Shown here: positions 1 through 64,000 of the stretch, in pieces
Numbering within the stretch: the stretch's first letter is position 1
Layout: the number at the start of each line of letters is the position of its first letter
Assembly: GCF_000063445.1 (NCBI RefSeq)
Contig: NC_009464.1
Location: 248,001 to 312,000 of the forward strand
Length of the DNA stretch: 64,000 nt
Source: Methanocella arvoryzae MRE50
GTDB lineage: Archaea > Halobacteriota > Methanocellia > Methanocellales > Methanocellaceae
Direction of reading: 5' to 3'
The notes under the pieces: model-generated
Database searches by the model: none
What the model was told of the DNA's origin: nothing
What the model saw: the letters and a program-made list of their open reading frames with translations, nothing else
Made by a program: the position numbers and the translations under genes

Positions 1-1500
1 GTTGAATCTCTCTTTCAGATCATCCGCCTCACGATCCAGCCGGCGGGCGTCGGCTGCCCTGTCGATCAGCCTGAACAGAGGTGCCAGCCGCTTTTTAGCC
101 ATGTACACATAGCCCTGTACTTCCGCCAGCGCTATCGGCTTTTTTGCCAGGGTGCCGTCGGATCGGCTGATCGAGTCGAAGGAATCTTTCCAGCCCTGGT
201 TGTAAATGCCGAGATCGGATTTGACAGCGTAGGAGGTAAAACCTCTTCCGCCGATGTTCCCGCAGCCGTCTATCCAGCGGATGGCGGCATCGACATTTGA
301 TTCCAGCTGCTTCAGCATCCCGATATCGCCGGTCCAGTCAATGTACTCCACCAGCAGTATCAAGAACAGCGGGGTTGCGTCGACAGTTCCATAGTACGGC
401 TGCTGGGGAATCATGTTAAGGTTAGCCATCTCCCCGACCCGGAGCTCGTGAAGGATTTTTCCGGGCTCTTCTTCGGTCCAGTCATCGTATCCCCGGCCCT
501 GGTACCTCGCGTTCAACAGCAGCGTGCTCCGGGCGGGTTCCACGTCATACGGTAGCAGCTGGAGCGCGGAAATGATGCTGTCCCGGCCGAACAGTGCATC
601 GTACCAGGGTACCCCGGCTGAATGATAGGTATGGCCATACTGGCTCATGCGCATCATGGTGAGGTCTGCGAGAGAACGTTCCACGATGCTGTTAAAGATG
701 TTATTACTGGTTGGTATGTTATTACAGCATTCTACGGCAGCAATGTAGGATCGCAGGATCTTATTCATCTGCCGGCCGATGTCTACGGGCTCTGCCACAT
801 CCTCCTGACCGGGGCCTGCATCTCTGGCGAAAATCTGCACTTTGGCTACCCGGGTTTCGTGCGGTTTCAGGCTCAGCTGTATAGAACAAGTCTTACCGGC
901 TACAACCATGGGAACGGGGTCGAAGAGGATGATCGTCTCCCGGAGGTGATTATCTTTACCGAGGCAGGCTAAACGCATCTCTCCGTTTTCGTACCTGGCT
1001 GGCAACAGCTTTCCCCCTGCCGGTTCTGTGATGCCCCGGATAGTGAAGATATCGTTATAGTCTGCGTCGAACTCCGCGAGTATGTTCAGCGTAACCTCCG
1101 AGGGATTGAAGTTCTCCACGGTGATGGTCTCGACAACACAGCCAGGAATGACAGTACTTCGGCTGATGAGGATAGTCTCTTTGTCGATCGTCCTTCCCCT
1201 GCAATCGAGGAACTCGGGGTTCGTCATGACAACAAGGGACTGATAGCCCCGTTCGTCGTTTGACAGAATAGGAGTAAGCGACACGCCCATGATCTTCAGC
1301 TGGTATCCGCTCAGGAACCGGCAGTCTTTATAATATAGCCCATAGCCGGAGTTATCGGCTACTGGTATTTCGCCGTTATCCCGCGTGACCAGGGTAAGGT
1401 TATCCTGCCGGATGACCAGTTCGTTAGTAATGTTATTGGACTGCGTATGCTTCTTATACGGATCTGTAGCTGGCCGGCCCCTTTCCTCTATATTGGTCAC
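1..1500 (-). CDS. Glycogen debranching enzyme / amylo-alpha-1,6-glucosidase family, 3' end outside window
   Basis: The reading frame is open for 500 codons from a GTG at 1500 to the left edge with no stop, so the C-terminus is missing. The N-terminal half (roughly residues 20-230) looks like the beta-rich N-terminal domain of archaeal/bacterial amylo-alpha-1,6-glucosidases. It is followed by the start of the (alpha/alpha)6 catalytic barrel, with motifs such as LFGRDSIISALQL, YQGRGYDDWTEEEPGKILHE and YYGTVDATPLFLIL typical of this glucan-processing family. The family trims alpha-1,6 branches of glycogen or related glucans. The GTG was chosen because an AGGAGG lies about 13 bases upstream. That spacing is long, so the exact start is uncertain. 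The FMN reductase gene lies 35 bases upstream on the same strand. Confidence 0.85.
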   Translation of the reverse strand, partial: MTNIEERGRPATDPYKKHTQSNNITNELVIRQDNLTLVTRDNGEIPVADNSGYGLYYKDCRFLSGYQLKIMGVSLTPILSNDERGYQSLVVMTNPEFLDCRGRTIDKETILISRSTVIPGCVVETITVENFNPSEVTLNILAEFDADYNDIFTIRGITEPAGGKLLPARYENGEMRLACLGKDNHLRETIILFDPVPMVVAGKTCSIQLSLKPHETRVAKVQIFARDAGPGQEDVAEPVDIGRQMNKILRSYIAAVECCNNIPTSNNIFNSIVERSLADLTMMRMSQYGHTYHSAGVPWYDALFGRDSIISALQLLPYDVEPARSTLLLNARYQGRGYDDWTEEEPGKILHELRVGEMANLNMIPQQPYYGTVDATPLFLILLVEYIDWTGDIGMLKQLESNVDAAIRWIDGCGNIGGRGFTSYAVKSDLGIYNQGWKDSFDSISRSDGTLAKKPIALAEVQGYVYMAKKRLAPLFRLIDRAADARRLDREADDLKERFN

Positions 1501-1535
1501 TGCGATATAGATACCTCCTGATATCGCCTCGCTGT

Positions 1536-2096
1536 TCAAGACCTTTTCAGCCGTTTCGTCCACACGATAAGGCTCTCGAGCAGCTCTTTTATCTTCCGCC
1601 GCGTCTTTTCATCGGTTACATGGCCGTTATGATCAATCTTATCTTCCACGAATGGCACCATGACTTCAGGCTGGTTCAAAGGGTGCATGTTGATATATAC
1701 ACAGGTCTGCCGCAGGTGATACTGGGCTCTCGCGCCCGCGATCATGCCTATAGAAGCGCTCATGATTGCGACCGGCTTATCGTCGAAAGAATTGTCTCCG
1801 ATAGGGCGGGAAGCCCAGTCGATGGCGTTTTTTAGAACGCCGGACATTGAATAGTTATATTCCGGAGTGGCGATCAAAATTGCGTCTGCAGCCCTGATCT
1901 TCGATTTGAACGTCCTGACTACGTCAGGCATCCGGTCGTCCAGATCCTGGTTATAGGGAGGTATCTCCCCGAGATCGAAGATTTCAAGCTCTGCCCCGGC
2001 AGGCACCTGTTCAAGGGCACATCTGAGTAGCGCCTTATTATAAGAGCCTTTTCTTAAGCTGCCTGCAAAGCCAAATATCCGGATATTTGTTGCCAT
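1536..2096 (-). CDS. NADPH-dependent FMN reductase (flavodoxin-like quinone/chromate reductase type)
   Basis: A protein of about 186 residues with a flavodoxin-like fold. The phosphate-binding loop GFAGSLRKGSYNKAL lies at the N-terminus and the flavin-contacting motif ATPEYNYSMSGVLKNAIDW lies near residue 80; both are hallmarks of the NADPH-dependent FMN reductase family (soluble, FMN-binding, reducing quinones, chromate or azo dyes). The substrate here is unknown. The frame extends 15 codons upstream, but the ATG at 2096 gives the canonical N-terminus MATNIRIFGFAGS. An AT-rich promoter-like stretch lies just upstream. It is probably cotranscribed with the debranching enzyme, 35 bases downstream. 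Confidence 0.88.
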   Translation of the reverse strand: MATNIRIFGFAGSLRKGSYNKALLRCALEQVPAGAELEIFDLGEIPPYNQDLDDRMPDVVRTFKSKIRAADAILIATPEYNYSMSGVLKNAIDWASRPIGDNSFDDKPVAIMSASIGMIAGARAQYHLRQTCVYINMHPLNQPEVMVPFVEDKIDHNGHVTDEKTRRKIKELLESLIVWTKRLKRS

Positions 2097-2238
2097 ATAA
2101 ATCCCACAGGTCCCAATATTATAATATTTCTTTCTGTACAAATAATACTTTCATAACGCTATATCATCCAGCTTATATGCATAAATATGAAACTTACTCA
2201 TTGTCTCCCATGTGCCAAAACGGAGACAGGAACTATGT

Positions 2239-3054
2239 ATGATGAATGATACGCAGTTTAAAGTGCTGCTTAACATGAAAGACATCCTGATGCGGATGGG
2301 CATCAACGTCCCGATGAGCGAGATTGAAGCCGACCTGAAAATGATCGCCGACTGTGACGAGCATGGCATTAGTCCTGCAATGTACAGCCTGATCACCCGG
2401 TACCTGGAGAAATACGGCAGCGACAGGTACGAGAACCTGGACGAGAGAAAAGACGTTACCGGAACTTTGAGTGCCATAAGATCTTGCATATCTGCAGGCT
2501 GTTTCTGCCTCGGGGAAGGTCTGGCCAGCATCGAATACACAGGAAGGACGACCAAAGCAAGGAAAGGAGAATATATTATTCTCATCAAGCCGGATAACAG
2601 CCTGATCGTTCATGGCCCGTCCGGGGTCAACCCTGTCTGCTATATGAGTCGTGCCAGCGATATAAAGCCATACGACTGCCAGGGGAAAATCGGCCTGATG
2701 GCCTCTGGCAGAGATGAGAGACTCTCGATTGTCTTCGACAAGATGATCTCTTTCCAGGGCCTGTTTACACCGCTGCCAGAAAAGCGGGAAATACCGGGCC
2801 CGGAACTCACTGAAGAAGAGAAGCGGCTGGAAGTGTCGCTGAAGTCCCTGAGAAAAACGCTGGCCCAGGAAAGCGAAATTAAGTATCTGCCGGCGATCTA
2901 CGATAACCGGATACTTCTGGAGCTTGTCCGCCAGAAGCCGGTATCAATAGAAGAGCTCGGCAGGATCAAAGGGTTCGGCAGGAAAAGAATAGAAAAGTAT
3001 GGCCAGAGGGTGATCGATACCATAGCCGAATTCAAGGCTTGCGCTTGCCCTTGA
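2239..3054 (+). CDS. NucS-N-like domain fused to C-terminal HRDC domain
   Basis: About 271 residues. The middle segment (YIILIKPDNSLIVHGPSGVN, about residues 115-135) resembles the N-terminal beta-domain of NucS/DUF91 DNA nucleases, including the IKPDGS-LVH-P-G pattern. The last 70 residues form an HRDC helical domain (SIEELGRIKGFGRKRIEKYG), a nucleic-acid-binding module of RecQ helicases and RNase D. The catalytic PD-(D/E)XK half of NucS is not visible between them. A DNA-binding or repair role is inferred, not shown. The start was set at the double ATG at 2239/2242, after a GGAG-containing stretch. The 3' end overlaps the convergent membrane-protein gene by 23 bases. Confidence 0.75.
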   Translation: MMNDTQFKVLLNMKDILMRMGINVPMSEIEADLKMIADCDEHGISPAMYSLITRYLEKYGSDRYENLDERKDVTGTLSAIRSCISAGCFCLGEGLASIEYTGRTTKARKGEYIILIKPDNSLIVHGPSGVNPVCYMSRASDIKPYDCQGKIGLMASGRDERLSIVFDKMISFQGLFTPLPEKREIPGPELTEEEKRLEVSLKSLRKTLAQESEIKYLPAIYDNRILLELVRQKPVSIEELGRIKGFGRKRIEKYGQRVIDTIAEFKACACP

Positions 3055-3301
3055 TTCTTCGTTTCTCCTGAGCCTGTGCAGCCTGGCGGTTGAGGAACGT
3101 CCAGTATGTGAAGTTGATTAAGCCCAGGGCAAGGACAATAGAACCGAAGACTTTGTCCGTATCGCTCGCCTGAAAACCGGGTATGTCCAGGTACATGAGG
3201 ATGAAAAAGATGACGCCTGCCAGCAGTATGCTCATCTTAAACATTCTCAGCCACCTGGCGATCCGGCGGCCTACCCGGAGGACGATTTTATTTATGCTCA
3301 T
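3032..3301 (-). CDS. Small two-TM membrane protein, function unknown
   Basis: An 89-residue protein with a basic N-terminus (RVGRRIARWLR), a hydrophobic segment at about residues 24-40 (ILLAGVIFFILMYL), a second at about residues 51-68 (IVLALGLINFTYW), and a strongly basic tail ending KRRIKGKRKP. This suggests an integral membrane protein with both termini cytoplasmic. No family was recognised. Its 3' end overlaps the convergent HRDC gene by 23 bases. The gene lies just downstream of the small zinc-ribbon gene on the same strand and may be cotranscribed with it. Confidence 0.6.
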   Translation of the reverse strand: MSINKIVLRVGRRIARWLRMFKMSILLAGVIFFILMYLDIPGFQASDTDKVFGSIVLALGLINFTYWTFLNRQAAQAQEKRRIKGKRKP

Positions 3302-3318
3302 TTAATTACACCCCGCCA

Positions 3319-3489
3319 CTACGCGTTGTCAATAACGTAGAACGCTTCACAGCCGCATTCGCATTTCCTGGAGTCCTCGGCGGTACCGGCACAGCAGGAC
3401 CCATCGATCAGAGGCAGAATCGGTGAGTTAAACTCTGCGACTTTTATTTTCCCGCAGTCCCTGCACTGGATCCTGAGCATCATAGTCAT
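3319..3489 (-). CDS. Small cysteine-rich zinc-ribbon-like protein (56 aa)
   Basis: A 56-residue frame starting MTMMLRIQCRDCGKIKV and ending FYVIDNA. It has a CxxC pair (residues 9/12), a CC pair (32/33) and a C-x-C-x-C cluster (CECGC, residues 43-47), consistent with metal binding by a rubredoxin/zinc-ribbon-like mini-protein. Several ATGs cluster at the start (3489, 3483, 3480) and there is no strong SD, so the exact N-terminus is uncertain. It lies 18 bases upstream of the two-TM membrane-protein gene, suggesting a two-gene unit. No named family was recognised. Confidence 0.6.
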   Translation of the reverse strand: MTMMLRIQCRDCGKIKVAEFNSPILPLIDGSCCAGTAEDSRKCECGCEAFYVIDNA

Positions 3490-3549
3490 GGTATATCCGG
3501 AAGAGCTATTGAAATAAAGAGTATTTAACGTTATGGTTTTGCCTCGAAG

Positions 3550-4992
3550 CTACGCACACTTCAGGCTAATGATAACTCGATTACCCTGCTCAAGCTCGCC
3601 CTGCACCCTGCTTTCGATCTCGACTGTGCCACCATAATTTTTGACGACGCTGAATACGAAATACATACTGATGCTGGGGGTCTCGTGCAGGCTGACTGCA
3701 GGTACCTCCGCATGAGGCCTCGTTCCGGGCATCTCGATCATGCCAGGGCCGCTGTCTTCTATGATGAGCCTGCAATCGTGGTTTTTTTGCTCGGTCCTGA
3801 TCCAGATCGAGCCACGATACCGGACGCGCCTTACTGTCGCATCGATCAGGTTATATATGACATCTTTGAGCAGGTTGTTTGCCCTGACCGTAAGATCGGA
3901 CACATTATCGATGTCAATAGACACCCCTTTTTCTTCAGCAGAGCGACTACATTTTATGACGGTTACAGCGCTTTTGACTGCGTCTTTCAGGTTGACGTCC
4001 TTGAGCATCATGCCGGGAGCGCTACGCAGCGTCCTTACTGTACCGATCAGTCGGTTTATCTTATGTAGCGCGTTCATAGAACAGCTTACATAACCATAGT
4101 TCGTCGTGCTTGCATCGCTTTCGACCAGTTCCAGGTATCCCAGCGAAATCTGGATAGCGTTCGTTATGTCGTGACACATCAGGTCGACGTATAGTTCGAG
4201 TTCGTTACGGGCTTTGACCAGCGCTTCCTCGAATAAAATTTTTCTGAGGCTGACAGTAATCTGGTTGCAGACAGTTTTCAGCAGGTCGATCTCGTCCGTA
4301 GCAGGAGGAGTTGAGGTGGAGAACGCCAGAACCCCGAGCAGGCCATCGCGATCAGTCAAAGGTATGGTCGTCGCCCATCGGATGTCGAGCCTGCGGGACT
4401 CCTCCAGCAGCTTAGGGGATACTGTGCCTTCTTTGATCTCTTTGGTGATCACTTTTAGCGTATACGCACTACGTCCGGCTAAGCCCCGCTCCTCAGGAGA
4501 TACCTTTTGCCTGGTAAACAGGTTTTGTAAACGGGGACTATAGCCTCTGCTGACTGCCAGCTCGAGAAAGCCGTCTTTATAGAGCATGGCTGCGATTGTT
4601 TTGTAGCCGAAGGTATCGCTGATGGCCCCTATAGCCTGATCGAGCAGCGCTACAGGTGTCGAGGTAGACATAGTCAGAACGGAAATGTTGAGCAGCAGCT
4701 GGAGCAGCGTGACGTCTTTGAAAGAGATCAGGCTGCTGATCTCTTTGCCTTCGTCGTCGTACGTCGTCTCGCACCGGGCTTCAAGGAAGTGCTTGAGCCC
4801 GTTATAGTCGACGTGTGAAATGACGACGCTCTTGGGACATTCTTTGTAGAGGCCGGGAACCAGGGAGTCGATCGTCTTGCCTATAGCCCTTTTGCCGTCC
4901 CGGGAAAACCACCTGTCGAACTCGTGGCTGGCCCATATCACGCGGCCCTCGAGGTCTACTACACACATAGCGCCGCTTATTTCCGCAATCAT
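3550..4992 (-). CDS. Sensor histidine kinase: PAS + GAF + HisKA-like + HATPase
   Basis: A 480-residue soluble kinase without obvious membrane segments. Order: PAS domain (residues 1-95, starting MIAEISGAMCVVDLEGRVIWAS), GAF domain (about 110-255, ending GLLGVLAFSTSTPP), a phosphoacceptor helix with the H-box LMCHDITNAIQISLGYLELV near residue 275, and a C-terminal ATPase with an N-box-like VIYNLIDATVRR, G1 box IEDSGPGM and a GGTVEIES segment. Archaeal methanogens carry many such orphan cytosolic kinases. No response regulator is adjacent, so the partner and signal are unknown. A terminator after the upstream htpX gene (5089-5133) separates the two transcription units. Confidence 0.88.
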   Translation of the reverse strand: MIAEISGAMCVVDLEGRVIWASHEFDRWFSRDGKRAIGKTIDSLVPGLYKECPKSVVISHVDYNGLKHFLEARCETTYDDEGKEISSLISFKDVTLLQLLLNISVLTMSTSTPVALLDQAIGAISDTFGYKTIAAMLYKDGFLELAVSRGYSPRLQNLFTRQKVSPEERGLAGRSAYTLKVITKEIKEGTVSPKLLEESRRLDIRWATTIPLTDRDGLLGVLAFSTSTPPATDEIDLLKTVCNQITVSLRKILFEEALVKARNELELYVDLMCHDITNAIQISLGYLELVESDASTTNYGYVSCSMNALHKINRLIGTVRTLRSAPGMMLKDVNLKDAVKSAVTVIKCSRSAEEKGVSIDIDNVSDLTVRANNLLKDVIYNLIDATVRRVRYRGSIWIRTEQKNHDCRLIIEDSGPGMIEMPGTRPHAEVPAVSLHETPSISMYFVFSVVKNYGGTVEIESRVQGELEQGNRVIISLKCA

Positions 4993-5088
4993 TTAGAGAA
5001 ATTGGTACTGGCAAAAGTAAATACTATTTGAAATGTATTAACGTAAAGTACAGGCTATCAGGTGATAATTGTCAGCCTGACAAGTGAA

Positions 5089-5133
5089 TAAAAAAGGAAA
5101 ACTGGTCTAGTGCCTCCCGGCACTTCCCCAGTT
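5089..5133 (-). terminator. Hairpin + T-run terminator of htpX
   Basis: Read on the minus strand directly after the htpX stop codon, an inner stem AGTGCC/GGCACT (5119-5124 with 5109-5114) sits inside an outer stem AACTGG/CCAGTT (5128-5133 with 5100-5105). A T-rich run (about 5089-5099) follows. This is a clear intrinsic-type terminator. The inner stem recurs downstream of the SepRS gene. Confidence 0.8.
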
Positions 5134-5134
5134 C

Positions 5135-6004
5135 TTAATACCCGCGCATTTTTGTCCTGATCTGCTCCAGCCTGGCAATCCGCTTTTCCATCGGCGGGTG
5201 AGTGGAGAAGAGCTCCATCAGCGCAGAGCCCGAAGTCGACGAGATGCACAGGGCTTTGGCAGCCTCGAGGCCTCTGGCGTCGTCGCCGGAGTATCTCGCC
5301 CCGGAGATCTTTTTCAGAGCGCTAATCAGGTTGTCCGGGCTTCCGGTAGCGTAAGCGGCGCCCTCGTCTGCCCCGTACTCCCTGTACCGGGATACGGTGT
5401 TGATAATGATGAGGCCGATCGTGTTGGAGAAGACCATGGAGACCATCCAGGCGGCCATGGTGGCTGCAAAGTTGTCCCGGTCTTCGCCCCGCATAACCAT
5501 GGAGAGAGCGATGTATACGACCCAGCTCAGGACGGATACGATGAAGCTGGCGAAGGTGACCACAAACATGTCCCTGTGCTTGACGTGGGACAGCTCGTGG
5601 GCTAACACGGCTTCCAGCTCCCGCTCGTTCAGGCGGCCCAGGATGCCAGTCGTGACTGCGACTACAGACTTTTTAGGGCTTCTGCCGGTCGCGAAAGCGT
5701 TGGGCATATCGTTGGATACGATGGCGATCCTCGGTTTCGGGAGGTTCATCCGGGTACACAGGCTTTCAATCATCATGTGCAGCCTCGGCGCTTCCGATTC
5801 GCTGACGATTTTCGCCCCTGTGGACCAGAGGACGAGCTTGTCCGAGAAGAAGTACTGGACAAACAGGAAGCCGCCTGACAGGATTGCTATAAGCCATGGC
5901 TCCACACCGAGCGCGGCCATTATCAGGATAGCCAGAGCGAACAGTGCAAACAACGTGCCGTACACGATGAACTTTCGGATGGTAAATCCCCAGTCTATAG
6001 ACAT
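5135..6004 (-). CDS. htpX: Protease HtpX homolog (M48 membrane zinc metalloprotease)
   Basis: 289 residues, the usual HtpX length. Two N-terminal TM segments (about residues 12-32 and 34-52) precede a cytosolic M48 peptidase domain with the zinc motif HELSH (in VLAHELSHVKHRD, about residue 135) and the downstream glutamate in REYGADEGAAY. Two further hydrophobic segments lie between them (VTFASFIVSVLSWVVY and MVSMVFSNTIGLIII). HtpX proteases take part in membrane-protein quality control under stress. The start MSIDWGFTIRKF is the only plausible one. A strong terminator follows the stop codon immediately. Confidence 0.93.
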   Translation of the reverse strand: MSIDWGFTIRKFIVYGTLFALFALAILIMAALGVEPWLIAILSGGFLFVQYFFSDKLVLWSTGAKIVSESEAPRLHMMIESLCTRMNLPKPRIAIVSNDMPNAFATGRSPKKSVVAVTTGILGRLNERELEAVLAHELSHVKHRDMFVVTFASFIVSVLSWVVYIALSMVMRGEDRDNFAATMAAWMVSMVFSNTIGLIIINTVSRYREYGADEGAAYATGSPDNLISALKKISGARYSGDDARGLEAAKALCISSTSGSALMELFSTHPPMEKRIARLEQIRTKMRGY

Positions 6005-6095
6005 AGGAACATCAACTCTTACTGGGATTCTAATTAAAAAGTCAGGGCTAAATACTTTCTGATCAGAAATGCAAATAGAAAAAGATAAGTAACCT

Positions 6096-7193
6096 TTATT
6101 TCCTCACAATATCGTCATCTTTCTTGCTATTCCAGACGTGCCAGACCCAGAAGATCGAGATCAGCGTGGCAACGATCGTTGATCCGAGGAGGAATGGCAG
6201 GTACCATTCTGCACCGGCCATGTCCCATCCCAGGCTGCTGACGATAGTGGCAATCGTATTCGGCACGAGAAAGGCCGTACCCAGCACGGTGAGATAAGCG
6301 GTGACCAGCGCGAACCTGTTATTCATCTGCTGGAGCTGGTTATTGTAGATGCTCTGCATGACTTCCAGGCCGGAGGCCAGCACGTTGGACATCTGCTCCG
6401 ACAGCTCGATATGTCTGTTTATGTTATCCGACAGGATGCCGATCCTGCCCAGCAGCTTATCATCGTCTGTCAGCAGGTCAGCATCACCATAGCGGAGGTT
6501 TTCGATTACGTCCTTAGAAGCCCATAGCGCATCGATATACGTGATCAGGATATGCTTCATCTCATAGATTTCCCGGGCGATCAGCTTCTTGTTATAGTCC
6601 TCGTCGATCAGCCGCCTGCTGATGTCGTCGCCGTGTTTCTCGATCTCCCGCAGGTACTCGAAGTTCCGGTCGTTGTTCTCGTCGATGATGCGCTCGAGGA
6701 TCAGGGTGATCTTATCGACTTTGGACTCCGCGGTGATCTTTTTCATAAATGTGGGCGCGTAGCGGAACAGCTTGATCAGCCGGACGATGTCCTGGTCGTG
6801 GACGGTCATGATGAAGTTATCCCTGAGGAGAATGATGAGGGGCCGGACTTTCACGTCGAAGTCTTTTACGGTGACCGAGGGCATCCGGATGCCAAGCTCT
6901 GTGTCTGCATCTTCATATGACGAGAAAAAGCCTGACTGAAGCAGGGTGGGAGGTATCTGGGTAAAGCCCATCGTCGCCATGATCTTTTCCAGATCCCGAT
7001 CCAGGTCGAGCGAAGTGTAGTCCACCCAGGCGACGCTTGCCGAGGGAATCAGGCTCAGGTACTCCTCTAGAGATTTCTCTGTGATTCGCTCGACCTGGCC
7101 GTCGTGGTGCAACAGCACACACGTGCTCATTGGCATCTTCGGTCTGCCGGCAGTCACCTGAACTGCCTGAGAAATCTGGCTCCCCGTAAACAC
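6096..7193 (-). CDS. CorA-family divalent cation transporter with PNT in place of GMN
   Basis: About 365 residues. It has a long cytoplasmic alpha/beta and helical domain, then two C-terminal TM helices (ALVTAYLTVLGTAFLV and WYLPFLLGSTIVATLISIFWV). This matches CorA, which forms pentameric Mg2+/Co2+ (or Zn2+) channels. The pore-loop GMN signature is replaced by PNT (AFLVPNTIATI), so ion specificity cannot be assumed. The frame is open to an ATG at 7289, but a TATA-like TTTATATAA lies directly on that start. I therefore chose the GTG at 7193, preceded by a GAGGGGG stretch. The ATG of MPMSTCV further downstream is also possible. Confidence 0.8.
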   Translation of the reverse strand: MFTGSQISQAVQVTAGRPKMPMSTCVLLHHDGQVERITEKSLEEYLSLIPSASVAWVDYTSLDLDRDLEKIMATMGFTQIPPTLLQSGFFSSYEDADTELGIRMPSVTVKDFDVKVRPLIILLRDNFIMTVHDQDIVRLIKLFRYAPTFMKKITAESKVDKITLILERIIDENNDRNFEYLREIEKHGDDISRRLIDEDYNKKLIAREIYEMKHILITYIDALWASKDVIENLRYGDADLLTDDDKLLGRIGILSDNINRHIELSEQMSNVLASGLEVMQSIYNNQLQQMNNRFALVTAYLTVLGTAFLVPNTIATIVSSLGWDMAGAEWYLPFLLGSTIVATLISIFWVWHVWNSKKDDDIVRK

Positions 7194-7414
7194 TTCCCCC
7201 TCGCAACTCTGGATCAATGCGTCTTTATCCGACAAATACTTAGCCGTATTCCGACAGGCCCAAGGTGCGGCAACACAGTATAGATACATTTATATAAATT
7301 ATTGTCAATATCTACTTCATGGGCAGCATGTGCCTGACTGCCAATAGAAAGTATAGTAGAAAGTATATAAAATCAGGGGACTCTAATTTGACCACTTAAG
7401 CAGCCAGTATCCAA

Positions 7415-7425
7415 AATATATATAA
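7415..7425 (+). promoter_or_regulatory. TATA box of nfnAB operon
   Basis: AATATATATAAGG-type archaeal TATA element about 55 bases upstream of the TTG start of the nfnA-like gene. It would place transcription initiation near 7447 and leave a short leader carrying the GGAAGGAG ribosome-binding site at 7463-7470. Confidence 0.6.
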
Positions 7426-7476
7426 GGCACACATGGTATTGACTGCATGAATTAAAAGACCCGGAAGGAGCTTAAC

Positions 7477-8334
7477 TTGTATAACATTGTCTCTAAAACA
7501 GAGCTCGCCACCTTTACCACTCAGCTGGTAGTGGAGGCTCCGGACGTAGCCCGAAAAGCGCAGGCCGGACAGTTCGTCGTAGTCAGAGCCGGTGAAAAGG
7601 GAGAGCGCATACCCCTTACTATAGCCGACTATGACAGGGAAAAGGGGACCATCACGATGGTAATCCAGCCAGTCGGCAGCTCTACGGGCAAAATTTGTTC
7701 CCTTTGCGAAGGTAGCAACCTGCACGATGTGGCGGGCCCGCTGGGAAATGCTAGCGAAATTATCGAAAACGGCCTCGTCGTCTGCATAGGAGGCGGTATC
7801 GGCATCGCCCCGATCTACCCCATAGCCAGAGAATTCAAGGCCCGCGGCAACAAGGTGATCTCAATCATAGGTGCAAGAAGCGCAGAATACCTCTTCTGGG
7901 AAGACAAGCTCAGGGCAGTCAGCGATGAGCTGCACGTGGCTACGGACGACGGATCGAAGGGAATAAAGGGCTTTGTCACCCAGCCCCTCGCCGACCTGAT
8001 CAGCTCCGGCATAAAGATCGACAGAGTGATCGCGATCGGACCGCTCATCATGATGAAAAATATTGCTAATGCCACCAGGCCTCACGGGATCAAGACAATA
8101 GTCAGCCTGAACCCGATCATGGTAGACGGGACAGGCATGTGCGGCTCGTGCAGGGTCAGCGTCGGCGGCCAGACTAAGTTCTCCTGCGTCGACGGCCCGG
8201 AGTTCGACGCCCACCTCGTAGATTTTGATGGCCTGATGGCCAGAGGGCGGATGTATGGCGAAGAGGAAAAAGTGTCGACTGAGAGATACCAGCACGAGAA
8301 AAACGGGGTGCCACTATGCCTGACAAGGAGATAA
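7477..8334 (+). CDS. nfnA: Ferredoxin-NADP+ transhydrogenase subunit A (NfnA/SudB type)
   Basis: 285 residues with an FAD-binding barrel (RIPLTIADYDREKG), a nucleotide-binding segment (CIGGGIGIAPIYPIAREF, about residue 105) and a C-terminal Cys cluster (MCGSCRVSVGG...FSC) that ligates a [2Fe-2S] cluster. This is the layout of the small subunit of NADH-dependent reduced ferredoxin:NADP+ oxidoreductase and sulfide dehydrogenase. The translation start is TTG, supported by GGAAGGAG six bases upstream. The gene overlaps the next by 19 bases, and the two products form the heterodimer. In a methanogen the pair would link ferredoxin and NADPH pools; the actual physiological direction is inferred. Confidence 0.88.
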   Translation: MYNIVSKTELATFTTQLVVEAPDVARKAQAGQFVVVRAGEKGERIPLTIADYDREKGTITMVIQPVGSSTGKICSLCEGSNLHDVAGPLGNASEIIENGLVVCIGGGIGIAPIYPIAREFKARGNKVISIIGARSAEYLFWEDKLRAVSDELHVATDDGSKGIKGFVTQPLADLISSGIKIDRVIAIGPLIMMKNIANATRPHGIKTIVSLNPIMVDGTGMCGSCRVSVGGQTKFSCVDGPEFDAHLVDFDGLMARGRMYGEEEKVSTERYQHEKNGVPLCLTRR

Positions 8335-9716
8335 TCGACAGGCGTCACCGGATCGATCCGAAAGAGCAGGAGCCGGCAGAGCGTATTAAAAACTTCGACG
8401 AGGTTGCAAGCACCTACACCGAAGAAGAAGCACTTGCAGAAGCCAAACGTTGCCTCAAGTGCAAGACTCCGATGTGCATCGAAGGCTGCCCGGTAGGCAT
8501 TGACATCCGGCAGTTCATCGACGAGATCAAGCAGGGCAAATTTGAAGACGCGGCCCGGACAATCAAGGCTAAGAACAGCCTTCCGGCCATCTGTGGCCGA
8601 GTCTGCCCCCAGGAATCCCAGTGTGAAAAGCTCTGTATCCTGAGCATGAAGTGGACTCCCGTAGCCATAGGCCGCCTGGAGCGGTTTGCCGCCGAGCATG
8701 AAAAACAGGGTGAAAAGCCAGTTATCCCTGAATGGAACGGCAAGAAAGTCGCCGTCATCGGCTCAGGCCCCGCAGGACTCACGGCAGCCGGCGAACTGGC
8801 TAAGATGGGCTACAAGGTCGTCATCTTCGAAGCGCTGCATACCGCAGGCGGAGTATTGACCTACGGCATCCCCGAGTTCAGGCTGCCGAAGGACATCGTG
8901 GCAAAAGAAGTAGACTACGTCAAGAGCCTCGGCGTAGAGATCCGGCTCAACCAGATCGTGGGCAAGACTATCACGATCGACGAAATGCTGAAAGAGTACG
9001 ACGCAGTCTTCATCGGCAGCGGTGCCGGCCTCCCTGTGTTCATGGGCATACCCGGCGAGAACCTCTGCGGCGTCTACTCGGCCAACGAGTACCTGACCAG
9101 AGTCAACCTGATGAGGGCCTACCAGTTCCCCGAGCACGACACGCCGATCAAGAAGAGCAACAAGGTCGCTGTCGTCGGCGGCGGCAACGTCGCCATGGAC
9201 GCGGCAAGGACTGCCAGAAGGCTCGGAGCCCACGTCTACCTGATTTACCGCAGGGGCGAAGAGGAGATGCCCGCGAGGCGCGAGGAAGTCATCCACGCTA
9301 GGGAAGAAGGCATCGAATTCAAACTGCTCACCAACCCGACGAAAGTGGTCGGAGATGAAAAAGGCTGGGTCAAAGGCATCGAAGTCATCACAATGCAGCT
9401 GACTGAGCCCGATGCCTCAGGCCGCAGAAAGCCTGTACCGGTCAAAGGCAGCGAGACCGTAATCGACGTCGACACAGTCATCATCGCCATCGGCACCTCG
9501 CCGAACCCCCTGCTCGTAAAGACGACCCCAGGCCTCAAGACCAACGGCCACGGCGGCCTGGAAGTGGACGGCTACTCGTTCATGACCTCCAGAGAGGGAG
9601 TATTTGCAGGTGGCGACGCAGTGTCCGGATCGGCCACAGTCATCAGCGCCATGGGTCAGGCAAAGGAAGCTGCAGAGGCGATTGACGAATATATTAAAGC
9701 AAAGTGCAAAAGATAG
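8316..9716 (+). CDS. nfnB: Ferredoxin-NADP+ transhydrogenase subunit B / GltD-like (NfnB/SudA)
   Basis: 466 residues, homologous to the glutamate synthase small subunit. An N-terminal Fe-S domain has CLKCKTPMCIEGCPVGIDI and CGRVCPQESQCEKLC motifs. Two dinucleotide-binding folds follow: GSGPAGLTAAGELAKMGY for FAD (about residue 150) and VVGGGNVAMDAARTARRLGA for NADPH (about residue 288). No glutamate synthase large subunit is adjacent, whereas the NfnA partner overlaps directly upstream. A flavin-based transhydrogenase is therefore the better reading than glutamate synthase. T-rich sequence at 9731-9753 follows the stop. Confidence 0.9.
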   Translation: MPDKEIIDRRHRIDPKEQEPAERIKNFDEVASTYTEEEALAEAKRCLKCKTPMCIEGCPVGIDIRQFIDEIKQGKFEDAARTIKAKNSLPAICGRVCPQESQCEKLCILSMKWTPVAIGRLERFAAEHEKQGEKPVIPEWNGKKVAVIGSGPAGLTAAGELAKMGYKVVIFEALHTAGGVLTYGIPEFRLPKDIVAKEVDYVKSLGVEIRLNQIVGKTITIDEMLKEYDAVFIGSGAGLPVFMGIPGENLCGVYSANEYLTRVNLMRAYQFPEHDTPIKKSNKVAVVGGGNVAMDAARTARRLGAHVYLIYRRGEEEMPARREEVIHAREEGIEFKLLTNPTKVVGDEKGWVKGIEVITMQLTEPDASGRRKPVPVKGSETVIDVDTVIIAIGTSPNPLLVKTTPGLKTNGHGGLEVDGYSFMTSREGVFAGGDAVSGSATVISAMGQAKEAAEAIDEYIKAKCKR

Positions 9717-9730
9717 TAAATTTTATATCG

Positions 9731-9753
9731 AACTATTTTTAATCGTTTTTTTT
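9731..9753 (+). terminator. T-rich terminator after nfnB
   Basis: Two oligo-T runs (ATTTTTAATCGTTTTTTTT) lie just downstream of the nfnB stop without a preceding strong hairpin. This is the common archaeal U-tract type of terminator. Assignment is by position and composition only. Confidence 0.45.
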
Positions 9754-9823
9754 CAAAAGCTAACGACTAATAAGACATATATAAGCTTATTTTGATGAAA
9801 TTACTTAAAATTCAATTGAGTAA

Positions 9824-10025
9824 GATATAAATAGTAAGCAAGCTATTACCTAGCTAAAGTCCAAAAATATGATACATGGGTACAGCACCCGTCCAAGAGT
9901 AACTGTAACCCATAGCCAAAAGGCAAGAAAGTGTTAGTGTTCAATGTTATTTATAACTAACCTGCTTGCCTCCTTAAAAACTTGGCATGATCGCTCATGC
10001 TTTTAAAGACTAAATGAGGAACGAT
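9824..10025 (+). promoter_or_regulatory. TATA element and structured 5' leader of secreted-protein gene
   Basis: A TATA-like AGATATAAATA (about 9825-9835) would start transcription near 9858. The leader then contains two predicted hairpins. The first pairs ATGGGTACAG (9876-9885) with CTGTAACCCAT (9903-9913), one bulge. The second pairs AGGCAAG (9921-9927) with CTTGCCT (9965-9971), continued by GTTAG (9933-9937) with CTAAC (9957-9961). An SD GAGGA precedes the ATG at 10026. No known riboswitch class was recognised. Confidence 0.45.
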
Positions 10026-11051
10026 ATGATTAATTGGAGTAAAATCCTTTGCGTACCTACTGCCCTAATGTTGCTCATGGCACTAACCGTTGTACCGACA
10101 GTGGCAACAAATACAACTTCGGATGAAATGGTTGAAAAAAAATTAAAAATAGATCCTGCAGTTGTAGATAAGGCTACACATGAATTTTTATCTGGAAAGA
10201 CCGATAAATTAGTTATTCCCGGAGCGATAATCGATACAACTCCAGCAAAGAAACCAAATGACACTGAAATATACCCTGAATTACCGCTACCTATTCAGCA
10301 AGACACCAATACAACAAACGGCTTGATGAGTATTCAAAGCTCTGGTCTTCAGGTAAATCCCAGCTATAATTCAAACTGGGATATTATATATATGGTGTTT
10401 GGAATTAACAGCAAATATGTATCTTCTTGTGGTGCTAGGGTTTATAATTTGAATAATTTGCAGGATGCAAATGCTGGAGACTTTGATGAGTATGTAATGC
10501 ATTTGTATGGTTATCCTGTAAACAACCAACGGCAAGAAAATTGTATTCAAATGATTAGGGATGGAAATAATATAAGGTTTAATATCATGGTCGATTATAA
10601 TTTTGTCGATCATTGGGATCATCCTTCAGATCATACATACTCCCTAATGATTAAGGCAAATAATGCAGCTGGAAGTAGAGACTTTAATAGCATAACATAT
10701 GGTATATTGGATATGAATACCGGTGATCAATATTATCGTACGTTTAATACGCCCCATACACAACAATGTGATTTAGCTGATATGGCAATAGAGAAGTATT
10801 ACTATCACGATGGATATGATAACGACCTACCGCCTAGTGTATCTTGGAAAGCCGCCTCGGATTTCTATTGTTATGACTATAATAATAGAATAATTAACCT
10901 AATAAACGGGGAAATTAATAGCTTAACTACTGGCGGTACTGCAAATGCGTGGTATTATGACTTCTACGATTACCTGTTTAATACCAATGGGAAGGTAAAC
11001 TTATATATGACAAGATATAACCCCGCCACCCCATACCCAGCACATCCATAG
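10026..11051 (+). CDS. Secreted protein of unknown function, AT-rich gene
   Basis: 341 residues with a classical signal peptide (INWSKILCVPTALMLLMALTVVPTVA), then a Thr/Asp/Pro-rich segment and an Asn/Tyr-rich extracellular domain (about residues 110-340) with sequences such as YYYHDGYDNDLPPSVSW. No catalytic motif or named family was recognised. The gene is much more AT-rich than its neighbours, and codon use (many AAT, ATA, TAT) differs from the GC-rich genes on both sides, suggesting recent acquisition. The ATG at 10026 is preferred over 10014 because GAGGA sits at proper spacing. A structured leader precedes it. Confidence 0.65.
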   Translation: MINWSKILCVPTALMLLMALTVVPTVATNTTSDEMVEKKLKIDPAVVDKATHEFLSGKTDKLVIPGAIIDTTPAKKPNDTEIYPELPLPIQQDTNTTNGLMSIQSSGLQVNPSYNSNWDIIYMVFGINSKYVSSCGARVYNLNNLQDANAGDFDEYVMHLYGYPVNNQRQENCIQMIRDGNNIRFNIMVDYNFVDHWDHPSDHTYSLMIKANNAAGSRDFNSITYGILDMNTGDQYYRTFNTPHTQQCDLADMAIEKYYYHDGYDNDLPPSVSWKAASDFYCYDYNNRIINLINGEINSLTTGGTANAWYYDFYDYLFNTNGKVNLYMTRYNPATPYPAHP

Positions 11052-11100
11052 ATATTAAATAATAAATTTTTTATTAATAATATTAAAAATCGGTGATAAT

Positions 11101-11727
11101 ATGGTAAATAAAAGACTTATCTATGGCATAATAGCACTATCGCTTATTATGATATTTATTATAAGTATTATGTATATTAATATAGTTATAAAAGAAGATC
11201 AGCTACCTGACAATAAATATGTTGCTATCGAAGAAGAAATTTGTGATGATGGTAAAATCATATCGGGTAATAACCCCGTTCCACCTGATGCCCCATTACC
11301 AATAAAATTTTTATATAATCGGCCTATGGCACAAATATATTATAATAAATCAGGCAATTTTCCTCCAGATTATCCTGAGATAAATAACAGTTTGAATATA
11401 TTATGGGGGATTTATCAGATCGAAAATACGCCTGAGCACTTGAGAACTAGTCTTATTGTCCATGGGGTTTATGATCTCCCACATAATGTGAATAACGGGC
11501 TAAAAATATTAAATGTAAATAAGAGTGGGATAGCAAAATTATCATACAACAATACAATGATCTCTTTAAGCCCTGGTGAAACATGGACATCCCCCATAAT
11601 TCAAACTCGGACTGTGATTCGTAATGGTACTTATATGGATAAAAATTATTCATATGTAGTAGAATTTACAACTACTTTTAAAATTACTAATCTGGGAGTA
11701 TTTGATAAATATATGACAGATCAATGA
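11101..11727 (+). CDS. Membrane-anchored extracellular protein of unknown function, AT-rich gene
   Basis: 208 residues: one N-terminal TM anchor (IYGIIALSLIMIFIISIMYINIVI) and an outside domain with several N-glycosylation-like sequons (NNT, NGT, NYS). The domain starts with an acidic stretch and contains a Pro-rich NPVPPDAPLPIKF. No family was recognised. It starts 49 bases after the preceding secreted-protein gene on the same strand, preceded by GGTGAT, and shares its AT-rich composition. The two probably form one transcription unit and arrived together. Confidence 0.6.
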   Translation: MVNKRLIYGIIALSLIMIFIISIMYINIVIKEDQLPDNKYVAIEEEICDDGKIISGNNPVPPDAPLPIKFLYNRPMAQIYYNKSGNFPPDYPEINNSLNILWGIYQIENTPEHLRTSLIVHGVYDLPHNVNNGLKILNVNKSGIAKLSYNNTMISLSPGETWTSPIIQTRTVIRNGTYMDKNYSYVVEFTTTFKITNLGVFDKYMTDQ

Positions 11728-11831
11728 GCAAGATAGGGGCTATACAAAAGTATTTGTAACTTTTTTGTCAATTAATATTAACGAAAGCCTGTATTCTCCA
11801 AGTTGCCCTTTCAACCACAGATAAAATTGCT

Positions 11832-12686
11832 ATGACAGTCGAATATGTCCTCAAACGCCGAATGAGGGAAATCCTCTTGAAAGAGACTCCCTACGTTTTA
11901 GAGGAAGCCCGCTTTGGCATGTTCGATCTCGCCGTTTACGTGCCCGAAGAGACTTCTTTTGAAGGCCTGACGGAAAGCGCCCCGGTCAGCGCTGTGAGGG
12001 CCTGTAACAAGTATTTACTGGACGGCACCTGCGCCGACCGCAAGAAGCACTTCCTGGCGAACTTCGAGCCGATCTACGATGAGCAATGCCTGCTGGAAGG
12101 GTTCAGGGATAAGTCCGCGGGAACTGTCGTATCCGAAAGAGAGCTGAACGCCCTGATGGCAGATCGTAAGACCATCAAGAAGTACATCTCTTGCGACGCC
12201 GCAGAGCACCGGTGCGATTATCTTGTAAAACGGATCAGCGCCGAACAGTCTTTCTCTACTGGCCTCCGCCTAAGCGCAGGCCTGCACCTCATCGAGTTCA
12301 AGAGTGACCACGATGACGTCAACAGGTTCTTAGAGCAACTTCCCCATTACGCCATGCTGGCGGACTACATCTGGCTGGTTCTTGGAAGCCGGCAGAAAAT
12401 GCCTAAGTGGCTGCCCTCATATGTAGGCATCTTCCGGGAAGATGGTGACGGTTTTACAATGCTCAAATCCAGCGAGTACCAGAAGCGCTTACCGCCCCTG
12501 AGCGCCGATGTGCTCCGGGAGTGCAACCTCCCGAATATCAGAGGAGATCAATTCTACGCCTTTCTCCGGAAGTGGTTCATCAACTCTATCTTTTACCGCA
12601 GGGAAGGGCTTGTCGTGAATATGCACGAGCTCGATGGAGTCCTGAAAGAGCAGGAGAAGAAAGGGCGGCAAAAGACGCTGTTTTAA
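11832..12686 (+). CDS. Uncharacterised protein, PD-(D/E)XK nuclease-like motif
   Basis: 284 residues, with composition back to the GC-rich genome norm. The N-terminal part carries RFGMFDLAVYVPE and the central part HLIEFKSDHDDVNRFLEQLP. The D...E-x-K arrangement (FDLAV with IEFKS) is what a restriction-endonuclease-fold active site looks like, but I cannot confirm the fold by reading alone. Cysteines occur at four positions but not as a clean metal site. The gene stands alone between the AT-rich island and the convergent beta-propeller gene. A role in DNA or RNA processing is only a hypothesis. Confidence 0.6.
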   Translation: MTVEYVLKRRMREILLKETPYVLEEARFGMFDLAVYVPEETSFEGLTESAPVSAVRACNKYLLDGTCADRKKHFLANFEPIYDEQCLLEGFRDKSAGTVVSERELNALMADRKTIKKYISCDAAEHRCDYLVKRISAEQSFSTGLRLSAGLHLIEFKSDHDDVNRFLEQLPHYAMLADYIWLVLGSRQKMPKWLPSYVGIFREDGDGFTMLKSSEYQKRLPPLSADVLRECNLPNIRGDQFYAFLRKWFINSIFYRREGLVVNMHELDGVLKEQEKKGRQKTLF

Positions 12687-12720
12687 AAGAAAATCAAAGG
12701 ATGCCCGGAGTCTCCATAGT

Positions 12721-13917
12721 TTATTTACCACGCCTGTTGAGCATCTCGCAATAGTTACAGAAGGTCCTGCTGCTCAGGATAGGGGTACCGCACCGGGCAC
12801 AGGAGTTGCTGAGCCCTCCCGCCAGGCCTGGCCGTGGTTCGATATGCTGGCCTTCTTTGCCTCGTAGCGCCCGCTGCTTGTCTGCTTCCATCAGCTTCAG
12901 GACTTTCACCTGTTCCCTGGCGATGTACTGGAGATACCGGCTGATGCCGAACAGGTATATGGTATCCTTTGCGCCGGCGGCGAAATAGTTACCATCGCTG
13001 CTGCACCACAGCCCCAGGGCCACGTCTTCAAACTGGAATGTGAGCAGCTGATCGCCTTTCTTGTTCAGGACGTACACTCCGTGGGTAGCAGTAGTGGCGA
13101 AGACCATGCTGCTGTCGTCCGACACTTTAAGGCGCACGACAGGGCCGGGCACGATAGATTTCCAGAGCAGGTTGAGGTTCTTGTCGGTAAAGTAGACCTG
13201 TGAGTTCGAAAAGCCGATAGCGAGGTAGCGGCCATCGTCGGTGATCGAAAGATCGTTAATCTCTCCCGCATAAGTACTGCTGGCAAGCTCATTGCCCCTG
13301 TCGCTCAGGCAGTGCAGAGTATTGTTCATCATCTCCAGCACGTAGCTGAACTCGCCGTCATAAGAAGTGAAGACATAGACCACTGGCGAGTTGGTGATGA
13401 ACTCCCATCGAAGCCGGCCATCAGAGGTGAACATGTACGTCCGGCCTTCTGCAGTCCCTACGAGAAACAGGCTGCCGCTGCCGGAAACGCAAACGGAAGT
13501 CACTGGCTTTCTGAACGTCCGACTCCACGTGACGTTACCGCTCCGATCCAGAGCACGGACAGAGCAGTCCTCGTATCCGGCCACGACCAGCGAACCTTCG
13601 GGGTCCATATCCAGTGCATTCAGGCGCCTGCCAACCCGGTACGTCCAGAGCTGGTCTCCGCGCTTGTTAAAGAACGAAATGATGCTGTCCTTCGAATAAG
13701 AGACGACGTATTCCCCGTCGTCAGAAACCTTGACAAATGCCACATCGTCGCCGGTGGTGTTAGCCCACAGAAGCTTACCCCCGAACTCCATGAGGTAAAC
13801 GTCGTGATCTTCCGAGGCAGCCCCGATGTACGAGCCGTCAGGGGTCATGTAAACGTGTGTGATCGCCCCGTGCGCCTGGCGCTTCCACTCCGCTTTCAAA
13901 ATTTTTTCCGGCTGCAT
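12721..13917 (-). CDS. Beta-propeller (WD40/PQQ-like repeat) protein with C-terminal zinc ribbon
   Basis: About 398 residues. Roughly eight repeats with the pattern 'hh-S-DG-Y-hhG--D--hY-h' (for example VSDDGEYVVSYSKDSIISFF and MDPEGSLVVAGYEDCSVRAL) build a beta-propeller. The C-terminus is a zinc ribbon (CARCGTPILSSRTFCNYC). No signal peptide is present when translation starts at the ATG at 13917, which has GAGGT upstream; the frame itself runs to 14082. It is probably a cytosolic scaffold or binding protein. The function is unknown. Confidence 0.75.
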   Translation of the reverse strand: MQPEKILKAEWKRQAHGAITHVYMTPDGSYIGAASEDHDVYLMEFGGKLLWANTTGDDVAFVKVSDDGEYVVSYSKDSIISFFNKRGDQLWTYRVGRRLNALDMDPEGSLVVAGYEDCSVRALDRSGNVTWSRTFRKPVTSVCVSGSGSLFLVGTAEGRTYMFTSDGRLRWEFITNSPVVYVFTSYDGEFSYVLEMMNNTLHCLSDRGNELASSTYAGEINDLSITDDGRYLAIGFSNSQVYFTDKNLNLLWKSIVPGPVVRLKVSDDSSMVFATTATHGVYVLNKKGDQLLTFQFEDVALGLWCSSDGNYFAAGAKDTIYLFGISRYLQYIAREQVKVLKLMEADKQRALRGKEGQHIEPRPGLAGGLSNSCARCGTPILSSRTFCNYCEMLNRRGK

Positions 13918-14345
13918 TCCCCTACCTCTGAATAGTTTTACTATTCTTGTAGACCTGAGGCATAATAAGTATGCCGGTGCCGTACTGTAAATAAATAATG
14001 GTAAGTAAGTCTTACCACGACAACACGCCCCCGTCTTATTCGCCACAGAGAAACGGCTCACCACAGAGGCACAGAGAAACACAGAGACGCACAGAGATTT
14101 TTTATTTTAATTATAAAGAGTGCTGCAATTTTCTGTAATATCTGATCCAGAGACTTGACTCACATGGGTTGACTCCCTATGTTTTACTGAAAAATTTCGG
14201 CACGCCCCTGCTTATTAGATAAACCTCCGCGAACCTCTGTGCGTCTCTGTGCCTCTGTGGTAAAACCAGTACTCTGTGAACCTCTGTGCGTCTCCGTGGT
14301 AAAACCAGTACTCTGTGGGTTTCTGTGGTTAGACAGTTAGAAGTC
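13918..14345. repeat. Intergenic CACAGAG inverted-repeat element
   Basis: This 428-base gap has no convincing gene. It holds many copies of CACAGAG on the left (14043-14096) and the complementary CTCTGTG on the right (about 14226-14330). The left ACCACAGAGGCACAGAG (about 14060-14076) pairs perfectly with CTCTGTGCCTCTGTGGT (about 14245-14261), making long hairpin or cruciform arms around a 150-base core. The right arm also has two near-identical copies of GGTAAAACCAGTACTCTGTG. Confidence 0.7.
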
Positions 14346-14669
14346 TCAGGGTAATTTTCTGGACATACTCACCGGCTGTGTTATCACTAGACCATGCTGG
14401 ACGAGACTGTCGACTTCGTCGCGGACTTCCATGACCCGCTCGGCTGTGTCGGCGACCTCGATTACTACTGGGAGGTCGAGGGACAGGCGGAAGACGTCGA
14501 AGCTTTTAATGTCCTTTTCGTGGCCGAAGCCCATGAGCCCGCGATAGACGGTGCAGCCAGGGAAGCCCTTTTGCCGGAAGTACTCTACGAGGTACTTGTA
14601 GGCCGGCTGATCGTGGATCCTGGCGGTCTCCGAGACGTATATTCGAAGTAGCATTCCATTAGTGAACAT
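14346..14669 (-). CDS. DUF190 family protein (CrcB-associated)
   Basis: 107 residues, matching the DUF190 family in length and pattern (LRIYVSETARIHDQPAYKYLVEYF, GCTVYRGLMGFG, DLPVVIEVADTAERV). DUF190 proteins are small, ferredoxin-like-fold cytosolic proteins often encoded beside fluoride channels. Here the gene lies directly downstream of two crcB genes on the same strand, which supports a role in fluoride response, though the biochemical role is not established. The ATG at 14669 has GGGGAT upstream; the internal ATG at 14654 is possible. Confidence 0.85.
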   Translation of the reverse strand: MFTNGMLLRIYVSETARIHDQPAYKYLVEYFRQKGFPGCTVYRGLMGFGHEKDIKSFDVFRLSLDLPVVIEVADTAERVMEVRDEVDSLVQHGLVITQPVSMSRKLP

Positions 14670-14713
14670 TAGCTATCCCCATGTACTTTACAGGTATTTA
14701 ACATTACCAATCG

Positions 14714-15067
14714 TTACAGTATCAAGCCCGCCACTTTAAACCCTGTGTAGGCGGCCAGCAGGCTTCCGGCCACGTTATAGAGAATATTGGCACCTGCGGC
14801 CTTATAGTCCCGGCTCTCGATCAGGCGGAAGGTTTCGAACCCGAAGGTGGAAAAGGTCGTATAGCCTCCGAGAAGGCCCGTACAGAGGAGATCGTACGTC
14901 TCCCCTGTCACACTCAGGCCGATGAAGAGCGTAATCAGGAAACTCCCCGTGACGTTCACGAACAGGGTCCCTGGCGGTATACCCCGGGGAGCCTGCATGC
15001 GGGAGATCTGAAAGCGAAGCAGCGAGCCGATCGCCCCTCCGGCACCGACAAGAATTAGCTGGTCCAT
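14714..15067 (-). CDS. crcB: Fluoride exporter CrcB (Fluc), second copy
   Basis: 117 residues, four TM helices, with the Fluc signatures GGAIGSLLRFQIS near the N-terminus, FVNVTGSFLITLF in TM2 and GLLGGYTTFSTFGFE in TM3 (the polar T/S track and Phe box). Fluc channels are dual-topology dimers exporting F-. The gene overlaps the upstream crcB by 13 bases. In tandem pairs the two subunits may form a heterodimer of opposite orientation. Confidence 0.93.
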   Translation of the reverse strand: MDQLILVGAGGAIGSLLRFQISRMQAPRGIPPGTLFVNVTGSFLITLFIGLSVTGETYDLLCTGLLGGYTTFSTFGFETFRLIESRDYKAAGANILYNVAGSLLAAYTGFKVAGLIL

Positions 15068-15432
15068 CCGGGCCTCCTCGCCAGCAGCATCGCCGCCTGA
15101 CGACCGATAAGAACGCCGGCGAGCCCGAGGAACAGGTTGCCGAGCACGTTGAGAATGGCGATCTCGGGAGATGCCTGCAGTGTCTGGACGCTGAAAGTCG
15201 AGAACGTCGTGAAGGCGCCGATGAAGCCCGAGCCGAAGACAGCCCGCACGGTCGGGCTGAACATCCCGGTGAAGAGCGATGCGTAGAGCAGGAAGCCCAG
15301 CACCATGCAGCCGAGGACGTTGATGAGAAGAATACCCGGCATAGATGGTGCCAGGCCGTTGATCAAGTACCGTGCAGACGCCCCGGCAAACCCGCCTGCC
15401 GCAACCAGTAAGTATAGCTCTATATCTCGCAT
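15055..15432 (-). CDS. crcB: Fluoride exporter CrcB (Fluc), first copy
   Basis: 125 residues, four TM helices, with motifs GGFAGASARYLIN, LINVLGCMVLGFL and GFIGAFTTFSTFSVQT that define fluoride channels. It is the first gene of a crcB-crcB-DUF190 unit on the minus strand. No recognisable fluoride (crcB-motif) riboswitch lies upstream. The C-terminus overlaps the start of the second crcB, implying translational coupling. Confidence 0.93.
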   Translation of the reverse strand: MRDIELYLLVAAGGFAGASARYLINGLAPSMPGILLINVLGCMVLGFLLYASLFTGMFSPTVRAVFGSGFIGAFTTFSTFSVQTLQASPEIAILNVLGNLFLGLAGVLIGRQAAMLLARRPGWTS

Positions 15433-15531
15433 GAACAGCCTCTTAATAGATCAGTCTCCTTAAAAAGTATTCCGCGATCAAATTCCCCGGGGCGGGCTCG
15501 TTCTTCGGCGATGCAGGCCGTTAACACAAAT

Positions 15532-15544
15532 CCTATATAATATT
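15532..15544 (+). promoter_or_regulatory. TATA box of SepRS gene
   Basis: CCTATATAATATT is a good archaeal TATA match about 50 bases upstream of the SepRS ATG. The predicted transcript would start near 15563 and contain the GAGG ribosome-binding site at about 15578-15581. Confidence 0.5.
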
Positions 15545-15590
15545 AGCTTTACTTACATTATACAAAACCATATCACAGAGGCCATTTTCT

Positions 15591-17189
15591 ATGAAGTTCG
15601 ATCCTGAGCAGGTTAAGCTGGAGACGAAAGAAGACTTTGACAGGGCCTGGAGCACCAGCGGCAAGTACGTCGCGCAGCCGGACTCGACAAAAGATTACAC
15701 TATACACAATGAGCCAGGGAAGGCTCACCCGGTCTACGACACGCTTAACAAACTCCGGGAAGCTTACATTAACCTCGGCTTCGAAGAAATGGTCAACCCG
15801 ATCATCATCGAGGAAAGTGACATCTTCCGCCAGTTCAACTACGAGGCGCTGGCAGTCCTTGACAGAGTTTACTATATAGGCGGCCTCCCCAGGCCCAACG
15901 TCGGCATCTCCGACGAGCGCTTTGCCCAGATCGAGCAGATCTTCGGCCGCTCCCTGACGGATTCGGACAAAGAAACAATAAGGGAGATCCTGCACAAGTA
16001 CAAGAAGGGCGAGATCGAGGGCGACGATCTGGTGGCAGATCTATCAGCAGGACTCCAGATCCAGGACTCCAAAGTGGCCGTCATGATCGACCACGTCTTC
16101 CCTGAATTCAAGAAGCTCGAGCCTGTCTGCTCTCGCAAGACACTGCGCAGCCACATGACTTCCGGCTGGTTCATTACACTGGGTGCCATGGTCGACCGCC
16201 GTACGACACCGCTCAAGCTGTTTTCCGTAGACCTCGTGTTCCGCAGGGAGCAGGAAGAGAATGCCGACCGTCTCAGGGCATATCACTCCGCATCCTGCGT
16301 CATCATGGACCCTGACGTGACAGTCGAGCACGGCAAAGCTGTCGCAGCAGGCCTCCTCAGACAGTTCGGCTTCTCCCAGTTCAAGTTCAAGCCCGACGAC
16401 AAGCGCAGCAAATACTATACACCAGATACCCAGATCGAGGTATATGGTTACCACCCTGCGCTGAAGGGCAGCAACACCAAGTACAAGGATGGATGGGTAG
16501 AGATCGCTACCTTCGGCATATATTCAGCTACAGCACTGTCACAGTATGACATTCCTTATCCCGTCATGAACCTCGGCCTCGGCGTGGAGCGCCTCGCCAT
16601 GATTCTGCACCAGGCGAAGGACATGAGGGACATGGTTTACCCCCAGTTCAAGGAAGAGTGGGACCTGACCGACGCAGAGATCGCCCGCATGATCTCTATG
16701 GAGAAGCACCCGCAGACGAAAGAAGGGCATGACATCGCCATGGCCATCATCGCTACTGTAGAACGAAATGGCTCTGCGCCCAGCCCCTGCAGGTTCGACG
16801 TGTGGGAAGGCACTATTAACGGCAAGAAAATCAAAGTCTACCTCGAAGAGAAAGAAGAAGGCAAGAAGCTCTGCGGCGGCGCCATCATGAACGAGGCTTA
16901 CGTTTACAAAGGCGACCTCCTTGGCATCCCTCTCAACAATCCCAAGTTCGCCGAAGTGGCCGAGAAAGGCGCCCCCACCGGCATCAGGAACATCGATGCC
17001 ATCGCTAACGCAGCAGCCCGGAACATCGAGGAAGGCGTGTACGAGACCACCGTCAAGATGTCCAGAGCACCTGGCGATGTCTACGTTAAGGTCGACCCCG
17101 TTGCGCTAAGGTACATCCAGGGCAAGAAACACAAGATAGACTTCCGCGGTCCTGTGTTTACCAGCATCAAGGCTGAGCTCATCGAGTAA
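15591..17189 (+). CDS. sepS: O-phosphoserine--tRNA(Cys) ligase (SepRS)
   Basis: 532 residues, full length. Class II aminoacyl-tRNA synthetase related to the PheRS alpha subunit. Motif 2 is LFSVDLVFRREQEENADRLR, motif 3 is GLGVERLAMI, and HMTSGWFITLG near residue 188 is part of the phosphoserine pocket seen in SepRS. SepRS charges tRNA(Cys) with O-phosphoserine, which SepCysS then converts to Cys-tRNA. This is the methanogen route to cysteine. SepCysS is not in this window. A hairpin-T terminator follows. Confidence 0.95.
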   Translation: MKFDPEQVKLETKEDFDRAWSTSGKYVAQPDSTKDYTIHNEPGKAHPVYDTLNKLREAYINLGFEEMVNPIIIEESDIFRQFNYEALAVLDRVYYIGGLPRPNVGISDERFAQIEQIFGRSLTDSDKETIREILHKYKKGEIEGDDLVADLSAGLQIQDSKVAVMIDHVFPEFKKLEPVCSRKTLRSHMTSGWFITLGAMVDRRTTPLKLFSVDLVFRREQEENADRLRAYHSASCVIMDPDVTVEHGKAVAAGLLRQFGFSQFKFKPDDKRSKYYTPDTQIEVYGYHPALKGSNTKYKDGWVEIATFGIYSATALSQYDIPYPVMNLGLGVERLAMILHQAKDMRDMVYPQFKEEWDLTDAEIARMISMEKHPQTKEGHDIAMAIIATVERNGSAPSPCRFDVWEGTINGKKIKVYLEEKEEGKKLCGGAIMNEAYVYKGDLLGIPLNNPKFAEVAEKGAPTGIRNIDAIANAAARNIEEGVYETTVKMSRAPGDVYVKVDPVALRYIQGKKHKIDFRGPVFTSIKAELIE

Positions 17190-17193
17190 AAAC

Positions 17194-17220
17194 AGTGCCT
17201 CCGGGCACTACATATTTTTT
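17194..17220 (+). terminator. Hairpin + T-run terminator of SepRS gene
   Basis: AGTGCC (17194-17199) pairs with GGCACT (17204-17209) across a four-base loop, and a T6 run ends at 17220. The stem sequence is the same as in the htpX terminator. Confidence 0.75.
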
Positions 17221-17313
17221 AATCACAAACTCTTATAAGCGGTTGCGTTAGACTTATTTTAAATACAATCGTTCCCGAGAATGACTATATATAAGCCGAA
17301 TATATGAGCTTAC

Positions 17314-17934
17314 GTGAAAGTCCGAGAATTATACCGTGAGCAGGAGCGTCTGGCCAGGAAAGCCGTATTCTACGATGCTTTTGGAAAACTGAAGTACGTC
17401 GCTGGCATAGACTGTTCATATTATGAGGATCTGATCATCGGCGGAGCGGTAGTCATCGATCTGAATACGCTGGAGCCGATCGAGAAAGCCCACGTGCTGC
17501 TGAAACTCGATTTTCCATATATCCCGGGATTACTGGCTTATCGGGAGGCGAATGCCATGATCAGCGCCTTTAAAAAACTGGACACCGTCGTAGACGTCCT
17601 GATGATCGACGGCTTTGGCACCAATCATCCCAGGCGGTGCGGCATTGCCACCCAGATCGGGGTCAGGCTGGAGATGCCCTCGATAGGTGTCGGAAAGAGC
17701 TTTCTCTGCGGCGATATCGGAGACGATGGCTACGTATACCAGGGAGCCGAACGTACGGGAAAGCTGATCTATTCTCCACGCTCTAAGAAGCCGATTTACG
17801 TTTCGCCCGGCCACAGAATTTCTCTCGAGACCAGCGTCGAGCTAGTAAAAAAGTGCATGAAGTCTGGCAGGATTCCCGAGCCGACCCGGCTGGCTCACGA
17901 ATACGTGACCGGAGTGAAAAATACTTTGAGATAG
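17314..17934 (+). CDS. nfi: Endonuclease V
   Basis: 206 residues. All family motifs are visible: VAGIDCSYYEDLIIGGAV (first catalytic Asp), FPYIPGLLAYREA (wedge motif and Glu), DGFGTNHPRRCGIATQIG (second Asp and glycine-rich loop) and PSIGVGKSFLCG. Endonuclease V nicks DNA (or RNA) near deaminated adenine (inosine), acting in repair. The start is GTG at 17314. It is a single gene between SepRS and a lipoprotein gene. Confidence 0.93.
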   Translation: MKVRELYREQERLARKAVFYDAFGKLKYVAGIDCSYYEDLIIGGAVVIDLNTLEPIEKAHVLLKLDFPYIPGLLAYREANAMISAFKKLDTVVDVLMIDGFGTNHPRRCGIATQIGVRLEMPSIGVGKSFLCGDIGDDGYVYQGAERTGKLIYSPRSKKPIYVSPGHRISLETSVELVKKCMKSGRIPEPTRLAHEYVTGVKNTLR

Positions 17935-18019
17935 TGGCGATGTGCTGACAGCTGACGCTTGCTAGCTAACGTATATCTCACCGTAGTATTATACATTAAA
18001 ATTAAAAGAGGGTATGACT

Positions 18020-18784
18020 ATGAATAAACCAATATTATTACTATTAGTCAGCACACTGGCTATCGTCCTGGTGGTCGGTGCGGTCAGCGGATGCACGATG
18101 TCGGGCAGCACGGAAATCAATACCAGCACCAGCTTCGGCACTGGTACCAGTACGCCGACGAGCACCCCGGCTCCGACTGCCCAGGGAACCACGGAAACGG
18201 TCGTCACAGGAGCCCCGACGGTTACCACGACTGGAGATAAGGTTACTATTACAGGTTCTCAGGACGGCACTGTCGATCCGAAGCTCGAATCTGGCGGCTA
18301 CATCGTAGAGATTCTGTATAAGGATGAAGTTGAAGTGGATGCCGGCAACTACTTTGTACAGGCAACCGAAAACATGTTCCCTGCCAGGCCCGACGGCTGG
18401 CACCTGTCCATTACCCCGGCTGACATCCAGGGTGGAAACCCCATCAAGATCAAGGCTTCCAACCCCTACGTGGTCACTTTCACCAAACTGCCCCTGGCAG
18501 CCACGCCTGACACCACGCCTAAGACATACAAAGGAACCGGCAGCAGTGTCGTGGGCCCCATTACCCTGAACCAGGGAACGGTGACTCTGAAAGGCGTATC
18601 AGGCAAGGTCAAGGCACAGCTTTACGATGCCACCACAGGTATCTTTGTCACGTTTGATCGCAGCCTTTACGAGGACATGGATACCCCAGCGGAGGTAACT
18701 GAGGATGTGCTGCAGGATGGCTCGTACCTGATACAGGTGATTGACGATAAATACAGCGACTGGGAATTTACGGTTTCTCAGTAG
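18020..18784 (+). CDS. Predicted lipoprotein, extracellular, unknown function
   Basis: About 254 residues. A hydrophobic signal (ILLLLVSTLAIVLVVGAVSGC) ends in a lipobox-like VSGC. A long Thr/Ser/Pro linker and two beta-rich segments follow (about 75-150 and 170-254). Thr-rich linkers are typical of archaeal surface lipoproteins that carry O-glycans. No catalytic domain was recognised. The ATG at 18020 is preferred because GAGGGT lies at proper spacing; an in-frame ATG at 18014 exists. The 3' end overlaps the convergent PH-domain gene by 17 bases. Confidence 0.75.
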   Translation: MNKPILLLLVSTLAIVLVVGAVSGCTMSGSTEINTSTSFGTGTSTPTSTPAPTAQGTTETVVTGAPTVTTTGDKVTITGSQDGTVDPKLESGGYIVEILYKDEVEVDAGNYFVQATENMFPARPDGWHLSITPADIQGGNPIKIKASNPYVVTFTKLPLAATPDTTPKTYKGTGSSVVGPITLNQGTVTLKGVSGKVKAQLYDATTGIFVTFDRSLYEDMDTPAEVTEDVLQDGSYLIQVIDDKYSDWEFTVSQ

Positions 18785-20222
18785 AAGAATATTGCCGGCC
18801 GACTGGCCGGTCTTTTTTATATAATGTTAGCCAGATAGCGGTAGCATTCCGAATATCCAGCCCTTTTAGATCGATAACAGTTCCGCCTATCTGTGACATC
18901 AAAGCTATGCGAATGCGAGCCAGCCGGGCTCTGGCCTGGAAGGGATTAGCCGATAACCCGATCCACTGTATCCGGTTAACCGGTATAATGTGAGTCTTTC
19001 TCCCGAGAAGCCTTGACCGGATGATCAGAGCTCTGTCATCGAGACGGTATCCGGCATCCAGGTACTGGAAGATCGTTAGTATAAGGATAGGAATGGCTAT
19101 CAGTGCAAGCAGGTAAGCCCATGGTACTAAGTAGATGATCCCGCAGATTATTGCGGTTATGGCGATACCAGGCACCAGGTAGCCGGGCAGTGCTCTCGAA
19201 GGTAGCGGGGATACTGAAAGGTCGGCCGAAAACTCGGGAAGCACACGGTCGAGGAATTGCTTTACCTGGCTTCTCGGTAACAGGGGGAATATAATTTTGG
19301 CCTCGTTTGCCTTGCTGCCATAGCCTGCGCTGATGACTTCCACCGAGGCGAGGCCGAACGGCTGCCTTAGCAGGCTTTCGGTGACGGTGATCGCCTGGAT
19401 CTTCTTGATGGGAAGGGTAACCTGCCTCCGGTCGAGAATACCCCGGTCTATGATGATCCTGTCTTCCAGCCTGGTGATAGTAAAGCCGCCAAGCCGGATT
19501 ATAGAGCCTGCGACAGATAATAGCCAGGACAATGCCAGAATGGCAGCGAGCAGGATGATGATCGACAACCAGCCGCTGCTGGCCTGGTGTATCAGGTATT
19601 CAACGATGATCAGAAAGATGTTCATCCCCGGGATGAAATCGTCTAGCTGGGACATCAGGGCGATGATCGCAAAGAAGATTACTCCGATGCCGTTCGACGT
19701 GGTGGCTGCCTGTAAAAGGGCCTTTACCGACAGCCGTTCGACGATCAGGTTCTCATGCTCCACAACGCTCTCCTCGATGTGCCCGCTACCGATCAGAGCC
19801 TTGAGCTCTTCCGCATCCCGGCGTGTCAGCGCTGAAAGGGAGAATTCCGCCTTTTTATCGTTCCCAGCGGTCTGAACTTCGAGGCTGACCAGGCCGAAGA
19901 GCCGCTGTATTAAGCCTTCGTTTATTTGCACTCCCTGGATGCGCTCGAAAGGAATCGTACGCTTTTTAGTGGTGATTACCCCGGACTCCATGTAAAGCTC
20001 GTGACCCCTGACGTAGTAGACGAGCCTCCACCATGCCAGTACTGTATAGGCGCAATAAGCCACGATAGCTACAGGGATCAGATAACTGATCCACGCGGTG
20101 AGGTCTCCTCTGGCGAGCAGGACGATGGCGATCGGTAAAAATGCCTGAATCAGCCCGTAGACGTTCTTGAACAGGAGAGTGAGGACGGCTGCGGGATGCA
20201 GGCGTCTCGGCTTATCCATCAT
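18768..20222 (-). CDS. PH-domain (bPH2/YdbT-like) membrane protein
   Basis: 484 residues with three copies of the bacterial PH-2 domain, each with the pattern 'G-h---h-TIPhnRIQ-h' (TTKKRTIPFERIQGVQI, DRRQVTLPIKKIQAITV, LGRKTHIIPVNRIQWIGL). The domains are separated by pairs of TM helices. This is the YdbT family, usually encoded with YdbS as here. In Bacillus the pair has been linked to protection against certain bacteriocins and membrane stress; the archaeal role is unknown. It overlaps the upstream ydbS-like gene by 11 bases, indicating coupling. Confidence 0.85.
   Translation of the reverse strand: MMDKPRRLHPAAVLTLLFKNVYGLIQAFLPIAIVLLARGDLTAWISYLIPVAIVAYCAYTVLAWWRLVYYVRGHELYMESGVITTKKRTIPFERIQGVQINEGLIQRLFGLVSLEVQTAGNDKKAEFSLSALTRRDAEELKALIGSGHIEESVVEHENLIVERLSVKALLQAATTSNGIGVIFFAIIALMSQLDDFIPGMNIFLIIVEYLIHQASSGWLSIIILLAAILALSWLLSVAGSIIRLGGFTITRLEDRIIIDRGILDRRQVTLPIKKIQAITVTESLLRQPFGLASVEVISAGYGSKANEAKIIFPLLPRSQVKQFLDRVLPEFSADLSVSPLPSRALPGYLVPGIAITAIICGIIYLVPWAYLLALIAIPILILTIFQYLDAGYRLDDRALIIRSRLLGRKTHIIPVNRIQWIGLSANPFQARARLARIRIALMSQIGGTVIDLKGLDIRNATAIWLTLYKKDRPVGRQYSSTEKP
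18795..18817 (+). terminator. Hairpin + T-run terminator of lipoprotein gene
   Basis: CCGGCC (18795-18800) pairs with GGCCGG (18805-18810) across GACT, followed by TCTTTTTT. The hairpin lies inside the 3' end of the convergent coding sequence, so it is both coding (minus) and terminator (plus). Confidence 0.75.
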
Positions 20223-20697
20223 GTTCTTCTGTCACCCGCGCCAGCTCTGCGATCCGATCCCGCAACGCTGCCGCAACACTGTCTGACAGGGCAGGAATCG
20301 CGTGTGTGCCGGCCGCGGTAGCGATGGTCACTGTCGCCAGCCCAAACAGCCTCAGCAGCGGGCCTTTGACGGTATCCACATGCTGGACCCGGGTCATGGG
20401 GATCAAAGTCCGGTGCTTGACGACTACGCCGTGCCGAAGATAGATTTCCATGTCGCTGATCTCGTATCGCCATGTATTCCACCTTACAGTTGGCACAATC
20501 AAAATTTCATAGACAGATCCGATCAAGGCCAGTACGGCAAGTACAGCAGTTACCCACTCTGGCAGCACCTGCCAGAGGCTTGAGGCGTACCAGTATGACA
20601 CCACTACAATCCAGTAGATGACTGCTGAGATTACTCCGGCTAAACGCCAGTAGTTCACCGCACGGCTGTCGAGCCGGTGCTCGGGTTCTTCGCGCAT
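20212..20697 (-). CDS. PH-domain (bPH2/YdbS-like) membrane protein
   Basis: 161 residues: two TM helices (LAGVISAVIYWIVVVSYWY and WVTAVLAVLALIGSVYEILI), then a single PH-2 domain with VVKHRTLIPMTRVQHVDTVKG. This is the short partner of the YdbS/YdbT pair. The 3' end overlaps the YdbT-like gene. It lies 51 bases downstream of the dehydratase small-subunit gene on the same strand and could be cotranscribed, although a functional link is not obvious. Confidence 0.85.
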   Translation of the reverse strand: MREEPEHRLDSRAVNYWRLAGVISAVIYWIVVVSYWYASSLWQVLPEWVTAVLAVLALIGSVYEILIVPTVRWNTWRYEISDMEIYLRHGVVVKHRTLIPMTRVQHVDTVKGPLLRLFGLATVTIATAAGTHAIPALSDSVAAALRDRIAELARVTEEHDG

Positions 20698-20748
20698 GAC
20701 AGATACCGCTACAAAGATGATGCTAAAAAATGGGCGGAGGCAAGCGGT

Positions 20749-21270
20749 TTACTGCTTGCCCTCGTGCTGCTTCTTCAAGTACGGCATGAGGCCGCCGGCC
20801 TCTAAGAGCTGCTGCATGAACTCGGGGATCGGTTTCATAGGTAAAGTCTGTCCCGTGGTGTGGTTGATTACCAGGTTCTTAGCAAAGTCCACTTCGAGTT
20901 CATCGCCTTGCTTTGCTGCCTTCGAGATACCCTTACACTCTATGAGAGGAAGGCCGATGTTAAACCCGTTCCTGTAGAAGATCCTCGCGTAGGATTCTGC
21001 AATGATACAGGATACATCGCACGCCATGATGACCTGGGGTGCCTGCTCTCTTGAGGAGCCGCAGCCGAAGTTGTTCGCTGCGACCAGAATCGGGCTCTTC
21101 ACTTTCTGGGCATCCGTGTAGAACGTCGGGTCGATGGACTCGAACGCGTGGACGGCCAGCTTTTTCAGGTCGAGCTCGTCGTACTTGTACTTGCCCGAGA
21201 TGACTTCATCGGTGTTGGTGTCAGGAGGATAAATCCTGAGAACCTGAGATCTGATATTTTTCAGGGCCAT
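20749..21270 (-). CDS. 3-Isopropylmalate dehydratase / homoaconitase-type small subunit
   Basis: 173 residues, swivel domain of the aconitase superfamily, with the conserved NFGCGSSREQAPQVI (about residue 68) and RIFYRNGFNIGLPLIEC. The substrate-specificity loop after the first strand reads TNTDEVISGKYKY rather than the usual ...YLR(T/L/M), so sequence alone does not decide between leucine biosynthesis (LeuD), coenzyme B biosynthesis (HacB) or a related acid. The gene follows the large subunit with a one-base gap, confirming a heteromeric enzyme. Confidence 0.85.
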   Translation of the reverse strand: MALKNIRSQVLRIYPPDTNTDEVISGKYKYDELDLKKLAVHAFESIDPTFYTDAQKVKSPILVAANNFGCGSSREQAPQVIMACDVSCIIAESYARIFYRNGFNIGLPLIECKGISKAAKQGDELEVDFAKNLVINHTTGQTLPMKPIPEFMQQLLEAGGLMPYLKKQHEGKQ

Positions 21271-21271
21271 T

Positions 21272-22528
21272 TTAGAGCACCTCCCTCGGGTCGGTTACCT
21301 TGCCATATATGGCACTGACTGCCGCCACAGGCACGTTAGAGAGATAAATTTCAGACTTGTTGTTGCCCATCCTGCCTTTAAAATTACGATTCTGGGTGGA
21401 CAGCACTTTCTCGCCGTCGCCCAGTGCTACGGTCCGTCCTATGCAGAAGCCGCAACCCGGCGGGCATACCGCTGCTCCGGCCTCGACAAGAGTCTGGATG
21501 TAGCCTGCCTGCATGGCTTCGAGCATTACTCCTCTGCTGGCAGCGTAAACCACGAGGCGGGTGTCCTTGTGAACTTTCTTGCCTTTGAGAATTTCGGCTG
21601 CGACCTTGAGGTCTTCCAGCCTGCCGTTAGTGCAGGAACCAATGCATACCTGGTCGAGCTCCATGCCTGCGAACTCAGATACCGGCTTGACGTTGTCTAC
21701 CCTGTGGGGGTAGGCAATGAGGGGCTCGAGTTTGGTGGCGTCGACTTGCAGTTCGTTGGCATAGTGGGCATCCGGGTCTGCGGCGAGAGGCTTGTACTCG
21801 TGTTCGCGGCCGTACTTTGCCAGGAACTGCCGTACCTTCTCGTCCGCGGCGCACAGGCCGACTTTACCGCCCGCTTCGATGGCCATGTTGGACATGACCA
21901 GCCTGGACTCGACGGACATGTTCTTGACCGTGTCGCCCATAAATTCCATGCTCATATAAGTCGCGCCGTCTGCGGTGATCTCCCTGACGATGTGCAAGAA
22001 AACGTCTTTAGAGGTGACGTATTTCGGCAGTTCGCCGTTGATGTCGAACTTGAATGCCTCGGGAACGCGCAGCCAGGTGGTGCCGTACGCCATGATGGCG
22101 CCGACGTCGGTGGAGCCCATGCCCGTGCCGAACGCTGCGAGAGCACCGTGGGTGCAGGTGTGGCTGTCGCCGCCGATGATGATCTTGCCCGGGGCGGAGA
22201 ACTTCTCGGCTACGATCTGGTGGCAAATACCATCGCCGTTCTCGAAGAAGTACGGCATGTTGTTCTCCTTCGCGAACTTCCTCATGAAGATCTGGACGTT
22301 GGAGACCTGCTCGCTGGGAGACGGAGACGCGTGGTCGCAAACCCCCGCCACTTTCTCAGGATCGAACACCTTTCGGGTGTTCAATTCTTTCTCCATCTGC
22401 TGGATAGCCAGCGGCATTGTGCCGTCGTGTGAAAATACGAAGTCGACGGGGACAGTGACGATGTCGCCCGGCGCACAGTCCTTCCCGCTCTTTGCGGACA
22501 AAATTTTCTCTGCTAGCGTCTTGCCCAT
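21272..22528 (-). CDS. 3-Isopropylmalate dehydratase / homoaconitase-type large subunit
   Basis: 418 residues with the [4Fe-4S] cysteines of the aconitase family: CIGSCTNGR (about residue 297) and CPPGCGFCIG (about residue 355). Also seen are GGDSHTCTHGAL and RNFKGRMGNNKSEIYL. The enzyme isomerises a hydroxy-tricarboxylate by dehydration and rehydration. Methanogens have two such systems, for leucine and for coenzyme B. The features here are mixed, so I leave the substrate open. An AGGTGA ribosome-binding site and a TATA element (22569-22578) lie upstream. Confidence 0.88.
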   Translation of the reverse strand: MGKTLAEKILSAKSGKDCAPGDIVTVPVDFVFSHDGTMPLAIQQMEKELNTRKVFDPEKVAGVCDHASPSPSEQVSNVQIFMRKFAKENNMPYFFENGDGICHQIVAEKFSAPGKIIIGGDSHTCTHGALAAFGTGMGSTDVGAIMAYGTTWLRVPEAFKFDINGELPKYVTSKDVFLHIVREITADGATYMSMEFMGDTVKNMSVESRLVMSNMAIEAGGKVGLCAADEKVRQFLAKYGREHEYKPLAADPDAHYANELQVDATKLEPLIAYPHRVDNVKPVSEFAGMELDQVCIGSCTNGRLEDLKVAAEILKGKKVHKDTRLVVYAASRGVMLEAMQAGYIQTLVEAGAAVCPPGCGFCIGRTVALGDGEKVLSTQNRNFKGRMGNNKSEIYLSNVPVAAVSAIYGKVTDPREVL

Positions 22529-22568
22529 CTAGGTTCACCTGAAGGTGTGTGATGCTATTGCAGGTTTA

Positions 22569-22578
22569 GATTATAAGT
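22569..22578 (-). promoter_or_regulatory. TATA box of dehydratase operon
   Basis: On the minus strand ACTTATAATC lies about 45 bases upstream of the large-subunit ATG, which itself has AGGTGA eight bases before it. Together with the upstream terminator (22677-22710), this makes the dehydratase genes a unit separate from the fwd operon. Confidence 0.5.
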
Positions 22579-22676
22579 TTTTTCATGTCCGGCCAGAGGC
22601 GGGACGGAAGTTTAAGGATACGGGTTACGTGTAGGCGTAAGCAACCGTAAAGCCCTGGTTGTCCGGCTCTGCCATT

Positions 22677-22710
22677 AAAAAAAGGGAGGACATCCACGGA
22701 AGGGATGTCC
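22677..22710 (-). terminator. Terminator of the fdh-hdr-fwd operon
   Basis: Read on the minus strand after fwdC, GGACATCC (22710-22703) and GGATGTCC (22695-22688) form a perfect eight-pair stem with a seven-base loop. A T7 run follows after CCC. This marks the end of the 13-kb energy-metabolism operon. Confidence 0.85.
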
Positions 22711-22731
22711 GCCAACGATCAATCGAAGCTC

Positions 22732-23532
22732 TTAACTTTTCACGTACAGCGTGCCTTTTCCGGCCTCTGCACGGTCACCAGTGTAGACATTGAACAGCAT
22801 CTTCTGGCCGTCGAATTCTACCTCTTCGGTGGACTTCAGGGCGAAGCCTGGCATCATGTTGCCGATCTTGCCGAGGACGTAGATGGTGCCGCGGGTCATC
22901 TGGGCGCCGACTCTGCTTTCGGCGTTGCCGTGGATGATGATCTTTCCGCCGGGCTCTTTTGCGCCGACAGCTCTGCCGGCGTGGATGCCGGCGTTGATGG
23001 TGACGTTGCCGTGCACCGTTATAGTGCCGCCGATCATGTATTCGCCTATGTCGCAGCCTGCGTTGCCTTTGACCAGGATGTTGCCGCCTTTCATGCCTCT
23101 CCAGTCGCCACGGTATGCTGCGCCCAGGTAGTTGCCGGCGTTGCCCTCGATGACGAGGTCGCCGCCTTCCATCTGGATGCCTGCGAAGGCGTCGGCGTTG
23201 CCTTTGACGAGGATGCTGCCGCCCTTCATCCAGGCGCCGCAGTACATGTCTACGTCGCCCTTGCAAAGGATGGCGCCGGCGGCCATCTTCGAGCCGATGT
23301 ACTTGACTCTGGGAACGCTGCCGTTGATGACGATGGCCTGCTCTTCGGCTGTAGCGGCAGTGGTGCCGCTGATGTCGAAGAACTTGCCGAGGCGGTGGGT
23401 GGTGTTACCCTCCCACACCTGCATGTCAGCGATCTCTTCCAGAGTCCTGCCCGCGAAGTTGTCCGGAGTGATACATTCAGCTTCGAGCACGAGGTACTTT
23501 TCCCCGTTTGGCGTTAAGGTAACTTTTTCCAT
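22732..23532 (-). CDS. fwdC: Formylmethanofuran dehydrogenase subunit C
   Basis: 266 residues, mostly a right-handed beta-helix made of repeats of the form 'G-hhhxGNAxxxxGxxMxGGxI' (for example GGSILVKGNADAFAG, GGNILVKGNAGCDIG, GGTITVHGNVTINAG), as in the C-terminal domain of glutamate synthase. Subunit C packs against the FwdA amidohydrolase and FwdB in the complex that reduces CO2 and attaches formate to methanofuran. It is the last gene of the operon, separated from fwdA by two bases and followed by a strong terminator. Confidence 0.93.
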   Translation of the reverse strand: MEKVTLTPNGEKYLVLEAECITPDNFAGRTLEEIADMQVWEGNTTHRLGKFFDISGTTAATAEEQAIVINGSVPRVKYIGSKMAAGAILCKGDVDMYCGAWMKGGSILVKGNADAFAGIQMEGGDLVIEGNAGNYLGAAYRGDWRGMKGGNILVKGNAGCDIGEYMIGGTITVHGNVTINAGIHAGRAVGAKEPGGKIIIHGNAESRVGAQMTRGTIYVLGKIGNMMPGFALKSTEEVEFDGQKMLFNVYTGDRAEAGKGTLYVKS

Positions 23533-23534
23533 GA

Positions 23535-25286
23535 TTAGTTGCCTCCTGCCAGCGGCCCTGCCTTAATTACCTGCTGATGCGGGGCATAGACGTCCTGCAC
23601 CGGGTAGTTGTTCAGGGTGACCGAGTAGTACTTCAGGAACTTTTCCACGATATCGTTCATGACTTCCTTGTTGTTAAAGCCGTCTGCATCGGACCAGATA
23701 GTGTACTTCGGAGCGTCTACAGACACGACTTCGCCATCCTTGACGACGATATCGCCGCCCTTGATGGTGTAAGCCGCTCCTTCGAGAGCCTTGACGAGTA
23801 CTTCCGGCTGCTGGCCGATGTCGGTGGTCTTCGGGTCCAGATCGTAGATGGAGACGTCGCCGTCTGCGCCTATGCCGAGGTGGCCCTTGTTCCTGGACAT
23901 GCCGAGCGCCTTTGCGGGGCCTGCCCTGGTCATCTGGGCGAGCTCATAGAGAGTCATCTCTCTGCTGATGTCTTTGAGTTTAGTTCTCTCTCCGACCCAC
24001 TTGTGGAGGGTTGCGAGTTTGGCGTCCCTGGCCTTCTTGCTCATGAGCCAGCTTGCGACGACCGGGTACCTGGTGAACGGACCTGCGTTCGGGTGGTCAG
24101 TAGTCAGGAAGCACTTCATCGGATCCTTGACAAGCAGACCGAGCTCTAAACCGGTTGCCCACTGGATACCGAAGACGTGGTTCCTGGAGTCGTAGATAAA
24201 CGGCACTACGCCGGAGCCAGTCTCTAATTCTACGTCTAAGTTCGCCCATTTCAGGTGGTTGGTGGAATGGAGGACGTACTCGAACGGGCCGTCTGCTGTC
24301 ATCGTCGTGGTCTCGTCGAGAGTGACGAAGCCTACGTCGATGGTCAGGTGGTCATGCGTATTGACATAATTGGCAATCTGGTCCGCTTTAGACTCAAAGT
24401 CTTTCCACGCAGTTCCCCCGTAGGAGTTGAACTGGGCGTGGGTGAAGTGCAGATTCTGGTTTCTGCCCGACTTCTTGTTGGTTTTTATACCTTCTGTTAA
24501 GGCCAGAGTCTTGAGCGTCGTCGTATAGTTGCCAGGGTGGCCGAGGTTGTTGCCGTGCAGGTGAATCGAGTGCGGCAGACCAAGCCTTTCGTTGGCATCG
24601 CACAGGCCCTGGATAATGTTTTTGGGAGTAACCTCAAAGTACGGTACGGGGTCGTCGATGTCCGTGCAGTTCTTACCCCAGCCCCAGGCTTCCGTTCCGC
24701 CGGGGTTGACGATCTTTATTACGCTTCCCTTAGTTGCTTTGAGCATCCACGCGATGAAAGCATCGAGATTGTCTTTCTGGCCTTTTTTGATGTATTCCAT
24801 CACGAGCCAGTTGTTGCCCAGCAGTGTGAAGGCTGACTGGTCCAGGATCGGGGTGTCGTGCATTTCCTCGTGGGTGTGCCTTGCCAGAAGGGGCGGCATG
24901 GCCGCCTCATTGACGAAGGTGTAGCCGAGCTTGGCGTACCTGTACGCGGTGACGAAGGTGCTCGGGACGGAGAAGCCTCCGCCTGCCCTTAGCAAGTCTG
25001 TGCGGTGCTCCATGGTGTCGTGGAGCTTGTCCTCGGGCCTGTACATACGGCCCACGTTGACCTTGGGGCCTGCTACGTGGGTGTGGATGTCGACACCGCC
25101 GGGCATCACTACTTTGCCCTTAGCATCGATGACCTTCGCCTTAGTGGACAGCTTGGAGGGCTCAACGATCTTGCCGTTCTGGATAGCGATGTCCTTAACA
25201 TCGCCCTTGACGCCATTTAACGGGTCGTATACATACCCGTTCTTGATGAGTACCTCATTTTGAACTTTCAGTGGCTTTGCAGACAT
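23535..25286 (-). CDS. fwdA: Formylmethanofuran dehydrogenase subunit A (amidohydrolase)
   Basis: 583 residues. Metallo-dependent hydrolase with the metal-binding GGVDIHTHVAGPKVN (His68 and His70), a further RHTHEEMHD, a lysine-containing strand KGSVIKIVNPGG suitable for the carboxylated bridging Lys, HSIHLHGNNLG and FLTTDHPNAGPF. FwdA condenses formate, delivered by an internal tunnel from FwdB, with methanofuran. The order fwdB-fwdA-fwdC is tightly packed with 2-12 base gaps. Confidence 0.95.
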   Translation of the reverse strand: MSAKPLKVQNEVLIKNGYVYDPLNGVKGDVKDIAIQNGKIVEPSKLSTKAKVIDAKGKVVMPGGVDIHTHVAGPKVNVGRMYRPEDKLHDTMEHRTDLLRAGGGFSVPSTFVTAYRYAKLGYTFVNEAAMPPLLARHTHEEMHDTPILDQSAFTLLGNNWLVMEYIKKGQKDNLDAFIAWMLKATKGSVIKIVNPGGTEAWGWGKNCTDIDDPVPYFEVTPKNIIQGLCDANERLGLPHSIHLHGNNLGHPGNYTTTLKTLALTEGIKTNKKSGRNQNLHFTHAQFNSYGGTAWKDFESKADQIANYVNTHDHLTIDVGFVTLDETTTMTADGPFEYVLHSTNHLKWANLDVELETGSGVVPFIYDSRNHVFGIQWATGLELGLLVKDPMKCFLTTDHPNAGPFTRYPVVASWLMSKKARDAKLATLHKWVGERTKLKDISREMTLYELAQMTRAGPAKALGMSRNKGHLGIGADGDVSIYDLDPKTTDIGQQPEVLVKALEGAAYTIKGGDIVVKDGEVVSVDAPKYTIWSDADGFNNKEVMNDIVEKFLKYYSVTLNNYPVQDVYAPHQQVIKAGPLAGGN

Positions 25287-25298
25287 GATCTATACCTC

Positions 25299-26663
25299 TC
25301 ACTGTCCTTTCTTCTCTGCCTTGATCTCCTTCACTCTCGCCAGGATTCTCTCCAGGATTTCCTTGTCGGAGAGGATGCCTTCCGGAGCGTCACAGACCTT
25401 TCTGCAGCGGATGGGCACGTTATCCATACGGTAAGCGTTGCCTTCTTCCTCGACACCTACGATAGTCGACGGTATGACGATCTTGCTGATGCCGGTCGTC
25501 GGGGTCTCGTGCGGGTCGATGCAGATGGTCGGGATCTGGGCGTAATACTTCATGGACGATACCGGGAAGTGTGCGCCAGGATCGGATGCGATCACTAAGG
25601 CTGCGTCACATTCCTGCCTCTGCAATATGTCATTCGCCGCGGTCTCGCCCGGGTTGTACCTGGGGTAGCCTCTGGAGAAGTCCATGCTGAACGGGAAGCC
25701 GCTCTGCCAGCTCATGACCTGGCCGCTGCCGGTCACGTTGTAGTGGCCTCTCATAGCGACGAGGGTGAACTTAGTGTACTTATTCATGTCGGCCACGAAA
25801 GAAATCGCAATGTCGATGTTCCTGTGCTTGCCGATGGACTGGGTAACACCCATTCCGAAGAACAAGACGCCGAACTTCCTGGACTTGCACAGATCTCCCA
25901 GTGCCTTGATGTCCTCTTTCTTGACGCCGCCTACCACGTCGGGGATGTCCTCGCCACGGATGACAGTCCTGAGGGCGTCTAGAAGCTCGTAGTCCTTGCC
26001 CTGTTCGACCTGGACGTGAATGTCCGCCTGCTTCGCGGTGTCAGTCGGCCTCGGATCTACGACGACCATAGTCCTGTCCTTGAAGCCTCTCTCTGTGAAG
26101 AAGCCTCTCGGATAGGTCGTGTACCTGCTCATGTGCCTCGGGTGGGCGTGTACGGGGTTGCAGCCCCAGTAGATGATGAGGTCTGCTCTGTTCTTGACTT
26201 CACCGAGAGTGCAGCACGGAGCGCCTACAGTCTGGATGGCCATCACGGAGGGGCCGTGGCAGACGGACGCGGTGTTGTCGGTGACTGCGCCGCATACTTC
26301 TGCAAGTTCGTTGCCGACTGCCTGCGCCTCACACGAGGTAGAGGACCAGCCGTACATTAACGGTCTGCGGGCGTTTGCCAGGATCTGGGCTGCCCTCTCG
26401 ATTGCGTAATCGTAGGATACGGGGGCGAACTCTGCGGAATTATCCTCCCTCTCCATCGGGGCGAGGATCCTGTGGCCTGCCTGAGCAGACTTGAACTTCT
26501 CATTGCCAATCACACATGCGTTAAGCGTGTCGACGATCCGGTTGCCGTCCATAATCACCTTGATATCGTCGCACAACGTGCCGCAGAAGGGGCAAACAAC
26601 ATCCGTGACTACCTTCAGGTTGCGGCTTTCAGTAGTCACCACGTTCTGTTCTGGTATTAACAA
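25299..26663 (-). CDS. fwdB: Formylmethanofuran dehydrogenase subunit B (molybdo/tungstopterin catalytic subunit)
   Basis: 454 residues, related to formate dehydrogenase. The N-terminus carries VVCPFCGTLCDD (Cys24, Cys27, Cys31) and Cys50 for a [4Fe-4S] cluster. The metal-ligand position reads TASVCHGPSVMAIQ (Cys135), so this is the cysteine and not the selenocysteine isoform. It reduces CO2 to formate with low-potential electrons from reduced ferredoxin or the polyferredoxin. Whether it takes W or Mo cannot be read from sequence. Confidence 0.95.
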   Translation of the reverse strand: MLIPEQNVVTTESRNLKVVTDVVCPFCGTLCDDIKVIMDGNRIVDTLNACVIGNEKFKSAQAGHRILAPMEREDNSAEFAPVSYDYAIERAAQILANARRPLMYGWSSTSCEAQAVGNELAEVCGAVTDNTASVCHGPSVMAIQTVGAPCCTLGEVKNRADLIIYWGCNPVHAHPRHMSRYTTYPRGFFTERGFKDRTMVVVDPRPTDTAKQADIHVQVEQGKDYELLDALRTVIRGEDIPDVVGGVKKEDIKALGDLCKSRKFGVLFFGMGVTQSIGKHRNIDIAISFVADMNKYTKFTLVAMRGHYNVTGSGQVMSWQSGFPFSMDFSRGYPRYNPGETAANDILQRQECDAALVIASDPGAHFPVSSMKYYAQIPTICIDPHETPTTGISKIVIPSTIVGVEEEGNAYRMDNVPIRCRKVCDAPEGILSDKEILERILARVKEIKAEKKGQ

Positions 26664-26666
26664 AGT

Positions 26667-27080
26667 TTACCCCTCCTGCTTCTGGATAAGAGTCATCTTC
26701 TGGAGCAGCTTTATGCCGTTCTCGACTGTCTCGCCGGGCGCTGGCTCGATCGTGACCTTGACTCCCTTGAAGCTGGGCATCCCGGTCGAGTACATTTCTG
26801 TACTGATGACCTGGTTAGCCCACGGCCCCATGGGAATAAAGGCCAGCCCAGGGTGCGGGCCCTGGGTTGCCTTGACCGCCCTGACGATTACAGTACCGTA
26901 AGCGGATGTTACCTTTACGGTCTGGCCCGGGAACACGTGAAGCTTCTTCATGTCAGCGACATCAAGCTCACATATTCCACAGGCCTTAATGTAACCGTCG
27001 TCATGCTTGTGGCCTTCGATTGCCACACCCTGCCAGACGGTCCGGCCTGATATAAGATTTACTTCTATCGAGTTAGTCAT
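26667..27080 (-). CDS. fwdD: Formylmethanofuran dehydrogenase subunit D
   Basis: 137 residues, the molydopterin-dinucleotide-binding domain that in Fdh-type enzymes is fused to the catalytic subunit. It has NLISGRTVWQGVAIEGHK and GQTVKVTSAYGTVIVRAVKA, and IPMGPWANQVI is strongly conserved in FwdD. It completes the cofactor site with FwdB, whose gene starts three bases downstream. The presence of split fwdB and fwdD (rather than a fused form) is typical for methanogens. Confidence 0.92.
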   Translation of the reverse strand: MTNSIEVNLISGRTVWQGVAIEGHKHDDGYIKACGICELDVADMKKLHVFPGQTVKVTSAYGTVIVRAVKATQGPHPGLAFIPMGPWANQVISTEMYSTGMPSFKGVKVTIEPAPGETVENGIKLLQKMTLIQKQEG

Positions 27081-27103
27081 CTTCGGGTCTCCTTACGCCC
27101 GCC

Positions 27104-27646
27104 TTACAGCTTTTGCAACGGGGCGACTTCGACTTTCTTGCCGGCGGCGATCTTTGCGATCTCTGCCAGATCGTCGCTGGCGGAGCCCGAGTTGATGGCT
27201 TCTCCGATTGCCGCCCTGGTGCGTATCGGGCTGGGACCAAGCTCGTTGATGGTTTTGATCATGTCAGTGACGACTTCCGCCCACTTGGCGCCTTCCGATG
27301 CCGAGACGAAGGTCATCCTCACCCGCCGGTCGTCGAAGCCGAGCGACCGGAGGACTCTCTTCATGTAGAACATCCTCTTGGCAGCCTTGTAGTTACCTTC
27401 GAGATAGTGGCAGTCGCCGAAGTGGCAGCCCGACACGATCACGCCGTCAGCGCCATCCATGAACGCTTTTACTATGAAGAGAGGGTCTACTCGACCTGTG
27501 CACATCATCCGGACTACTCTGATGTCTGAAGGATACTGAATCCTGGCGGTACCTGCAAGGTCTGCGCCCGCGTAGGAGCACCAGTTGCAGACAAGCCCCA
27601 AAATTTTGGGCTTCCACTCACCGTTAGTGTTATCGTTGGTTGACAT
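27104..27646 (-). CDS. mvhD: F420-non-reducing hydrogenase/Hdr-associated iron-sulfur subunit (MvhD)
   Basis: 180 residues, slightly longer than usual because of the Ala/Lys-rich C-terminus. It contains GLVCNWCSYAGADLAG, MCTGRVDPLFIVKAFMDGADGV and SGCHFGDCHYLEGNY, which hold the [2Fe-2S] cluster. MvhD carries electrons from hydrogenase (MvhAG) or formate dehydrogenase to HdrA. No mvhA or mvhG is nearby. In this operon it is therefore most likely the connector from FdhAB to HdrA, though it could also dock hydrogenase encoded elsewhere. The start overlaps the hdrA stop (TAATG). Confidence 0.93.
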   Translation of the reverse strand: MSTNDNTNGEWKPKILGLVCNWCSYAGADLAGTARIQYPSDIRVVRMMCTGRVDPLFIVKAFMDGADGVIVSGCHFGDCHYLEGNYKAAKRMFYMKRVLRSLGFDDRRVRMTFVSASEGAKWAEVVTDMIKTINELGPSPIRTRAAIGEAINSGSASDDLAEIAKIAAGKKVEVAPLQKL

Positions 27647-29619
27647 TACTGCTCACCTCCGAGCAGGAGCGCATCGATCTGAGCGATTAGCTGGGGTGTG
27701 GTAAAGTGCTGCATCTTGATTGCACCGCCAGGGCAGGAGCCTCCGCAGGTACCGCAGCCCTTGCACATCGCATCGTTCACATTAGCTTTCCGGACACCGC
27801 CTTCGAGGTTTAGCATGGTGATAGCCTTGTACGGGCATTGCCTCTCACAGACACCGCAGCCAGCACAAATCTCTTCGTTAACCTTGGCAGCAATCGGCTC
27901 AAGAGTAACTTTACCCTGGTTGATGGGTACTGCCGCTGCTGCAGCTGCACCAGCTGCCTGAGCTACTGTGTCGGGGATGTCTTTCGGTCCCTGGCAGCAG
28001 CCTGCGAGGAAGATACCGTCGGTCGAGGTCGAGAACGGGTTCAGCTTGGGGTGAGCCTCAAGCAGGAATAAGTCCGAGCTTCTAGATACGAGGAGCTTGT
28101 TTCTCAGAGCCTCCGTGGTCTTCTTGGGTACGATGGCGGAGGCGAGGACTACCATTTCGAGCTCTATGTTGATCGGGGTGCCGAGCAGAGTGTCTTCTGC
28201 CTGGACCAGCAGGTTCTTGTTCGGGAGCTCCTGGATCTTGGCGACCCTGCCCCTGATGAACTTGGCGCCCTCGTCAGAGATTCTGTAGTAGAACTCTTCG
28301 TATGCCTTACCGAAGGACCTGATGTCCATGTAGAACAGGTAAGGCGTCACACCGGGCATCTTTTCCATGATCTGGTGGGCGTGCTTAAGCGAGTACATAC
28401 AGCAAACTCTGGAGCAATATTTGTTCGAGTCCTGATCCCTGGAGCCTGCGCAGAGCACGAAGCCTACGTTGTGGGGCTTCTGGCCGTCGCTGGGCCTGAT
28501 CAGCTTGCCGCCAGTCGGGCCTGCAGCGTTGATGAGCCTCTCGAAGTGGATGCCAGTGATGACGTTGTCGTAGACGCCGTAGCCCCACTCCTCTTTCTTC
28601 TCAATCTCATAGAGATCGAAGCCGGTTGCCACGATGATGGAGCCGATCTTCAGCTCGACAAAGGTATCCTTCATCTCTAAATCGATGGCCTTCTTATCGC
28701 CGCACTTCTTCACGCACAGCTCGCACTTGACGCAAGAATCGAAGTCGACGGTGTACTTGAGGGGCACTACCTGCGGGTGGCAGATGTAGATTGCCTTCCT
28801 GGGGCCCATGCCAACATCGAACTCGTTAGGCCTGGTGACAGGGCAGACCGTTGCGCAGTCGCCGCAGCCGTTGCAGGCATCCTCGATGACGCCTCTCGCC
28901 TTCCTTCGGACGGTCACTTTAAAGTTGCCGATGAAGCCCTCTACGTTATCGACTTCGGAGTACGAGAGAAGCTTGATGTTGGGGTGCCTGCCAGCTTCTG
29001 CCATCTTCGGGGATAGAATACACTGGGAGCAGTCGAGGGTCGGGAACGTCTTGTCCAGCCGGGACATGTAGCCGCCAATAGTCGGTTCCTTCTCAATCAG
29101 ATAGGTGAGAATACCCGAGTCTGCGAGCTTCATGGCTGCTTCGATACCGCCGATGCCTGCGCCGATGACCATTGCGGTCTTTTCGCAGGGTACAGATTTT
29201 GTCTGCAAAGGCTCAAGCAGCCTGGCTTTGGCGACTGCCATGCGGACGATGTCCTTTGCCTTCTCGGTTGCTCTCTCAGGCTCCTTCATGTGGATCCACG
29301 AGGACTGCTCACGGATGTTCGCCATCTCAAAGACGAACGGGTTTAAGCCTGCCAGCTCGGTTGCCTTCCTGAAGGTCGGCTCATGCAGACGGGGCGAACA
29401 AGCTGCAACCACGATTGCATCAAGCTTATGATCTTTTACGGCCGCCTTGATCTTTTCCTGACCGGGGGTCGAGCACATGTACGGGTAATCGTTAGCGATG
29501 ACAACGCCCGGAAGGGTCTTCGCGTATTCGGCGATAGCCTTCACGTTGACGGTGCCGGCGATGTTGGTACCGCAGTGACAGATGAAGACTCCTACTCTGT
29601 TTTCTTTACCGTTTGCCAT
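27646..29619 (-). CDS. hdrA: Heterodisulfide reductase subunit A
   Basis: 657 residues. The order is an N-terminal Cys domain (VGVFICHCGTNIAG), an FAD-binding fold (VIGAGIGGIEAAMKLADSG), the insertion with FPTLDCSQCILSPKM, a ferredoxin-like part (CNGCGDCATVCPV, CVKCELCVKKC), and two C-terminal [4Fe-4S] motifs (CAGCGVCERQCP, CKGCGTCGGSCPGG). HdrA holds the bifurcating flavin that splits electron pairs between CoM-S-S-CoB (through HdrBC) and ferredoxin. It overlaps mvhD by one base and follows hdrB with an 11-base gap. Confidence 0.96.
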   Translation of the reverse strand: MANGKENRVGVFICHCGTNIAGTVNVKAIAEYAKTLPGVVIANDYPYMCSTPGQEKIKAAVKDHKLDAIVVAACSPRLHEPTFRKATELAGLNPFVFEMANIREQSSWIHMKEPERATEKAKDIVRMAVAKARLLEPLQTKSVPCEKTAMVIGAGIGGIEAAMKLADSGILTYLIEKEPTIGGYMSRLDKTFPTLDCSQCILSPKMAEAGRHPNIKLLSYSEVDNVEGFIGNFKVTVRRKARGVIEDACNGCGDCATVCPVTRPNEFDVGMGPRKAIYICHPQVVPLKYTVDFDSCVKCELCVKKCGDKKAIDLEMKDTFVELKIGSIIVATGFDLYEIEKKEEWGYGVYDNVITGIHFERLINAAGPTGGKLIRPSDGQKPHNVGFVLCAGSRDQDSNKYCSRVCCMYSLKHAHQIMEKMPGVTPYLFYMDIRSFGKAYEEFYYRISDEGAKFIRGRVAKIQELPNKNLLVQAEDTLLGTPINIELEMVVLASAIVPKKTTEALRNKLLVSRSSDLFLLEAHPKLNPFSTSTDGIFLAGCCQGPKDIPDTVAQAAGAAAAAAVPINQGKVTLEPIAAKVNEEICAGCGVCERQCPYKAITMLNLEGGVRKANVNDAMCKGCGTCGGSCPGGAIKMQHFTTPQLIAQIDALLLGGEQ

Positions 29620-29630
29620 ATCTTATCCCC

Positions 29631-30542
29631 TCACACAATCCTGTCGAGTAACTTGTCAACCTTGATCTGGTGCGCGCTCAGGCCGAGTTCCTCGGGACTC
29701 ATGCCCTGGGCGAGGCCTAACAACTGGGAGAAATGCAGTACAGGAATACCGTAGCTGTCGCCGAACTTCTCCTTGATTTCTACCTGGCCGAGGTCGAATT
29801 GCAGGTGGCAGAACGGGCAGACATCTACGATGACGTCGACGCCGACTTCCTGCATGTTCCTCAGCTTCTCGTTGGTCATGTCCAGCGCGTAGTCCTTCTT
29901 GTAGCCACGGACACCGCCACCGGCACCGCAGCACATCATCTTCTCCCTGTAGTCCACCGAGGTGGCGCCGAGTGCCTCGACCATCTCATCGAGGAAGGTG
30001 GGCCTTTCCGTGGAGAACGCGGGGCTTCCGAATCTTCTTTCCCTGGCGGGCTTGAGCATGTGGCAGCCGTAGTGGACGCCGACCTTGATGCCGTTCAGGG
30101 GCGTGACAACCGAGTCCTTGATCTTCTTGATCCCTACATCCTTGTAGAGCTGCTCTGCTAAGTGGCGTACCTCGATTGTGCCCTTGAATTCCATGTCCGC
30201 AAGCTTCAGCAGCTCGTTGACCTTGGCCTTCTCAGCAGGGTTCTCCTTGAGCTTCTCGTTCACGTCGTACAGGGACTTGTAGCACCCGTTGCATACGACG
30301 GTGCAGTCGAGGCCCATCTGTTCAGACAGGCAGATGTTTCTTGCTGCGAGGGCTTCCCAGGTGAGGACGTCCATGCTGCCGAACGCGCCGGGGGCGGGGC
30401 AGCAGGATGCGCCGACGAGGTCAGCGAACTCCAGGCCCAGATTCTTAGCGGTCTTCAAGGTTGCAGCCTCGATGCCGGGGTACCGGTTCGGAGCGATACA
30501 GCCTAAGTATAAGGATGTCTTGTTAGATGCTGAGTGACTCAT
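29631..30542 (-). CDS. hdrB: Heterodisulfide reductase subunit B
   Basis: 303 residues with two CCG domains, each supplying cysteines for the noncubane [4Fe-4S] clusters that cleave the CoM-S-S-CoB disulfide: GASCCPAPGAFGSMD with VVCNGCYKSL, and VHYGCHMLKPAR with MMCCGAGGG and DVCPFCHLQFD. Soluble subunit of the HdrABC complex. Its ATG overlaps the hdrC stop by four bases, indicating translational coupling of the HdrBC catalytic module. Confidence 0.95.
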   Translation of the reverse strand: MSHSASNKTSLYLGCIAPNRYPGIEAATLKTAKNLGLEFADLVGASCCPAPGAFGSMDVLTWEALAARNICLSEQMGLDCTVVCNGCYKSLYDVNEKLKENPAEKAKVNELLKLADMEFKGTIEVRHLAEQLYKDVGIKKIKDSVVTPLNGIKVGVHYGCHMLKPARERRFGSPAFSTERPTFLDEMVEALGATSVDYREKMMCCGAGGGVRGYKKDYALDMTNEKLRNMQEVGVDVIVDVCPFCHLQFDLGQVEIKEKFGDSYGIPVLHFSQLLGLAQGMSPEELGLSAHQIKVDKLLDRIV

Positions 30543-31081
30543 TTCTTAGCCTCCAGTTGAGCCTTGATAGCCATGAGACCGGTAGCCTCCATGATCTTCA
30601 TGATGCCCGGGATGTACTCGGGGTGCGTGGCTGTCGTCGGCGGCTCTGCCGTCAGGCCGAGCTTAACTCTCAGAGCCCTGTTAGCGTCATTGTTCGGCAC
30701 AGCATGGCCGGTCTGCGAGATGAACGTCATGTTCTGCACGAAATTCTTCGGTACCAGCAATTCCCTGGTGGCCATATTCCTCAGCGCGATGATAACATCA
30801 GTGGGCTTGACATGCCTGGGACACCTGTCAGTGCAGGTGTAGCAGGTCGAGCAGTACCAGATGGAATCATCCCGGAGGAGCTGATCCTTCATACCAAGGG
30901 CAACCATCCTCATGATCTTCCTGGTCCTGAGGGCGTTCCTTCTGCCCTGGGGGCAGCTGCCGGTGCAGGTACCGCACTGGTAGCAGACGCCGATGTTCTC
31001 TCCGCCCTGTTTCTCTACCTCGTGGGTGAAGTTGATTAAACCCTTGTTGAGGTTTATTACCTGTGATTCTAATGCAGCCAT
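30539..31081 (-). CDS. hdrC: Heterodisulfide reductase subunit C
   Basis: 180 residues with two [4Fe-4S] motifs (CYQCGTCTGSCPQG and CSTCYTCTDRCPR) that relay electrons from HdrA to HdrB. Length and spacing match soluble HdrC rather than the membrane HdrDE type, and no heme-binding partner is present. It lies three bases after fwdF. Placement of hdr genes between fwdF and fwdD in one unit is unusual and is discussed in the findings. Confidence 0.95.
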   Translation of the reverse strand: MAALESQVINLNKGLINFTHEVEKQGGENIGVCYQCGTCTGSCPQGRRNALRTRKIMRMVALGMKDQLLRDDSIWYCSTCYTCTDRCPRHVKPTDVIIALRNMATRELLVPKNFVQNMTFISQTGHAVPNNDANRALRVKLGLTAEPPTTATHPEYIPGIMKIMEATGLMAIKAQLEAKK

Positions 31082-31083
31082 TT

Positions 31084-32175
31084 TTAGGCCTCCTTGATCT
31101 TCGGGGTCTTCTCTGCGAAGAGCTTGGCCTCGATCTTGTTGTACAGGTTGGTCTTCTCGCCGGTGACGTTGATCTTGTTCCTCTTCATGGTGATCGTGCT
31201 GTCAGCCGGGCAGGCGTTGATGCAGGCGCCGCAGTAGATGCAGAAGTCCTTGTTGTAGGCGAGCTTGCCGGGCTTGTGGCCTGCTTCCTCGACTACGGGC
31301 AGGTACAGTGCGTTGCACGGGCAGACGTCTACGCAGGTAGAGCAGCCGGCCGGGCAGTTGGCGGTGTTAATGGTGAGTTCGCCTTCGAAGACCTTCTCAA
31401 CCTTCGCCGCATCCTTCGGGCAGATGACCTGACACCACGTACAGGTGACGCACTCGTTAGTGTCGATGGCGACCTTGCCGCTGAGCTTGGGCTCTTCGAT
31501 GATCTTGCGCTCGATGGAGATTGCATCCTCGGGGCAGATCTCTACGCAGACTTTGCAGGCGTCGCACTTCTTCTCGTCGAACTTGACCTCGCCGATCCTC
31601 TTTACTGTCAGTGGAGTCGGCTCTTTGTATTCGATCTTGAATGCGTCGCAGGCCTCTGCGCAGATGCCGCACTTGGTGCACTTCGCATCGTCGAGCTTGT
31701 AGTCGATCGCGTACTTCATGGTCGAAGCAGCCTTGTGGCCCTGGTCAACCTTGGCGACGTCTCTCCTGATGGCGTCCCTCGGGCAGACCTCTTCGCACAG
31801 CACACAGCGAGAGCACTTCTCATCGTCGATCTTCGCTTTCTTCTCAAGCACCGGGAAGCCCTGCTGCTCCAGAATGGGGAGTTTCTCTACGCCGTCTACG
31901 GACAGCTTGATGGCGTTGAACGGGCAAAGGATGTTGCATACACCGCAGAAAGAGCACTTCTTCGGGTCGACATCGACCTTGGATACCTTAGCCTTGCCAC
32001 GGCTTACTGCGCCGATCGGGCCCTCGGTAATTGCCTCTTCCGGACAGGCGTCAATACAGACTCCGCAACCGGTACACCGATCCAGGTCCACAGCCAGATT
32101 TAACTTCTGGGTCAGCAGCCTCTGTTCGATTACCTGCTTATTGTTCTCTGTTTTCTTCGAATAACTGGGAAACAT
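31084..32175 (-). CDS. fwdF: Polyferredoxin, formylmethanofuran dehydrogenase subunit F
   Basis: 363 residues with eight [4Fe-4S] binding motifs: CTGCGVCIDACP, CSFCGVCNILCP, CSRCVLCEEVCP, CTKCGICAEACD, CDACKVCVEICP, CVTCTWCQVICP, CPAGCSTCVDVCP (one residue longer) and CIYCGACINACP. FwdF forms the electron wire in the Fwd complex, linking the catalytic units and, in supercomplexes, HdrA. The start MFPSYSKKTENN is the only one fitting. It sits between fwdG and hdrC. Confidence 0.94.
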   Translation of the reverse strand: MFPSYSKKTENNKQVIEQRLLTQKLNLAVDLDRCTGCGVCIDACPEEAITEGPIGAVSRGKAKVSKVDVDPKKCSFCGVCNILCPFNAIKLSVDGVEKLPILEQQGFPVLEKKAKIDDEKCSRCVLCEEVCPRDAIRRDVAKVDQGHKAASTMKYAIDYKLDDAKCTKCGICAEACDAFKIEYKEPTPLTVKRIGEVKFDEKKCDACKVCVEICPEDAISIERKIIEEPKLSGKVAIDTNECVTCTWCQVICPKDAAKVEKVFEGELTINTANCPAGCSTCVDVCPCNALYLPVVEEAGHKPGKLAYNKDFCIYCGACINACPADSTITMKRNKINVTGEKTNLYNKIEAKLFAEKTPKIKEA

Positions 32176-32197
32176 GATTTCTTACTCCTGATAACTC

Positions 32198-32431
32198 CTA
32201 CGCTGTCGTGAGCGTGATTGCACGCTGCGGACAGACCTCAAGGCAAATGCCGCAACCATTGCAGACCTCGTCGTCGATTACGACAGCCTTGCCGTTCAAG
32301 ACGTTGTAAGTCTTCTTTTTGGTTACCGGGTTGGCAACCGTCAACTCCAGCGCATTGACCGGGCAGGCGACAACGCAATTATTGCAACCAGTACAGGTCC
32401 TGTTCTGGATATCTAATGATATTGTCGTCAC
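32198..32431 (-). CDS. fwdG: Ferredoxin, formylmethanofuran dehydrogenase subunit G
   Basis: 77 residues, a two-cluster [4Fe-4S] ferredoxin with CTGCNNCVVACP and CNGCGICLEVCP and a hairpin insertion between them (TKKKTYNVLNG). The size and the position directly upstream of fwdF match FwdG, which sits between the polyferredoxin and the FwdB catalytic subunit. It could function as a general ferredoxin, but the operon position argues for a complex subunit. Confidence 0.88.
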   Translation of the reverse strand: MTTISLDIQNRTCTGCNNCVVACPVNALELTVANPVTKKKTYNVLNGKAVVIDDEVCNGCGICLEVCPQRAITLTTA

Positions 32432-32446
32432 GTTTGCACCAGCCCT

Positions 32447-33697
32447 TCAGTCCTTGAATATGTTGAAGATCTGGTCGGTCCCTGTAGCTGCCAGCCTCTC
32501 CCTTTCCTCGGGCTCCTTGACCAGAGCCAGCACTGGCAGGGTCATGTCGACGCCGGGCTTATAGCCAAACATCGCTTCGAGGTCGGCCTGTATCGAGTGC
32601 ATCAGGCGGGAGTTCTCGATGTCCATCGGGCAGAGCTCCTCGCACTGGCCGCAGTTGATGCAGGAGTCGGAGACGTGCATGAACCGGATCATGTGGAACA
32701 TGAAGTTGGGCGGTACCTCGCCGGGCGTGACCAGGTAAGGTTTCTTAGTGCTGCACTCTGTACAGTAGCAGATAGGGCAGTTCTCGATGCACGCGTAGCA
32801 CCTGATGCACCGGGAAGTCTCTTTCATAATAGCCTGTAGGCGCTCGGTACCGTTGCCGCCTTTGGCAAAGTCCTTTGCACGCCACTTGTCGGCCAGCTTG
32901 AGCATCGCCTGCTCAACCTTGCCCCGGATTTCAACCCCTTTCTGAGGCGCTGCAGAGACTTCGATTACACCAGCTTCTACCGCCTTGTTCAGTGCCTGCG
33001 CACCTTTATCGCTGCAGACTTCCACGAAAGTGGCTTTTCCGGCCTTGTCCCCGACGATACCCCAGTTACCGCAGGCCAGGTCGGCCTGTCTTGGGATCTT
33101 CGTCTTGCACCGGCGGCAGTTTTCTCTGCGGCCGTAGCCCTGTTCTTCAAGCTCGTCGATGGAGATACCCTTGTGCTGGCCATCAGCAGTTAGAATAATA
33201 AACTGGCCTTTATCGATCTCTTCCTTTACTACGGTGTCCGGGTTGACCCCGAACTTTTCCCGGATCATCTTTCGGGCCATAGCGGGCCTGACGGTACCGC
33301 CGCAGTTGACTCCGATCATAAGGATGTTGTCCAGGTTGATCTGGCCTCTCTTCGCCATCTCGTACAGGGCCATCGTATCGCAGCCCTTTGCCACGACAGC
33401 GATTTTCAGGTTCGGGTCTGCGTTGAGCACAGTTTTGCTGAGCTGCTTGGGGACCAGTAAGGTGCCGCAATGCAGAGAGCCGGCAGTCTGGATGACGTCT
33501 TTCGGGTCGGTGATGAGAGTGGGCTGGGCATCGTAGATGTCAGCACCTTTCTTCATCGCGTAGACCGCGTCGACCATGTGGCTCTCCAGGAGATACTTTA
33601 AGAGTGCTGTAACGGTGCCTCCTGTTTCGCCCCGCTCCTGGACGGCCTTGTCAGTTGCCTGGGTGTATAGTAACTCGCCTTTTGTAACCATCTGCAT
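32447..33697 (-). CDS. fdhB: F420-dependent formate dehydrogenase beta subunit
   Basis: About 416 residues. The N-terminal three quarters is an FrhB/FdhB flavin- and F420-binding domain ([56 protein letters not shown]) with extra cysteines (CRRCKTKI). The C-terminus holds two [4Fe-4S] motifs ([24 protein letters not shown]). It transfers electrons from FdhA to F420 or, in a supercomplex, to HdrA/MvhD. The frame is open to 33733, but the ATG at 33697 overlaps the fdhA TGA and has a perfect AAGGAGG four bases upstream. Confidence 0.93.
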
Positions 33698-35754
33698 CAC
33701 GCCTCCTTGATCTTCTCTACTCTCACCGCACATACCTTGTATTCAGGTATCTTGGCGATCGGGTCGAGGGCGTTGTTCGTGAGGACGTTGGCGGGGCATT
33801 CCGCATAGTGGAAAGGCATGAACATGACGTTCTTCCTGATATCCCCGGTCACTCTGGCAGCTACCTGCACTTCTCCGCGGCGGGTGATCGCCCGTACCAT
33901 CTCATTGTTCCTGATACCGAGCGCCTTCGCGTCCTCGGTGTTTATCTCGATCCAGCCTGTAGGAGCCTCCCTCTCAAGGGATTCCGATCTCCTGGTCATA
34001 GACCCGGTGTGCCACTGCCAGATGCACCGCCCGGTCGTCAGGATGAACGGATACTCCGCATCCGTGACCTCGGCAGGCGGCTTGTACTCGATGGGAGTAA
34101 AGACGCCGAGCCCGTCGGGGTTAGCGAACTTCTGGGTATGCAGAATTGGGGTTCCCGGGTGGTCGGCGGCCGGACAGGGCCAGTGCAGGCCTTCCGGCTC
34201 AAGGCGCTTGTAGCTCATACCGCCGTAAGATGGGGTGACTCTGGCGACCTCGTTGAAAATTTCCTCCGGGCTCTTGAACGAGAACTGTTTCTCGAAGCCC
34301 ATCTTGCGCCCGAGCTCACAGAGTATCTCCCAGTCAGCCTTCGCTTCTCCGGGCGGGTTTACGGCCTTATGCCATCTCTGGACTCTGCGCTCGGTGCTGG
34401 TTTGCGTCCCGTCCTTCTCCGCATAGCAGGCTGCCGGCAGAACGACGTCTGCAAGCTGTGCCGTCTCGGTCAGGAAGATGTCCTGTACCACGAGGAATTC
34501 CAGGTTCTTCAGGGCATGCTCTACGTGTTTGAGGTCCGGGTCGGAGATCATCGGGTTCTCTCCCATGATGTAGATAGCCTTGAGTTTAGGCGGGTTCTCG
34601 GTCAGCACGTCCATCATTTCCGTAACCGTGTACCCGATCTTGCCACCGGCGACATCACAGCCCCAGGCCTCCTTCATCTTCTTGACAGCCGGCTCATCGA
34701 TCACTTTCTGGTAACCGCTATACACGTTGGGCAGGCAACCCATGTCGCAGGCGCCCTGCACGTTGTTCTGGCCTCTGAGAGCGTTCACGCCTCCGCCGAC
34801 TTTCCCGATGTTGCCGGTGAGCATCAGCAAGTTGGCAACCGACTTCACGTTGTCCACGCCGGTAGTGTGCTGAGTGATGCCCATAGAGTAGAGAAGGCAT
34901 GCTGAAGGTGCCGTCGCAAACCATTCGGCCGCCATCGCGATATCTTTGGCAGGTATGCCGCTGATGCCGGAGACGTTCTCCAGGCTGTACTCGGGCTTCA
35001 TCACGACTGCTTTCAGCTTCTCGTAGTCTTTTGTGCGGTTCTCGATGTACTCCTTCGCTTCCCAGCCATTCTTTATGATGTGCTGCATCATGGCGTTGAG
35101 AATCGCTACGTCCGTGCCGGAGTAAAACGACTTATACAGATCGGCCTGTTTTGCCGTCGGGGTGTACCTCGGGTCGAAGACGATGACCCTGGCACCCTTC
35201 TGCTTCGCCCTGACGATGCTGCGGCCGATGAGCGGGTGCTGCTCAAAGGTATTGCTGCCCAGGACGAAAACACACTTCGATTCGGCGATGTCCTGGATGT
35301 TGTTTGTCATAGCGCCGGACCCGAAGGAAGCAGCAAGGCCGGCGACTGTCGAAGAGTGGCACAGACGGGCGCAGTGATCAACATTGGGAGTCTTTAGCAC
35401 AGCCCGTGCAAACTTTTGCATCAGGTAGTTTTCCTCGTTGGATACGCGTGCCGAAGCGAGACAGGCCATTTCCTCAGGTTTATAAGTCTTGAGTTTAGTG
35501 GCAATCAGCTCGTACGCCTCGTCCCAGGATGCCTCGACCAGTTTGCCGTCCTTTTTTATGAGCGGTTTAGTCAGCCGGTCTTTCCGGTGGATGAACTCGT
35601 GGGCATAGCGTCCCTTTGGACAGAGCTTTCCTTCGTTCACAGGATGACGCTGCCATGCTGCCACACTGACGACTTTCTCGTCACGCACGACAAGGTTCAA
35701 TCCACACCCCGTACCACAGTACGGGCAAGTTGTGGAAACTATTTTTAGTTCCAT
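33697..35754 (-). CDS. fdhA: Formate dehydrogenase alpha (catalytic) subunit
   Basis: 685 residues. The N-terminal [4Fe-4S] site is CPYCGTGCGL with Cys45 (Cys10, 13, 17, 45). The molybdo/tungstopterin ligand is a cysteine at residue 132 (CARLCHSSTVAGL), so it is the cysteine and not the selenocysteine form. The molydopterin-binding C-terminal domain contains LTTGRCIWQWHTGSMTRR. It oxidises formate to CO2. It is the first gene of the 13-kb operon, preceded by a 350-base AT-rich promoter region and followed by an overlapping fdhB. Confidence 0.95.
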   Translation of the reverse strand: MELKIVSTTCPYCGTGCGLNLVVRDEKVVSVAAWQRHPVNEGKLCPKGRYAHEFIHRKDRLTKPLIKKDGKLVEASWDEAYELIATKLKTYKPEEMACLASARVSNEENYLMQKFARAVLKTPNVDHCARLCHSSTVAGLAASFGSGAMTNNIQDIAESKCVFVLGSNTFEQHPLIGRSIVRAKQKGARVIVFDPRYTPTAKQADLYKSFYSGTDVAILNAMMQHIIKNGWEAKEYIENRTKDYEKLKAVVMKPEYSLENVSGISGIPAKDIAMAAEWFATAPSACLLYSMGITQHTTGVDNVKSVANLLMLTGNIGKVGGGVNALRGQNNVQGACDMGCLPNVYSGYQKVIDEPAVKKMKEAWGCDVAGGKIGYTVTEMMDVLTENPPKLKAIYIMGENPMISDPDLKHVEHALKNLEFLVVQDIFLTETAQLADVVLPAACYAEKDGTQTSTERRVQRWHKAVNPPGEAKADWEILCELGRKMGFEKQFSFKSPEEIFNEVARVTPSYGGMSYKRLEPEGLHWPCPAADHPGTPILHTQKFANPDGLGVFTPIEYKPPAEVTDAEYPFILTTGRCIWQWHTGSMTRRSESLEREAPTGWIEINTEDAKALGIRNNEMVRAITRRGEVQVAARVTGDIRKNVMFMPFHYAECPANVLTNNALDPIAKIPEYKVCAVRVEKIKEA

Positions 35755-36108
35755 TATATAAGCCTCGGATACTTATCGATTAATAAATAAATGATTAAAA
35801 CCAGGTTAGCTTAAATATATGTCAATCGCTTGCTGTAAATATAATAAAAATAAGTAATTATTATAAGTATCTATTATTTTGTATTTCAAAAAAACCTAAA
35901 AATTTATCGGAGAACAGCGCTACTGTATATATAGTATGCCACAGTAAATTTCAAAATTTCGTAATATTTGGATCAATAATTCGTCAAGGATAATCAAAAT
36001 AGATTTTTATAATAATATGTAGTAATTACAATTGGTTGCGGCACGCAGAGGTAATTATCGTAAAGAAATGAAGTTGCATACCGCCGAATGGGTTTTATAA
36101 AAAAAAAA
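35755..36108. promoter_or_regulatory. AT-rich promoter region of the fdh-hdr-fwd operon
   Basis: This 354-base non-coding gap serves the minus-strand operon. A TATA-like ACATATATTTAAGC (complement of about 35809-35822) lies about 60 bases upstream of the fdhA ATG, with GAGG closer to it. Another TATA-like tract (TATATATAG, about 35926-35934) and several A/T runs could be a second promoter or regulator sites. A T-run after the aminopeptidase stop occupies the far end. No clear operator palindrome was seen. Confidence 0.5.
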
Positions 36109-37167
36109 TTAAAGCCGTAGATCCCCGTTCTTCATGATCTGCCTCTCGTCCACCCACATGGACGGCCGCAAAATCAGGCAGTCCTGGTGGATAAGCGCAG
36201 GCGCATCGTGATCGAAGTTCTCCCCTATGGCGAAGTGGATGGTCTTCAGGGCTTTTTCGGCTTCCAGGAGATTCGTCGACGGGCCTGCCATCGGGTTCAT
36301 GCCGATGCCTAGTTCGCCGATGTGCCTTGCGTTCTTCTCGTGCTCTTTCAGGCCTTTGTCCCTGGCCATCTGCTCGCCCTTCCTGATAACGTTTAGCAGC
36401 GCCCTGGCAGTCTCGCCGCCCTGCACGTCTGTGACCAGGCCGTCCATTACTGTGACCTGGACGGGCTTGTCGGGCAGGACCGAGGCGTTGTCGAGCGTGA
36501 TCGTGCTGTCGAAGACCATGATGCCGTTGCATTTTCCCACTACAGGAGACAGGAAGACTTCACCGCAGGGCAGGTTTCCGAAGAGGCCTGCGTGCCGGAG
36601 ATCGCCGTCATCAGCATGAGCTTTTCTGCCTTTGATGGAAAGCGTCACATCGGTGCCGCCGGGGGATGTCACCCGTATTTCGTTGCCTTTGTCGAGCACG
36701 TCAGAGAGGGCTTTGATCCTTTCTCTCATGGCCGCATAATCGATGTTCATGCACCGCTCGAAGATGTCCTTGATGCCCGGCCGGCCAGTGAGGACTCCCC
36801 GCATCCGGCGATCGCCGTAGATCAGCATTCTGAAAGCGTTGTCGTGCTTCTTGCCATCCCTGCCTACGTAGCCGATGTTGACGCCGAAGGGATCGGAACC
36901 ATAATGCGCTTCTCCGCAGGAGATGGTGATGTCCGGCTTTGCCCGGATCGCTTCCAGCACCAGCCGCTCGGTGAACTCAATCCGGGCTCGCTTATCCTGT
37001 ACCATGATCACCGGCTTGCCGCCGAGCGCTTTCGTCGCGTCATACAGAGCCTGAGATACCTCGAACCAGTCCCCTCCCGGGTTGGTGATGATCAGCACTT
37101 CCTCGCCTTCGCGCAGGCCGAATACTTCTTTCATGGCGGCGTTGGCCGCATCAGAGAGTTTGCTCAT
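36109..37167 (-). CDS. M29-family aminopeptidase (thermophilic metalloprotease type)
   Basis: 352 residues. Motifs typical of peptidase family M29 are visible: GNLPCGEVFLSPVVGKCNG with the metal-binding Glu, ELGIGMNPMAG, TIHFAIGENFDHDAPALIHQD with metal-binding His/Asp, and the C-terminal DERQIMKNGDLRL. These are cytosolic, cocatalytic-metal leucyl-type aminopeptidases involved in peptide recycling. The single gene ends in a T-run (minus strand, about 36098-36108), which likely terminates it ahead of the fdh promoter region. Confidence 0.88.
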   Translation of the reverse strand: MSKLSDAANAAMKEVFGLREGEEVLIITNPGGDWFEVSQALYDATKALGGKPVIMVQDKRARIEFTERLVLEAIRAKPDITISCGEAHYGSDPFGVNIGYVGRDGKKHDNAFRMLIYGDRRMRGVLTGRPGIKDIFERCMNIDYAAMRERIKALSDVLDKGNEIRVTSPGGTDVTLSIKGRKAHADDGDLRHAGLFGNLPCGEVFLSPVVGKCNGIMVFDSTITLDNASVLPDKPVQVTVMDGLVTDVQGGETARALLNVIRKGEQMARDKGLKEHEKNARHIGELGIGMNPMAGPSTNLLEAEKALKTIHFAIGENFDHDAPALIHQDCLILRPSMWVDERQIMKNGDLRL

Positions 37168-37371
37168 CTTTATGCCTCTGTAAAAATCGGATCACCGATA
37201 TAGATGGTATAATATCCACCACCATATGACGTTGCCTGTATTAATAATCAGATCAAGACATATTATGCGGAAGCACACAGTCCTGACTATGTATGGACTC
37301 TGCTGGCCGGAAAATCTTTTTTATTTAAACGCCAATTATACGCCAGGTGTCTGGTATATAGTCGCCAGCTG

Positions 37372-38649
37372 GTGATAATCACGAAAATTTCGAAGGGTAT
37401 TGAAGCTAAACCGGTAAAATGCATCGTTGTGGTAGCAATGATCCTGGCAGCCCAGGCATTCCTTTTCACATCCCCCGTACTTTCAGCTCCCGCGGCCACA
37501 TCGCCGGCATGGACGTATGCAGCAGGCGTGGAAGTTAAATCGGTGGCTGTTTCGGCCCTGGGTGATCTGGTCGTCCTTGGTACCGGGGATAACAAAGTGA
37601 TCGCATTCAACAGCACCGGAACCAGGCTCTGGGAGAAAAGCGTGAGTGACATACCTGTGAACGTGGTTGTATCTGCGGATGGCACAGTGGTAGCGGCTAA
37701 CCTCTGGGGAGGCCACGTGGTTACCTTTGACAGGGAGGGCTCAGAGCTCGGCGACTACCCGGTCAACGATTACATCAGCGGCATTGCAATATCCGACAAT
37801 GGCAACGACATTGCGGCCGGCAGCTGGAACAGCTATGTCTACCTGATCAGCCGTTTCGGCACAGGAACCTGGTACTCTAAAACGGAAGATCAGATAAGCG
37901 CTGTCGCCATTTCAGGGGACGGAAACACGATCGTTGCCGGCGGAAGAAACGGGGCGGTCACAGCCCGGGACAGAATGGGCAACCAGCTGTGGGCTCACGA
38001 GCTCATATCACCCGTCTCTGCCGTCGCCACTTCGAGAAACGGCGACCTGATAGCAGTAGGGATGCAAAACGGCAGGGTCACATTCTTCGATCGCAGCGGC
38101 AAACTGCTAAAAGAGTCCAGCACAGACAGCATAGTCAACACCTTAAGTATGACGTACGCCGGGGATCTTATCATTGTGGGCACAGCCAACTCCGGCATAT
38201 TTGCCTTCGACGGCCAGGGTAACAAGCTGTGGGATGCAGGCAACGGTAACGCAATTAAAAGCACGGCCGTATCGAATTATGGCATGGTCGTCGTAGGAGA
38301 TGTCGAAGGGGTCATAACCGGCTACGGTGCTAACGGCCAGAAATCAGCCCGGTTCCAGGCGGGGAATGTCATTAACAGCGTCGCCATCGCTACCGGCGGG
38401 GACCTGGTCGCAGCAGGCAGCAGCGATGGGAAGGCTTATGTCTTCGACAACAGAGCGGGCACCTTCGTGCCTAAGATAATAGTGACAGCTACACCTATTC
38501 CGGTGCAAACTCCTACACCCACCGCGGCGCCGACAGTTCAGGCAACTGCAACGCCGGCCCCTGCCGGGAGTCAGATGATCGGCCTGATCAGCATAATAGC
38601 TATCGCCATGGCTCTGGGCATTGCAGGTACCGGAGGTCGTAAAAAGTAA
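37372..38649 (+). CDS. Secreted beta-propeller (PQQ/WD40-like) surface protein with C-terminal anchor
   Basis: 425 residues: signal segment (CIVVVAMILAAQAFLFTSPVLS), about seven propeller repeats of the type 'hSxxGDhhhhGxxxxxhxAFDxxGxxLW' (for example GDLVVLGTGDNKVIAFNSTGT and GDLIIVGTANSGIFAFDGQGN), a Pro/Thr linker and a C-terminal hydrophobic helix (LISIIAIAMALGIAG) ending GGRKK that anchors it in the membrane. The start is GTG at 37372, without a strong SD; an internal ATG at 37438 would give a shorter signal. The function is unknown. It resembles the propeller architecture of the 12.7-kb protein, but is extracellular. Confidence 0.75.
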   Translation: MIITKISKGIEAKPVKCIVVVAMILAAQAFLFTSPVLSAPAATSPAWTYAAGVEVKSVAVSALGDLVVLGTGDNKVIAFNSTGTRLWEKSVSDIPVNVVVSADGTVVAANLWGGHVVTFDREGSELGDYPVNDYISGIAISDNGNDIAAGSWNSYVYLISRFGTGTWYSKTEDQISAVAISGDGNTIVAGGRNGAVTARDRMGNQLWAHELISPVSAVATSRNGDLIAVGMQNGRVTFFDRSGKLLKESSTDSIVNTLSMTYAGDLIIVGTANSGIFAFDGQGNKLWDAGNGNAIKSTAVSNYGMVVVGDVEGVITGYGANGQKSARFQAGNVINSVAIATGGDLVAAGSSDGKAYVFDNRAGTFVPKIIVTATPIPVQTPTPTAAPTVQATATPAPAGSQMIGLISIIAIAMALGIAGTGGRKK

Positions 38650-38776
38650 AGCCGATCGATATACCCGGGCAAATTGAATATGAGGTATTCGGTGGAAATA
38701 TCTTGTTTCGATGCCAGATTATACATAGTATGGCCGCATATGGAAAATAGAACTTTCACAACCAATGGTGAAACCT

Positions 38777-40051
38777 ATGCAAGCAATGCGAGAGATTGAA
38801 CTGAAAGGACACATCATAGACTCCCTCCTGCTTCCCAGGATCTTCGACAAGGTCATGGATATGGAAGGAGAATTCGAGATCCTCCAGTTCGATATCGGCA
38901 AGAACAAAACCGATACGAGCTATGCCCGGCTCATGATCAAGGGCAGAGATAACGAACACCTGGAGGACATTATCGGCGAGCTCCACCGGCTCGGAGCCCA
39001 GCTGCCGGAGGCAGAGGACGTGGTAGTCGCCACCGCCCCGAAGGACAAAGTGGTGCCGAAGGGTTTCTACTCCACTACCAATCACCAGACTTACGTAAAG
39101 ATCGCCGGCGAGTGGAAGCAGGTGCAGAACCAGAAGATGGACTCGATGATTGTTATTAAGGACGGAGTCCCTTCCTGCGTCACTCTCGGCCACATCAAGA
39201 AAGGCGACCAGGTCGTCATCGGGAAGAAAGGCATCAGAATCGTGCCCCCGGAAAGGCCCCGCGGCCACTCGATATTCGAGTTCATGGGCGGCCAGGTATC
39301 GTCAGAGCGGCCTTCCCAGTCGCTGATTAAGCAGATCGCTGAAGAGATGCTGGAAGTCAAGGCCAGAGGCGGCCGCATCGTCATTGTAGGCGGCCCTGCT
39401 ATAGTCCACACCGGAGGCCAGTCAGCGCTGGCTGAGATGATCCGGAACGGCTACGTCGACGCCCTCCTCGCCGGAAACGCGCTCGCAGCACACGATATAG
39501 AGTACAACCTGTACGGTACTTCGCTGGGCATGAACCTGAATACAGTTGAACTGGCACCGGAAGGCCACAAGCACCACATTTACGCCATCAGCGAGATAAC
39601 GAGGGCGGGCTCCATCAAGGCTGCGGTAGAAAGCGGCATCCTCACTGGCGGCATCATGTACGAGTGCGTGAAAAACAACGTGCCCTTCGTGCTCGCAGGC
39701 TCCATAAGGGACGACGGACCCCTTCCCGACGTCATCACGGACACCATGAAGGCGCAGGACATGATCAGAGAGCAGCTTAAGGGCGCTGATATTGTGTTAA
39801 TGATGGCCACCATGCTGCACTCTATCGCAGTAGGCAACTGCCTGCCGTCTTCAGTCAGCACGATCTGCGTCGACATCAACCCGTCCACCGTCACCAAGCT
39901 GATGGACAGGGGCAGCGCGCAGGCGATCGGCATCGTCACTGACGTAGGCACCTTCCTGCCGTGGCTGGCCGAAGAGCTGATGGCACTCAAGAAGAACAAG
40001 CCAGAGGCCTGCATTTGCATAAAAAACGAGCCTTCGGCTAAAAAGTATTAA
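38777..40051 (+). CDS. Archaeal ornithine cyclodeaminase / LOR-SDH family protein (TIGR00300 type)
   Basis: About 424 residues. The N-terminal domain (MQAMREIELKGHIIDSLLLP) and the Rossmann-containing C-terminal part (IVIVGGPAIVHTGGQSALAEMI, DALLAGNALAAHDIEYNLYGTSLG) match the archaeal family that includes the ornithine cyclodeaminase converting ornithine to proline with NAD, and resemble the C-terminus of bifunctional lysine-ketoglutarate reductase. It may supply proline. The start was set at 38777 because GGTGA lies five bases upstream; an in-frame ATG at 38765 also exists. A perfect GC-rich hairpin lies after the stop (40064-40080). Confidence 0.85.
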   Translation: MQAMREIELKGHIIDSLLLPRIFDKVMDMEGEFEILQFDIGKNKTDTSYARLMIKGRDNEHLEDIIGELHRLGAQLPEAEDVVVATAPKDKVVPKGFYSTTNHQTYVKIAGEWKQVQNQKMDSMIVIKDGVPSCVTLGHIKKGDQVVIGKKGIRIVPPERPRGHSIFEFMGGQVSSERPSQSLIKQIAEEMLEVKARGGRIVIVGGPAIVHTGGQSALAEMIRNGYVDALLAGNALAAHDIEYNLYGTSLGMNLNTVELAPEGHKHHIYAISEITRAGSIKAAVESGILTGGIMYECVKNNVPFVLAGSIRDDGPLPDVITDTMKAQDMIREQLKGADIVLMMATMLHSIAVGNCLPSSVSTICVDINPSTVTKLMDRGSAQAIGIVTDVGTFLPWLAEELMALKKNKPEACICIKNEPSAKKY

Positions 40052-40063
40052 GGTTGGTAGTCC

Positions 40064-40080
40064 GAGCCGAAGGCTCGGAT
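40064..40080 (+). terminator. Perfect GC-rich hairpin after the cyclodeaminase gene
   Basis: CCGAGCC and GGCTCGG form seven pairs with a GAA loop. No T-run follows, so it may be a processing or RNA-stability structure rather than a classic terminator. The last codons of the gene hold a related GAGCCTTCGGCT. Confidence 0.45.
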
Positions 40081-40154
40081 AATCCTCATTCAACGGTACA
40101 AAACATAGGTACAATATATAAAAAATGAGCCCTACCCTGTAAAATTGGGAGATC

Positions 40155-41024
40155 ATGGCGGAGATCATCTCGATGGAAAAAATCGATACCCGACCTCTTG
40201 GCAAGACCGGTATCAATACGACTATTGTCGGCCTCGGCGGTGAAGGTGTCCTTAGGACGTTCGGCAAGACAGGGGCAGCCAGAGAGGTCATCAGCGAAGC
40301 TTACAGCCAGGGCATCCAGTACTTTGACTCCGCCAGGGCCTATGCGGGCAGCGAAGGCTACTACGGCTCCTACTGGCCTTACAATAAAGAAGCCCGGAGC
40401 CAGATTTTCCAGACCAGCAAGTCTGCTTCCCGGGACTACGATGGCGCGATGGCCGATCTCAGGACTACTTTAAGAACCATGGGCCTCGACTACCTCGACC
40501 TTTGGCAGATCCACGACGTCCGGACCAAAGAGGATATTCTCGCCATTGAAGGGCCCGGCGGTGCCCTCGACGCATTTCTCGAGGCCAGAGACCGGGGTCT
40601 CGTCAGGCATATCGGCGTTACGGGTCACCATAATCCGGCGATTCTCTCTTATTGCGTCGATAACTGGCCCGTCGATACGGTGCTCCTGCCGGTGAACCCG
40701 GTAGAAGGGGCGCTTGGAGGCTTTTTAACCCAGACGCTGCCGATAGCAGTCGAAAAAGGCATCGGCGTCATCGGGATGAAAGTGCTGGGAGCCTCGAACT
40801 ACATCTACGAGGAACTGGGAGCGACGCCTGAACTACTGATGAGATACGCGCTCTCTCAGCCGGTATCGCTCATCATTGTGGGGTGCTCGAGTCCGGCGGA
40901 AGTGCAGACCCTCGCCAGAGCTGGCAGGGGCTTTAAGCCGATGTCTGCCGAAGAGCAGGAGAAGGTAGTAAAGGTCTTCAAGCCATTCAGCAAACAGCTT
41001 GCCAATTACCGCGGGACTTTCTGA
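40155..41024 (+). CDS. Aldo/keto reductase family oxidoreductase
   Basis: 289 residues of TIM-barrel aldo/keto reductase type: RPLGKTGINTTIVGLGGEG at the start, GIQYFDSARAYAGSEGYYG (catalytic Asp and Tyr region), LDYLDLWQIHDV (catalytic His), and the C-terminal coenzyme loop VSLIIVGCSSPAEVQ. The C-terminus lacks the 4Fe-4S extension of some archaeal homologs. Substrate unknown. The start has GGGAG three bases upstream. Downstream lies a repeat-rich gap. Confidence 0.85.
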   Translation: MAEIISMEKIDTRPLGKTGINTTIVGLGGEGVLRTFGKTGAAREVISEAYSQGIQYFDSARAYAGSEGYYGSYWPYNKEARSQIFQTSKSASRDYDGAMADLRTTLRTMGLDYLDLWQIHDVRTKEDILAIEGPGGALDAFLEARDRGLVRHIGVTGHHNPAILSYCVDNWPVDTVLLPVNPVEGALGGFLTQTLPIAVEKGIGVIGMKVLGASNYIYEELGATPELLMRYALSQPVSLIIVGCSSPAEVQTLARAGRGFKPMSAEEQEKVVKVFKPFSKQLANYRGTF

Positions 41025-41477
41025 CCTGGCGCTCAGCGGATGTCCCCGACCGCTTTTGTGTTCCATGAAAAATCTGGGTCAGGGAGGTATTGAGAGGTCG
41101 GAGGGGAGGTCGGAGAGGTTCATGGAGTTCAGAGAGAACGTTCAAGCTGGGAGGTCAGGGAGGTCATGGAGGTCAGAGAGGAGGTTATGTGAGGCACCAG
41201 GAGGTCAGAGAGAATATCTTTAAAAAATCCTCCCAAACCTTTCCACACTCCCCAACCTCCTCTCAGACCTCGATACCCTCTCCAACCTCCCAGCTTGAAA
41301 ATCCTCCCCCGCCTCCCGGGAACTCCCCGACCTCCAGGAGTTTTTCACCGGCTTAAATAGAAAAACCAGTTTTCATGAGACGAGTGCTTAGAGGTCTCGC
41401 CCAGGCTGTTCTGTTTCGAATAAATAAAATAGTTCTGCCAGCTGGCATTTGTAATGCCGGGCTGGCAGATAATGCAC
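41025..41477. repeat. Purine-rich / pyrimidine-rich inverted element
   Basis: The 453-base gap has no convincing gene. From about 41078 to 41212 the plus strand is dominated by GGAGGTC/GGGAGGTCAGAGAGG units. From about 41225 to 41345 it is the complementary CCTCC/ACCTCC type. CAAGCTGGGAGGT (about 41144-41156) is matched perfectly by ACCTCCCAGCTTG (about 41284-41296). The whole forms an imperfect hairpin of about 250 bases with homopurine/homopyrimidine character. Confidence 0.65.
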
Positions 41478-43238
41478 TTATTCTTCCTTGTTTCTGCGCC
41501 TGTACAAGCCGAGGCCGACTGTCCCTACGACGAGCAGCGGTAAGACCACTGACGATAAGCAGGGCAGTCCGCCGGTCTTCACCGGCGTGGCATCGGGAGC
41601 ATCAGTCGGGCCAGGGGTCGCCGTCACATCAGGTGCTGTAGTAGCGGCACTGGTGGGCGCTGCGGTCACTGCTGCAGTCGGCGTCCTGGTGTCCGGGGTG
41701 CCGTTTACCACGTAGAACGTGAACTTCGCGGGCTCGCCGAAGTACCCGTGGTTAGTCCAGAACATCCTGACCTCCGGGTGGTAGGTGCCGTTCATTTCGG
41801 GGGCGGTATACGTGAAATTGACGTTGATGCTCTGGCCCGGCCGGACTATGGTTCCGATCGGTATCGTGTAGTTAGTCATGTTGAAGTACTTCATGTCTTC
41901 ACTATCGCTGGAGGGCGCCAGGATCGTGCCATCCTGGAACGTCCAGGGCATCGTGCCGTTGTTCGTCATGACGAGCGTCAGGTAGTAGGATTTGCCCGCG
42001 TCCATGACAAAGGCGTCTCTCGGCGAAACGAACCTGGCGTCTGGCACAGGAGTAAAGTCCTTGTCGAGCTGGGCCAGATAAGTGTCCGGTACACCGCCCT
42101 TGACCTTAGTATGTCCGGCTACCACGTAGCTGCCGTTCCCGATCTGCAGGACTGCCGGGCTATAGGATATACCGACCCCTTTCAGTTCTTTCTCCCAGAG
42201 TACGTTGCCCTGAGAATCCGTGCGGGTCACCACAGTGACATTAGCCTGGCCCTCTTTGTCTCCCCCAACGAATATGTAGCCGTCGTCCCAGGTCTGCTGA
42301 ATTGAGTAGATACCGCCCCAGGGCTTATCGTACACCTTGTACCACTGCATGTTACCCTGCGCATCAGCCTTGACTATCTGCTTATGGTAACCGTTTCCAC
42401 CGGACCAGATGTAGCCGCCGTCATGGGTCTGCTGTACACCGATATGGAATGTATCCTGGCGACCGTCAATCTGATCAAAGGTCTTAAACCACTGCTGGTT
42501 ACCATCCGCGTCGACCTTCACAATTATAGCCTGGTACATGTTCTTGCTGTTCTTATTCATGGTCGAGCCACCTAAGATGGAGCCGCCATCGCTGGTGGGC
42601 CAGACCGAGTAGCAATAATCCGCGCCGCTTTTCTCATCACCGAAAAACGAGCCGTAAGTCTTTTGCCAGATCATGTTACCAGAGCCGTCGACTTTAGCCA
42701 GATACATATCCGTGCTCCGCTTATCGTTGTGGAGGACGTTTCCGGCCATAACATAGTTGCCGTCGGGCAGCTGGTGGACGGAGTAAATATCATCGCCAGT
42801 CCCGGATTCCCCTACCCGGGGATAAGCTTTGCTCCACTGCTCAGCACCGGTCTCGGACGTCTTGAGAAGATACGCTCCTTTCGCGCCACTACCGGCCACT
42901 ATGTAGCCCCCGTCGCTGGTCTGCTTGACGGACTTTGCAGATGAAGCCGGGTAGGTTTGAGTCCACTCCAGGTTGCCCTGCCAGTCAGTCTTCGTTAAAA
43001 AGATAATGGGCAGGCCGCCTTTGCCGTTATCCGTCTCACCACAGATGATGAAGCCGCAGTCGCTGGTCTGCCAGACTGACTCGGCCTTATCGTTATTATC
43101 AGCTCCGCCGTAGCTCTTCTCCCAGGCTGTCGTCGGTGCCGTTGCCGCCGTGGCCAGGCCGCTGGCGAGCGCCAGAAACACGGACAGGCACACCAGACAA
43201 TATAAAAGTAAATTTACTGGTCTGCTAATTGTAGTCAT
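41478..43238 (-). CDS. Secreted surface protein: beta-propeller repeats + NBR1-type Ig domain + C-terminal anchor
   Basis: 586 residues. The signal peptide (LLLYCLVCLSVFLALASGLATA) is followed by about eight repeats with the motif TSDGGYIVAG or close variants (about residues 50-380). An Ig-like domain like that of NBR1 follows (about residues 400-515: MTNNGTMPWTFQDGTI, MNGTYHPEVRMFWTNHG). Then come a Thr/Ala/Pro stalk and a C-terminal TM ending YRRRNKEE. The protein is a cell-surface candidate. An insertion sequence has landed exactly at the start codon (43238), removing the native promoter and ribosome-binding site, so expression now depends on the IS end. Confidence 0.82.
   Translation of the reverse strand: MTTISRPVNLLLYCLVCLSVFLALASGLATAATAPTTAWEKSYGGADNNDKAESVWQTSDCGFIICGETDNGKGGLPIIFLTKTDWQGNLEWTQTYPASSAKSVKQTSDGGYIVAGSGAKGAYLLKTSETGAEQWSKAYPRVGESGTGDDIYSVHQLPDGNYVMAGNVLHNDKRSTDMYLAKVDGSGNMIWQKTYGSFFGDEKSGADYCYSVWPTSDGGSILGGSTMNKNSKNMYQAIIVKVDADGNQQWFKTFDQIDGRQDTFHIGVQQTHDGGYIWSGGNGYHKQIVKADAQGNMQWYKVYDKPWGGIYSIQQTWDDGYIFVGGDKEGQANVTVVTRTDSQGNVLWEKELKGVGISYSPAVLQIGNGSYVVAGHTKVKGGVPDTYLAQLDKDFTPVPDARFVSPRDAFVMDAGKSYYLTLVMTNNGTMPWTFQDGTILAPSSDSEDMKYFNMTNYTIPIGTIVRPGQSINVNFTYTAPEMNGTYHPEVRMFWTNHGYFGEPAKFTFYVVNGTPDTRTPTAAVTAAPTSAATTAPDVTATPGPTDAPDATPVKTGGLPCLSSVVLPLLVVGTVGLGLYRRRNKEE
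43230..43238. repeat. Target-site duplication, left copy
   Basis: TGTAGTCAT. On the minus strand it reads ATGACTACA, which includes the start codon of the surface-protein gene. It is identical to 44299-44307. Confidence 0.9.
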
Positions 43239-44298
43239 GAGACTTTTGCATAATTCACTCGATGATCGTTGTCCTGGGGTTTGCTCCCTGTTTAACCTGG
43301 TAGAGTACTTGTATCTGTCGTGCTATCAGGGTGAGTCCGGTCTTTACAGTAACTCGAAGGATTCCGGTAGTTTTTACTCGTTTTAAGGTGAGGTGCTCTT
43401 TCAACAGGTAGTTCGTGTACTCGCAGTGCATCCTGTTTTTATATAATTTGTTCATGGTGATGTCGTGGAAGGGGATGTACTCCTGTATTCGGTACCTGGG
43501 TAGCTCTTTCTTCGTGTTCCGCCGGTTAACTCGGTTGATCAATGGTATGCCGATCGGGTATATGCGTTCCAAGTGCTCTTTAGAGTCATAGGCAATGTCA
43601 GCGAACAATCCCTTAACAAGGAGTATGCGACTGCCCATTTTCCTCTGTAATGGCAGTAGTTGTGTAGTGTCATGCATGTTGGCAGGAGTGACAATACTGC
43701 AGATCGGCGCCAGTGTAATCAGATCGTAAAGTAAGTGGATTTTGTACCCGTAGTACATTTTATCATTGATGTGATCGTACCCCCATGAGGCCTCAGGATC
43801 ACTCCGGGTGAACGCAGGGAGGCTGGTACTGTCTACCCCAACCATGCTCATGAAATCCGGGTTTTTCTTCCAGATCATGCTTGTCAACAGGACCATGATC
43901 CGGTCGGTGTCTACCTGGTCTTTGAATCTGCTGAACGTGCTCTCACTAGGTAATTGGTCGAAGCCGAGAATCCGCATTTTATAATTGTCGCCCTTGAGTA
44001 TTCTTACTAGTTCACTGACACTCGAGAGATTTGCCAGTTCCATGTAGAGAAGTGCTCGTAGCAAGGCGATCCGACTGTACTGGGGAGGCCTCCCAATCTT
44101 ATTATTCTTCTCGAGGTATCGGAAACGCTGCCAGTCAACCGCTTCCAGCATCATGAGCGGTATGTCAGAAAGTATTTTACAATGGCAATCGAAGCAAGAA
44201 ACGGGCATCTGCCAGCCCGTACCAACGTTTTTACTATGCATAAAAACGCCAACGGCTGCAATGCCCATATACTTGTTATCGACTTATGCAAAAGTCAC
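43239..44298 (-). mobile_element. Complete insertion sequence (1,060 bp) with TIRs and 9-bp TSD
   Basis: The ends are GAGACTTTTGCATAA (43239-43253) and, as the reverse complement of 44284-44298, GTGACTTTTGCATAA, matching at 14 of 15 positions. The element is flanked by 9-bp direct repeats TGTAGTCAT (43230-43238 and 44299-44307). One transposase gene fills it. Intact ends, an intact frame and perfect target duplications suggest a fairly recent insertion. The 9-bp duplication and Y-R-E-K signature suggest an IS4/IS5-superfamily element; the exact subgroup needs comparison. Confidence 0.9.
43255..44268 (-). CDS. DDE transposase (DUF772 N-terminus, IS4/IS5 superfamily)
   Basis: 337 residues. The N-terminal helical region (GRPPQYSRIALLRALLYMEL) fits the DUF772 transposase domain. 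Catalytic residues can be placed: D1 in MVGVDSTSLPAF, D2 in GLFADIAYDSKEHL, and E in the signature Y-x2-R-x3-E-x6-K (YKNRMHCEYTNYLLK). The frame is uninterrupted, so the element may be active. The start could be the ATG at 44268 or the internal one at 44241, where a hairpin CGTTTTTA/TAAAAACG overlaps the start. Confidence 0.9.
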   Translation of the reverse strand: MGIAAVGVFMHSKNVGTGWQMPVSCFDCHCKILSDIPLMMLEAVDWQRFRYLEKNNKIGRPPQYSRIALLRALLYMELANLSSVSELVRILKGDNYKMRILGFDQLPSESTFSRFKDQVDTDRIMVLLTSMIWKKNPDFMSMVGVDSTSLPAFTRSDPEASWGYDHINDKMYYGYKIHLLYDLITLAPICSIVTPANMHDTTQLLPLQRKMGSRILLVKGLFADIAYDSKEHLERIYPIGIPLINRVNRRNTKKELPRYRIQEYIPFHDITMNKLYKNRMHCEYTNYLLKEHLTLKRVKTTGILRVTVKTGLTLIARQIQVLYQVKQGANPRTTIIE

Positions 44299-44307
44299 TG
44301 TAGTCAT
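44299..44307. repeat. Target-site duplication, right copy
   Basis: TGTAGTCAT, identical to 43230-43238. On its outer side lies the original upstream region of the surface-protein gene (GGGTG before the ATG and a TATA-like tract near 44400). Confidence 0.9.
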
Positions 44308-44647
44308 ACCATTTACACCCTGTTGAATAGTAGTTGCCGTCACGCCCTAACCCCTGCAGCGTAACTTGCTATTAAACTCGCCGAATCTTTCGAGCGATAA
44401 TAAAATAGCTTTCTATAATGTAACAATCCATTGATAGATATAGCTTGCTAGGCATGCAAAATAAGCCCGGTTTATGGTCATTTATCCGTTTTAGCTCTGG
44501 CATGTTCATTGGCCCGGGGCAGCTAAAAACTACTGTTGCAGGCAAGGTACGTTATAACCGGCATCACACGTTTTACCCGCGTACAGCAAAGCCTTTAGCG
44601 TTGCCGCGGACTTCGGCGGCAGGCGGGAGAACAGAGGCTGATGAAGT
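44308..44647. other. Gap with displaced promoter of surface-protein gene and upstream region of F420-dependent enzyme gene
   Basis: No convincing gene in these 340 bases. Reading the minus strand, a TATA-like tract (about 44396-44408) and GGGTG (about 44317-44321) face the orphan ATG at 44307, which now runs into the IS and meets a stop after eight codons. Reading plus, the region leads into the F420-dependent oxidoreductase gene. A 69-codon frame at 44445 overlaps it and looks spurious. Confidence 0.5.
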
Positions 44648-45673
44648 ATGGTAATGTTAGGTATTAAGTTAGGTCCGGAAGAGTATCCCCCGGTAGAGTT
44701 GATGAACTACGCGATCGCCGCTGAGCAGGCCGGCTTCGACGCCATCGACGTAAGCGATCACTTTCACCCGTGGAGCGAGCTGGGACAGTCCTGCTTTACC
44801 TGGACGTGGCTGGGCGCTGCCGCTGCCCGGACAAACAGGATCTTGCTCGGACCGGGCGTTACGTGCCCGATTCTCCGCTACCATCCCGCAGTCATCGCGC
44901 AGGCTGCGGCTACAGTGGATAATTTTGCCCCGGGCAGGACATATCTGGGAGTCGGGACCGGCGAAGCGCTGAACGAATATTCTGCTACGGGCACCTGGCC
45001 CGGATACTCTGACCGGCAACAGATGCTTTTCGAGGCGATCGAGCTGATCAGGCGGCTGTGGGAGGGCGGCTACGTGACCTTTGACGGAGCGTTCTACAGC
45101 ACCAGGAAGGCTCGACTATATACTCCGCCGACGACTCGGATACCCATCATCGTCTCTTCTCTGGTGCCGGGCAGCGCAGCCTTTGCCGGCCTGCAGGGAG
45201 ACGGCCTCATCACAGTAGCCAGTGAGATGAGCATCATCAGACAGATAGTGGAAAATTTCGAGTCGGGTGCCACGCAGGCAGGTAAAGATCCGGAGAAGAT
45301 GCCCCGCATGATCGAGCTGAACGTGATCTATGCCAGCGATATGCAGGCGGTTATGCAGGATTTCAAGAAATACTGGGCAGGCGCCATGGTACCTGCCCTC
45401 TTTAACCAGAACATCTATACTCCGTACATGTCGGAGATGAACGGGGCGATCGTAGGCGACGATACGCTAAAGAAGCGGCTCTGCATATCGAACGATCCCG
45501 AAGAGCATATCAAGTACATACAGCAGTTCATCGACCTCGGCTTCACCCACATATACGTTCATACTGCCGGGCCTGGACAGATAGACTTCATCAAATCTTA
45601 CGCCCGGGACGTGCTGCCAGCACTGAGGGAACAAAACAAGGGCGCCGCCGGGGCAACAGAAGCTACTGCCTGA
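44648..45673 (+). CDS. F420-dependent LLM-class oxidoreductase (Mer / Fgd-like)
   Basis: 341 residues of the luciferase-like TIM-barrel family that uses coenzyme F420. Typical pieces: MLGIKLGPEEYPPVELMNYA, FDAIDVSDHFHPW, GPGVTCPILRYHPAVIAQAAAT, LGVGTGEALNEY and PIIVSSLVPGSAAFAG. The arrangement is closest to F420-dependent glucose-6-phosphate dehydrogenase-like (TIGR03557) proteins rather than methylene-H4MPT reductase itself. The substrate is unknown. The native start is ATG at 44648; the ATG at 44654 is also possible. Confidence 0.85.
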   Translation: MVMLGIKLGPEEYPPVELMNYAIAAEQAGFDAIDVSDHFHPWSELGQSCFTWTWLGAAAARTNRILLGPGVTCPILRYHPAVIAQAAATVDNFAPGRTYLGVGTGEALNEYSATGTWPGYSDRQQMLFEAIELIRRLWEGGYVTFDGAFYSTRKARLYTPPTTRIPIIVSSLVPGSAAFAGLQGDGLITVASEMSIIRQIVENFESGATQAGKDPEKMPRMIELNVIYASDMQAVMQDFKKYWAGAMVPALFNQNIYTPYMSEMNGAIVGDDTLKKRLCISNDPEEHIKYIQQFIDLGFTHIYVHTAGPGQIDFIKSYARDVLPALREQNKGAAGATEATA

Positions 45674-45719
45674 TTATGATTACGGCAGATTTAAGAGCCC
45701 GGAACAAATATGATGATTG

Positions 45720-46217
45720 ATGGATATGTCCGGGGAAAGACAGAGTTCAAAGCAGGAGAAAGCCACGTTCGGCGCAGGCTGCTTCTGGCACGTAGAGGAC
45801 GCGTTTCTCAAAGAGCCGGGAGTGATTTCTACGCAATCGGGCTTTATGGGCGGCACAACGGAGAACCCGACTTACGAAGAAGTATGCACTGGCCGGACCG
45901 GCCACACAGAGGTCGTAGAGGTAACATACGATCCCGATAAGGTCACGTATGACAGGCTGCTGGACGTCTTCTGGAGCATCCACGATCCTACCCAGGTTAA
46001 CAGGCAGGGCCCGGATATCGGCGTCCAGTACAGGTCAGTCATATTTTACCACAACGCAGAGCAGCAAAAGCTTGCTGAAGCGTCGCGGGAGCGCATCCAG
46101 AAAGCCTCGAGCAAGCCTATCGCTACCAGTATCGAGCCAGCAGGCAAATTTTACAGGGCGGAAGAGTACCACCAGCGCTACTTTGAAAAAACCGGACGAA
46201 GGTGTTGTGGAGTCTGA
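45720..46217 (+). CDS. msrA: Peptide-methionine (S)-S-oxide reductase MsrA
   Basis: About 165 residues. The catalytic motif [13 protein letters not shown], the [13 protein letters not shown] segment and a C-terminal CC pair (RRCCGV) as resolving cysteines identify MsrA, which reduces methionine-S-sulfoxide in oxidatively damaged proteins. The first start codons are TTG 45717, ATG 45720 and ATG 45726; the exact start is undecided. The 3' end is four bases from the convergent MazG-like gene. Confidence 0.92.
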
Positions 46218-46220
46218 TCC

Positions 46221-46589
46221 CTAAAATTCATCGTACTTTTTATTCGAGCCCCGGGCCAGCTCGACCGGATACTTAACCTCATTTTTCGCCATTTTCCTGT
46301 TAAACTCCGTAACCACGTCGATGTCATACAGCTGAGAAAACCGAAGCAGCGCAAAAAGAACGTCCGCAACTTCATCGCAGATTTCTTCCCGGGTCTCCCG
46401 CGCACTAAACAGCCGTTCCATCTCTTCACGGCTCTTGAACCTGAACAGCTCCAGCAGCTCGGCAGCTTCGACCGTGATGCTGATGGCCAGCTCTTTGGCA
46501 TCGTGATACTGATCCCAGTCCCTCGCCTCGCAGAAGCTCTTTGTCCGCTCTTTCAGTACATCGATAGTGGTATCTCGATCGTCAGCCAT
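46221..46589 (-). CDS. MazG-like nucleotide pyrophosphohydrolase
   Basis: 122 residues of the all-alpha NTP pyrophosphatase superfamily. The metal-binding pattern E-x-x-E...E-x-x-D is seen as ITVEAAELLELFRF and REEICDEVADVLFALLRF. It most resembles the RS21-C6/dCTPase group, which removes non-canonical or excess nucleoside triphosphates. Starting with MADDRDTTIDVLKERTKSF, length is typical. It stands alone on the minus strand, convergent with msrA. Confidence 0.87.
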   Translation of the reverse strand: MADDRDTTIDVLKERTKSFCEARDWDQYHDAKELAISITVEAAELLELFRFKSREEMERLFSARETREEICDEVADVLFALLRFSQLYDIDVVTEFNRKMAKNEVKYPVELARGSNKKYDEF

Positions 46590-46863
46590 TGAATCCCTCG
46601 CCGCAGAACACTGATGTATTACACTATTGCGTGCTACATTGTTGCGTGATACGTTGTTGCGTGCTATCGTATATGATCAGATGTATTTTTAGAATTCGGA
46701 TACCTGTAACCAATAACAAATATTCCATATCATCGTGTAATTACCACAATAACGTTTTCAAATTTAAAAATACCATTCATTTACAAAAACTATTAATTTA
46801 TTCTACACTAAATCGTTAGTTTAGGTGTGCGAGCGCTAATAATTAAGCGTGAGAGGCTCAAAA
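46590..46863. repeat. AT-rich gap with three tandem 15-base repeats
   Basis: No gene seen. Three tandem copies of a 15-base unit lie at 46627-46671: TTGCGTGCTACATTG, TTGCGTGATACGTTG, TTGCGTGCTATCGTA. The remainder is AT-rich and leads to the secreted-protein gene; GAGAGG at 46851-46856 is its ribosome-binding site. Confidence 0.6.
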
Positions 46864-47697
46864 ATGGAAAGTAGGCATATAAAGTGGATAGTATATATCA
46901 TTGTTATTTTAGCATTTATAACTCAGACATCACTGGCAGCTACCCCGTTGCCGCCTGCCCTTCCGGAGCCTTCAGACCAGCCTGATATGCAGACTCCCAT
47001 GATGTCAGTCTCACATACACAGCCATATACGATCTGGGGATATGTGAGAGATACCAATGGCAACCCGGTCAGTGCAGCAACGGTAACGATCGGCTCGCTA
47101 AGGCTTTCATCAAGGACAAACGCTGACGGGTACTACCAGGTCAGCGGCATCGGCTTTGCCACTGGCACAGCCTATTCGGCCTCGGCTTCAAAATCCGGAT
47201 ATGGCCAGGCTAACGGACAGTTCACCGTGAACGGCGGCGATACACACGTCGACTTCACCCTCATGGCACCCGTAACAACCCCAGGCCTGATAGCAGCACA
47301 GGCTGAACCGACTGCTACTGGCACTTCGATACAAGCCAGCCCTGCACCAGCCCGGATACCAACGCAATACTCGACACCGCTTCCGGCCGGACAACCTGCG
47401 AGTACCACCCCTGTAATAGAAAACATCAACAGGGTTGCACCTTACCAGCAGACTTCGGCAACGCCGACTCAAGCTCCGCCCATTATCACAGCATCCACCA
47501 ATGCCACGATCAAACTGGGAGTAGACCTGAACGAAGAATCCAATCTGTCGACCATGATGATATCACCGAATAACGAAAGCCTGATCGATAGTGGCATGAA
47601 CAATAGCAGCAGTTCCGCGATATCCAGTGGCAAACGTCAGGGAATCGTCGATATCGCCGGGGACCTGATTAACATAATATTGACTTTGTTCTGGTGA
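46864..47697 (+). CDS. Secreted protein with carboxypeptidase-regulatory-like (CarbR) domain
   Basis: 277 residues: signal peptide (WIVYIIVILAFITQTSLA), a beta-sandwich of the carboxypeptidase regulatory-like type at about 60-140 (TIWGYVRDTNGNPVSAATVT, RTNADGYYQVSGI), then a Ser/Thr/Pro/Ala-rich stalk, and a C-terminal part ending in a short hydrophobic helix (VDIAGDLINIILTLFW). It is a likely cell-surface protein. The ATG at 46864 follows GAGAGG, so the upstream GTG at 46849 is not needed. The function is unknown. Confidence 0.72.
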   Translation: MESRHIKWIVYIIVILAFITQTSLAATPLPPALPEPSDQPDMQTPMMSVSHTQPYTIWGYVRDTNGNPVSAATVTIGSLRLSSRTNADGYYQVSGIGFATGTAYSASASKSGYGQANGQFTVNGGDTHVDFTLMAPVTTPGLIAAQAEPTATGTSIQASPAPARIPTQYSTPLPAGQPASTTPVIENINRVAPYQQTSATPTQAPPIITASTNATIKLGVDLNEESNLSTMMISPNNESLIDSGMNNSSSSAISSGKRQGIVDIAGDLINIILTLFW

Positions 47698-47883
47698 TGG
47701 CTTAACGGACTGAAAAACAGATCTGGCAGTATACCAAATAAGTGCTAATTTTTCACATATAAGAGATATACTGCCAAATTTTTACAGTAACACGACAAAA
47801 CTTATAAGCTCGAACGAATATGTGTTAATTATTCGGGGAATAGATAATCGGGGAATTCGGGATAAAACAGAGAAGGTGTATCT

Positions 47884-48714
47884 ATGTCGAAGAAACCCCT
47901 GATCACAGTACTCTTAGTACTGGTACTCCTTGCAGCGGTCCCTGCCGCGTCTATGGCAGCGCCCGGCAAGATCAGCCCATATAAAGGCATGGTTGGAGCG
48001 GATTCTCCGCTCTATGGCTTGAAACTGCTTATCGAAGACCTTGACGAATCGCTGGCAGGCAGCAATACTGCCAAGCTACAGAAGCAGATTAACCATGCCC
48101 AGAAACGCCTTTCTGAAGCTATGGCTGCAGCCGAGGCTAACAACCCTGTGGCCATGGAATTGGCCTTGAGCGAGTACAACAGCGAGATCGACGACATCAA
48201 CTCCACGATGGAGCAGGATGATGTCAGCGAAGAGCAGTACTCCGAAGTCGGCCCTGCAGTAGATGAGCAGCAACAAGCCTTAGAAGGAATGATCGACAAC
48301 GGCAGTATTCCCGGCGATCTCAGGGACAGCCTGGCCGGGGCTTACAACAACAGCACCAAGATCAAAAACGGCAGGCCATTCATCTACTATAACAACACCA
48401 CCTACTTCGTGCCGCCCGGCCACCTTAAGAACGGAGTAAACTCGACGTTCGTGCCGCCAGGCCTGGCCAAGAAAGGATACGTGGCACCCCAGCCGATCAT
48501 AGTGAACGGAAGCCCGGCCTGGCCTTTCCCCGCCAACCTGACGGAGAATGCTAAGGACAAGAACAAAAATAAGGGCTATCAAGGCCTGACCGACGTGAAC
48601 GCCACCGATACAGGAAAAAACAAGGATAAAAACAACGGCCAGAATAACGGCAAAGGCAACGGAAACGGAAACGGCAACGGCAACGGAAACGGAAACGGCA
48701 ACAATAAAAGCTAG
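47884..48714 (+). CDS. Secreted DUF5667-like protein with Gly-Asn repeat tail
   Basis: 276 residues. A signal peptide (ITVLLVLVLLAAVPAASMAA) is followed by a helical domain (about residues 30-145) like DUF5667: GADSPLYGLKLLIEDLDESL and a helical run with Glu/Asp. Then comes a region with two FVPPG motifs and a C-terminal run of GN/GNGN dipeptides (about residues 250-273). The start has AAGGTG upstream. The role is unknown; cell-surface or sticky matrix function is possible. A strong terminator follows. Confidence 0.72.
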   Translation: MSKKPLITVLLVLVLLAAVPAASMAAPGKISPYKGMVGADSPLYGLKLLIEDLDESLAGSNTAKLQKQINHAQKRLSEAMAAAEANNPVAMELALSEYNSEIDDINSTMEQDDVSEEQYSEVGPAVDEQQQALEGMIDNGSIPGDLRDSLAGAYNNSTKIKNGRPFIYYNNTTYFVPPGHLKNGVNSTFVPPGLAKKGYVAPQPIIVNGSPAWPFPANLTENAKDKNKNKGYQGLTDVNATDTGKNKDKNNGQNNGKGNGNGNGNGNGNGNGNNKS

Positions 48715-48715
48715 A

Positions 48716-48745
48716 GAAGGGCACCAGCCCTTCCACATCTTTTTT
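48716..48745 (+). terminator. Hairpin + T-run terminator of DUF5667-like gene
   Basis: GAAGGGC (48716-48722) pairs with GCCCTTC (48727-48733) around ACCA, followed by CACATCTTTTTT. Confidence 0.8.
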
Positions 48746-48826
48746 AAAACACGATCACCGCCAGCCATTTAAATATCCCGCTTATACAATTATCCGGGCC
48801 CGGAAGACCCGGACAGGTCATCTAAA

Positions 48827-49405
48827 ATGAGCGGCAAAAACTTTCAGATATTTTCACTCGTTGCCAGAATAACTCTAAAAAGAGAGCTTGCCCAAGAACT
48901 TGCAGACGAAATCAACAGATTTTCCGTTTACGACCTGCAATACGTAAGCGCCCGTCTGGAGAAGGATATCAGTGACCTGCCCTCCCCATACAGAGAAAAG
49001 ATCCGGCCATACTTTATGGAGCAGTACTTCGGCAGGTACAACCGAATCATGACCATGCGCGGCTCCGGGGAATTAGAGAAAATTGAGGGCGAGATCAAGG
49101 ATCCGGAGCTTTTCCGGGACTTCTGTCGCATGATCACTGCACGCTATCCGGATCGAGAATTGCAGGACGAGCCAGAGGAATATACCCAGGGCTCGCCATT
49201 CAACAGCCTGTTTTACTACTTAATCAGCATATTTTATATGTTCGTGCTGGATGAGCCGGGCCATCCGGCAGGCATGCCATTCCCGGGCGGATTTACCGTC
49301 AGGGAGCACGATGGAGTGGTGTACTGCCCGATCAGAGATAAGGAAAAAGACGTGGAGTACTCGATCTGCAACTTCTGTCCTGCGAAGCAGGATGACGAGT
49401 TCTGA
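48827..49405 (+). CDS. UPF0305 / DUF2115 family protein
   Basis: 192 residues, archaeal family of unknown function found mainly in methanogens. Motifs: FRDFCRMITARYPDRELQDE, FYYLISIFYMFVLDEPGHP, GMPFPGGFTV and the cysteine-containing end YCPIRDKEKDVEYSICNFCP, with three conserved cysteines (YCPIRD and CNFC) that may bind metal. It follows a gap after the secreted protein terminator, and the ATG is at 48827. No functional context is available from neighbours. Confidence 0.88.
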   Translation: MSGKNFQIFSLVARITLKRELAQELADEINRFSVYDLQYVSARLEKDISDLPSPYREKIRPYFMEQYFGRYNRIMTMRGSGELEKIEGEIKDPELFRDFCRMITARYPDRELQDEPEEYTQGSPFNSLFYYLISIFYMFVLDEPGHPAGMPFPGGFTVREHDGVVYCPIRDKEKDVEYSICNFCPAKQDDEF

Positions 49406-49618
49406 TTATGTTCTAAGGGAACTGTTACTCGTCTTCACACGGATAGAGGCCGATAGTAGAAGAACTATTGTTCGCTTTTGGCAAAGGCATCAGCACAGGC
49501 GCAGGGGATTGTATGACGGATGGCGTCTCCGTGGCTGACAGGCCGGCCGATACCGGCGTCGGCCCTGAGTCGGATATCAATACAGAAATGCTATGACAAA
49601 AATGTGCTTTAATAGAAT

Positions 49619-49696
49619 TGGTGGGGCCACCCGAATTTGAATCGGGGTCTCAAGACCCCCAGTCTTGAAGGATGGACCAGTCTACCCTATGGCCCC
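49619..49696 (-). tRNA. tRNA-Pro (GGG), with encoded CCA
   Basis: On the minus strand: acceptor stem GGGGCCA/TGGCCCC, D-arm GGGTAGACTGGTCCATCC, anticodon stem CAAGA/TCTTG around the loop CTGGGGG (anticodon GGG), and T-arm CCCGATTCAAATTCGGG. The discriminator is A73, followed directly by CCA. There is no intron. This decodes CCC and CCU codons. Confidence 0.9.
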
Positions 49697-50066
49697 AGAA
49701 CGTACTAAAGCGTACTGTATAGAGGTCTTTCACGTATATATCATTTCCGCCCGGACGAGACGATGACCGGGCTGAAACTAAGTTACCGGATATATGATAT
49801 GGTGGAGCCATGGATTACTATTATATGCAGAACTATAGTGAGTCAATTAATATCCCCAATATACACATGCAGCACCCCAGTACTATCCTTTTCCCCGGAC
49901 TTAGTTTCAACCTCCTTATAAATTATAAGCAAAAGTACAAAAAGGCTAAGGTGTTAATAAAATCATAGTATCCGGCAAGAGTAGCGTTAAAGCTGACAGT
50001 GTGAAACGCCGCGCATGCCGTTATTGCCCTTCAGCGAAAGCTTGGCGCTCATTTGATGGTGTTGTT
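49697..50066. other. Gap upstream of the AsnC-type regulator
   Basis: 370 bases with one short candidate gene (listed separately at 49810-49968). An 11-base inverted repeat TGAAACTAAGT (49773-49783) with ACTTAGTTTCA (49899-49909) brackets the first part of that frame. No other gene was seen. Confidence 0.4.
49810..49968 (+). CDS. Possible small ORF (52 aa), uncertain
   Basis: ATG at 49810 preceded by GGTGGAG, with a TATA-like GATATATGATAT just upstream. The product starts MDYYYMQNYSESINIPNIH and ends in a Lys-rich tail (KQKYKKAKVLIKS). No family resemblance. Spacing between ribosome site and ATG is short, and the sequence may be regulatory DNA instead. Confidence 0.25.
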   Translation: MDYYYMQNYSESINIPNIHMQHPSTILFPGLSFNLLINYKQKYKKAKVLIKS

Positions 50067-50633
50067 ATGGACCGGCTGGAACTAGATGACAGGGATCGCA
50101 AGATTATTGCTCTGTTCGAGCAAAACCCTGAAATTTCTCAGACACAGATCGCAGAATCAGTAGGGCTCTCCCAGCCTACAGTCGGGGCCAGGATCAACAA
50201 GCTCAAAAATTCGGGAGCCATAGCCACGAGTGTAGGCGTAGACCTGAAAAAGGCCGGCATGAACATCGCTAAGGTCGACATCTCTACCCGGGATTCCAAT
50301 AAGATCATCGATATTTTCAAGAACTGCCCATATTTTTTGAACGCGATGATCGTATCGGGAAAAGAAAACCTTACCATATTATTTGCTGCCGAAGACATCG
50401 CGACCATCGAAGCCCTCGTGGGCCGCCACCTCCGCAGCGACCCATCGGTCACCAGCGTCGACTTCGGCATCGTCATATCTTCCGTCCAGAGCCTGAACAT
50501 GCCCGTGAAGATCGGCTTCGAGAAAACCGACGTCTCGCCCTGCGGCTTCAAATGCTACGAATGCGAGTACTATATACACAACCAGTGCCTCGGCTGCCCG
50601 ATGACCACTCACTACAAGGGCAAGTTCTGGTAA
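50067..50633 (+). CDS. Lrp/AsnC-type transcriptional regulator with Cys-rich C-terminus
   Basis: About 188 residues. The N-terminal winged helix-turn-helix (LDDRDRKIIALFEQNPEISQ with TQIAESVGLSQPTVGARINKL) is typical of AsnC-family regulators. A ligand-binding-like domain follows. The last 35 residues carry five cysteines: CGFKCYECEYYIHNQCLGC, a likely metal or Fe-S site that ordinary Lrp proteins lack. It could be a metal or redox sensor; this is inferred. The ATG at 50067 was chosen because the domain starts there. Confidence 0.82.
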   Translation: MDRLELDDRDRKIIALFEQNPEISQTQIAESVGLSQPTVGARINKLKNSGAIATSVGVDLKKAGMNIAKVDISTRDSNKIIDIFKNCPYFLNAMIVSGKENLTILFAAEDIATIEALVGRHLRSDPSVTSVDFGIVISSVQSLNMPVKIGFEKTDVSPCGFKCYECEYYIHNQCLGCPMTTHYKGKFW

Positions 50634-51182
50634 AAAAGTCAATAACTTTTACCATTTAAGGAACATCGACTATTCACTACAGAATAGTCTTTACGGGAAT
50701 TTCGTGGACGTGTATATGATCAAGTAGTCGAACTTATTGCCCTTCTATATCCTCATGCGAATGCTGTCGAACGCTGCACTGTGCTTGCCAGTATTACAAG
50801 GATACTCGCAAACAGTTGTCTCTGCGTGGGTGAACGTACACGAACGCTGCGCTGTGCTAATCCACACAGATGCCACAGATTACGATTGATTCCACAGATT
50901 CCTCTGCTGAATCCACAGATTACTACACGATATCACAGAAGGAATACTCTAATACTATTTGATCACCGATCGCAATCTTAAGAGTACCGTGGATCAGCAT
51001 ATTTTTAGTTATCTGTAGAATCCGCCGCCATCTGTGCAATCCATAAGAAATCTGTGGAATCTGGCAGAATCATCAGATTCTGCATCATCCGTGGAATCTG
51101 TGAGATTTTGCACAGCGCAGCGTTCGTATTGCAGTCTCGAGAGAACTGGAACCTGTTTTGGCGCAGTAGTGAAACTCAAGTT
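50634..51182. repeat. Intergenic inverted element with CACAGATT repeats
   Basis: No gene in these 549 bases. ACGAACGCTGCGCTGTGC (50840-50857) is perfectly matched by GCACAGCGCAGCGTTCGT (51110-51127). A near-copy, CGAACGCTGCACTGTGC, lies at about 50767-50783. Between them are many copies of CCACAGATT/CACAGAT on the left and the complementary AATCTGTGG/ATCTGTG on the right, making an imperfect 290-base hairpin. The layout parallels the CACAGAG element at 14 kb. Confidence 0.7.
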
Positions 51183-52091
51183 TCACCTGTGTGTGCTCAG
51201 GTAAGTGTAGACATCCATGGCTGCCTTGGCGCCCTCGCCGGCGGCTACGATTACCTGTTTCTGGGGTACGTCGGTGACGTCGCCGCAGGCGTAGATGCCT
51301 TGTACGCTGGTGCGGCAGTACTCGTCTATGATGATTTCGCCTTTATCGTTGGTTTTGACCAGGCCTTTGAGGAAATCGGTGTTGGGGTCCTGGCCGATTT
51401 CCACGAAGACTCCGCCGACCTGCAGGGTTTTTTGCTCGCCCGCCTTCGATCGGATGTGGATGGCTTCCACGAAGTCTGTGCCGGTAATTTTTTCAACGGT
51501 ATACCCCTGGAGAACGGTCACTTTGGGACTGGACATGATACGGTCTGCCAGGATCTGGTCTGCTTTGAGGGTGCTGCGGACGATCATGTATACCTTCGTG
51601 GCATAATGAGTCATTTCCAGCACTGATTCTGCGGCGGCATTGGCTCCGCCGACTACGGCTACGTCCATGTCTGCGAACAGCGGCCCATCGCAGGTAGTAC
51701 AATAGCTGACACCACGGTTCTTGAACTCTTTCTCGCCGGGTACGCCGATCTCCCGCCAGTGCGCGCCTGTAGCGATTATGAGAGTCCGGGAATCGAAGTG
51801 TTTTCCGGTCGCAGTAGTTGTCCGGAACCGGTTTCCTATCCTCTCGACGCCCGTCACCCGGTCCATGACGATATCCTGGCCTAACTGCTTTATCTGCTCC
51901 TGCATTATTAAAGCCAGCTGCTTGCCGGGAATGATCTCGTGGCCGGGATAGTTCTCTATGTTGGCAGTCTTGCTCATCTGGCCTCCGATCGAGTCAGCGA
52001 TCACGGCCAGGGTAAGGCCTTTTCTCTTCGCATAAAGGGCCGCAGTCAGGCCTGCAGGTCCTGCACCTATCACTACTGTATCAAACGTCAA
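51183..52091 (-). CDS. trxB: Thioredoxin reductase (NAD(P)H or F420 type)
   Basis: 302 residues with an FAD fold (VVIGAGPAGLTAALYAKRKG), the redox-active CTTCDGP (about residue 134) and a second nucleotide-binding fold (VAVVGGANAAAESVLEM), then YACGDVTDVPQKQVIVAAGEG. It resembles archaeal thioredoxin reductases. In methanogens some of these use F420H2 rather than NADPH; the electron donor cannot be read directly. It follows the glutaredoxin/thioredoxin-like gene by 28 bases on the same strand and most likely reduces it. Confidence 0.92.
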   Translation of the reverse strand: MTFDTVVIGAGPAGLTAALYAKRKGLTLAVIADSIGGQMSKTANIENYPGHEIIPGKQLALIMQEQIKQLGQDIVMDRVTGVERIGNRFRTTTATGKHFDSRTLIIATGAHWREIGVPGEKEFKNRGVSYCTTCDGPLFADMDVAVVGGANAAAESVLEMTHYATKVYMIVRSTLKADQILADRIMSSPKVTVLQGYTVEKITGTDFVEAIHIRSKAGEQKTLQVGGVFVEIGQDPNTDFLKGLVKTNDKGEIIIDEYCRTSVQGIYACGDVTDVPQKQVIVAAGEGAKAAMDVYTYLSTHR

Positions 52092-52119
52092 CCGCTACAC
52101 CGTATAAAATTGATAATAC

Positions 52120-52356
52120 CTAATGGTCTGATAAAAGCTTATTAATTTTCGGTGGGTTGAAGCCGACCATGACCTGGTCATCTATCACTATAACGGGGCA
52201 AACGTCGACACCGTACTGCTGTACCATCTCTTCGTGGGCCGGCTTGTTCTTCTGGATGTCGATATCCTCGAATTTGATACCCTTATCCTTCAGGAATGCT
52301 TTAGCCCTGTTACAGTCCTGGCACAGCGGCTTAGAGTAGATCCTGATGTTCTTCAT
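52120..52356 (-). CDS. Glutaredoxin/NrdH-like small redox protein
   Basis: 78 residues from the ATG at 52356 (preceded by GAGG at proper spacing; the frame extends to a GTG at 52368). Motifs: SKPLCQDCNRAKAFL with the CxxC redox pair, then DIDIQKN, VDVCPVIVIDDQVMVGF with the cis-Pro. It is a disulfide reductase substrate or partner for the adjacent thioredoxin reductase. The extra Cys in DVCPV is shared with some NrdH/glutaredoxin types. Confidence 0.85.
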   Translation of the reverse strand: MKNIRIYSKPLCQDCNRAKAFLKDKGIKFEDIDIQKNKPAHEEMVQQYGVDVCPVIVIDDQVMVGFNPPKINKLLSDH

Positions 52357-52421
52357 ATAAAACCTCACAGTGTTATTATTGTCGTAAAGTTATAGCTTAT
52401 TCTCGTGCAGATAGCGGTCTT

Positions 52422-54326
52422 TCATGCGGTTGCCGGCGCTCCTGCTTCCTCCCTGGCCCGGTTGAGATCCCTTGAGACGTGCTCCAGCCCGAGCGATCGG
52501 AGCTTTTCCATGGTGGGGATTCCGCTTCTGTCCCAGCCTCTCGCCTCGTAGTAGGCGTCCAGCATAGGATCGAGATGGACGGTGCTTCCTGCTGCAGGCC
52601 CGGATGGCGCAGGCTCGGTGGTGAGCCGGTCCGGCAGCCGGTCATCCTTTCTGGTAAAGCCTTCCCGGACGTTGAAAGCCCGTTGTAGATTCCATATCCT
52701 CTCGCCAGCGAGCAACAGGCGGTCCGTGTCGTAGCTAAAGCCTGTGATCGCCGAGAGCTGGCGTGCGTACTGACTGGGCTCTACTGAGTACCCGATAATC
52801 GTAAACATACAGCATATCAGCGAGTTGACTGCGACGGAATAGTTCTGGGCAGGGATCAGCCACTGCGTTTTATTCGCCTCGGAAAGCGGGTCATACTGTT
52901 CCGGCATATTCAGCTCTTTAGACCGGAAGCCAAAGCACTCGGTCATTACCCCGAAAGGCCTCAGGTTGTCGCCGCCCCGGTTGTCGACGGCATACTGCAG
53001 GCCCATCGCCTTGCTACCCCGGGCCTCGAAGCCCGGCAGGTCCATATTTTTTACTGCCATGACGTACTGTTCCGAGCCTTTGCCGATCTTTTTGGCGGCT
53101 TCGGCCAGGCCGTCTGCCAGCACTGCGCCGAACTCCATGCGGGTGGCGATCTTGGGCACCATGGCGACCATAGCTTCATGGTTACCAAACCTGAGATCAA
53201 GCCCTCTCGTATCATGGCGATCGATGATGCCCCGCTCGTAAAGCTCCATAGCCCATGCGATCGTTTCCCCGGTCGTAACAGCGTCGAGGCCGTACTGATC
53301 GCACCAGAGGTTCGCCTGGGCGGCAGCCTCCAGGTTCCCGTTGCCGCACTGCGAACCAAAAGCCACTGTGGCATCGTAGTCAGGGCCTTTCCCCCTCAAA
53401 CCGTGATATGGCCCGTAAGGAACGTTGATCAGCCGGGTGCAATAGATATTACAGCAGTAGCATCCCCGGGTTCTGGTCAGCATCGTCCCGGACATTTTTT
53501 GGCCGGATATGTCATGCGCATGCTCGAAGGTGCCCGACTGATGGTTTCGTGTTGGAAGCACCCCATGCTTGTTCACCATATCCATGATGCCAGTGACGCC
53601 GTTCTTCGGCAGGAGGCTGCCGGAGATAACGTTGTTGTATGTGCTATCCAGCAACTCATCCATGGACGCTTTATATGCGTCGGGATCTGCGGCATAAAAG
53701 CTCTGGGTACCTCTTACAGCGATGGCTTTGAGTTTTTTCGAACCCATCACGGCGCCTGTCCCGCCCCTGGCCGCCGATCGCTGATGATCATTCTGGATGC
53801 TGGCATACCTGACCAGGTTTTCGCCGGCAGGACCGATAGCGGTGACACTGACCTTTTTATCGTACAGCTCTTCCTTGACGAGCAGATCAGTCTGAAAGAC
53901 ATCTCTGCCCCAGAGGTTGCCAGCATCGTATAGCTGAGGCTCCCCGTCATCGATGAACAGATAAACGGGAGCCTCGCTCTGGCCCTGGACGATGATCCCG
54001 TCGTAGCCGGCCAGCTTTAGCTGGGTTCCCCAGTAGCCGCCGGCGTGCGAAGTCACCTGACAGCCAGTTAGCGGCGATTTTGTGGTAACGCAGTGTCTGC
54101 CGGAAGTCGGCGCCAGTGACCCGGTTACCGGGCCAGTCATGAATATGAGCCGGTTATCGGGCCCCAGCGGATCGCATGCTGCCGGGACTTCGTCGTACAG
54201 GTACTTGATTCCGAGGCCTTCGCCCCCGATGTAATCCCTGAGGGTAGCTTCGTCGGGCTTTTCGATAGTAAACCTGCCCCGGGTAAGGTCTACTCTCAGG
54301 AGCTTTCCAGTATATCCGCCGGGCAT
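52422..54326 (-). CDS. aor: Tungsten-containing aldehyde:ferredoxin oxidoreductase (AOR family)
   Basis: 634 residues, full length. Motifs: YTGKLLRVDLTRGRFTIEKP, GPVTGSLAPTSGRHCVTTKSPLTG, AIGPAGENLVRYA, the [4Fe-4S] motif CYCCNIYC (about residue 290) and GPDYDATVAFGSQCGNG. The family oxidises aldehydes with ferredoxin using a tungstopterin. Here the partner ferredoxin gene ends four bases upstream on the same strand, and the start overlaps a strong GGGGTGAT ribosome site. The substrate is unknown. Confidence 0.94.
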   Translation of the reverse strand: MPGGYTGKLLRVDLTRGRFTIEKPDEATLRDYIGGEGLGIKYLYDEVPAACDPLGPDNRLIFMTGPVTGSLAPTSGRHCVTTKSPLTGCQVTSHAGGYWGTQLKLAGYDGIIVQGQSEAPVYLFIDDGEPQLYDAGNLWGRDVFQTDLLVKEELYDKKVSVTAIGPAGENLVRYASIQNDHQRSAARGGTGAVMGSKKLKAIAVRGTQSFYAADPDAYKASMDELLDSTYNNVISGSLLPKNGVTGIMDMVNKHGVLPTRNHQSGTFEHAHDISGQKMSGTMLTRTRGCYCCNIYCTRLINVPYGPYHGLRGKGPDYDATVAFGSQCGNGNLEAAAQANLWCDQYGLDAVTTGETIAWAMELYERGIIDRHDTRGLDLRFGNHEAMVAMVPKIATRMEFGAVLADGLAEAAKKIGKGSEQYVMAVKNMDLPGFEARGSKAMGLQYAVDNRGGDNLRPFGVMTECFGFRSKELNMPEQYDPLSEANKTQWLIPAQNYSVAVNSLICCMFTIIGYSVEPSQYARQLSAITGFSYDTDRLLLAGERIWNLQRAFNVREGFTRKDDRLPDRLTTEPAPSGPAAGSTVHLDPMLDAYYEARGWDRSGIPTMEKLRSLGLEHVSRDLNRAREEAGAPATA

Positions 54327-54330
54327 AAGA

Positions 54331-54747
54331 TCACCCCAGCGCCCAGCTCAGGGCGTGAGTCGGGCAATATTTCACACACTGAGGTTCCCCGAGACAGAAA
54401 TCGCATTTCCTCGGCATCCGGATGTCGGGGAAGAACTGGAGTACGTTGGTAGGGCAAACCTGAACACACTCTCCGCACCCGACGCACTTGTCCTCGTCCA
54501 GGCGGAAGATCCCCTGCTCGCTGGTAGTCAGAAGGTTAAAATCCTGGTAGAAGGCATCCATAGGACAGGCATCTGCACATCTGCCGCACTGGATGCAGAT
54601 TCTGATCTTGTGAACGTCAGGAAATTCCAGGTCGACGATAATTCGGCCTCTCTTGGGGTTGAACGCCGACTCGTGCGCCCAAGTGCATATAGCTTCACAG
54701 CGATGGCAGTGGATGCATACGTTATCGTTCTTGGTCAGCCTGGCCAT
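54331..54747 (-). CDS. Four-cluster ferredoxin, partner of aldehyde oxidoreductase
   Basis: 138 residues with 16 cysteines in four [4Fe-4S] motifs: CIHCHRCEAICTW, CIQCGRCADACP, CVGCGECVQVCP and CDFCLGEPQCVKYCP (the last resembles HycB/DmsB-type subunits). It is a dedicated electron-transfer subunit for the tungstoenzyme downstream. A small TATA-poor leader precedes it. The start MARLTKNDNVCIHC fits the family. Confidence 0.9.
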   Translation of the reverse strand: MARLTKNDNVCIHCHRCEAICTWAHESAFNPKRGRIIVDLEFPDVHKIRICIQCGRCADACPMDAFYQDFNLLTTSEQGIFRLDEDKCVGCGECVQVCPTNVLQFFPDIRMPRKCDFCLGEPQCVKYCPTHALSWALG

Positions 54748-54802
54748 GACACATCTCCGGTATACACCGTGAGATTTAGGCTGCGCGGTTAAAAGACTAA
54801 GT

Positions 54803-54839
54803 AAAAAAAATGGCGTACATAGTCCTCAGGGCAGGACTA
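54803..54839 (-). terminator. Hairpin + T-run terminator of the TPR-protein gene
   Basis: On the minus strand TAGTCCT (54839-54833) and AGGACTA (54826-54820) form a perfect seven-pair stem around a six-base loop, with a T8 run about 10 bases further (54810-54803). Confidence 0.75.
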
Positions 54840-54914
54840 CGTCCGTATGCTTATCTGTAAAAACTGGCACAGGTTCTGCAGAAGTGGGCCGCGTCAGGGC
54901 TTGCCCGGAAGGTA

Positions 54915-56291
54915 TCAGATGCCGTACCGGGACTTGAGCTCATATATAACCATGTTGACTGCCCGCAACGTTTTACAGGCTTCAGCAGACCCTATGCCAG
55001 ACTTATCGCCGGCCATGATCCTGTCGTAATATTCCAGGGCCTCTTCGACGTCTCTGCCGTTTTCTCCGAGATACTCTTCCAGACTGCCTTCGGCCTCGCC
55101 TTTTTCCACACCCGACAGCAGGCGCTTCAGGTAATCGAGCCTATTGTATAGAGAGGTATTCTGGATGCTGGTATAGTCCAGCAGTTGATCTCCTGTGAGC
55201 GAAGTCCGCAGAAGCACGTTCAGGAAGGCGTTGAGGGCGGTCATGGACTCCATGATAGAGACCGGGAAATGCTCTTCGTCATACAGCCGTCTGGCATTCA
55301 AAGTAAGCAACTTGTACAGGGACGGTTCCGACGAAAGCATCATTTTGACCAGCATGACGTCTTCGGAATTCAATACCAGTGGCTCGCCGGAAGCGGCTTC
55401 GGGAGAAACGTAGAGTTCTACGAGGTCGCCAAAGCCGTTTTTCATAGTAACCCGAGATATGGAGAACCGGGTTTTTCTCAGGGAGAAATTGATCTCCTCC
55501 CGGACCAGTACAAGTGTGCTCATGAACTTTTTCAGGTGCTCGAAGGCTTCTTCTTCTACTGGCTTGCTGTCATTGTCCTCGATCAGGCTCTGGATACTCT
55601 GGTAGGGCGCCTCGAACTCTACAGTTCCAGTGGTGGATTCAACCCCGTCCTCTCTGGGGACCAGCCCCTCGATCTTCACCATCTTACCAAAGTTCAGGTA
55701 AGTGATCGACTCGTTCAGGCCGATGGCGAAGCCGTGCAACTCAAAGTCGACCTTCGTGAGACAGGGTATGCCAGACGCCCGCATGTGCTCCAGTGCCCCG
55801 GCAGGCGAACTCCGGGCCCGTTCCTCTTCCTCTTTTCTCTTGATCTCCAGAGCCCTGGTAGCGACGACACTGTCGTAGATGGCCTTTTCCCTTTCCACGA
55901 TATCGAGATAGTCACCGCCCAGTTCTTCCCCGAGTATCTTGAGCTCGATATAGTAGCTCTCGAACTCGTCAGGGGTCAGCACGCCAGAGATATGAAGCAG
56001 ATTATAGAGAGTATTAAACATCGACTCTTTAGTCGCCACGTTCTTCTCCTTCTTGAGAGCGTACGACCGCTCCAGATAGTCCCGGGCTTCGGCATTCATA
56101 CCGTCCCGGTGCAGAGCGATGCCAATGTTGTTCAGCGTCTCGGCAATTCCCTTATCGTCGCCAGCCCGCTCATAGATAGTGAGCGCAACATCAAACTCTT
56201 TCCTTGCCTGCCCGAACTTGTTCAGCGATAATAAGTAGTTCCCGTTCTGGAACCTGCGCGTTGCGATTTTCAGAGATTTTTCTGCATCCAT
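54915..56291 (-). CDS. TPR-repeat protein, unknown function
   Basis: About 458 residues. The N-terminal 130 residues contain TPR-like helix pairs (NGNYLLSLNKFGQARKEFDV, GIAETLNNIGIALHRDGMN, ARDYLERSYALKKEK). A central beta-rich domain and a helical C-terminal domain (about residues 330-455) follow, with no catalytic motif visible. The C-terminal third shows YDEEHFPVSIMESMTALNAF-type helices often seen in helical scaffolds. The start was set at the ATG at 56291, since TTTATATTA promoter-like sequence overlaps the earlier codons. Function unknown. Confidence 0.75.
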   Translation of the reverse strand: MDAEKSLKIATRRFQNGNYLLSLNKFGQARKEFDVALTIYERAGDDKGIAETLNNIGIALHRDGMNAEARDYLERSYALKKEKNVATKESMFNTLYNLLHISGVLTPDEFESYYIELKILGEELGGDYLDIVEREKAIYDSVVATRALEIKRKEEEERARSSPAGALEHMRASGIPCLTKVDFELHGFAIGLNESITYLNFGKMVKIEGLVPREDGVESTTGTVEFEAPYQSIQSLIEDNDSKPVEEEAFEHLKKFMSTLVLVREEINFSLRKTRFSISRVTMKNGFGDLVELYVSPEAASGEPLVLNSEDVMLVKMMLSSEPSLYKLLTLNARRLYDEEHFPVSIMESMTALNAFLNVLLRTSLTGDQLLDYTSIQNTSLYNRLDYLKRLLSGVEKGEAEGSLEEYLGENGRDVEEALEYYDRIMAGDKSGIGSAEACKTLRAVNMVIYELKSRYGI

Positions 56292-56437
56292 GCCAGTCCG
56301 CCCATCCCTTGTAATATAAAGCGCAGTCACGGTATTTAAACATTTTAGTACGGAAGGCCTTTAGCCCTCATTTTTTGTAAGTCGCAAGATTTTTGAGCGG
56401 CGCACGCCTATTAAACTCAGGTTTGAAAGTGGTCACG

Positions 56438-58144
56438 ATGCTATTCAAGGAGCTTGTTAGCCTGTATGAGAGCCTGCGTAGTACTTCCAGCAGGCTAGAA
56501 AAGACGGCAATGATCGCAGCATTTTTACAGCAGGCGCCTGTCGATGAGCTTCCTGTGATCGTCACATTTCTGACCGGCCGGATCTTCCCGGAGTGGGATC
56601 AGCGGAAGATCGGCATTGCCAGCCAGTCGATGATCAAGATCATCTCGACGATCACTCATAATCCCGAAGATGCCGTCGTCGAGAGCTACAAGAAAACTGG
56701 CCATTTGGGGGTTACAGCGGAGGAGATGTTTCAGAAGCGGAGGCAGGTCACCTTTTTCGAGCCGGAGGATATAACGGTCAAAGAAGTGGCTGAGACGTTC
56801 TACGAGATCGCCAGGTCTTCGGGGGCTGGCTCCTCCGCTAAGAAGCAGAAGATACTCATAGGCCTCCTGCACCGTGCCACAACTCCAAAAGAAGCCCACT
56901 ATATTGTCAGCCTGACCATCGAGTACGTGCTTTCGGGCGCCAAGGAAGGCGTGATGGAGGACGCCATAGGGCAGGCATTCGGGGCCACGCTTGATCAGGT
57001 ACGCCGGGCTCACATGCTGACCAGCGATCTGGGCGAGACCGCCCGCATTGCCAAAACAGAGGGAGCAGCGGGCCTGGAGGCGATCACTATAAGGCCGATG
57101 AGGCCTGTGCGGCCTATGCTTGCCCAGAACGTTTCGAGCATACGTGAAGCGCTGGACACGATGGGAGGCGTCGCCGAGTTCGAGATGAAGTACGACGGGG
57201 CGAGGCTGCAGATACACAAGGTCGGCAAAGATGTAAAGCTATACTCCCGCAGGCTGGAAGACCTGACCGATGCGCTGCCAGAAATCGTCGGCTATGTCAG
57301 GGAGAGCGTGAAGTCCGATACTGCCATCCTCGACAGCGAATGCATAGCTATCGATAAGGATACGGGCCGGCCAATTCCTTTCCAGAATATCCTGACCAGG
57401 CTGCGGCGCATACACAAGGTGGAGGAAACCCAGAAACAGTTCCCCCTGATCTTGCGGCCTTTTGATGTTCTCTTTAACCAGGGTCAGAGTACTATCGATC
57501 TGCCCCTGCGGGAACGCAGGAAGATACTGGAAGAGATCGTCATTGCAACAGACAGCGTTATCCAGCCTGCCAGGGCACTGGTCACTGACCAGGAAGAAAA
57601 AGCTCAGGAACTGTTTGAGGAGTCTGTGAAAAGCGGCAACGAAGGCTTGATGGGCAAGGACTTGAACGCAACTTATACCCCAGGCGTCAGAGGTAAGAAG
57701 ATGGTCAAGATCAAGTCTGTGCTCGACACTTTAGACCTGGCCATCGTCTCAGCGGAATGGGGCCACGGCAGAAAAGCAGGCTGGCTTACGTCTTTTGAAG
57801 TAGCTGCACTGGATGAGGAGACCGGCGATTACGTCATACTGGGCAGAGTAGCCAGCGGCTTCTCTGATGAGCAACTGATTGAGATGACGGAAAAGCTGAA
57901 GCCGCTCATCACGGGCGAGCACGGCCGCATCGTCGACGTCCGGCCAGAGATTATCGTCGAGGTCAAGTTCGAGGAGATCCAGAAAAGTCCCATATACAGC
58001 AGTGGCTATGCGCTGCGCTTCCCAAGGCTGGTCCGGGTCAGAGACGACCTGAGCCCTGAAGAAGTCAACAGCTTCACCAGGGTCATGAACATCTATAACG
58101 TTCAGCAGCGGTATAGCATCTCGGAAAACGGTTTAAGAAAATAG
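56438..58144 (+). CDS. lig: ATP-dependent DNA ligase
   Basis: 568 residues. Archaeal type I ligase: N-terminal DNA-binding domain (LFKELVSLYESLRSTSSRLEK), adenylation domain with the active-site Lys motif EMKYDGARLQIHK (Lys near residue 250), DSECIAIDKDTG, and the OB-fold part ending NSFTRVMNIYNVQQRY. The enzyme joins nicks in replication and repair. Upstream in-frame codons exist, but the standard start is MLFKELVSL at 56438. Confidence 0.95.
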   Translation: MLFKELVSLYESLRSTSSRLEKTAMIAAFLQQAPVDELPVIVTFLTGRIFPEWDQRKIGIASQSMIKIISTITHNPEDAVVESYKKTGHLGVTAEEMFQKRRQVTFFEPEDITVKEVAETFYEIARSSGAGSSAKKQKILIGLLHRATTPKEAHYIVSLTIEYVLSGAKEGVMEDAIGQAFGATLDQVRRAHMLTSDLGETARIAKTEGAAGLEAITIRPMRPVRPMLAQNVSSIREALDTMGGVAEFEMKYDGARLQIHKVGKDVKLYSRRLEDLTDALPEIVGYVRESVKSDTAILDSECIAIDKDTGRPIPFQNILTRLRRIHKVEETQKQFPLILRPFDVLFNQGQSTIDLPLRERRKILEEIVIATDSVIQPARALVTDQEEKAQELFEESVKSGNEGLMGKDLNATYTPGVRGKKMVKIKSVLDTLDLAIVSAEWGHGRKAGWLTSFEVAALDEETGDYVILGRVASGFSDEQLIEMTEKLKPLITGEHGRIVDVRPEIIVEVKFEEIQKSPIYSSGYALRFPRLVRVRDDLSPEEVNSFTRVMNIYNVQQRYSISENGLRK

Positions 58145-58174
58145 ACATTAAAAAGAGGGAAAGTGGTGGGTAAT

Positions 58175-58393
58175 TTACCACCACAGACCGCCAAGGCCAC
58201 AGCAGCCGAGACCGCCCCAGCCAAGACCGCCCCAGCCAAGACCGCCAAGGCCCCAGCCAAGACCGCCCCAGCCAAGACCCAGACCCCAGCCTAAGCCTCT
58301 ACCGAAGCCCCAGCCCCACCATGCTGCTGCGGGGAGCATTGTCAATGCAGTCGCAACTGCAGCAGTTCCTGCTACAACCAGTTTCCTGAACAT
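58175..58393 (-). CDS. Small exported Gly/Trp-rich repeat protein (72 aa)
   Basis: 72 residues. A signal peptide (LVVAGTAAVATALTMLPAAAWW) is followed by a tail made of GLGW/GGLGW repeats with a few Cys: about six Gly-Leu-Gly-Trp units, then LGCCGLGGLWW. The gene has a very strong ribosome site (AAGGAGGAATTCT before the ATG). No named family. It lies convergent to the DNA ligase (30-base gap between stops). Confidence 0.65.
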   Translation of the reverse strand: MFRKLVVAGTAAVATALTMLPAAAWWGWGFGRGLGWGLGLGWGGLGWGLGGLGWGGLGWGGLGCCGLGGLWW

Positions 58394-58678
58394 AGAATTC
58401 CTCCTTCGCAGTGAACTTGGGGTAACAAGTGTTCAAAGTTACTGACTGATTTGCTGAAAGAATGTGGATGCCAACCATAATATTAATTGTAAACCCATAT
58501 CGTACGGAAAATTAGGAATAATGGGATTATTTTTGTTGTTTTTACGGTGATATCTCCGGGCGATTGTAGCTCTACATGAAGATTAAGATGTCCGCACCAC
58601 TTGCCGGATGGATGTACGTAAGACAATAATCGGCATGCAGCAAGTGCATTTCGTGTATAATATTCCGTATCTCAGGTA

Positions 58679-58957
58679 ATGTCCGTGAAAAGCCACGCTC
58701 TAATCGTCACAAGTATATCAGCCCGTCGGCTAACCCGCTGGCTGAAAGAGACTATTCCGCTTTCACGCTGCCACAGGTACTTATCTGCATGTCTTATATT
58801 GGCGACTATGCAAGTCTTTCGTGAAAAGCCCCGGACTACCATCGAGATCAGCGTCCGAAAATCCCGTGAGATGGATGCCGCCAACGAAAAGGCAGCGATC
58901 ATAGACCCTCATGCACGTTTCCTGCCGCTGGACGACTGCGAGATGGACGACTACTGA
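58679..58957 (+). CDS. Doubtful hypothetical protein (92 aa)
   Basis: A TATA-like GTATAATATTCC (58654-58665) lies 13-25 bases before the ATG, and the C-terminus ends acidic (FLPLDDCEMDDY). The overlapping opposite frame (58672-58902) is equally open. No family resemblance; included because the gap is otherwise empty. Confidence 0.3.
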   Translation: MSVKSHALIVTSISARRLTRWLKETIPLSRCHRYLSACLILATMQVFREKPRTTIEISVRKSREMDAANEKAAIIDPHARFLPLDDCEMDDY

Positions 58958-58959
58958 TC

Positions 58960-59009
58960 ATAATAAAATAAAAAGCGCTGCCCGCCTTTTATTTCAGGGC
59001 AGCAGCGCT
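58960..59009 (-). terminator. Hairpin + T-rich terminator of pheT
   Basis: Minus strand after the pheT TAG: AGCGCTGCTGCCC (59009-58997) and GGGCAGCGCT (58983-58974) pair with a three-base bulge, followed by TTTTATTTTATTA. Confidence 0.75.
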
Positions 59010-59014
59010 GCCGC

Positions 59015-60676
59015 CTACTTCAGGGCAGCGATCTCCATTTCAAAGGCCGCAACAGGCATTTCTATACCCCAGCTCTTGAGGACTACGGGACTGAGCTCGC
59101 CGATGATGCCGACCTTTTTGTCCCCAATCCTTACCTCGGCACAACGGCCGGGGATGAAGGAGGGGTGTTCCGCCGCAACGGTCTTGAGCTCGTCAAGCTT
59201 GCCGAAATTCGCGCACAGCGACTGCAGCTTCACTTTGATCTCGTTGAACCCGGCTTTAGCATAGCACAGAGTACAGGCGACATGGTCAATTTCTTTGACG
59301 CCGGTGTTCTCAGCGCTGTCCAGATGAGCGACGGTGCCTACCTCAAAGATATTCTGCGGGTAGTCCCTGTGCAGGTTGTTGGAGAGCACGATCATTAGCG
59401 ATGGTATCAAAGACGTCCTGACGATGTTGTACTGCTCTGCGTAGGGGTTGGAGATCTCGACGGCCGTACCGTCATCCGGGAGGTTCATCTTCCCGAAGAC
59501 CTCGTCCTTGCCGATCAGGATGAAGTTGAAAGTATCCTGGCAGCCCAGGCCGATCATGGTGTTCCGGATGGCATCGCCGAGCTTCGTAGCTTCTGTCAGC
59601 TTGCCCACTGAAGGCGTGTTCGGGTACGACGGAGTGATGTTGTTGTAGCCGAAAGCCCTGCCCACGTCATCTACTACGTCCCTCTTATGCAGGATGTCAG
59701 CGCGGTATGGCGGCACTTCGACGATCAGGTAATCGCTCCCGGTTTCGGCCACTTTGAAGCCCATGCGCTCCAGCAGGGCCTTTATGTCAGGGGCAGTCAG
59801 CTCGAGGCCGAGGACACGGTTGACGTAGTCGACCTCTATGTCGATGTTGCGGACGTTAAAGTCAGGCCTGTGCAGCGTCTCGTCCGGATACACGACGTCT
59901 ATACTGTAGATGGAAGCACCCCTGAGATCCAGAGAGTACAGGACGATGTTGAGCATGTAGTCGATAGTCCGCAGGTCCTCGCCAGTCAGCTCGATGAGCA
60001 GATCATGAGTATTCAGAGTTACCTCGGTGCGCTTCGAGTTAATGATGGGAGGGAACGAGAAAATACCCTCGTCGTCGGTGATGATCGGCATCAGATTCTT
60101 GCCTTCCAGCACGTACCGGTAGTCGATGCCTTTCGGGTGTCTGGCCAGGACATCGGAGAGCGTCATAAGCTCATCGCTCTGCAGCGGCACGAACTTGACA
60201 CTGTCCCCCGGCACTGCCCGGTAGTGAATCTCCCTGCCTTTGATCTTCGACAGATCGTGAACGCCGACTGCGCCCTTCTTCCGCTTGCGACCGAATGTGC
60301 CGTGCAGCTTTTCCTGCAGGTGCATCAGAGACTTTATCGACTCGTCGGTGAACTGCACGTTCCTGACGATGGCGCCGGTGACGTACGGCCTGACAGGCTC
60401 GACTTCCCGGTTGACGATCAGCTTGTAGCCGGAGGGCTGGAGCTTCGGGATTCTAAAGCCTGTTTCGATGCTATAGTAAGCCCGGAGCATCCTGGCGATG
60501 CCCTCTTCCGAGAGCAGGTCAGCACGGTCGCTGGTCACCTCGAAGGTGACTTCGTCGCCCTGGATGTCTTCGGTCTCGCTGCCGAGCTCGAACATGACTT
60601 CCCGGACCTTGTCCAGGCTGAGATCGATGCCGATGAGCTTGACGAGATCTGGATAGTTGAGGGTTACTGTTGCCAT
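59015..60676 (-). CDS. pheT: Phenylalanyl-tRNA synthetase beta subunit
   Basis: 553 residues, archaeal/eukaryotic-type PheT. Domain order: N-terminal B1 (TLNYPDLVKLIGIDLSLDKV), B3/B4 tRNA-editing module, B5 (MGFKVAETGSDYLIVEVPPYRADIL) and the catalytic-like core (VVDDVGRAFGYNNITPSYPN, GCQDTFNFILIGKDE, NLPDDGTAVEISNPYAEQYN). PheT pairs with PheS to form the (alpha-beta)2 enzyme; pheS is not in the window. A TATA-like element TTTTATAAAAG (about 60721-60731) precedes the gene. Confidence 0.95.
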   Translation of the reverse strand: MATVTLNYPDLVKLIGIDLSLDKVREVMFELGSETEDIQGDEVTFEVTSDRADLLSEEGIARMLRAYYSIETGFRIPKLQPSGYKLIVNREVEPVRPYVTGAIVRNVQFTDESIKSLMHLQEKLHGTFGRKRKKGAVGVHDLSKIKGREIHYRAVPGDSVKFVPLQSDELMTLSDVLARHPKGIDYRYVLEGKNLMPIITDDEGIFSFPPIINSKRTEVTLNTHDLLIELTGEDLRTIDYMLNIVLYSLDLRGASIYSIDVVYPDETLHRPDFNVRNIDIEVDYVNRVLGLELTAPDIKALLERMGFKVAETGSDYLIVEVPPYRADILHKRDVVDDVGRAFGYNNITPSYPNTPSVGKLTEATKLGDAIRNTMIGLGCQDTFNFILIGKDEVFGKMNLPDDGTAVEISNPYAEQYNIVRTSLIPSLMIVLSNNLHRDYPQNIFEVGTVAHLDSAENTGVKEIDHVACTLCYAKAGFNEIKVKLQSLCANFGKLDELKTVAAEHPSFIPGRCAEVRIGDKKVGIIGELSPVVLKSWGIEMPVAAFEMEIAALK

Positions 60677-61004
60677 ACGACATTACACGCCCAGTGTTAC
60701 AGTTGCTTTTTCAGCTTCCACTTTTATAAAAGTCTGCCCAAAAAAAGCGCCGCCTACGGCGGGTGCTCGCTGCGCTGCGCATTTCGCGAACTGCGCGAAA
60801 TCACAAAGTCCCATACAAGAAGCTTGAAAACGCTGTACATCTAGACACATACATGCTTGAAAATGCTGTAATACAATATTAAACCTACGGACTACAACAT
60901 AAGGTTATGTTAATACTTATTCAAACCCCCACAGCCATTCTTGTAACAGCATATTAGGAATCTGACCAATCTTTTTATATACACATCATTGCAAATAAAT
61001 AGCT
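60677..61004. other. Boundary region between pheT and the accessory element
   Basis: 328 bases without a gene. Contains a hairpin ATTTCGCG/CGCGAAAT (about 60781-60801), a GC-rich run with GCGC repeats just before it, and two direct copies of GCTTGAAAA(C/T)GCTGTA (about 60822-60870). A TATA element (about 60972-60982) serves the small ORF at 61005. Confidence 0.45.
60740..60762 (-). terminator. Hairpin + T-run between element end and pheT
   Basis: On the minus strand CCGCC and GGCGG (60762-60758 and 60754-60750) form a stem around GTA, followed after CGC by a T7 run (60746-60740). It may terminate transcripts coming from the accessory region before pheT. Confidence 0.6.
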
Positions 61005-61127
61005 ATGAAACGCCTTCGTTATAATGATAAAGTACGAGTAATCGGTCGAATCATTGGCGAAGAGAGAACCGTTGAATTTATACTAAAATGTAAAAAAGCA
61101 GAATCGATTAAAACGAATAAAAAATAA
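61005..61127 (+). CDS. Small basic ORF (40 aa), possible
   Basis: 40 codons starting MKRLRYNDKVRVIGRIIG and ending in a Lys-rich tail (KCKKAESIKTNKK). CTTTTTATATACAC, a good TATA box, lies about 25 bases upstream of the ATG, as for a leaderless archaeal transcript. No family recognised. It might be an element-encoded mini-protein. Confidence 0.4.
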   Translation: MKRLRYNDKVRVIGRIIGEERTVEFILKCKKAESIKTNKK

Positions 61128-61132
61128 TAACA

Positions 61133-61270
61133 TCAAGTGAACGTTGCAACACGTTCCCTCTCCGGCCTTCCATGCTCCTCGCAGCACTCAAAACAAAAGT
61201 ACGATACCGTACCCTTCCGCTCTAAAGCCACGGCCTTCTCAGTCTGCTTATCGCAGATTTTACACTTCAT
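61133..61270 (-). CDS. Small zinc-finger-like protein (45 aa)
   Basis: 45 residues, MKCKICDKQTEKAVALE...YFCFECCEEHG, with CxxC and CFECC pairs making a likely zinc site. Strong ribosome site GGGAAGGGA before the ATG. Tiny zinc-finger proteins of this kind are common in archaeal plasmids and viruses. It is the third gene of a minus-strand set (61133, 61339, 61479). Confidence 0.55.
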   Translation of the reverse strand: MKCKICDKQTEKAVALERKGTVSYFCFECCEEHGRPERERVATFT

Positions 61271-61338
61271 CGTTTTTCCCTTCCCGTTTTTATCGGTGCT
61301 ACGCCCAGGCCGGGCATGCCGCCCTGGGCTCCGCCCCG

Positions 61339-61479
61339 CTACTTATTGCGCCTTATCGCCCCGTCCATCTCATACACCCGAGTACAATACCACGATACGC
61401 AGTAGTGTTCCCCGGTGATAGGGTCAACAAAACCATAAGCACAATCCCGGCAAACATACGGTATTGCCGGCAAAGCCAT
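61339..61479 (-). CDS. Small cysteine-rich protein (46 aa)
   Basis: 46 residues, MALPAIPYVCRDCAYGFVD...HYCVSWYCTRVYEM, with a CxxC pair and a later C...C pair as a possible zinc knuckle. Its ATG overlaps the TGA stop of the upstream 80-residue gene (TGATG), so the two are translationally coupled. No family recognised. Confidence 0.55.
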   Translation of the reverse strand: MALPAIPYVCRDCAYGFVDPITGEHYCVSWYCTRVYEMDGAIRRNK

Positions 61480-61721
61480 CAGACAGCCTCTTCAACAGCA
61501 AGCTCATCAACAAACTTCTGAAACTTCTCATCACCCTTGTAAGCATTCATCAGCTTAACAATCAGAGACGCAGGCATCTTAACCGGAAACTTGCCAAGAC
61601 CAGTAATCTTTATACACTTCGAAGTCTCGACATTCTCACCAGTTTTAGACGATACAAACTTGTACGCCGGGTGACACTCAATATTGCCACCAAGATACTG
61701 TATTGTGTGTTTAAATTCCAT
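61479..61721 (-). CDS. Hypothetical protein (80 aa) of accessory element
   Basis: 80 residues, MEFKHTIQYLGGNIECHPAYK at the start, then a basic segment (KITGLGKFPVKMPASLIVKLM) and an acidic C-terminus (FQKFVDELAVEEAV). AGAGGA lies five bases before the ATG. Coupled to the next small gene. Likely a plasmid or proviral gene; the function is unknown. Confidence 0.6.
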   Translation of the reverse strand: MEFKHTIQYLGGNIECHPAYKFVSSKTGENVETSKCIKITGLGKFPVKMPASLIVKLMNAYKGDEKFQKFVDELAVEEAV

Positions 61722-62404
61722 GTTTTTCCTCTTGGGCTTTCTGCGCCCGCCCCGTACTTAGCAATTTAACTTATTTAATCGTTTTCTAGGAAACAGAGAC
61801 TAATATATTGTCCTTTTTCCATTTGGAGCCTGTATAATCGTCCATTGTCAAACCAATTAATTCCACATTGGTTAAGAAGTGTTTGCACAGAATAGGGTCG
61901 GCGTTCGAAAACCGAGAAGCCTTAATACACCAAAAAGCGCTTAACGGTTTTGCGGGAAGGAAGTACAACGGCGAAAGGCTATACCCTAAGTTTATTTGTG
62001 GCAGCAAAGCTGCCACGCTCCACGCCGCAAACGGGGCGGCGTTCCGCACTAGGGTATACCCTTCCGCCGTTCTACGTACTTCCTTCCCCCAAAACCTACG
62101 CTTTTCGGTGTTTAAGGCTTTCGGCTTTCGCCCGCCTTGCAAAAGAAGTTGTATCGGAGAGCGTAGCAGGGCGGGAAGGAAATACAAGCGGCTCAGGCTG
62201 CCCCTTGTTTATATAAATATATTAATATGTGTATTCATATTTGTGATTAGTTAATCGAAATCACTTTCTGACCAACAATTAATTTTCGCAGCATTATTTG
62301 TTATCCCAATACGATTATTGTAGATTCTTGCTACCATATTGTAAATTGGGTGGTTATATATACTATTGGTTAAGTATTAATGGGTATTGTTGGAGGCATC
62401 TTAG
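61722..62404. other. Gap with large inverted-repeat structure
   Basis: 683 bases. Open frames on both strands here are by-products of the inverted repeat. The repeat is described separately. Downstream, TATATATACTA (about 62353-62363) is the likely promoter of the lipoprotein gene. Confidence 0.5.
61900..62134. repeat. Large imperfect inverted repeat with two internal perfect hairpins
   Basis: The left arm (about 61900-61986) and right arm (about 62051-62134) are near-complementary along more than 80 bases: for example AAGCCTTAA(T)ACACC (61918-61931) with GGTGTTTAAGGCTT (62107-62120), and GGGAAGGAAGTAC (61954-61966) with GTACTTCCTTCCC (62076-62088). Between the arms are GTGGCAGC/GCTGCCAC (61998-62016) and ACGCCGC/GCGGCGT (62022-62042). 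Together they make a three-way-junction fold. Confidence 0.75.
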
Positions 62405-63292
62405 TTGAAAGTGTCTTTTAGATATATATCTATATTTATTGTAGTCTTATCAGCTATAATGATAACTGGTTGTACAGGTTCACAAGTGGTTAGTTCAAAT
62501 AGCGATACACAACCGAGTCAACAACACCCAATATATCAACAATTGACTACACCTACACCTACACAAGCCCCTACAGTAGATCCAACAATCGCTTTAAGAC
62601 AAAATGCTTTAAGTGATTATCAGTCGAAAATTAGTATAGTCTCCATAGAACAACAATCTTTAGATAATTATGTAAATACACCATACACATACGTTGATCT
62701 TAATGATTATAAAACGTGGATTGATAACTACAATATAAAAGCATCATCGTATCAACAAAAATGTTACGATGCGATATCATCTGGAAACATTTATCTCCAA
62801 TATTTAACAGTAGGAAATGACGAGTATAATAGAGTAAAACAAAATGAAGCTACTTTTTCTAGCAACATTCAAATATATAATAATAATTACAACCAATTTA
62901 TATCAGACTACAATAAGAAAAAGGCAACAAATGATGCATATAATAATTATGAATCTAAATTACGTGTTGTACAATCCACATCTCAAGACTTACAAGATTA
63001 TGTAAATTCATCAACAATATTTTCTGCCCTTAGTAGTAGCTATATAGAAGGTTTTAATACAAAAGTTACTGCTTACGCCACAGCTTGTGATAACGCTGTT
63101 TATGCAGGCCAAGAATATCAGAAATTTTTAGACCCAGGAAGTACAGCATATAACCAAGTTTCAAGTATCAATACCGAATTAACAAATTCAGCAGCCGAAT
63201 TGAGGAAGACAAACGAAGAAGTCCAGAAAGACAGCTCGTATTTGTCTGCGTTAACATCATTAATAAAAATTCTTCCGATGTTAGCCGTATGA
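62405..63292 (+). CDS. Lipoprotein with duplicated helical domain, AT-rich gene
   Basis: 295 residues starting with TTG (GGAGG upstream). Signal and lipobox: IVVLSAIMITGCTGS. After a Thr/Pro-rich linker come two homologous segments of about 100 residues each: one beginning DYQSKISIVSIEQQSLDNYV and one beginning NYESKLRVVQSTSQDLQDYV, each ending with a similar (V/A)GN(D)EYNRV or YQKFLDPGSTAYNQV stretch. Predicted mostly helical, perhaps coiled coil. The gene is far more AT-rich than pheT or other chromosomal genes. Confidence 0.65.
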   Translation: MKVSFRYISIFIVVLSAIMITGCTGSQVVSSNSDTQPSQQHPIYQQLTTPTPTQAPTVDPTIALRQNALSDYQSKISIVSIEQQSLDNYVNTPYTYVDLNDYKTWIDNYNIKASSYQQKCYDAISSGNIYLQYLTVGNDEYNRVKQNEATFSSNIQIYNNNYNQFISDYNKKKATNDAYNNYESKLRVVQSTSQDLQDYVNSSTIFSALSSSYIEGFNTKVTAYATACDNAVYAGQEYQKFLDPGSTAYNQVSSINTELTNSAAELRKTNEEVQKDSSYLSALTSLIKILPMLAV

Positions 63293-63333
63293 ACCACATT
63301 TTAAATTAAAAACAAATATTTTTTTAGTAAAAA

Positions 63334-64000
63334 TTATTCAAGTAGTTGTGTTAACTTCTCCAGCTTCCCCGGCTGCTTCAACAACTTCAATATCTGCCTG
63401 TCGGCTTCGGTTATCTCTTCCCTAAGCTCAGCCACGCCCTCTTTAAGCGACCGCCCGCACTTCGGACAATAATTAGCCAGGGAATCGCTAACCATCCCGC
63501 AAACGCATTTTTGCGGCTTAGTCATCGGCTTAGTCTCCACTTTCAACGATAAACCGGCCTTAGTCTTAATCTCATTCTGAATATCGCTATCAGCAAGCTT
63601 AACGTAAACCTCAAACATTTGAGTCTCGACTTTCTGCCACATCATCTTTTTAATGATGCTCTCTTTATACCCCTCTTTAATCATATTGGTAATACGAGAA
63701 GCCCGGAACAAATGTGGAGATAATGGCTTTTTCGTACCCGATGCCGCTATCAACTTTTCTAACAGAAACTGCACAGTCCGGTAAGATAACGGCTCTCCAA
63801 CATATCCGTTACTGTGAACCCTAAACACGAAATCGCTTTCTGTCGCCTCTGGCATATCGTTCCTTAACTGTATCAGGTAAGGAACAGAAGCAACGACATA
63901 CGGGTATCTATAACCGCCGACTTTCTCATCTTCAATTTGCGCCCGGCAATCCGTATCTGTAAAGGTTAAGTCCTTCCAGGTAACCCGCCCAATTTCGCCC
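63334..64000 (-). CDS. Tyrosine recombinase/integrase with C-terminal zinc ribbon, 5' end outside window
   Basis: 222 residues in the window; the frame stays open to the right edge. Visible are the box-I region GEIGRVTWKDLTF (its Arg just outside), HLFRASRITNM (H-x-x-R of box II), MMWQK, and the nucleophile region MFEVYVKL. The C-terminus has a zinc ribbon (CVCGMVSDSLANYCPKCGRSL) and a helical tail. Tyrosine recombinases move proviruses and integrative plasmids; together with the neighbouring small genes this marks an integrated element. Confidence 0.88.
   Translation of the reverse strand, partial: GEIGRVTWKDLTFTDTDCRAQIEDEKVGGYRYPYVVASVPYLIQLRNDMPEATESDFVFRVHSNGYVGEPLSYRTVQFLLEKLIAASGTKKPLSPHLFRASRITNMIKEGYKESIIKKMMWQKVETQMFEVYVKLADSDIQNEIKTKAGLSLKVETKPMTKPQKCVCGMVSDSLANYCPKCGRSLKEGVAELREEITEADRQILKLLKQPGKLEKLTQLLE

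Follow-up and report, generated by a model that had tools for sequence, protein, structure and literature searches.

A 237-bp three-way-junction palindrome in a small integrated element of Methanocella arvoryzae MRE50: a candidate replication-origin region

First insights into the replication origin of a methanogen mobile element come from one plasmid (PMC9569500). The small plasmid pC2A of Methanosarcina acetivorans encodes a tyrosine recombinase (ssrA) and a rolling-circle Rep (repA), and the direct and inverted repeats in the non-coding region between both genes were suggested to be a possible original or alternative single-strand origin (sso); pC2A-derived vectors for Methanosarcina replicate even without these repeats (PMC9569500). 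For the Sulfolobus plasmid pRN1, which is believed to replicate via a rolling circle, the origin is a 232-bp region with a 100-bp stem-loop that is essential for replication (PMC3869888).

The locus described here lies in a window of 64,000 bases, i.e. bases 248001-312000 of the single 3,179,916-base contig of Methanocella arvoryzae MRE50, to which all positions refer unless a locus label is given. It comprises a palindrome inside a small integrated element that, compared by description, resembles pC2A in its combination of a recombinase gene with repeats in a non-coding region. However, pC2A occurs as a free plasmid and has a repA of its own, and its 20-bp perfect inverted repeat is found beside long direct repeats in a region that can be deleted, whereas the Methanocella element is integrated and Rep-less and its palindrome measures 237 bp. 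Likewise by description, the palindrome can be likened to the structured archaeal plasmid origin of pRN1, which differs in having just one stem-loop, with a loop of 58 bases, and in lying downstream of a primase-polymerase gene, rather than being a multi-branched 237-bp palindrome. In the T-shaped terminal palindromes of parvoviruses, a long palindrome is closed by two small hairpins and serves as origin for an HUH-type Rep. The three-way junction is common to these and to the Methanocella palindrome, which is a resemblance only: the parvoviral palindromes form the ends of linear genomes, whereas the one discussed here is located inside an integrated element.

A first-pass annotation had placed a large inverted repeat at 61900-62134, which was right within 2 bases, the palindrome spanning 61900-62136 as a 237-bp minus-strand self-match. 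Arms of more than 80 bases with about 80% identity had been noted, and self-alignment gives a left arm of 89 nt (61900-61988) and a right arm of 87 nt (62050-62136) with 76 of 93 aligned columns identical (82%), the others being 7 mismatches and 10 gap columns. Both perfect GC-rich hairpins reported for the centre are exact in sequence: GTGGCAGC-AAA-GCTGCCAC at 61998-62016 has an 8-bp stem, and ACGCCGC (62022-62028) pairs with GCGGCGT (62036-62042) to give a 7-bp stem at 62022-62042. The folding proposed as a check was carried out and produced a three-way junction that closes the long stem on either strand. With flanks, the plus strand folds at about -137 kcal/mol (-136.6; z -11.8 versus dinucleotide shuffles), and the minus strand, folded as RNA, reaches about -159.5 to -161 kcal/mol (z -17.1 versus shuffles). 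Folded as DNA, the palindrome yields z -16.6, and none of the shuffles folded as well. The arm differences, by contrast, had been thought to look compensatory, which is not borne out: a single G-U occurs among the 93 pairs of the plus-strand fold, and there is no homologous sequence to show covariation.

The arm word GCGGGAAGGAAATACAAGCGGC, present at about 61952 (plus) and about 62096 (minus), recurs outside the arms as a direct repeat at 62171-62192 (plus; 94% over 17 nt, 91% over 22 nt, E 0.002), and this third copy is, judged from its sequence, a possible iteron-like unit. The palindrome is located in the gap 61722-62404 between two diverging genes from the open reading frame list, and hence is not a terminator. 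On one side, the first leftward gene (61479-61721, minus) encodes an 80-aa protein of unknown family, for which the single-sequence fold is unreliable (pLDDT 47). On the other, a gene directed away from the palindrome (62405-63292, plus) encodes a predicted lipoprotein of 295 aa that matched no family and is possible cargo.

The very stable minus-strand RNA fold (z -17) and the intergenic position would suit an RNA made by the element, be it a structured non-coding RNA or a regulatory RNA with a long hairpin. Yet the palindrome had no match among the Rfam 15 covariance models at either the gathering or the relaxed threshold, relatives' genomes, phages and plasmids contain no homologous sequence and hence no covariation, and the fold is equally exceptional as DNA. 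Such an RNA is possible, but unlikely.

A genome search with the palindrome identified it as single copy, and exact copies of the word GGGAAGGAARTAC are confined to its locus. No copy was found in the genomes of 60 relatives and no DNA match in phage and plasmid sequences, the two open reading frames crossing the palindrome matched no NCBIfam family, and the earlier statement that no family could be named for it was correct. Viral contigs searched with the Rep discussed below, the 80-aa protein, and alignments of Rep and of the recombinase contained zero relatives, and 81 single, scattered hits to a DNA pattern of 15 bases were obtained there, such a short pattern being expected to hit often in a collection of that size. 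A MITE requires several copies with target duplications; given the single copy and the absence of a target duplication at the palindrome ends (61900/62136), the MITE-like element considered in the first-pass annotation is rejected. Although dispersed palindrome families are abundant in this genome, membership in one of them is rejected as well, with 0 copies and 0 six-base repeats in the arm. Either of these two assignments is hardly credible.

Palindrome and fold scans covered 336 kb sampled from the genome, and all genome-wide figures are extrapolations. The sample contains about 20 imperfect palindromes with lengths of 124-357 bp, which extrapolates to perhaps 200 in the genome. Long imperfect palindromes also occur in two other Methanocella genomes, with up to about 500 bp (L061 1606-2118; L189 15605-16101) and an overall size range in Methanocella of 124-513 bp. 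Three genomes of the same phylum that are more distant, each sampled over 40 kb, had none, and 255 kb of other methanogen loci yielded only one, of 38 bp. Because long palindromes are this frequent in the genome, the length of the palindrome at 61900-62136 alone is not remarkable; its single copy, its lack of internal repeats and its position are. The other palindromes compared belong to families composed of short repeated words (CACAGAG, GCCAAG, GGAGGTCAGAGA and GTACACAAAG), with 3 to 15 further places in the sample and 3-53 six-base repeats in the arm versus 0 here; across the Methanocella genomes, ACAGATTCC is another such family word.

The family palindromes are perhaps more interesting than the palindrome at 61900-62136 itself. 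Sites include L176-L185, L017 12148-12277 and 13730-13982, as well as 41105-41335 of the window. Three long palindromes are preceded, at a distance of 19-45 bases, by a similar perfect-looking hairpin of 42-44 bp that starts with TCGCCTTGAGA (L180 10127-10168; L184 8329-8372 and 11294-11335).

The fold scan of the 336 kb returned 14 strongly structured sites, 12 of which have copies elsewhere in the sample. The only two copy-less ones are the palindrome and a site at L024 7841 (genome ~394 kb), both within integrated elements that have related tyrosine recombinases (46% identical). Of the 336 kb, these two elements account for about 11.5 kb; the other ~325 kb showed no copy-less site. Since the finding itself selected the first site, only the second one counts as independent evidence. 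The palindrome might still be neutral, having arisen a single time in either the element or its host through replication slippage or a strand switch, never selected, and persisting as harmless sequence. Ordinary intergenic DNA of the host is full of long imperfect palindromes, so the generating process is active here, no homolog with conserved pairing was found, and two related Rep-locus gaps have no palindrome (see below). All other strong palindromes compared, however, are multi-copy with internal short repeats, of which this one has neither, and the sole other copy-less site occupies the corresponding place of a sister element. A neutral origin is regarded as rather unlikely, albeit worth keeping in mind.

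The element itself is well delimited. It is flanked by pheT (59015-60676, minus) and pheS (64598-66085, minus), named from their sequence and operon, and by a 15-bp direct repeat that reads GTATGGCAACAGTAA on the coding strand, with the pheT-end copy at 60664-60678 (minus) and the partner at the pheS end at 64598-64612, just past the window end. In three of three relatives examined (G001, G002 and G003), the site is empty, and pheS and pheT overlap at the 15-bp word. This makes the insert an element of 3,934 bp (60664-64597, with the second repeat directly after it; 60664-64000 within the window) that restored both gene ends by duplicating 15 bp, and both coding ends are intact. A tyrosine recombinase gene (63334-64542, minus, beyond the window from 64000; 402 aa, PF00589, E 2e-19) starts 55 bp from the repeat at 64598. 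With a recombinase by its end, direct repeats and an empty site in relatives, this is a site-specific integrated element. It also holds some smaller open reading frames, and a Rep gene was found neither by tblastn nor with a three-Rep profile on six frames or by Pfam. As the insertion parts pheS from pheT, transcription of pheT must use an element promoter or read-through. To our knowledge, the pheS/pheT overlap is an unusual target, being a junction of protein genes in an essential operon that is restored by the 15-bp duplication, and a literature search yielded no paper that describes this element or archaeal integration at pheS/pheT.

The tyrosine recombinase also raises the question whether the palindrome is an accessory site of recombination, to which the recombinase or an excision factor would bind or which would aid the resolution of circle multimers, with the repeated word as a conceivable binding site. 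Arm sites of tyrosine recombinases are normally short and adjacent to att. The palindrome, in contrast, lacks the att word and is more than 1 kb away from both att repeats (60664 and 64598), which makes this role quite improbable.

The closest recombinases are those of an element at a tRNA-Gln gene of the same genome (46% identity) and of Methanocella sp. PtaU1.Bin125 (45%). The tRNA-Gln element (L024 4113-11680, genome 390113-397680; the tRNA was read by eye from the sequence) has 15-bp repeats at L024 4113 and 11666. An IS-like transposase gene (8451-10043) contributes to its size of about 7.55 kb, and the element further encodes the recombinase, a rolling-circle Rep (PF23343; L024 6938-7846) and an HNH-domain membrane protein. 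The Reps of both relatives match PF23343 REP_ORF2-G2P (E 4e-17 and 1e-13) as well as the PHROG family 'rolling circle DNA replication initiation'. Directly upstream of rep in the tRNA-Gln element, a structured region at L024 about 7861-8080 (z -8.2), strongly branched like the palindrome, occupies the same relative place as the palindrome, namely the gap before the first leftward gene. Hence, the two elements share a related recombinase, a 15-bp att repeat and a copy-less structured region. The tRNA-Gln element differs, however, in its Rep and HNH-domain protein, its larger size, and a structure with more hairpins and other sequence; no significant shared sequence was found between this structure and the palindrome. 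In both, the fold is better on the recombinase-coding strand (-161 versus -137 kcal/mol for the palindrome, -149 versus -138 kcal/mol for the tRNA-Gln element), a strand difference that rests on few mismatches.

A third Rep, in G003 (L061 8290-10444), is 77% identical to the tRNA-Gln Rep, has a broken frame and adjoins an unrelated recombinase, which suggests, from the sequence, an exchange of modules between elements. Outside the tRNA-Gln element, neither of the two Methanocella Rep loci has a palindrome or an unusual fold in its corresponding gap (z 0.5 and -1.5). At the more distant recombinase locus L063 (37%), the recombinase is closely followed downstream by a PF23343 Rep, and a series of GC-rich hairpins (z -3.3) lies between the two. 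The surroundings of 18 more distant recombinases contained no comparable palindrome. The palindrome gap shares no significant word with three Rep-adjacent gaps, and CTTGACCGTAT before rep is common only to the tRNA-Gln element and G003. CTTG words before rep are too short to be claimed as an origin motif.

Taken together, the palindrome itself is confirmed, and its most likely, albeit unproven, reading is that of a replication site. Among the candidates put forward in the first-pass annotation (a non-coding RNA, a MITE-like element, or a replication or recombination site), the last is best supported, by the bounded element and by the structure, of unrelated sequence, before a rolling-circle Rep in the related element; the MITE has dropped out, and the RNA has neither an Rfam match nor a homolog. 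More specifically, the palindrome may be the cis-acting region of a rolling-circle replication origin, belonging to a small integrative plasmid now without a Rep, a function to which we would give about half of our confidence. A stable stem-loop in a non-coding region, a trait of rolling-circle origins (dso/sso), is present at the palindrome (z about -17), and the second copy-less site in the sister element, its position before rep, the third arm word and the strand bias fit as well. Recombinase relatives carrying a Rep, i.e. the two Methanocella elements and L063, are supporting rather than defining. On the other side, the element lacks the Rep of a rolling-circle (HUH Rep) plasmid, the corresponding gaps of two Rep loci are not unusually folded, no nick site was identified, and the replication of the repeat-less pC2A vectors counts against an origin. 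Origins can differ to this extent, yet the absence of significant shared sequence between the palindrome and the sister structure makes the case weaker.

As a replication origin, the palindrome could act as follows. On the element in its circular form, a Rep would nick in or beside the palindrome region and displace the recombinase-coding strand. On the displaced strand, the palindrome would then fold as a single-strand origin and provide the primer site for the second strand; if Rep does displace this strand, its better fold is as expected. Alternatively, an extruded cruciform could itself be the double-strand origin. Because no Rep is recognisable in the element, it would be either a remnant or a satellite that is served in trans, for example by the Rep of the tRNA-Gln element. 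There is a slim chance that the latter holds in full. The element, a Rep-less integrative plasmid of less than 4 kb, would then be a replication satellite, its T-shaped palindromic origin being recognised by the Rep that a second resident element encodes, and one methanogen chromosome would harbour a helper-satellite pair of integrative plasmids with related recombinases.

Hardly any replication origin of a methanogen mobile element is known. With a small bounded element that has a candidate origin, and a Rep-bearing relative on the same chromosome, origin recognition and the sharing of a Rep would become directly testable in Methanocella.
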